Of a stretch of 5,830 bases of DNA, positions 1 to 5,830 are shown in pieces. The notes beneath the pieces are model-generated. The model did no database searches, was not told where the DNA came from, and was given only the letters and a program-made list of their open reading frames with translations. Source of the stretch: Planctomycetaceae bacterium (GTDB lineage: Bacteria > Planctomycetota > MHYJ01 > SBBU01); the NCBI GenBank assembly GCA_005239585.1, contig SBBU01000045.1, forward strand, positions 1 through 5,830. Reading direction: 5' to 3'. How positions within the stretch are numbered: the stretch's first letter is position 1; the number at the start of each line of letters is the position of its first letter. Both the position numbers and the translations under genes were made by a program.

Positions 1-115
1 TCCTGTGCTCTCCTGCTTGCTCTGTGGCCTCCTTCAATGAGTGTATGTAAGTTGCATAATCACAATAAGTTACGGCACAAAAAAGTGTTGACAAGCGCGC
101 CTGACCCTAACATTT

Positions 116-436
116 TTACTTGACTTCTACCCCTGAACGGTTACAAATGTTTGCATCTACTTTATCTGTCTTTATCCTGGCCTCTGCGATTAGCTTTACC
201 TTATATGCATTTGCTACTTTTACTTCGACCCCCATTTCTTGCATTATGTCTATTAACCAAAAACATTTGTTTCCGGTTTCACATACTGCTCGTACTGGCT
301 CATCTAAACTTTTGATGAGACGTGCAAAATTTTCTTTACGATTAGGCAATTTACATTCTGTATGTAGATTGCCATCCTCGTCTTTAATCGCTATCTGGCT
401 CTTGCGCTTGGCAAGATCTATTCCCATATTTAACAT
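116..436 (-). pseudogene. IS110-family transposase, N-terminal fragment (truncated)
   Basis: This encodes the amino-terminal RuvC-like (DEDD) half of an IS110-family transposase/recombinase, the enzyme class that moves IS110 elements. Residues seen, counting from the ATG at 434-436: D7 in MGIDLAK, E53 in CETG, and D91 and D94 in KTDKVDA, which are the four acidic positions of the DEDD site. The ATG is chosen because GGAGG (444-448 on the plus strand) lies 7 bases upstream of it; an in-frame ATG further upstream has no such signal. Homology stops after KTDKVDA (codon at 152-154). An unrelated tail of about 11 residues follows and ends at 116. The family normally runs to about 300-400 residues and has a C-terminal Tnp_20 domain with a catalytic serine; both are missing here. 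The element is therefore almost certainly inactive. The family assignment is firm; the exact breakpoint is inferred from where the resemblance ends. Confidence 0.88.
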
Positions 437-443
437 GGCTACG

Positions 444-448
444 CCTCC
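444..448 (-). promoter_or_regulatory. Ribosome binding site of the IS110 fragment
   Basis: GGAGG on the minus strand sits 7 bases before the ATG at 434-436 and decides the transposase start in favour of the peptide beginning MLNMGIDLAK. Confidence 0.65.
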
Positions 449-507
449 ATAAAAAAGTTTTCTTCTTATCATATCAGGCTCAGCCCGTTACATATAATCA
501 CCACAAA

Positions 508-562
508 AAGCCCCGTCTGGAAGTACGGGTCGCCCTTTGGGCGAGCTTCTCCCCTCTGGGGC
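508..562. repeat. GC-rich palindromic repeat unit 1
   Basis: This is a nest of hairpins between the IS110 fragment and the sigma factor gene. CCCGT (512-516) pairs with ACGGG (525-529). TCGCCC (530-535) pairs with GGGCGA (539-544) around a TTT loop. CCCC (551-554) pairs with GGGG (558-561). Alternatively, GCCCC (510-514) can close the whole unit with GGGGC (558-562). The opening AAAGCCCC..CTGGAAG is shared with the unit at 597-627, so the two look like diverged members of one dispersed intergenic (REP-like) family. No poly-T tract follows on either strand, which argues against a simple intrinsic terminator. Its function is unknown. Confidence 0.6.
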
Positions 563-596
563 AAGGATGAAGTGGTGCAAAATAAGTTTTCCCAAG

Positions 597-627
597 AAAG
601 CCCCTCCTGGAAGGGAGGGGTGCGGGG
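597..627. repeat. GC-rich palindromic repeat unit 2
   Basis: A perfect 7-base stem, CCCCTCC (601-607) with GGAGGGG (614-620), closes a TGGAAG loop and is followed by TGCGGGG. It shares its AAAGCCCC..CTGGAAG start with unit 1 at 508-562. It lies about 50 bases upstream of the sigma factor gene, so a hairpin in the 5' leader of that transcript is possible. It is followed only by TTTA, too short for a strong intrinsic terminator. Confidence 0.6.
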
Positions 628-673
628 TTTACTATAACTTTTTCATGGGATACGGTATCTTATTAAATAGAGC

Positions 674-1270
674 ATGAGTAATTTAGATGACAAGGCCATG
701 GTAGGTAAATGCTGTTCTGGAGATCATGCAGCGTGGAATGAGCTGGCGAACCATTACTTTCCAGTGATACAGGGCACAGTCAGACGCGTATTTAGGTCTT
801 ATCAAGTTGACCCAGACACACCTGATTTCGACGATGTCTGTCAGGAAGTATTCGTCAGAATACTTCAACATGATGCCCGAGTCCTTAGAAGTTTCAGGTG
901 GCAGTCTAGTCTCAAGACATGGCTCTCTTTAGTAGCCTCTAGCTGTGCAGTGGATCATCTCAGAAAAAAACACAAAAGAGAGATACCTATCACAGACTAT
1001 ATAGACAAGATAAGCACAGAGATTGTTCCTTCTTCAGAAGAATTTGATCGATCAGAAATATCTGCCCTCAATCAGGCAAAGGAACGTCTTCTGCCACGTG
1101 ATAAACTACTTATAAAACTTGCATATGAGAGAAAGTGGTCTTATGAGCAGATTAGCAAGCTAATCGGTATTTCAGTAAACACAGTTGGACCTGCGATACA
1201 CCGTGCCATAACGAGACTGGAAAAGGCATTTTCAGAGATAAAAAAAAATAACATAGGCGCACGAAAATGA
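674..1270 (+). CDS. RNA polymerase sigma factor, ECF (sigma-70 family group 4)
   Basis: This 198-residue protein is a two-domain alternative sigma factor that would direct RNA polymerase to a small set of promoters. Region 2 spans about residues 20-100: DFDDVCQEVFVRIL (51-64) is the usual core-binding helix, and FRWQSSLKTWLSLVASSCAVDHLRKK (about 74-99) covers the -10 recognition part. A variable linker (about 101-130) precedes region 4 (about 132-186), where WSYEQISKLIGISVNTVG forms the helix-turn-helix for the -35 element. There is no region 1.1 or region 3, and the length is normal for an ECF factor. The start at 674 has only a weak purine-rich upstream stretch; the next in-frame ATG (698) has no better site. 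The last four bases overlap the start of the anti-sigma gene. I cannot assign an ECF subgroup or a target promoter. A run of nine A (1240-1248) lies near the 3' end. Confidence 0.95.
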   Translation: MSNLDDKAMVGKCCSGDHAAWNELANHYFPVIQGTVRRVFRSYQVDPDTPDFDDVCQEVFVRILQHDARVLRSFRWQSSLKTWLSLVASSCAVDHLRKKHKREIPITDYIDKISTEIVPSSEEFDRSEISALNQAKERLLPRDKLLIKLAYERKWSYEQISKLIGISVNTVGPAIHRAITRLEKAFSEIKKNNIGARK

Positions 1271-2190
1271 ATAATGAAACGTCTAAATATAGTGAGGATA
1301 AAGAAGTAATGAGACATCCAGAGAATGAGATCCTAGCGGCCTTTTGCGACCAAACTCTTGAACAAGGCAAGAGAGACAGGATCGAGGAACATCTTTCAAA
1401 CTGTTCAAGATGCCTTGATATCGTAGAGGCCGCGATGTTGCAAGTCGGGGTTGAATCATCAGGATCCATCAGCCCTGATTCCTCAAAAAAGATAATCGAG
1501 CTGGTTGCTTTACGCAAGCGCCGCGTCAAGATATTGCCCCTAGCACTATCGGCATCTGCTGCGGTAGTTATCGCAGTTGTAAGCCTAGTCATTGTGGCAA
1601 ATCTTTACCATCAACAAGGCACAAGAACTCCAGAAAAAGAGGTCAGGACAAGCAAACCGATAGAACTGGCACAGCTGACAGAATGGCACAAGGCCAGCTA
1701 CATTGCAAGCAGTGATATCCTTGTAAAACATACCGCCAGTGCAGAAAGCCTTAGCCGACCTGCACATGCTACTGAAAGTTCAAGACCTGAGAGTTCAAAA
1801 CTTATAGAGCACTTGAACGCAAAACCAATAGTAATACTCACGGCACAATCAAAGTTAGCCGAGATCGAAAAGACCCTTGGGAAAAGGCTTTTTGCACCTG
1901 AAAACATCCCTGCTGGATTTGGCCTTGTTGAGGTGCAGGAGAGGTTAAATAACCAGTTTCAGCTCTTTTTTGCAGGATTTCAAGGCAAACTAATCAAGAC
2001 CTTTTCTATCTTTCTAAAACACTCTGAAGAAAATGATACAAGTAAGATAGAAAAAGAGACGTTTCGCGACAATACAGGCTTGGAATACACAATAATTCAT
2101 TTCAGGGCCAATCAATTCTACTATGCCCTGATAAGCCCTATTCTGGGCGAATCTGAACTACGGAAGATAGCACGATCCATTCAAAAATAG
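1267..2190 (+). CDS. Membrane anti-sigma factor with ZAS zinc domain and extracytoplasmic C-terminal domain
   Basis: This 307-residue protein is predicted to hold the upstream sigma factor inactive at the inner face of the membrane until a signal arrives. Its cytoplasmic N-terminus carries H17, H42, C46 and C49, that is H-x24-H-x3-C-x2-C, the ligand spacing of the zinc anti-sigma (ZAS) domain of the RsrA/ChrR type. Residues 83-88 are basic, and about 89-113 form one hydrophobic transmembrane helix. A low-complexity Ser/Thr/Ala linker (about 120-180) leads to a compact C-terminal domain (about 188-307) outside the cytoplasm. That domain contains IPAGFGLVEVQ and alternating beta-like stretches and resembles no family I can name with confidence. 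The start overlaps the sigma stop as ATGA (1267-1270), which implies translational coupling. The ZAS site and membrane helix are seen directly; the sensor role of the C-terminal domain is inferred. Confidence 0.86.
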   Translation: MNNETSKYSEDKEVMRHPENEILAAFCDQTLEQGKRDRIEEHLSNCSRCLDIVEAAMLQVGVESSGSISPDSSKKIIELVALRKRRVKILPLALSASAAVVIAVVSLVIVANLYHQQGTRTPEKEVRTSKPIELAQLTEWHKASYIASSDILVKHTASAESLSRPAHATESSRPESSKLIEHLNAKPIVILTAQSKLAEIEKTLGKRLFAPENIPAGFGLVEVQERLNNQFQLFFAGFQGKLIKTFSIFLKHSEENDTSKIEKETFRDNTGLEYTIIHFRANQFYYALISPILGESELRKIARSIQK

Positions 2191-2298
2191 CCGAAACCGG
2201 GAAAAAATTCTCATCTGCACTGCACGGATCCTAGCCGGGCCACGTCTATATGATCAAGTTTATGAATTTACTATTGAAGCTTTTGGAGGAATGACACC
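2191..2298. other. Intergenic gap between the anti-sigma gene and the zinc-ribbon gene
   Basis: This 108-base spacer holds no gene. I found no intrinsic terminator and no convincing promoter: a TATGAT at 2249-2254 lacks a matching -35 at the usual distance. Its length allows either read-through from the sigma/anti-sigma genes or a separate promoter for the genes downstream. Confidence 0.4.
2285..2290 (+). promoter_or_regulatory. Strong ribosome binding site for the 421-residue protein
   Basis: GGAGGA ends 8 bases before the ATG at 2299 and fixes that start. It is the best Shine-Dalgarno sequence among the larger genes of the cluster, since the sigma, anti-sigma and radical SAM starts all have weak ones. 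Confidence 0.75.
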
Positions 2299-2418
2299 AT
2301 GAGTATTTTGAATAATTTAGAACCATGTCCCAAGTGTCAGCGCCACGTGTTCTTGCGCGATAACCGCTGCCCTTTCTGCGGTGTAGCGTTCAAACAATCA
2401 TCGGGAACTGGCACGTCG
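2299..2418 (+). repeat. Leader direct repeat, copy A
   Basis: This stretch is the partner of 4739-4858 in the same orientation. Over the 34 leader codons I count 81 of 102 identical bases and 27 of 34 identical residues. Weaker in-register similarity runs past the point where copy B has a stop codon. The two copies flank the rest of this gene and the radical SAM gene. Confidence 0.8.
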
Positions 2419-3564
2419 ATGCTTTCGACTGCCGCGGCTGCGGGCCTCTTGCTCACAAGCGGTCCCGTCGCACAGGCGAATGTCCTGAATGCTACTAGCA
2501 TTCAATCGATCACTATTTCAGCCAGCCTGCAAGAGCAGGTCCCTATGGAATTCCAGGATCTCTGGCTCAGGCTATTCAAACACCGCGATGATACGCTAAG
2601 CAGTGAAAAGCTCAAAGAGCTAATAAGCGATGTGGAAAAGCAGAGCAAGAGACTGGATGAGAAAAAAAACATTCCAGCCGGTCTGAGTTCATACTTGAAG
2701 GGCAAGATGAACCTTGTCTGTGAAGAAATAAAGGCAAAGACCGATGGGAAAAAGCCAAGCAAGGAAGAACAGATAAAGGCCTTCATTCAAGAGATGCGCT
2801 TAACTATAGAGCTGGGAGAATCACTGAAGAAGGTAAATGCCAAGTCAATCAAAGTTGAAATTCCAAGACAGGCAGTAAGCGAGACAAAGAGGATGTTTAG
2901 TATTTTAAAAGATTATCCAATCGATGATAGGCTGAGTGCTGGAGGACTAGAGCGCAAGGAGTATAAAGATTTAGTTATACTGCTCATGTCGGTGCTGCCT
3001 GGGATTGCCACCTTTGAGGTAAGTAAACCATCAATAGCTCAACCCGCGTACGGGATAAGGCGTGACCCAATTCTTCCGACAATTCCAACCAGCCCACGAG
3101 TCACAGACGTAAAGGGAGAACTATCCGTGAAACAGACAAACGCGGTAGAGCAGCAACTGAAACCGGATATGCAGCTATACCTCACAAGTGTTCTTGATAA
3201 CGCCAAAGATGAGAATGCAAAGATTACTTTCTCTAACAGCATGACCGTAGATGTAAAGAAGAAAGAGATCCTAACAGGCATGGAGCTGGCGCCTGAATAC
3301 AAGATGGATGCAAAACTGGAAGACGAGATAAAGAACCTAATAAAGGACCTTGGGCATGAAGACCCTGAAAAGCGCGACAAGGCAACCGCAGGACTCGGCA
3401 AGATCGGGCCCATCTGTAGGAAGTATGTTGAAGAAGCACTGGCCAAGACAACTGATCCCGAGGTCAAGGCGCGTGCAGAGGCGATCTTAAAAGAGATCAA
3501 GACAAAAGAGGGTGGAAACCCCATTGTTGATAATCTGATCCCAACGCCACAATATAAGAAATAA
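2299..3564 (+). CDS. Zinc-ribbon-leader protein with hydrophobic segment and C-terminal HEAT-like unit; function unknown
   Basis: This 421-residue protein has no function I can name. Its parts in order are as follows. A short zinc-ribbon-like leader carries C10-x2-C13 and C24-x2-C27 (CPKC...CPFCG, residues 9-28). A hydrophobic stretch follows (about 40-58), ending in PVAQA/N, which could be a signal peptide or membrane anchor unusually preceded by about 40 residues. Then comes a charged, lysine-rich, probably helical region (about 80-235), a Pro-rich linker (about 244-267, with PAYGIRRDPILP), a mixed region, and a HEAT-like unit (about 345-400: LGHEDPEKRDKATAGLGKIG then TTDPEVKARAEAIL). The leader recurs at 4739-4843, past the radical SAM gene. 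GC is about 55-65% for roughly the first 160 bases and about 42-45% afterwards, suggesting a fusion of modules of different origin. The radical SAM gene begins 6 bases after the stop, so the two are probably co-expressed. It may be the substrate of that enzyme; this is inference. Confidence 0.9.
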   Translation: MSILNNLEPCPKCQRHVFLRDNRCPFCGVAFKQSSGTGTSMLSTAAAAGLLLTSGPVAQANVLNATSIQSITISASLQEQVPMEFQDLWLRLFKHRDDTLSSEKLKELISDVEKQSKRLDEKKNIPAGLSSYLKGKMNLVCEEIKAKTDGKKPSKEEQIKAFIQEMRLTIELGESLKKVNAKSIKVEIPRQAVSETKRMFSILKDYPIDDRLSAGGLERKEYKDLVILLMSVLPGIATFEVSKPSIAQPAYGIRRDPILPTIPTSPRVTDVKGELSVKQTNAVEQQLKPDMQLYLTSVLDNAKDENAKITFSNSMTVDVKKKEILTGMELAPEYKMDAKLEDEIKNLIKDLGHEDPEKRDKATAGLGKIGPICRKYVEEALAKTTDPEVKARAEAILKEIKTKEGGNPIVDNLIPTPQYKK

Positions 3565-3570
3565 AAGATC

Positions 3571-4800
3571 ATGACTACACCTGTACCATACTATGCAGTC
3601 TGGGAGATAACGCTGGCATGCAATCTGGCATGCCGGCACTGCGGCAGTCGCGCTGGTAAAAAGCGTCCGGGAGAAATGACGACGGAAGAATCGCTTCGCG
3701 TTGTTGACCAGCTTGCCGACCTTGGTGTACAGGAAGTAACACTTATCGGTGGAGAAGCATACCTTAGGCCAGACTGGGACATTATCCTGAAAGCACTCTC
3801 AGACAAGGGTATCCGTACCGGCATCACCACAGGTGGACGTGGGCTGACGCGTGAACGGGCACAGCGTGCAAAAAACGCCGGTGTAGGTAGCATGAGCGTT
3901 TCGGTGGACGGACTGGAACGCGCACACGACTGGCTGCGCGGATGGCCGGGTAGTTTCCGGGCCGCAATGGAGGCTCTTGACAATATACGTGAAGAAGGGA
4001 TCTGGACATCGGCAAACACACAAGTAAATCGCGTGAACTTTGCCGATCTCGACGACTTGTTGACGGTTCTGACTGAAAAGGGTATCAAATCATGGCAGGT
4101 ACAAATCACATCGGCGCTGGGACGTGCCGCCGACCATGAAATGATTCTCTTTCAGCCATACGACGTCATCGAGTTCACAGAGAAATTTGCCCAACTTAAA
4201 ATCCGCTGCAACGAAACGGGCATCGACCTCGCGCCCGGCAACAACGTCGGATACTTTGGCCCGTATGAAACACTCATACGCAGCCGCGGTCAACAGCAAT
4301 TACACTGGACAGAATGCTCAGCTGGATGCAAAACGATAGGAATCGAGGCAGACGGCACATTCAAGGGCTGTCCATCGCTTCAGACAGATGCCTACACCGC
4401 AGGATCGCTCAAAGAGCAATCCGCACAAGAGATATGGAATAACAGCCAAACGCTCAAGGATCACAGGGCATGGTCCAAAGATAATCTCTGGGGATTCTGC
4501 AATGGCTGTTACTATGCCGAGACTTGCAAGGGCGGATGCACTGACACAGCGCACGCGTTAATGGGCAGGTCGGGCAACCAGCCCTACTGCCATCACCGCG
4601 CATTGGAACTCAAAAAACAAGGGCTTCGCGAGACTCTCACTAAAATCAAAGATGCACCCGGACGACCATTCGACAGCGGATTATTTGAACTTAAAACAGA
4701 GCCGGATAGACCTGAAACTAGTTTGGCGGAGAGACAAGATGAGTTTTTTACACACTTTAGTACCATGTCCAAAATGTCAGCGCCACGTGTTTCTGCGTGA
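3571..4800 (+). CDS. Radical SAM/SPASM domain protein, peptide-maturase-like
   Basis: This 409-residue enzyme should bind a [4Fe-4S] cluster through C17-x3-C21-x2-C24 (CNLACRHC) and cleave S-adenosylmethionine to make a 5'-deoxyadenosyl radical; GGEAYL (60-65) is the SAM-contacting GGE motif. The TIM-barrel core covers about 5-200. The C-terminal SPASM region supplies ligands for auxiliary clusters: C249, C253, C267, then C310-x2-C313-x5-C319-x3-C323 and C340. SPASM enzymes of this layout mostly modify ribosomal peptides or proteins, as in PqqE, AlbA and anSME, or act in heme pathways. The opening PYYAVWEITLACNLACRHCGSRAG resembles enzymes that I recall being annotated as peptide-associated SPASM maturases, but I cannot confirm the subfamily. 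The start follows the upstream stop by 6 bases with no clear ribosome site, suggesting coupling. The last 20 residues or so (390-409) overlap the short zinc-ribbon ORF in another frame, so they may be a recent extension. GC reaches 60-68% in places, above its neighbours. Confidence 0.93.
   Translation: MTTPVPYYAVWEITLACNLACRHCGSRAGKKRPGEMTTEESLRVVDQLADLGVQEVTLIGGEAYLRPDWDIILKALSDKGIRTGITTGGRGLTRERAQRAKNAGVGSMSVSVDGLERAHDWLRGWPGSFRAAMEALDNIREEGIWTSANTQVNRVNFADLDDLLTVLTEKGIKSWQVQITSALGRAADHEMILFQPYDVIEFTEKFAQLKIRCNETGIDLAPGNNVGYFGPYETLIRSRGQQQLHWTECSAGCKTIGIEADGTFKGCPSLQTDAYTAGSLKEQSAQEIWNNSQTLKDHRAWSKDNLWGFCNGCYYAETCKGGCTDTAHALMGRSGNQPYCHHRALELKKQGLRETLTKIKDAPGRPFDSGLFELKTEPDRPETSLAERQDEFFTHFSTMSKMSAPRVSA
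4728..4731 (+). promoter_or_regulatory. Ribosome binding site of the short zinc-ribbon ORF
   Basis: GGAG lies 7 bases before the ATG at 4739, inside the 3' end of the radical SAM gene. It supports initiation at 4739, giving MSFLHTLVPCPKC, rather than at an earlier in-frame ATG (4652) that would add an unrelated 29-residue out-of-frame stretch. Confidence 0.6.
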
Positions 4801-4843
4801 CAACTGCTGCCCCTTCTGTGGCGGCGCGTTCAAAAACTCGTAG
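4739..4843 (+). CDS. Short zinc-ribbon peptide, 34 residues (possible modified peptide or truncated paralogue)
   Basis: This small ORF encodes a near-copy of the leader of the 421-residue protein. CPKCQRHVFLRDN is unchanged, and C10, C13, C24 and C27 are kept. The seven differences include R23C, which gives DNCCPFCGG with an extra cysteine. It overlaps the radical SAM gene by 62 bases in a different frame and has its own ribosome site (4728-4731). Between codons 9 and 28 the two copies differ by nine synonymous codons and one nonsynonymous codon, the pattern left by selection on the protein. Against a stand-alone peptide, similarity to copy A continues in frame beyond the TAG (4841-4843), which aligns with a TCG serine codon there. 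It may therefore be the stump of a longer protein that lost its body. No hydrophobic segment or modifiable core remains in the 34 residues apart from the cysteines and the short tail GGAFKNS. Confidence 0.62.
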   Translation: MSFLHTLVPCPKCQRHVFLRDNCCPFCGGAFKNS

Positions 4844-4858
4844 GGAATAGGAAAATTG
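4739..4858 (+). repeat. Leader direct repeat, copy B
   Basis: This is the second copy of the leader sequence found at 2299-2418. In-frame resemblance extends about 15 bases past the TAG stop: GGA ATA GGA aligns with GGA ACT GGC. Direct orientation around the radical SAM gene would allow deletion or amplification by recombination, although 79% identity over 102 bases makes this inefficient. Confidence 0.78.
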
Positions 4859-4869
4859 ACTCCGCCGTG

Positions 4870-5830
4870 TTAAAAACGTTCTGACTTGCCTACTCCTCTC
4901 GGATCAGAAAAAGGCACGGGGCTTCCATCCTCGCCAATTATAATCGTTTGCACATCTCCAATATCGCTTCTTGGGACAAGCTGGTATCCAAAATCGGTCA
5001 GTTTTTTCTGAACCTTGTCGTTGAATGAATAGTTTTTTTCGAATTTTATCTGATCTGCAGGATAAAGCTGATGATGGAATCTGCCTGCCCTTAATGCCTT
5101 GTCAATATCCATCTTGAAATCAAGCACGTTGGCAATAATCTGAAAGTTCGTCGTGATAATAGTGGGCCCGCCGGGCGTGCCAACGATTAGATAAAGTCTG
5201 TCTTTTTTAAAGACAAGAGTTGGAGACATTGATGAGAGCATCCTCTTGCCCGGGGCTATTGCGTTTGCCTCTCCCCCAACAAGCCCATAAAGATTGGGAT
5301 GGCCCGGTTTTGCGCTGAAATCATCCATTTCGTTGTTAAGAAGAAACCCAGCACCTTTTACCACCACTCCGCAACCAAAGCTATCGTTTAATGTATATGT
5401 GTTGGAAACCGCATTGCCATATCTATCTACAATAGAAAAGTGTGTTGTGTTCTCCTTTTCAAAGACTCCATGCCTCACATCTGCAGTTGGAGTCTTGCTT
5501 TCAAGCGAAATCGACAAAGACCTGCTCTTGCAGTATTCTTTTGAAATAAGTCTATCAATTGGGATTTTTACATAGTCAGCATCTCCCATCCAGTAAGCCC
5601 TGTCTGCAAAGACTCGCTTCTCAATTTCCGCAACAAGATGAACGTACTTAAATGAGTTGTGCGACACGTTAGCAAATCTGTCCTGTAATATCTCCTTCAT
5701 GGTGAGCATCTGGATAAGTGCAACCCCGCCAGATGAAGGAGGTGGCGCTGAGACAATAGTGCAATCTCTGTACTTGCCGACAACAGGCTCTCTCATCTTG
5801 GAGCGATAGTTTGCAAGGTCATTCATTGAA
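4870..5830 (-). CDS. ggt: Gamma-glutamyltranspeptidase (glutathione hydrolase), C-terminal part; 5' end outside window
   Basis: This enzyme cleaves gamma-glutamyl bonds of glutathione and related compounds, usually in the periplasm, and self-cleaves into a large and a small subunit. The reading frame is open to the window edge, so the N-terminal signal and most of the large subunit are missing; DLANYRSKMREPVVGKYRD near the edge is the normal large-subunit sequence, so the ATG at 5826 is internal and not the start. ENTTHFSIVD contains the self-processing nucleophile threonine (codon 5446-5448), which begins the small subunit. Other family residues are present: NNEMDDFSAKPG, YGLVGGEANAIAPGKR, LSSMSPTLVF and the GTPGG oxyanion loop (GSPGG in E. 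coli). The C-terminus ends normally with SDPRGVGKS and a TAA at 4870-4872. It converges on the radical SAM cluster with a gap of only 26 bases and no visible terminator. It has no evident functional link to that cluster, and its GC (about 42%) matches the flanking genome. Confidence 0.97.
   Translation of the reverse strand, partial: SMNDLANYRSKMREPVVGKYRDCTIVSAPPPSSGGVALIQMLTMKEILQDRFANVSHNSFKYVHLVAEIEKRVFADRAYWMGDADYVKIPIDRLISKEYCKSRSLSISLESKTPTADVRHGVFEKENTTHFSIVDRYGNAVSNTYTLNDSFGCGVVVKGAGFLLNNEMDDFSAKPGHPNLYGLVGGEANAIAPGKRMLSSMSPTLVFKKDRLYLIVGTPGGPTIITTNFQIIANVLDFKMDIDKALRAGRFHHQLYPADQIKFEKNYSFNDKVQKKLTDFGYQLVPRSDIGDVQTIIIGEDGSPVPFSDPRGVGKSERF

Follow-up and report, generated by a model that had tools for sequence, protein, structure and literature searches.

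Spliceases are radical enzymes that remove the greater part of a tyrosine from other proteins and rejoin the chain. The described system closest to the locus analyzed here is PlpXY from Pleurocapsa sp. PCC 7319, together with its spliceotides; the radical SAM subclass of PlpX is IPR026482, to which TIGR04103 (nif11-class maturase 3, PlpX-type) presumably corresponds. The splice tags given for PlpXY are PIRPLYGLPI and AVAAGYGVVFPG, and the enzyme pair is described as independent of the precursor leader, so that a leader role is not to be assumed in related systems (PMC10533398, partial text). Spliceotide RiPPs of the PlpA type combine a Nif11 or nitrile-hydratase-type leader with a short precursor, whereas the candidate substrate at the present locus has 421 residues and a ribbon leader, and thus lies outside that class.

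The window, i.e. the whole stretch of 5,830 nucleotides that was analyzed, likely contains a splicease-type protein-modification operon, in which a zinc-ribbon leader on the substrate would replace the Nif11 or nitrile-hydratase-type leader known from described spliceotides (Table 1). No match to Nif11 or NHLP was obtained in the window up to an E value of 1 (Pfam, NCBIfam). The preliminary description of this DNA had reported a radical SAM gene flanked by two proteins sharing one leader. All three ORFs and both Cys motifs were found again, but the 34-residue ORF does not simply flank the enzyme gene: its start lies within that gene, the final 62 nt of which are shared by both in different frames. 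The Tyr-Gly site at residues 251-252 of the 421-residue protein was absent from that description.

Table 1. Positions of the features discussed, numbered from the first nucleotide of the window.
Feature	Position	Strand	Basis
421-aa ribbon-leader protein, candidate substrate	2299..3564	+	ORF; leader family; homologue P0002; predicted structure
Zinc-ribbon leader CPKCQRHVFLRDNRCPFCG, Cys 10, 13, 24, 27	2299..2400	+	alignment of 30 leaders
Hydrophobic signal-like segment, residues 41-59, ...GPVAQA, without lipobox Cys	2419..2475	+	inferred by position
A250-Y251-G252, proposed tyramine-excision site, disordered Pro-rich linker	3046..3054	+	family YG rule; P0002; predicted structure
C-terminal HEAT-like helices, residues 338-403	3310..3507	+	predicted structure
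Radical SAM/SPASM enzyme, splicease-like, 409 aa	3571..4800	+	Pfam, NCBIfam, tree
CxxxCxxC motif (C17, C21, C24), radical SAM cluster	3619..3642	+	constant throughout the alignment of 31
SPASM domain, seven Cys: C249, C267, C310, C313, C319, C323, C340	4315..4590	+	alignment of 31; Pfam SPASM
Second ribbon ORF, 34 aa, probable truncated substrate-gene remnant	4739..4843	+	paralogous to 2299-2400; stop position; relatives' enzyme tails
Overlap of enzyme 3' end and second ribbon ORF	4739..4800	+	+1-frame CPxCxRH in relatives' enzyme tails

Affiliation of the radical SAM/SPASM enzyme

The motifs C17-x3-C21-x2-C24 and C310-x2-C313-x5-C319-x3-C323 were invariant in an alignment of 31 enzyme sequences, that of the window included, and so were C249, C267 and C340, which completes the set of seven SPASM cysteines. 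Both Pfam models, Radical_SAM (95.2 bits) and SPASM (35.9 bits), matched above their cut-offs. The three best NCBIfam models were TIGR04103 (458.5 bits, curated cut-off 725), TIGR03913 (431.8 bits, cut-off 591.75) and TIGR04133 rSAM_w_lipo (189.6 bits, cut-off 425), the enzyme remaining below the cut-off of each. It is labelled splicease-like because it falls short of the TIGR04103 and TIGR03913 cut-offs and because PlpY is absent: a profile of PlpY-like proteins, which matched at 12 of 12 cyanobacterial loci, found none in the window.

In the tree, the enzyme fell, together with 12 cyanobacterial TIGR04103 enzymes that stand for the PlpX type (PlpX itself is not among them), into a group of 69 rows. 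This group, whose internal order is partly open, was separated from the 13 sister enzymes with 100/100 support. The 12 cyanobacterial enzymes all scored above the TIGR04103 cut-off and came from 12 of the 23 genomes with such enzymes, while the sister set was drawn from the 14 matches listed with fewer than 400 bits, of which a partial one was omitted to leave 13. This grouping points to a splicease-like enzyme of PlpX-type affinity, and because of it the earlier statement that no well-described system has this leader type was too strong. The ribbon leader itself was not found in the literature covered, namely title listings and abstract openings, so that its publication elsewhere is possible.

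The preliminary description had also considered that close relatives of the enzyme might sit in pathways such as heme or cofactor synthesis. The corresponding models scored far below both their own cut-offs and the TIGR04103 score (AhbD 151.3 bits, cut-off 500; AhbC 115.7, cut-off 650; NirJ 120.1, cut-off 515.45; PqqE 93.5, cut-off 381.35), and heme or cofactor synthesis was rejected on these grounds.

The zinc-ribbon leader and the second ribbon ORF

Seven positions (C10, C13, R15, H16, C24, F26 and C27) were invariant in 30 aligned leaders chosen from profile matches, and a lipobox-like Cys in the signal-like region was present in 79 of 87 members of the leader family (shuffle mean 28.6, maximum 41). 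Of 243 cyanobacterial genomes searched for the leader, 3 gave weak matches, of at most 27.6 bits. The two leaders of the window could be aligned without gaps over 126 nt, from the ribosome-binding region upstream of the ATG to just past the stop of the short ORF, and their 34 codons differed by 13 synonymous and 8 nonsynonymous changes. Since dS (1.47) greatly exceeded dN (0.10), the ribbon appears to be under purifying selection, and a chance origin of the repeat was rejected from the gapless alignment and the low dN relative to dS.

The ribbon was present at 59 of the 80 loci fetched with the enzyme and at none of the 13 sister-enzyme loci, the first figure being no independent test because 13 of the 15 peptides that seeded the leader profile came from those 80 loci. 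Two loci were reassigned by eye, L031 as a free ribbon-helix and L051 as a contig-cut leader. The genome searches constitute a separate sample, yet with at least one genome in common with the locus set (G001 holds L002). Among 282 Myxococcota genomes, the leader was found in 50, the enzyme in 87 (105 genomes at E up to 1e-90, minus 18 with only the sister enzyme) and both in 49, compared to 15.4 expected; the value of 1e-29 for this co-occurrence is not a true probability, as related genomes lack independence. Only one of the 50 leader genomes (G450) had no enzyme match, and the ribbon was missing from all 18 genomes in which the sister enzyme occurred alone. The proposal that leader and radical SAM subfamily co-occur beyond chance was thus supported (49 of 50 leader genomes with the enzyme vs. 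87 of 282 overall), and by association these counts favor the suggested role of the leader as recognition module of the enzyme.

A leader found widely with no radical SAM gene nearby had been regarded as evidence against such a system, and this was partly the case: among the leader matches listed, 83 of 150 had no listed enzyme gene within 5 kb, although the genomes concerned nearly always carry the enzyme elsewhere. For this reason, and because all 20 of the checked leader proteins encoded at a distance from the enzyme contained YG (shuffle mean 5.3, maximum 11), the distal ribbon proteins behave as expected of substrates that would be served in trans.

The 34-residue ORF probably represents what a truncation has left of a second, downstream substrate gene. 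Its TAG stop faces TCG in the other leader copy. Of 31 enzyme tails, 14 contained CPxCxRH when read in the +1 frame, compared to 3 of 10,995 body positions, and the enzyme tails of close relatives are compatible with an overlapping ribbon gene at this point. Enzyme and ribbon ORFs overlapped by 4 to 29 nt at 8 of the 80 loci. That the short ORF is instead a working stand-alone ribbon, acting in trans as an enzyme adaptor in the way that PlpY does and separate ribbon-helix proteins may do, seems unlikely, even if it directly follows the enzyme gene as the ribbon-helix ORFs in L031, L032 and L040 do, PlpY-like ORFs occupy every one of the 12 cyanobacterial loci, and its dN to the other leader is far below dS. 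The helix-like tail following the ribbon in those proteins is missing from it, and its stop is a single base away from the sense codon of the other copy. Moreover, where a ribbon ORF comes right after the enzyme gene in Myxococcota, it usually encodes a complete protein with YG, as is presumably so in the window's own clade. Hence, of the earlier suggestion that one or both ribbon proteins are substrates, association favors the part on the 421-residue protein, while the short ORF more likely represents a truncated substrate gene.

Tyr-Gly sites and the 421-residue protein

In 86 leader proteins, 206 of 228 Tyr residues were followed by Gly, mostly within PxYG(A/G/L)PP, compared to a mean of 34.8 and a maximum of 50 YG sites after shuffling (the count used 87 of 94 extracted ORFs after a length and Cys filter, minus-strand matches having been left out earlier, and a few of the ORFs overlap). 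YG was absent from four of the 86, namely L045 (cut by a contig end), L032 (a ribbon-helix protein), and L011 and L036, with YA or YS instead. No same-strand YGx[PAV] occurred within 1.5 kb at 17 of the 80 enzyme loci, some of them on short contigs; it was found at 2 of 13 sister-enzyme loci and at 12 of 12 cyanobacterial loci, in some of these resembling chance frames, and the opposite strand gave chance matches at 21 of 80 enzyme, 1 of 12 cyanobacterial and 7 of 13 sister loci. YG peptides were identified at 9 of the 12 cyanobacterial TIGR04103 loci, none being shown at the other 3, and 8 of the 9 tested matched Nif11 above cut-off, the ninth being cut by the locus end. YG contexts of relatives, such as VAPLYGLPA and AMYGVVFRD, were like the published PlpXY splice tags.

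The 421-residue protein had one real homologue, P0002 (56% identical), and since this is a fragment without the leader region, the combination of ribbon and protein body has been seen once. A low-confidence structure model placed a helical domain at residues 83-238, a disordered linker (pLDDT < 50) that contains A250-Y251-G252 at 240-281, and HEAT-like helices at 338-403. The protein, which is probably exported, contains a single YG among its 8 Tyr, and AYG is kept in P0002. By itself this is not surprising, as 696 of 2000 shuffles also contained one ([PA]xYG in 76 of 2000), and position +3 of the site is Arg, the usual residue being Pro. The xYG feature of splicease substrates, which A250-Y251-G252 displays, is thus weak alone and strong across the leader family; because related loci point there, Y251-G252 is suggested as the modified position.

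SPASM enzymes are chemically diverse, the enzyme lies below the TIGR04103 and TIGR03913 cut-offs, and to our knowledge its 17-row clade has no characterized member, so that the ribbon protein could be a substrate that undergoes a different radical reaction at YG or close to it, such as crosslinking of Tyr, oxidation or epimerisation. A three-residue cyclophane at Y-x-x was rejected as the main reading because the position that would be bonded is often Gly (47 of 206 sites). Such other chemistry in general is considered quite unlikely, given that the motif and its flanks, PxYG[AGLI]P, agree with those of the published splice tags (PMC10533398, partial text). The Gly residues after YG also argue against a bond to the side chain at that position, and so does the well-supported grouping with cyanobacterial PlpX-type enzymes against this alternative as a whole. 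Highly improbable is a reading in which the ribbon, rather than being a leader, gives an otherwise ordinary exported protein its zinc or redox domain, while the enzyme acts on a different substrate or in cofactor synthesis (heme, PQQ and the like). In favor of it, Cys4 ribbons are common, the 421-residue protein has folded parts and a single YG that is not significant alone, and the enzyme is matched by heme and NirJ models as well (AhbD, 151.3 bits). The ribbon-enzyme co-occurrence, the YG enrichment and the scores of the heme and cofactor models, far below both that of TIGR04103 and their own cut-offs, speak against it.

Proposed pathway and comparison with known systems

According to the splicease-type reading, the 421-residue protein would be made with its N-terminal Cys4 ribbon, which may bring it to the neighboring radical SAM/SPASM enzyme, and tyramine would be excised (loss of C8H9NO) at the predicted site A250-Y251-G252. 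Export via the hydrophobic segment would then strip off the ribbon; in most relatives, lipoprotein processing would have this effect. More speculatively, an electrophilic ketoamide might be presented by the exported protein between the helical domain and the HEAT-like one, where it could act in covalent capture or as a protease inhibitor.

A wider reading, possible but somewhat short of probable, is that splicease systems share a small guide module which changed partners during evolution, and that in ribbon bacteria a few enzymes serve many scattered genes, giving rise to a whole set of surface lipoproteins with ketoamides. The module would be a ribbon on the exported substrate in the window and in most Myxococcota loci examined, a ribbon fused to the enzyme, the neighboring YG peptides then being without one, or a free ribbon-helix protein or free helix (PlpY). 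In one lineage this helix would be located at the start of the substrate, L168 and L170 having LLPRxxW there and L172 a variant of it, and ribbon bacteria contain up to 26 leader matches per genome. If true, radical backbone splicing would reach beyond small peptides, to a large exported protein and a numerous family of Myxococcota lipoproteins; the ribbon would be a simple search handle for substrates, including those distant from the enzyme gene, and possibly a portable tag by which a reactive ketoamide could be introduced into a protein of choice. The occurrence of substrate-borne, enzyme-borne and free guide modules would make splicease targeting directly testable.

Among known systems, the name of TIGR04133 rSAM_w_lipo implies that a lipoprotein accompanies the radical SAM enzyme, the window enzyme being far below the cut-off of this model. 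The TIGR03913 "GDL motif peptide-associated" maturases (L006, L013, L039 and L076, above cut-off; L034, with 577 bits just below 591.75) belong to the same 69-row group and also have a Cys4 ribbon; in these enzymes, however, it is fused to their own C-terminus, whereas in the window it is on the substrate candidate. With PlpXY, the window shares a SPASM radical SAM enzyme of one tree group, an adjoining candidate substrate gene and an xYG site in a Pro-rich stretch, and the window's relatives also share several sites per protein. The window differs from PlpXY in an enzyme below the TIGR04103 cut-off and in having no PlpY-like protein, and, where PlpXY has a Nif11 leader, it has a zinc-ribbon leader on a multidomain, probably exported protein of 421 residues.

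Leader repeat and its association with the enzyme

The arrangement claimed in the preliminary description, a SPASM-type radical SAM enzyme flanked by two leader-bearing proteins, was found in place. When 31 sequences were aligned, none of the enzyme's key cysteines varied, neither the three of the radical SAM motif nor the seven of the SPASM domain. The claimed leader repeat (an N-terminal Cys4 zinc ribbon) is real, as the two copies aligned without gaps over 126 nt, with dS of 1.47 and dN of 0.10 across 34 codons (1.65 and 0.04, respectively, for codons 9-32). The IS110-type transposase piece is likely a remnant at the operon edge. The sigma and anti-sigma factor genes, which overlap each other by 4 nt, lie directly upstream of the operon and may control it; relatives of the sigma factor were weak and detected at two loci only (L052 and L058).

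Features identified in the window
Feature	Positions	Strand
IS110-type transposase piece, N-terminal part, shortened	116-472	minus
ECF sigma factor	674-1270	plus
zf-HC2 anti-sigma factor	1267-2190	plus
421-aa ribbon protein	2299-3564	plus
Radical SAM/SPASM enzyme	3571-4800	plus
34-aa ribbon ORF	4739-4843	plus
Gamma-glutamyltranspeptidase gene end, cut	4870-5826	minus

The leader is widely spread and tied to the enzyme. Residues C10, C13, R15, H16, C24, F26 and C27 were invariant in 30 chosen examples, and the ribbon was present in 59 of the 80 loci collected on the basis of the enzyme only, counting enzyme-fused ribbons and using a leader profile with 13 of its 15 seeds drawn from those same loci. 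Among 282 Myxococcota genomes, 50 contained the leader (E up to 1e-4) and 105 matched the enzyme search, 87 with the enzyme proper and 18 with only the sister enzyme (the nearest related radical SAM family in the same phylum). The proposed co-occurrence was borne out: 49 of the 50 leader genomes encoded the enzyme proper (15.4 expected), none the sister alone and one neither. The possibility, raised against the proposal, that leaders occur with no enzyme gene nearby applies to distance, since only 67 of the 150 listed leader matches had a listed enzyme gene no more than 5 kb away and 83 had none that close, but, one genome excepted, not to genome content. One genome (G481) had 26 leader matches over many contigs and three enzyme matches among those listed. 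No ribbon was found at the loci of the 13 nearest sister enzymes, and 243 genomes of a cyanobacterial order gave just 3 leader matches, all weak.

Enzyme kinship and the overlapping ribbon frame

The window enzyme is kin to the cyanobacterial TIGR04103 (PlpX-type) enzymes. In a tree of 82 rows it formed a 17-row clade with its homologues P0003-P0018, within a 69-row group that also held 12 cyanobacterial enzymes, all exceeding the TIGR04103 cut-off, and TIGR03913 enzymes (4 of 5 tested above that cut-off), while the 13 sister enzymes fell outside (100/100). The best NCBIfam models were TIGR04103 (458.5 bits, cut-off 725), TIGR03913 (431.8 bits, cut-off 591.75) and TIGR04133 (189.6 bits), so that the enzyme belongs to neither of the first two. 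Because of these scores, and since the window holds no PlpY-like protein, we call the system splicease-like; it would represent a variant with the zinc ribbon borne by the substrate. Several Myxococcota genes for such enzymes contained one in-frame stop (e.g. G486:C43, G446:C191, G276:C18), which we attribute to decay or assembly error.

In close relatives of the enzyme, 14 of 31 tails can read CPxCxRH in the +1 frame, compared with 3 of the 10,995 positions in the enzyme bodies, and the tail of P0014 can read CPxCxR and CPxC at the correct spacing of 11 residues; given this retained pattern, a ribbon gene overlapping the enzyme end is probably old in the clade. At the DNA level, enzyme and ribbon ORFs overlapped by 4 to 29 nt at 8 of 80 loci (L011, L021, L030, L032, L036, L052, L058, L069). 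In the window, the overlapping gene ends after 34 codons at a TAG that faces TCG in the other leader copy, and other ribbon ORFs below 80 aa were fused, ribbon-helix, contig-cut or weak chance matches (about 12 bits). On these grounds the 34-aa ORF is likeliest a truncated second substrate gene; an adaptor role is less likely.

The Tyr-Gly rule and the candidate substrate

Ribbon proteins follow a Tyr-Gly (YG) rule. Among 86 of them, selected by ribbon and length with YG not a criterion, there were 206 YG among 228 Tyr (mean 34.8, maximum 50 in 500 shuffles), and 82 had at least one YG (29 expected by chance); the commonest surroundings were P or A at Tyr -2 and Y-G-[AGLI]-P-P from Tyr on. A set of 20 distal ribbon proteins, chosen among the listed matches because they lie far from the enzyme gene, all carried YG (shuffle mean 5.3, maximum 11), and same-strand YGx[PAV] was found at just 2 of the 13 sister-enzyme loci. 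A lipobox-like Cys stretch followed the ribbon in 79 of 87 relatives (shuffle mean 28.6, maximum 41), and beyond it lay low-complexity sequence with YG.

Proteins with 5 to 10 YG repeats (QPVYGAPMP, QPMYGVVIDPRPRPEPP, QPKYGLPMPI) adjoined splicease-like enzymes at L176:895-1440, L177:541-1467, L178 (minus) 2680-3594 and L077:1926-2561. Candidate substrates with YA or YS in place of YG in a like setting (L011:9127, L036:5922, L076:497-763; AIYAAAI, IPIYSAAFP, QLLYAAAIHES) perhaps have an altered core motif.

Only one of the eight Tyr of the 421-aa protein, Tyr 251, belongs to a YG, which by itself is weak evidence (YG arose in 696 and [PA]xYG in 76 of 2000 shuffles). AYG is retained in P0002, its only homologue, a fragment in which the leader region is absent; identity was 19/40 in the linker around AYG and 86/154 and 86/132 in the flanking parts. 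A structure model, whose confidence is low overall (mean 56, with three sequences), places the YG between two helical parts where pLDDT falls under 50. A splicing enzyme would need just such a site, exposed within a linker that is disordered. Ribbon binding, tyramine excision, export, ribbon removal and the role of the product are inferred.

Position of the proposed guide module and comparison with PlpXY

At five loci (L006, L013, L034, L039, L076) ribbon and helix were fused to the enzyme C-terminus, and 4 of these 5 enzymes exceeded the TIGR03913 cut-off. Four of the loci had a small upstream YG peptide without ribbon (e.g. ALPPYGVPIRA, L013), and the fifth (L076) a similar-looking peptide with YA, judged by eye. 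At L031, L032 and L040 the ribbon stands alone, as a small protein of its own that ends in a helix-like tail. After L031 and L051 had been reclassified by eye, none of 81 loci had the ribbon on both enzyme and substrate.

In cyanobacterial TIGR04103 loci, a YG peptide lay near the enzyme in 9 of 12, Nif11 scored above cut-off in 8 of the 9 YG peptides tested, and all 12 encoded a small protein with LLPRSAW...AKKALDRIE, a putative PlpY. A PlpY-like LLPRxxW replaces the zinc ribbon at the N-terminus of YG lipoproteins at L168 (minus) 2680-3168, which is the L071 locus over again, and L170 (minus) 2679-3662, with the variant RLMPRAAW at L172:893-1489, also without zinc ribbon; these adjoin splicease-like enzymes of a single lineage close to the cyanobacterial clade. 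PlpY would then look like a leader that has become detached. Together with the ribbon being on substrate, on enzyme or free, and at none of the 81 loci on both, these lipoproteins suggest an exchangeable guide module.

The wider splicease family is already known, since PMC10533398 reports 27 further systems characterised and 939 predicted. The splice tags published there for spliceotides, PIRPLYGLPI and AVAAGYGVVFPG, look like the core motifs of the ribbon-system relatives.
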